Shown: in pieces, positions 1 through 7,675 of the stretch
How positions within the stretch are numbered: the stretch's first letter is position 1
Layout: each line of letters opens with the position of its first letter
Position numbers and translations under genes: made by a program
NCBI GenBank assembly: GCA_946479015.1
Contig: CAMLEQ010000171.1
Coordinates: forward strand, 1-7,675
From: an uncultured Gemmatimonadota bacterium
GTDB lineage: Bacteria; Gemmatimonadota; Gemmatimonadetes; Gemmatimonadales; Gemmatimonadaceae
Direction: 5' to 3'
DNA length: 7,675 nucleotides
The notes under the pieces: model-generated
The model's input: the letters and a program-made list of their open reading frames with translations, nothing else
Told to the model about the DNA's origin: nothing
Databases searched by the model: none

Positions 1-83
1 CTCTCACCCCCCACCCCCCACCCCCCCCCCCGCCGCCCCCCCCCCCCCGCGGGGGGCCCCCCCCCCCCCCCCCCCCCCCCGCC
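1..83. repeat. Poly-C low-complexity tract
   Basis: These bases are almost entirely C, broken by a few A and G residues and by one run of six G at 51-56. That G run lies between C runs and makes a GGGGGGCCCCCC palindrome at 51-62. The tract begins about ten bases downstream of the protease stop codon, reading on the minus strand. It could be a genuine G/C-rich terminator-like region. It could also be a base-calling or assembly artefact: poly-G reads from two-colour sequencing chemistry often extend contig ends. I see no gene in it. Confidence 0.8.
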
Positions 84-93
84 GGTGCCTCGC

Positions 94-2070
94 TCACATG
101 GTCACCGAGCGCGAGGTGGTGTAGGTCTTCCCGTCCGAGCCCACCACGACCAGCTTCACCGTCCGCGTCCCGTGCGACGCGTAGTCGTGCAGTGGATTCA
201 GCGTCCCGGCCTGATAGCCGTCGCCGAAGTACCAGCTGTACGCCACCGCCGACACGGGGACGCTGAACTTGGAGCCGTCGAAGGCGCAGCCGTAGCCCTG
301 GCAGCTGTACGCGAAGGTGGAGCTGGTCGTGCTGGAGGTGCTGGTGCTGGAGCTCCCCACCGTGATCGTCTTCGACGTGGTGCTCACCTTCCCGCTCCCG
401 TCCACGGTCACGAGCTTCACCGTGTACGTGCCGGCGGAGGGGTAGTCGTGCCCCGGCGACACCGTGCCCGCCTGGTAGCCGTCACCGAAGTACCAGCTGA
501 ACACCTTGGCGCCCGCGGTCTGCAGCGCGCTGCCATCGAAGTGGCAGCCGAGGCCGGAGCACGACACCGAGAACCCCGAGGTGGACGACGAGCTGCTGCT
601 GGACGTCGAGCTGCTCCCGGTGGTCACGCTCTTCGTGACGGAGCTGGTGAGCCCCTTCTTGTCCACCACCACGAGCTTCACCGAGTACGTGCCGGCGCTG
701 GGGAAGTCGTGCGCCGGGCGCTCGACCCCGGCCTGGAGCCCGTCGCCGAAGTACCAGCTGTAGGCGAGGATCCCGTTGGGGGCGGTGGAGCCGCTCGCGT
801 CGAAGGAGCAGGACGTGCTTTGACACGAGAACGTGTACGACGCCGTGGGCCCGCCGGAGGTCGTGGAGGGCGAGGTCGTCGGCGTGCTCGAGTTCAGGAA
901 GCCGGAGTACACGAGCAGGTTGGGCGAGCCCGAGGTGTTCGTCAGGCGCCCGGAGGTGGCGTTCGACACGATCGCCTGCTGCACCTGCGACGGCGACGCC
1001 GAGGGGTGCTGCTGCAGGTAGAGCGCGGCCACCCCCGCCACGAACGGCGCGGCCATGGACGTGCCGTTCATGTACGACGTGGAGACGTCGGAGAAGTAGT
1101 CGGCGCCGTTGATGTACACGCCCGGCGCGAACACGTCCACGCAGCTCCCGTAGTTCGACCACGACGGCCGCGCATCGTTGCGGTCGGTCGCTCCCACGGT
1201 GATCACCGAGGAGACCCGCTGCGGCGACATGCCGCACGCATCGGCGCCGCTGTTCCCCGCCGCCACGGTGTACGTGACGCCGGAGTTCACCGACTTCTTC
1301 ACCGTGGAGTCGAGCAGCGGCGAGATCCCCGCGCCGAGGCTCATGTTGGCCACCGCCGGGCTGTGGTGGTGCGCGGTGACCCAGTCGATCCCGGCGATGA
1401 TGCTGGAGAGCGCGGCGCTCCCGTCGCAGCCGAGGACGCGCACGGAGTAGATCGTGGCCCCCTTCGCCACGCCGTACTTGCTCCCCGCCGCCGTGCCGGC
1501 GACGTGCGTGCCGTGGCCGTTGCAGTCGTTGCCGCTGCCGCCGAAGGCATCGTAGCCGAGGTGGGCGCGACCGCCGAACTCGGTGTGCGTGAAGCGCACG
1601 CCGGTGTCCAGGATGTAGATGCTCACGCCGGAGCCCGTGCCGCTGTACGTGTACGTGCCGCTCAGCGGCAGGTCGCGCTCATCGATGCGGTCGATCCCCC
1701 AGTCCGCACCCGACTCGGTGGTGGACTGCGCATGCACGATGAGGTCGGGCTCGATCCGGTCCACTGCGGGGTCCTGCCGAAGCTGCTCGATCTGCGACGC
1801 CGTGAGCCGGGCCGCGAATCCCTTCATCGCGTACCGGTAGGTGTGCTCGATGGCATCGCGGCGGTTCCACATCAGCCGCCCCGCCGCCTCTGCGGGATCG
1901 GCGACGTCGCGCTTGAGGACCACGATGTAGTGGTCGGGGCGCGCTTCCACCTGGCCGTTGGCGCCGGCGGTGGGAGAGTCCTGAGCGGGGAGCTGCGTCT
2001 GGGGGCCCGTGGCATCTCGACAACCGGCGAGTGCGAGCGCACCCAGGGCGAGAGCGAGGAGGCGTTTCAT
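94..2070 (-). CDS. Secreted subtilisin-like (S8) serine protease lipoprotein with three PKD domains
   Basis: This 658-residue protein is predicted to be an exported endopeptidase. Residues 1-17 form a lipoprotein signal peptide with lipobox LAGC and lipidated Cys17. An inhibitor I9 propeptide follows at about 46-115. The S8 catalytic domain spans about 123-393, with Asp155 (DTGV), His186 (NGHGTHVAG), oxyanion Asn273 (AAGN) and nucleophile Ser338 (NGTSMAAP), in the proteinase K-like style. Three PKD domains occupy about 408-485, 498-572 and 585-658, joined by Ser/Thr-rich linkers; each has SWYFGDG and a CxxxxC pair. The complete triad suggests an active, self-maturing enzyme acting at the cell surface or outside, with PKD domains that may bind substrate or polysaccharide. 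The ATG at 2070 was chosen because a signal peptide starts there and GGAG (2078-2081) sits 7 bases upstream. An in-frame upstream start at 2157 falls inside the riboswitch and would bury the signal peptide. The gene appears to be alone in its transcription unit. Confidence 0.95.
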   Translation of the reverse strand: MKRLLALALGALALAGCRDATGPQTQLPAQDSPTAGANGQVEARPDHYIVVLKRDVADPAEAAGRLMWNRRDAIEHTYRYAMKGFAARLTASQIEQLRQDPAVDRIEPDLIVHAQSTTESGADWGIDRIDERDLPLSGTYTYSGTGSGVSIYILDTGVRFTHTEFGGRAHLGYDAFGGSGNDCNGHGTHVAGTAAGSKYGVAKGATIYSVRVLGCDGSAALSSIIAGIDWVTAHHHSPAVANMSLGAGISPLLDSTVKKSVNSGVTYTVAAGNSGADACGMSPQRVSSVITVGATDRNDARPSWSNYGSCVDVFAPGVYINGADYFSDVSTSYMNGTSMAAPFVAGVAALYLQQHPSASPSQVQQAIVSNATSGRLTNTSGSPNLLVYSGFLNSSTPTTSPSTTSGGPTASYTFSCQSTSCSFDASGSTAPNGILAYSWYFGDGLQAGVERPAHDFPSAGTYSVKLVVVDKKGLTSSVTKSVTTGSSSTSSSSSSSTSGFSVSCSGLGCHFDGSALQTAGAKVFSWYFGDGYQAGTVSPGHDYPSAGTYTVKLVTVDGSGKVSTTSKTITVGSSSTSTSSTTSSTFAYSCQGYGCAFDGSKFSVPVSAVAYSWYFGDGYQAGTLNPLHDYASHGTRTVKLVVVGSDGKTYTTSRSVTM

Positions 2071-2098
2071 CGTGGGACTCCGGTGTTGGCTGGTCCGC

Positions 2099-2185
2099 GC
2101 GACGGCTCGACTGGCATGGCGCGTGGTGCGCGCTGTAGCCTCGTAGCTTTGCGTCACCGCCTTTCGACGGCTTTGCCCTCGTCGC
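2099..2185 (-). promoter_or_regulatory. Cyclic di-GMP-I (GEMM-I) riboswitch aptamer
   Basis: The minus strand reads like the GEMM-I aptamer. P1 is GCGACG (2180-2185) pairing perfectly with CGTCGC (2099-2104). The conserved GGGCAAAG lies at 2171-2178. P2 is GCCGTC-GAAA-GGCGGT (2156-2171) with a GNRA loop. The conserved GACGCAAAGC lies at 2146-2155, followed by the P3 arm. In P3, GGC/GCC and GCGCG/CGCGC helices flank a CTACA/CAT internal loop resembling the 11-nt tetraloop receptor. Spacing from the tetraloop matches the Vibrio Vc2 aptamer base for base on both sides, placing a G at position 20 and an A at position 47, the ligand-contacting residues. G20 indicates c-di-GMP rather than the A20 seen in cGAMP-sensing relatives. 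The aptamer ends 28 bases before the protease ATG, so control of ribosome access is plausible; the on/off direction cannot be read from sequence. Confidence 0.9.
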
Positions 2186-2202
2186 TAGCCTCTCGGCGTA
2201 GC
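2184..2202 (-). other. GAGA-capped hairpin abutting riboswitch P1
   Basis: On the minus strand, GCTA-C-GCC-GAGA-GGC-TAGC folds into a 7-bp stem with one bulged C and a GNRA loop. Its last two bases, GC, are also the first two of the P1 5' strand, so full formation of both helices is mutually exclusive at their junction. It may be a leader-stabilising hairpin or part of the switching mechanism. The pairing is visible; the role is inference. Confidence 0.45.
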
Positions 2203-2398
2203 AACCGTGCGATTGGGTTGTGTGAGGGTGAGTTCCGGTGCGGCGAGAACTGGTGGGTTGATGGTACGCACGATTTCCTGGGAGGCTGACCAGTACGGCA
2301 CTTCCCGCCGATACACGGTGCATCCCTGCTGCGACAACGCGCCTAGAATACGATCGACAGATAGGGCACGATACAGGGAAAACGGGAAGTTTCACCGT

Positions 2399-2427
2399 TT
2401 GACTGTATGGTCAGTCAGGGATACCCT
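2399..2427 (+). promoter_or_regulatory. Possible plus-strand promoter with inverted repeats
   Basis: TTGACT at 2399-2404 resembles a sigma-70 -35 box, and 17 bases later TACCCT (2422-2427) is a poor -10. The -35 overlaps a 6-bp inverted repeat, TGACTG (2400-2405) with CAGTCA (2412-2417), followed by CAGGG-ATA-CCCTG (2416-2428). This could be an operator for the SWIM-protein gene about 210 bases downstream. The -10 match is weak and the phylum's consensus is not known to me. Confidence 0.2.
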
Positions 2428-2506
2428 GCCCCGACCCACGCACCTGGACGGGGCGGGAGAACCAGACCACGGCGCCCCGCCTCGCCCTTCCGGCGATCGT
2501 CACTCC

Positions 2507-2535
2507 TAACTAGCCGGGCCCAGCCTCGATGTCAA
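2507..2535 (-). promoter_or_regulatory. Possible minus-strand promoter for riboswitch-protease transcript
   Basis: Read on the minus strand, a perfect -35 hexamer TTGACA (2530-2535) is followed after exactly 17 bases by TAGTTA (2507-2512), a weak -10. A transcript from here would have a leader of about 430 bases containing the riboswitch. The long leader and the imperfect -10 keep this tentative. Confidence 0.22.
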
Positions 2536-2635
2536 CTCCCTGCGCGAACCCGCTGCCCGCCGCGGGGTATCATCCCCGGGTGCCTCGCGCCCACGGACTG
2601 GACCCTGATGACACGGACACGGAGAGATCGGACGG

Positions 2636-2947
2636 ATGAGTGACGAACGGAAGGCCGGATCGCCGGCCATCGACTTCGCCGCCGCGGGCGGCGTCGATCG
2701 CGCGCGCCTCGAGCGCAGCCTCGGACTCCACGGCGAGCGCGTGGGCCACGGTCGCTACCGCTTCACCGGCGGGAGCGAGCCGCACTGGGTCGACCTCTAC
2801 ACCGCGGCGTTCCCGCGCTGCGACTGCGCCGACCATCTCTGGCGCGACGCGCTCTGCAAGCACATCCTCGCCGCCCTCATCCGCGAGGGAAACGAGCGCG
2901 TGATCGGGGAGGTCGGACGGTTGGTGGCAGGATTGAGAGTGGCGTGA
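2636..2947 (+). CDS. Small SWIM zinc-finger protein
   Basis: This 103-residue protein has the SWIM signature CxCx(n)CxH: Cys62, Cys64, Cys74 and His76, within CDCADHLWRDALCKH. SWIM fingers bind zinc and are found in SWI2/SNF2 helicases, MuDR transposases and many small bacterial proteins, where they mediate nucleic-acid or protein contacts. Before the finger, residues 33-56 (HGRYRFTGG then HWVDLYTA) look like a short beta-rich segment preceding the metal site, as usual in stand-alone bacterial SWIM proteins. There is no helicase or transposase domain, so this is a complete small protein or adaptor rather than a fragment of a known enzyme. GGAG at 2621-2624 is a rather distant ribosome binding site (11 bases). 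It is the only plus-strand gene here and converges on the endonuclease III gene. Its function is unknown. Confidence 0.85.
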   Translation: MSDERKAGSPAIDFAAAGGVDRARLERSLGLHGERVGHGRYRFTGGSEPHWVDLYTAAFPRCDCADHLWRDALCKHILAALIREGNERVIGEVGRLVAGLRVA

Positions 2948-2948
2948 G

Positions 2949-3163
2949 GGGCGTGGGACCTGGTCGCTAGAACACCGAACAACGCGTGTCGCGTGTAGGG
3001 AACTGACGGGATGAGGAGATGGGTAGAGCGCGTGTAGGGTCGTGTGTAGGTGGACTCTCTCCACACAACCGAGCCTACACGCGCTCTACCTCGCCCCTCT
3101 TTCCGTCAGTTCCCCACACGCCACACGCGTTTCATGGTGTTCTACCCACCAGGTCCTACGCTC
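2949..3163. repeat. Long imperfect inverted repeat between convergent genes
   Basis: The left arm, 2957-3038, matches the reverse complement of the right arm, 3074-3155, at 68 of 82 positions with no gap. Weaker matching continues outward to about 2949 and 3163. The 35-base centre contains its own hairpin, GTGGA-CTCTC-TCCAC, and TCG/CGA pairing next to it, so the whole stretch can fold into one hairpin of roughly 210 nt. It fills nearly all the space between the SWIM stop (2947) and the endonuclease III stop (3172). The left arm also repeats GCGTGTAGGG directly at 2991-3000 and 3030-3039. It may act as a bidirectional terminator or RNA stabiliser. The size and symmetry also fit a non-coding mobile or REP/MITE-like element; no transposase or clear target duplication is visible. 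Confidence 0.88.
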
Positions 3164-3171
3164 GTCTCTCC

Positions 3172-3840
3172 CTACCGATGCTCCGACACCCCTACCTGCC
3201 TGCAGTACTCCAGCACCGGACACGTCGAGCACTTCGGCCGCACTCCCGTGCAGATGTGCTTGCCGAACGGGACGAGCAGGCGGTTGATCTCCACCCAGTA
3301 GCGCTTCGGCAGCTTCTCCATCAGCGCGCGCCGCGTCCCCTCCGGCGTGGATGCGTGCACGTAGCCCCAGCGGTTCGTCACCCGATGCACGTGCACGTCA
3401 ACGCCGATCTCCGATGCGCCGCACGCGATGCCCAGCGCGAGGCTCGCGCACTTGGGCCCCACGCCGCGCAGCGACGTGAGCGCCTCGAAGTCGCACGGCA
3501 GCGCCCCCCCGTGCTCATCGCGGGCCCGCTCGGCGATCGCGCGGATCTGACGCGCCTTCCCCTCGTGGAAGGTCGCGGGGTGGATGAGCGCATCGATGCG
3601 CCGCTCCGACAGTCGCGCCACCGCCGCCGGCGTTCGCGCGACGGCGAACAGCCGCCGCGCCGCCTCGAGCATCACCTCGTCGCGCGTGCGGATGGAGATC
3701 ACGCACGCCACGATCTGCTCGAACACCGAGCGGTATCCTTCGTCGGCGAGCGCGAACATCGCCGCGTCCGCGAACCCGCGCACCGCCTCGCGCACGCGCC
3801 GCAGCACGACGTCGATGTCGAAGGGGCGCTTGGGCGTCAT
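3172..3840 (-). CDS. nth: Endonuclease III-like DNA glycosylase/AP lyase
   Basis: This 222-residue protein belongs to the HhH-GPD superfamily and should remove oxidised pyrimidines and cut at abasic sites in base excision repair. The helix-hairpin-helix is at about 121-140 (LRGVGPKCASLAL) with catalytic Lys130. The catalytic Asp148 lies in VDVHVHRVTNR. The C-terminal 4Fe-4S loop has the exact C-x6-C-x2-C-x5-C spacing: Cys197, Cys204, Cys207 and Cys213. The region equivalent to the E. coli lesion-recognition segment (LLSAQATD) reads VISIRTRD, and VHRVTNRWGY resembles archaeal and eukaryotic Nth more than the E. coli form, so substrate preference may differ. The start has GGAGG (3850-3854) 9 bases upstream, in the 19-base gap after the aldehyde dehydrogenase stop, so the two are probably cotranscribed. 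Length is normal for the family. Confidence 0.93.
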   Translation of the reverse strand: MTPKRPFDIDVVLRRVREAVRGFADAAMFALADEGYRSVFEQIVACVISIRTRDEVMLEAARRLFAVARTPAAVARLSERRIDALIHPATFHEGKARQIRAIAERARDEHGGALPCDFEALTSLRGVGPKCASLALGIACGASEIGVDVHVHRVTNRWGYVHASTPEGTRRALMEKLPKRYWVEINRLLVPFGKHICTGVRPKCSTCPVLEYCRQVGVSEHR

Positions 3841-3859
3841 GGCGCGGCGCCTCCGCCGC

Positions 3860-5257
3860 TCACTCCGTGGTGGCGCCCCCCGGTGCGGCGCCGCGCGCGA
3901 TCACGACGGTCTTCGCGTTGACGAACTCGCGGATCCCCAGATCGCTCAGCTCGCGGCCGTAGCCGGAGCGCTTCACGCCGCCGAACGGGAGACGCGGATC
4001 GGAGGCGACCATCCCGTTGATGAAGAGCTGCCCCGCGACGATGTCGGCGATGAGCCGCCGGCATTCGTCGTCGTCCGTGGTCCACGCCGCGGCGCCGAGC
4101 CCGAAGGGCGTGTCGTTCGCGATGCGGATCGCATCGTCGACATCGCGCGCGCGGAAGAGCGAGGCCACGGGGCCGAACAGCTCGTCGCGCTGCGCGGGCG
4201 ATCCGTCCGGGATGTCGGCCAGCACGGTGGGCGCGTAGAAGTTGCCCGGACGGTCGAGCCGGCGACCGCCCGTGAGCACCCGCGCGCCCATCTCCACCGT
4301 GCGCCGCACCTGCGCCTCGAGCGTCTCGAGGATGTCCGGCGTGGCGAGCGGCCCGATCTCGGTGCGCTCGTCGAGCGGATCGCCGACCACCAGCGCCTCC
4401 ATCGCCGCCGTGAAGCGGCGCGCGAACTCGTCCGCGATCCGCTCGTGCACGATGAAGCGCTTGGCGGCGATGCACGACTCGCCGTTGTTGATCGTGCGCG
4501 CCTTCACCGCCGTGCGCACGGCGCTCTCGAGATCGGCGCTGGGCATGACGATGAACGGGTCGCTGCCGCCGAGCTCGAGCACCGTCTTCTTGATCGCCCG
4601 TCCGGCCGCCGCGCCCACCTCGCTCCCCGCGTGCTCGCTCCCCGTGAGCGTGACCGCCTCCACCCGCGGATCGGCGATCACGCCGGCCACGCGCCGCGAG
4701 CCGATGAGCAGCGTCTGGAACTCGTCGCCGTCGAAGCCGGCGCGGCGGAGCACGTCCTCGATCGCCAGCGCGCACTGCGGCACGTTCGACGCGTGCTTGA
4801 GCAGCCCCACGTTCCCCGCCATGAGCGCCGGCGCGGCGAAGCGGAACACCTGCCAGAAGGGGAAGTTCCACGGCATCACGGCGAGCACGACGCCGACGGG
4901 CTGGAAGGCGATGAAGCTGCGCTCGGCCTCGGTGGGCACGTCGCGCGGCGCGAGGAATTCCTCGGCGTGCTCGGCGTAGTAGCGGCACACCCAGGCGCAC
5001 TTCGCCGCCTCATCGATGCCGCTCCGGATCGGCTTCCCCATCTCGAGCGTCATGAGCCGCCCGAGCTCGCGCTTCTCGCGCTCGAGGATGTCCGCCGCGC
5101 GGAGCATCTTCTCCGCCCGCTCGTCGAACGTCGTCAGGCGGTGCCGCGCGAACGCTCGCGCCGCCCGCTCCAGCCGCTGGTCGAGCTCCGTCTCGGTGAG
5201 CTCCTCGTACGCGCGGAGGACGGTGTGATCTGCCGGATTGATCGACGTCAGGGGCAT
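3860..5257 (-). CDS. Aldehyde dehydrogenase, succinate-semialdehyde dehydrogenase type
   Basis: This 465-residue NAD(P)-dependent aldehyde dehydrogenase shows the full catalytic set. Asn131 lies in MPWNFPFWQ, cofactor-binding Lys154 in LLKHAS, general base Glu228 in ELGGSDPF, and nucleophile Cys262 in NNGESCIAAKRF. The DELFGPV segment is near 358-364, and the C-terminal PFGGVKRSGYGREL is at 424-436. The NNG(Q/E)SCIAAKRF context and ~460-residue length are typical of the short GabD1-like succinate-semialdehyde dehydrogenases, which turn succinate semialdehyde into succinate; exact substrate is inferred. The ATG at 5257 begins the family-like sequence (MPLTSINPAD). Extending to 5377 would add 40 proline-rich residues encoded by low-complexity repeats. 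No clear ribosome binding site precedes 5257, because the upstream mRNA is C-rich. It lies 91 bases after trmD and 19 before nth, suggesting readthrough from the translation operon or a local promoter. Confidence 0.93.
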   Translation of the reverse strand: MPLTSINPADHTVLRAYEELTETELDQRLERAARAFARHRLTTFDERAEKMLRAADILEREKRELGRLMTLEMGKPIRSGIDEAAKCAWVCRYYAEHAEEFLAPRDVPTEAERSFIAFQPVGVVLAVMPWNFPFWQVFRFAAPALMAGNVGLLKHASNVPQCALAIEDVLRRAGFDGDEFQTLLIGSRRVAGVIADPRVEAVTLTGSEHAGSEVGAAAGRAIKKTVLELGGSDPFIVMPSADLESAVRTAVKARTINNGESCIAAKRFIVHERIADEFARRFTAAMEALVVGDPLDERTEIGPLATPDILETLEAQVRRTVEMGARVLTGGRRLDRPGNFYAPTVLADIPDGSPAQRDELFGPVASLFRARDVDDAIRIANDTPFGLGAAAWTTDDDECRRLIADIVAGQLFINGMVASDPRLPFGGVKRSGYGRELSDLGIREFVNAKTVVIARGAAPGGATTE

Positions 5258-5269
5258 GGGGGCAATGTC

Positions 5270-5303
5270 GGGGGCCGGGGGCCGGGGGTCAGGGGGCAGG
5301 GGG
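5270..5303 (+). repeat. G5-run tract, potential G-quadruplex
   Basis: Five runs of exactly five G (5270-5274, 5277-5281, 5284-5288, 5292-5296, 5299-5303) are separated by CC, CC, TCA and CA. This gives near-heptamer periodicity and meets the usual G-quadruplex pattern on the plus strand, which is the template for the leftward operon. The mRNA carries the C-rich complement 13-46 bases before the aldehyde dehydrogenase start, where a ribosome binding site would be expected. Confidence 0.85.
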
Positions 5304-5348
5304 ATCGAGGGGACGCGGAGCGGGAGAAGCGGGGTGTGCCCGCCAGGC

Positions 5349-6140
5349 TCACCCGCTCCCCCTCGTGTCTTCCGCACGCTCCGTTCCCTCTCCCACCGCT
5401 TCCCGCGCTGCCGAGTCCCGATTCCCGAGTCCCGAGTCCCTCGCGCTTCCCGCTTCCCGCTTCCCGCTCCCCGCGCCGTCCGAGTCCCGCCGCATCTCCG
5501 TCATCCGCTCCCCCTCCCGCCTCCGCCACTCGGCGATCTTCTTGTGGTCGCCCGAGAGGAGCACCTCGGGCACGGCGAGGCCGCGGTACTCCGCGGGGCG
5601 CGTGTAGCTCGGCGCGCTCAGCCCGCCATCCCAGAACGAGTCCGTGCGCGCGCTCTCGATGTCGGACATCGCGCCGGGGAGGAGGCGCACCGTCGCATCG
5701 ACGATCGCCAGCGCGGCGGGCTCGCCGCCGCTCAGCACGAAGTCCCCGAGGGAGATCTCCTCGGTGGCGAGGTGGTCGGCCACGCGCTGGTCCACGTCCT
5801 TGTAGTGGCCGCAGAGGATCGTCAGCTCCTCCCCTGCCGCGAAGCGCACGGCATCGGCCTGGGTGAAGCGCCGCCCGCGCGCGGACACGAGCACGATCGG
5901 CGCGCGGGCGCCGAGCGCCTCCACCGCCTCGAAGAACGGCCCGGGCTTCATCACCATCCCCGGGCCGCCGCCGAACGGGTAGTCGTCCACCGTGCGGTGG
6001 CGATCGTGCGTGAAGTCGCGCAGGTCCACCACCCGGTACGTCACGCTCCCCGCGGCGGCCGCGCGCGCCGGGATGCTCAGCGCGAGCGGCTCGGTGAAGA
6101 AGCCGGGGAAGATCGTGACGAGGTTCACGCGGAGCGTCAC
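5349..6140 (-). CDS. trmD: tRNA (guanine-N1)-methyltransferase TrmD
   Basis: TrmD uses SAM to methylate G37 next to the anticodon of certain tRNAs, preventing +1 frameshifting; it is normally essential. The 263-residue product shows the SPOUT trefoil-knot segments: PIVLVSARGRRFTQ (81-94), ILCGHYKDVDQRV (108-120) and EISLGDFVLSGGE (128-140). The C-terminal tRNA-binding region contains SFWDGGLSAPSYTRP (168-181), with the probable catalytic Asp171. The family's normal end is reached near residue 218. About 45 further residues (219-263, rich in G, S, R, D, E, A) are encoded by heptamer repeats and have no known function. The GTG start at 6140 overlaps the rimM stop in GTGA, with GGAGGG (6150-6155) about 10 bases upstream, so translation is probably coupled to rimM. 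The frame stays open further upstream, but that part runs antiparallel to family expectation and inside rimM. Confidence 0.95.
   Translation of the reverse strand: MTLRVNLVTIFPGFFTEPLALSIPARAAAAGSVTYRVVDLRDFTHDRHRTVDDYPFGGGPGMVMKPGPFFEAVEALGARAPIVLVSARGRRFTQADAVRFAAGEELTILCGHYKDVDQRVADHLATEEISLGDFVLSGGEPAALAIVDATVRLLPGAMSDIESARTDSFWDGGLSAPSYTRPAEYRGLAVPEVLLSGDHKKIAEWRRREGERMTEMRRDSDGAGSGKREAGSARDSGLGNRDSAAREAVGEGTERAEDTRGSG
5413..5472. repeat. Tandem heptamer repeats inside the trmD 3' end
   Basis: Four contiguous heptamers lie at 5413-5440 (GAGTCCC, GATTCCC, GAGTCCC, GAGTCCC), then after TCGC four more at 5445-5472 (three GCTTCCC and GCTCCCC). Another GAGTCCC is at 5482-5488. On the coding strand they read GGGACTC/GGGAAGC and encode a 7-residue periodic peptide in the TrmD tail. 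Because 7 is not a multiple of 3, gain or loss of one unit would shift the reading frame of everything after it. The unit size recalls the short tandem heptamer repeats known in cyanobacteria, but no relation is implied. Confidence 0.93.
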
Positions 6141-6676
6141 TCGAACAGTCCCTCCGGGGGTGTGGCCACCACCCGCCGCGCGGCGCGGTCGACGCGCGGC
6201 ACGAACTCCTCGCGGAACGGGAGAAGCACGGTCTCCCCGCCGCCCTCGCGCGCCACCTCCAGCGCGAGCCCCTGCGGCAGCTCGTACACCTCGCGGACGG
6301 CGCCGATCGGCTCGCCGGTGGGCAGCGTCACCGTCATGCCGATCAGCTCGTGGACCCACACCTCGCCCTCGGCCGGCGGCGCCACCTCGTCCATCGCCAC
6401 CAGCAGGTAGCGGTGACGCCACCGGTCCGCCTCGCTGCGGTCCGCGATCTCGTCGAAGTGGACGACGAGCAGGCCATCCGGCTGCGGGCGCGCCGTGCGC
6501 ACGGTGAGCGCGCGCTCGTCGGGCGCGGGATCCCCGGTGACGGTACCGGCGAAAAGACGACGGCCGGCCGTGAACAACTCGGCCGGCGCGTCTGTGATCG
6601 GTTCGACCAGCAGGTCGCCCCGGATCCCGTGTGCCTTTCGCAGCCGCCCGACGATGATCAGCTCGGGCGAGCCCAC
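6137..6676 (-). CDS. rimM: Ribosome maturation factor RimM
   Basis: RimM binds ribosomal protein S19 and assists maturation of the 16S rRNA 3' domain in the 30S head. The 179-residue protein has the N-terminal RimM barrel signature IIVGRLRKAHGIRGDLLVEP (7-26) and the C-terminal PRC-barrel domain, recognisable from EVWVHELIGMTVTLPTGEPIGAV near 103-125 and VLLPFREEFVPRVD near 149-162. The start is GTG at 6676, one base after the rpsP stop codon (6678-6680). No strong ribosome binding site is visible within the end of rpsP, so translation probably depends on ribosomes finishing S16. Its stop overlaps the trmD start by 4 bases. Length is normal. Confidence 0.95.
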   Translation of the reverse strand: MGSPELIIVGRLRKAHGIRGDLLVEPITDAPAELFTAGRRLFAGTVTGDPAPDERALTVRTARPQPDGLLVVHFDEIADRSEADRWRHRYLLVAMDEVAPPAEGEVWVHELIGMTVTLPTGEPIGAVREVYELPQGLALEVAREGGGETVLLPFREEFVPRVDRAARRVVATPPEGLFE

Positions 6677-6677
6677 G

Positions 6678-6995
6678 TCACTCGGCGGGCTGCTCGGCGA
6701 CGGGGACGGCGGACGACTGGCGCCGCGCCGCCACGCGCTTCTCGTGCCGCGCCTTGAGCACGCCCGCCTTGCGAAGCAGCGAGCGCGTGGTGTCCGTGGG
6801 CAGCGCGCCGACGTCGAGCCAGTGGTTCGCGCGCTCGGTGTTCAGCACCAGGCCACCCTCGGCCGCGCGGGGGTTGTACTGGCCGATGGCCTCGATGAAG
6901 CGGCCGTCACGCGGGCTGCGCGAGTCGGCGACGACGATGCGGTACACCGGAGTCTTCTTGCGGCCCACGCGGCGCAGGCGAATGCGAACTGCCAT
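6678..6995 (-). CDS. rpsP: 30S ribosomal protein S16
   Basis: S16 is a small-subunit ribosomal protein that binds 16S rRNA early in assembly. The 105-residue product begins with the conserved [20 protein letters not shown] and continues with [21 protein letters not shown] and the [11 protein letters not shown] segment. After about residue 84 the sequence becomes a basic then acidic/alanine tail typical of bacterial S16 extensions. The ATG at 6995 is preceded by AGGGGGAAGATC, giving a purine-rich ribosome binding site. It is the first gene of the tightly packed rpsP-rimM-trmD block. Confidence 0.97.
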
Positions 6996-7041
6996 GATCT
7001 TCCCCCTGGAGGGTGTGTGTGAACTACCGGGCTCCTCGCAA

Positions 7042-7058
7042 CGCCGGCGTCTCCGGCG
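7042..7058 (-). other. Second ffh-rpsP intergenic hairpin
   Basis: CGCCGG (7042-7047) and CCGGCG (7053-7058) form a perfect 6-bp stem with a 5-base loop in the rpsP leader, about 47 bases before the rpsP start. It could affect mRNA stability or be part of an S16-related leader; no known ribosomal-protein leader motif is recognised. Confidence 0.4.
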
Positions 7059-7074
7059 CGCACCCGGACGTGCG

Positions 7075-7098
7075 GCGGCGGGCCAACCGGCCCGCCGC
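7075..7098 (-). terminator. GC-rich hairpin after ffh, possible attenuator
   Basis: GCGGCGGGCC (7075-7084) pairs perfectly with GGCCCGCCGC (7089-7098) across a 4-base loop, starting 8 bases beyond the ffh stop. There is no U-tract on the minus-strand side, so it is not a classical intrinsic terminator. It may pause polymerase, mark an RNA-processing site, or reduce readthrough from ffh into rpsP. Confidence 0.4.
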
Positions 7099-7106
7099 GA
7101 AGCGAC

Positions 7107-7675
7107 TCACCGCTTGAACATTCCCGGTCCGGACATCGGCATCCCGGGGAACGCCCCCATCCGCCCGCCCTGACCGAGCTTCTTCATCATCTTCTGCATC
7201 TCGCGGAACTGCTCGAGCAGCCGGTTCACCTCGCTGATCGGCCGGCCGCACCCCTTCGCGATGCGCGCGCGGCGCGAGCCGTCGATGATCTTCGGGTTCT
7301 TCCGCTCCGCCTTGGTCATCGAGAGCACGATCGCCTCGATGTGCCGCATGCGCTTCGGATCGACCTTGGCCTGCTTGAGCATCTTCCCGTTCACGCCGGG
7401 GAGCATCTTCAGCAGCCCCTCGAGCGGACCGAGCTTCTGAATCTGCTTCATCGTGCCGAGGAAGTCCTCGAGGTCGAGCCCTTCCTTGCGCACCTTCTTC
7501 TCGAGGCGCTTCGCCTCCTCGGCATCGAAGGTCTGCTGCGCCTTCTCCACCAGGGTGACGATGTCCCCCATCTGGAGGATCCGCCCCGCCATGCGGTCGG
7601 GGTGGAACTCCTCGAGGGCATCCACGCGCTCGCCGACGCCGATGAACTTGATCGGCTTCTTGGTGACGCCGTAGA
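7107..7675 (-). CDS. ffh: Signal recognition particle protein Ffh (SRP54), 3' part
   Basis: The last 188 residues of Ffh are visible; the 5' end lies beyond the right edge. The fragment opens with the end of the GTPase NG domain (YGVTKKPIKFIGVGERVDALEEFHPDRMAGRI). The methionine-rich M domain follows, which binds signal peptides and 4.5S/SRP RNA. It shows MGDIVTLVEKAQ, a finger-loop region with KMLPG, SMTKAERKNPKIIDGSRRARIAKGCGR, and a Met/Gly-rich tail ending GPGMFKR. The RNA-binding motif normally reads RIAxGSG; here the Ser is Cys (GCG), a mild oddity that probably does not abolish binding. Ffh guides nascent membrane and secreted proteins to FtsY at the membrane. It heads the rpsP-rimM-trmD cluster, separated from rpsP by 111 bases holding two hairpins. 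An internal GTG at 7625 is not the true start. Confidence 0.96.
   Translation of the reverse strand, partial: YGVTKKPIKFIGVGERVDALEEFHPDRMAGRILQMGDIVTLVEKAQQTFDAEEAKRLEKKVRKEGLDLEDFLGTMKQIQKLGPLEGLLKMLPGVNGKMLKQAKVDPKRMRHIEAIVLSMTKAERKNPKIIDGSRRARIAKGCGRPISEVNRLLEQFREMQKMMKKLGQGGRMGAFPGMPMSGPGMFKR

Follow-up and report, generated by a model that had tools for sequence, protein, structure and literature searches.

Background

Among the described c-di-GMP-I (GEMM-I) aptamers, Vc2 of Vibrio cholerae (Rfam RF01051) is referred to as translational in the literature excerpts at hand, which also tie ligand selectivity to position 20; a Vc2 G20A mutant can bind cGAMP and a G20A/C92U mutant binds c-di-AMP. 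Within the pocket, C92 is highly conserved and required for ligand recognition according to PMC3764141, and PMC9049102 places its conservation below that of A47; the C92U mutant of Vc2 has been crystallised (3MUR; excerpt of PMC10671752). With respect to proteases, PMC6366702 describes zmpI/PPEP-1 of C. difficile, a zinc metalloprotease under class I switches whose output is OFF and which work through transcription termination. The original prediction for the DNA studied here held that adhesin-cleaving proteases are under c-di-GMP control via protein receptors; that account is incomplete, given the class I riboswitch on the zmpI/PPEP-1 mRNA (PMC6366702, excerpt). Because of this precedent the general idea of c-di-GMP control of a surface protease by RNA is already known, and the novelty once attached to direct RNA control is weakened accordingly. 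Our literature search, for which excerpts of PMC6366702, PMC7288161, PMC9049102, PMC7266159, PMC9481103, PMC4744006, PMC3764141, PMC9262584, PMC11218506 and PMC10671752 served as comparison, found no account of c-di-GMP riboswitches in Gemmatimonadetes, nor of a subtilase lipoprotein, a Gemmatimonadaceae regulon, a U92 subclass or a start-codon hairpin of the kind described below.

We report on a 7675-base stretch of DNA (the window) in which a c-di-GMP-I aptamer precedes the gene for an S8 lipoprotease, and on the comparative analysis of this arrangement in 179 genomes of the family. Our data suggest that one ligand-contacting base of the aptamer may also take part in a hairpin over the start codon.

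Results

The aptamer and the protease gene

The features of the locus are as follows.

94..2070, minus strand: gene for a lipoprotein S8 protease of 658 aa (Pfam)
2068..2104, minus strand: predicted hairpin over the Shine-Dalgarno sequence and start codon, the 5' arm of which is also the P1 3' strand (folding)
2078..2081, minus strand: Shine-Dalgarno GGAG (sequence; invariant across the 12-leader alignment)
2098..2187, minus strand: c-di-GMP-I (GEMM-I) aptamer (RF01051, 67.8 bits, gathering threshold 35, E 4.8e-12)
2102, minus strand: equivalent of Vc2 C92, here U (cmscan alignment, numbering mapped by hand)
2150, minus strand: equivalent of Vc2 A47, A retained (cmscan alignment, numbering mapped by hand)
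2177, minus strand: equivalent of Vc2 G20, G retained (cmscan alignment, numbering mapped by hand)
2195..2212, minus strand: conserved element (TCGCACGGTTGCTACGCC) just 5' of the aptamer, resembling a promoter or an operator (clade comparison)

Using cmscan and 4227 Rfam families, RF01051 was the sole match at gathering threshold in the window, and it spans the full model (1-87 of 87), which bears out the GEMM-I aptamer proposed for the protease leader. Both the tetraloop stem and the GACGCAAAG core are present in the cmscan alignment, and G20 and A47 are kept; since the ligand-contacting C92 is replaced by U, the earlier statement that every recognisable element is there was slightly too strong. 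The aptamer does lie just 5' of the gene as proposed, the gaps being 27 rather than 28 bases to the ATG (2070) and 16 rather than about 17 to the GGAG (2081-2078). By its whole-model score it is classed with RF01051, as a pocket variant.

The protease has an Inhibitor_I9 domain (aa 48-114; PF05922, E 2.3e-13), a Peptidase_S8 domain (aa 146-374; PF00082, E 1.1e-43), three PKD stretches and a lipobox-like LALAGC read from the sequence, in line with the PKD-subtilisin lipoprotein originally proposed downstream of the aptamer. By the criteria of domain, propeptide and lipobox it is classified as a peptidase S8 lipoprotein, with predicted lipidation. ILDTG, GHGTHVAG and NGTSMAAP, which we take to be the subtilase motifs that contain Asp, His and Ser, are readable in the protein, and aqualysin-1 is the best sequence match to the catalytic part among solved structures. 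An S8 family serine peptidase from Gemmatimonadaceae (P0001) also has 658 aa and is identical at 100% after rounding, with a few residues differing. The remaining genes of the window, as assigned with Pfam, encode SRP54, ribosomal protein S16, RimM, a tRNA m1G methyltransferase, an aldehyde dehydrogenase, an endonuclease III-like protein and a SWIM protein. By eye, a long imperfect inverted repeat lies at approximately 2955-3165 between the SWIM and endonuclease III-like genes, and a C-rich low-complexity run (1-82), perhaps a contig-end artefact, directly follows the protease stop codon.

Conservation of the aptamer with the protease

A first survey covered 69 protease loci in genome contigs, with the aptamer scan applied to one of these, the Gemmatimonadaceae MAG CRAIB_MAG34 locus (L001). 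This is the sole close relative of the survey (55% identity; the others 23-53%, best segment), and it has an aptamer of 64.4 bits and a linker nearly identical to that of the window. The protease search of the 179 genomes of the family, taken to be Gemmatimonadaceae from L001, gave 74 places in 56 genomes (E <= 1e-100; the best 6 candidates per genome at most), and the upstream DNA of all 74 was scanned at the gathering threshold, with 184 bases available at L260, 64 bases at L272 and some further contigs also ending early. An aptamer was detected upstream of 15 of the 74 places (14 RF01051 and one RF03167); 59 had none in this gathering-threshold scan, some of their upstream stretches being short, and the aptamer link is therefore a property of clades and not of the enzyme type.

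The protease tree comprised 35 rows, i.e. the window, 30 places with loci, L163, L165, L196 and L086, the last taken from the aptamer list and lying outside the 74; L282 and 40 more of the 74 were excluded. The window and 10 riboswitch-led proteases form one clade (support 100/100), with no row lacking an aptamer within it in this tree. In the 10 relatives the aptamer is positioned 27-28 bases before the protease start, and protein identity is 42-58%. A second clade of five riboswitch-led proteases (support 97/83) has ordinary aptamers. As the aptamer is kept before the window protease and in the 10 other clade members, the link between RNA and protease is conserved; the presence of the aptamer upstream of homologous proteases in related genomes, which the original prediction had put forward as a check, is seen in all 10 relatives of this clade. 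The one RF03167 match, a c-di-GMP-I-GGC variant aptamer (L282:311-410), lies 19 nt before a relative of the window protease.

A family-wide set of aptamers and an upstream element

RF01051 is present in 123 of the 179 family genomes (stricter filters, at most the best 23 candidates per genome being scored). We examined 153 aptamers, of which 150 were among the matches listed, the others being L073, L282 and the window. Mechanical assignment gave an ORF for 152, with 124 at a distance of no more than 35 nt, three at 36-100 nt and 25 beyond 100 nt, some of these 25 probably representing mischosen starts. The 125 proteins with linkers of up to 45 nt include 105 with a loose and 65 with a strict lipobox, compared to 21 and 10, respectively, of 253 other unfiltered ORFs of at least 200 aa at the same loci. 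Big_2 was found in 62, Big_1 in 29, Peptidase_S8 in 16 and GGDEF in five of 122 aptamer-led proteins, scanned over their first 330 aa at most and with L282, L145 and L221 dropped. By these linker, lipobox and domain counts, the window protease is one of a family-wide group of mostly lipoprotein-like surface genes, and start-proximal c-di-GMP-I aptamers mark what is, as judged from predicted proteins, a surface-protein regulon consisting chiefly of Ig-like-domain or lipobox proteins.

GGDEF and EAL proteins are encoded in all 10 genomes of the window-clade relatives, which makes c-di-GMP plausible as the ligand. In five leaders (L083, L088, L089, L090 and L154) 11 nt separate the aptamer from a gene that probably encodes a response-regulator GGDEF protein. 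The products of these genes have a common N terminus and are probably the source of the five Response_reg and five GGDEF matches; by eye, GAGGAG might serve as the P1 3' strand in these leaders, and an OFF switch in diguanylate cyclase feedback is possible.

Further upstream, TCGCACGGTT(G/A)CT precedes all 11 clade proteases. Its core, GCANGRTYGC, was found no more than 60 nt upstream of 42 of the 153 aptamers and in 15 of 5545 control tiles; these 42 copies, mostly CGGCA[CG]GATCGC, start 22-37 nt before the aptamer, and TTAC forms are unmatched by the pattern. With a looser matrix, 64 of the 153 aptamers have a hit above threshold (119 of 4826 controls), distributed as 53 of 110 for linkers of 14-45 nt and 0 of 15 for linkers of at most 13 nt; L109-L111, L114 and L115 are under the threshold. 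The element resembles a promoter or operator sequence used across the regulon.

Position 92 of the pocket

Across the 153 aptamers, Vc2 position 92 is C in 140 and U in 13, the latter being the window, 10 clade members, L171 and L221. By eye, the lipoprotein-like frame that follows L171 reads as Ig-like. L221 (G097:C735) is a U92 leader that has a start codon and lies approximately 200 nt before an rplS-like frame, and no protease match was obtained downstream of it; perhaps it is an orphan riboswitch whose gene was lost, or the product of an assembly join. A platform-pattern search of 395 genomes of the phylum gave no new members: 11 genomes matched (one match with the reversed control pattern), corresponding to eight known leaders and three places with neither GACGCAAA nor GGCAAA in the 110 upstream bases.

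The P1 3' strand and the predicted start-codon hairpin

The linker was analysed in 12 leaders, i.e. those of the 11 clade proteases and L221, by folding that provides secondary-structure estimates with tertiary and ligand energies excluded. Across the set there is no variation in the strand GUCGCGCGGAC or the segment GGAGUCCCACGAU, which join in a hairpin in the MFE structure of all 12, masking the Shine-Dalgarno and start region. Folded alone, the window hairpin has an MFE of -12.5 kcal/mol (z -2.09), matched in stability by 5 of 200 shuffled sequences, and the whole window leader has z -1.56 (12 of 200 as low). Ten of the 12 hairpins, all but those of L106 and L111, were folded in isolation; z varies from -1.20 (L104) to -4.83 (L114), and at most 10 of 200 shuffles were as stable in eight of them, the others being L104 (23/200) and L124 (14/200). 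Changing U92 to C in silico weakened the hairpin by 2.6-3.7 kcal/mol in all 12 leaders. With almost no variation between leaders, the outer stem gives no covariation support; the inner stem shifts register among the leaders. In L115 (1369-1519) the P1 5' strand, by eye, mismatches its 3' partner, although the linker and the greater part of the core are preserved, and in L105 and L106 A14 would sit opposite C93.

The locked aptamer was simulated by folding only the sequence 3' of C95, with a reference fragment starting at position 90. In the window, the hairpin remaining with ligand-bound P1 has -5.8 as against -12.5 kcal/mol, and locking raises the unpaired probability of the AUG from 0.01 to 0.41; locked values are 0.35-0.99 in the other 10 proteases and 0.05 in L221. 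The Shine-Dalgarno sequence stays mostly paired in the locked state of all 12 leaders (unpaired probability 0.25-0.46). In full-length free folds five of the 12 leaders show strong masking of the AUG (0.01) and seven show partial masking (0.32-0.67). The order is reversed in L114, with 0.67 in the full-length free fold and 0.52 in the locked fragment; two additional bases place the AUG just beyond the stem in L114 and L115.

As background, the P1 extension was compared family-wide (n=124), own strands giving a mean of -7.59 and swapped strands one of -6.56 (sd 0.21, 200 swaps), a difference inflated by related rows. An extension of P1 into GGACC that frees the Shine-Dalgarno sequence suits, by eye, some leaders only, and is not claimed here.

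Discussion

A proposed competition for one strand

The folding data suggest the following route. Without ligand, G91-U92-C93-G94 of the P1 3' strand would pair with the start region, and the neighbouring GGAC would pair beside the Shine-Dalgarno sequence, closing a single hairpin. With ligand, U92 would face the ligand and C93-G94 would pair in P1, which would exclude the outer half of the hairpin; the start codon would then open and the residual hairpin would be weakened. We favour such a ligand-opened translational switch because U92, C93 and G94 cannot serve the pocket and P1 and the start hairpin together. That translation of the surface S8-PKD lipoprotease is ligand-controlled through this competition we regard as fairly probable, a judgement that overlaps with the rival views of ligand and direction discussed below. 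Ligand identity, translational control, direction and the targets of the protease are all points that we infer. Transcription termination was also considered and set aside because the linkers are short: with 124 of the 152 aptamers no more than 35 nt from the start, they were judged too short for most terminators.

Granted that the RNA switches, we lean slightly towards the ON direction. This is the weakest step, since the Shine-Dalgarno sequence stays paired in the calculation and the published protease example is OFF. The alternative pairing masks the start in 12 of 12 MFE structures, and what locking leaves in place, an inner hairpin that holds the Shine-Dalgarno sequence in both computed states, would suit an OFF switch in which ligand-stabilised P1 stacks on this closed hairpin and the protease is made at low c-di-GMP (dispersal or motile state). 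Such a switch would agree with Vc2, termed a translational OFF switch in the excerpts seen, with C. difficile zmpI, which c-di-GMP regulates negatively and whose mRNA has a class I riboswitch (PMC6366702, excerpt), and with several of the 15 leaders with linkers of at most 13 nt, where by eye the Shine-Dalgarno sequence lies at the P1-extension site. In the window clade, however, the P1 3' strand is common to P1 and the start-masking hairpin, so that ligand should loosen the latter, and we consider the OFF direction rather unlikely.

The U at position 92 invites two further explanations. The change may tune affinity, and may weaken c-di-GMP binding, or it may alter specificity in favour of a different cyclic dinucleotide such as 3',3'-cGAMP, whose adenine would lie opposite U92. 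This base is characteristic of the protease clade, and the ligands bound by the G20A/C92U and G20A mutants of Vc2, as given in the excerpts, are in keeping with a changed preference; G20, the position to which the same excerpts tie selectivity, is nevertheless retained, the C92U Vc2 mutant was crystallised (3MUR; PMC10671752, excerpt), and a change of ligand is not needed to account for U92 because this base also serves the start-codon hairpin. We hold a different ligand to be improbable. Decay of the aptamer to a silent form that no longer responds would fit the C92U change, the ill-fitting P1 5' strand of L115 and the orphan leader L221, but two linker blocks and the majority of the core columns do not vary in the 12 leaders while the proteins diverge down to 42% identity, which makes decay very improbable. 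Returning to the ligand-opened switch, we propose tentatively, as a possibility on the doubtful side, that the G20/A47/U92 aptamers are a natural pocket subclass in which, in the free RNA, the start-codon A takes as its partner the base that would otherwise pair with the ligand, such that ligand and start would compete for one nucleotide.

If true, a second messenger would directly control surface proteolysis through RNA in this group, protease control would stand beside the many Ig-like lipoproteins that are led by riboswitches, and the locus would be a natural case of a riboswitch pocket base doubling as a start-codon clamp.

Comparison with known systems

The window aptamer resembles Vc2 in that the whole RF01051 model is matched and G20 and A47 are kept, and differs from it in having U92, a P1 3' strand overlapping the predicted start hairpin, and an S8 lipoprotease downstream. 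Pocket variants of the same fold are also found, according to the excerpts seen, in c-AMP-GMP (GEMM-Ib) riboswitches. The c-di-GMP-I-GGC family (RF03167), with its L282 copy, is likewise a variant aptamer family; the window, in contrast, belongs to RF01051 and keeps A47. The natural mark of c-AMP-GMP aptamers is A20, and unlike these the window is changed at position 92 and not at position 20. Finally, as in C. difficile zmpI/PPEP-1 (PMC6366702, excerpt), a c-di-GMP-type riboswitch is located on the mRNA of a secreted or surface-acting protease, and, unlike that system, the protease of the window is a subtilase and its linker is 27 nt.
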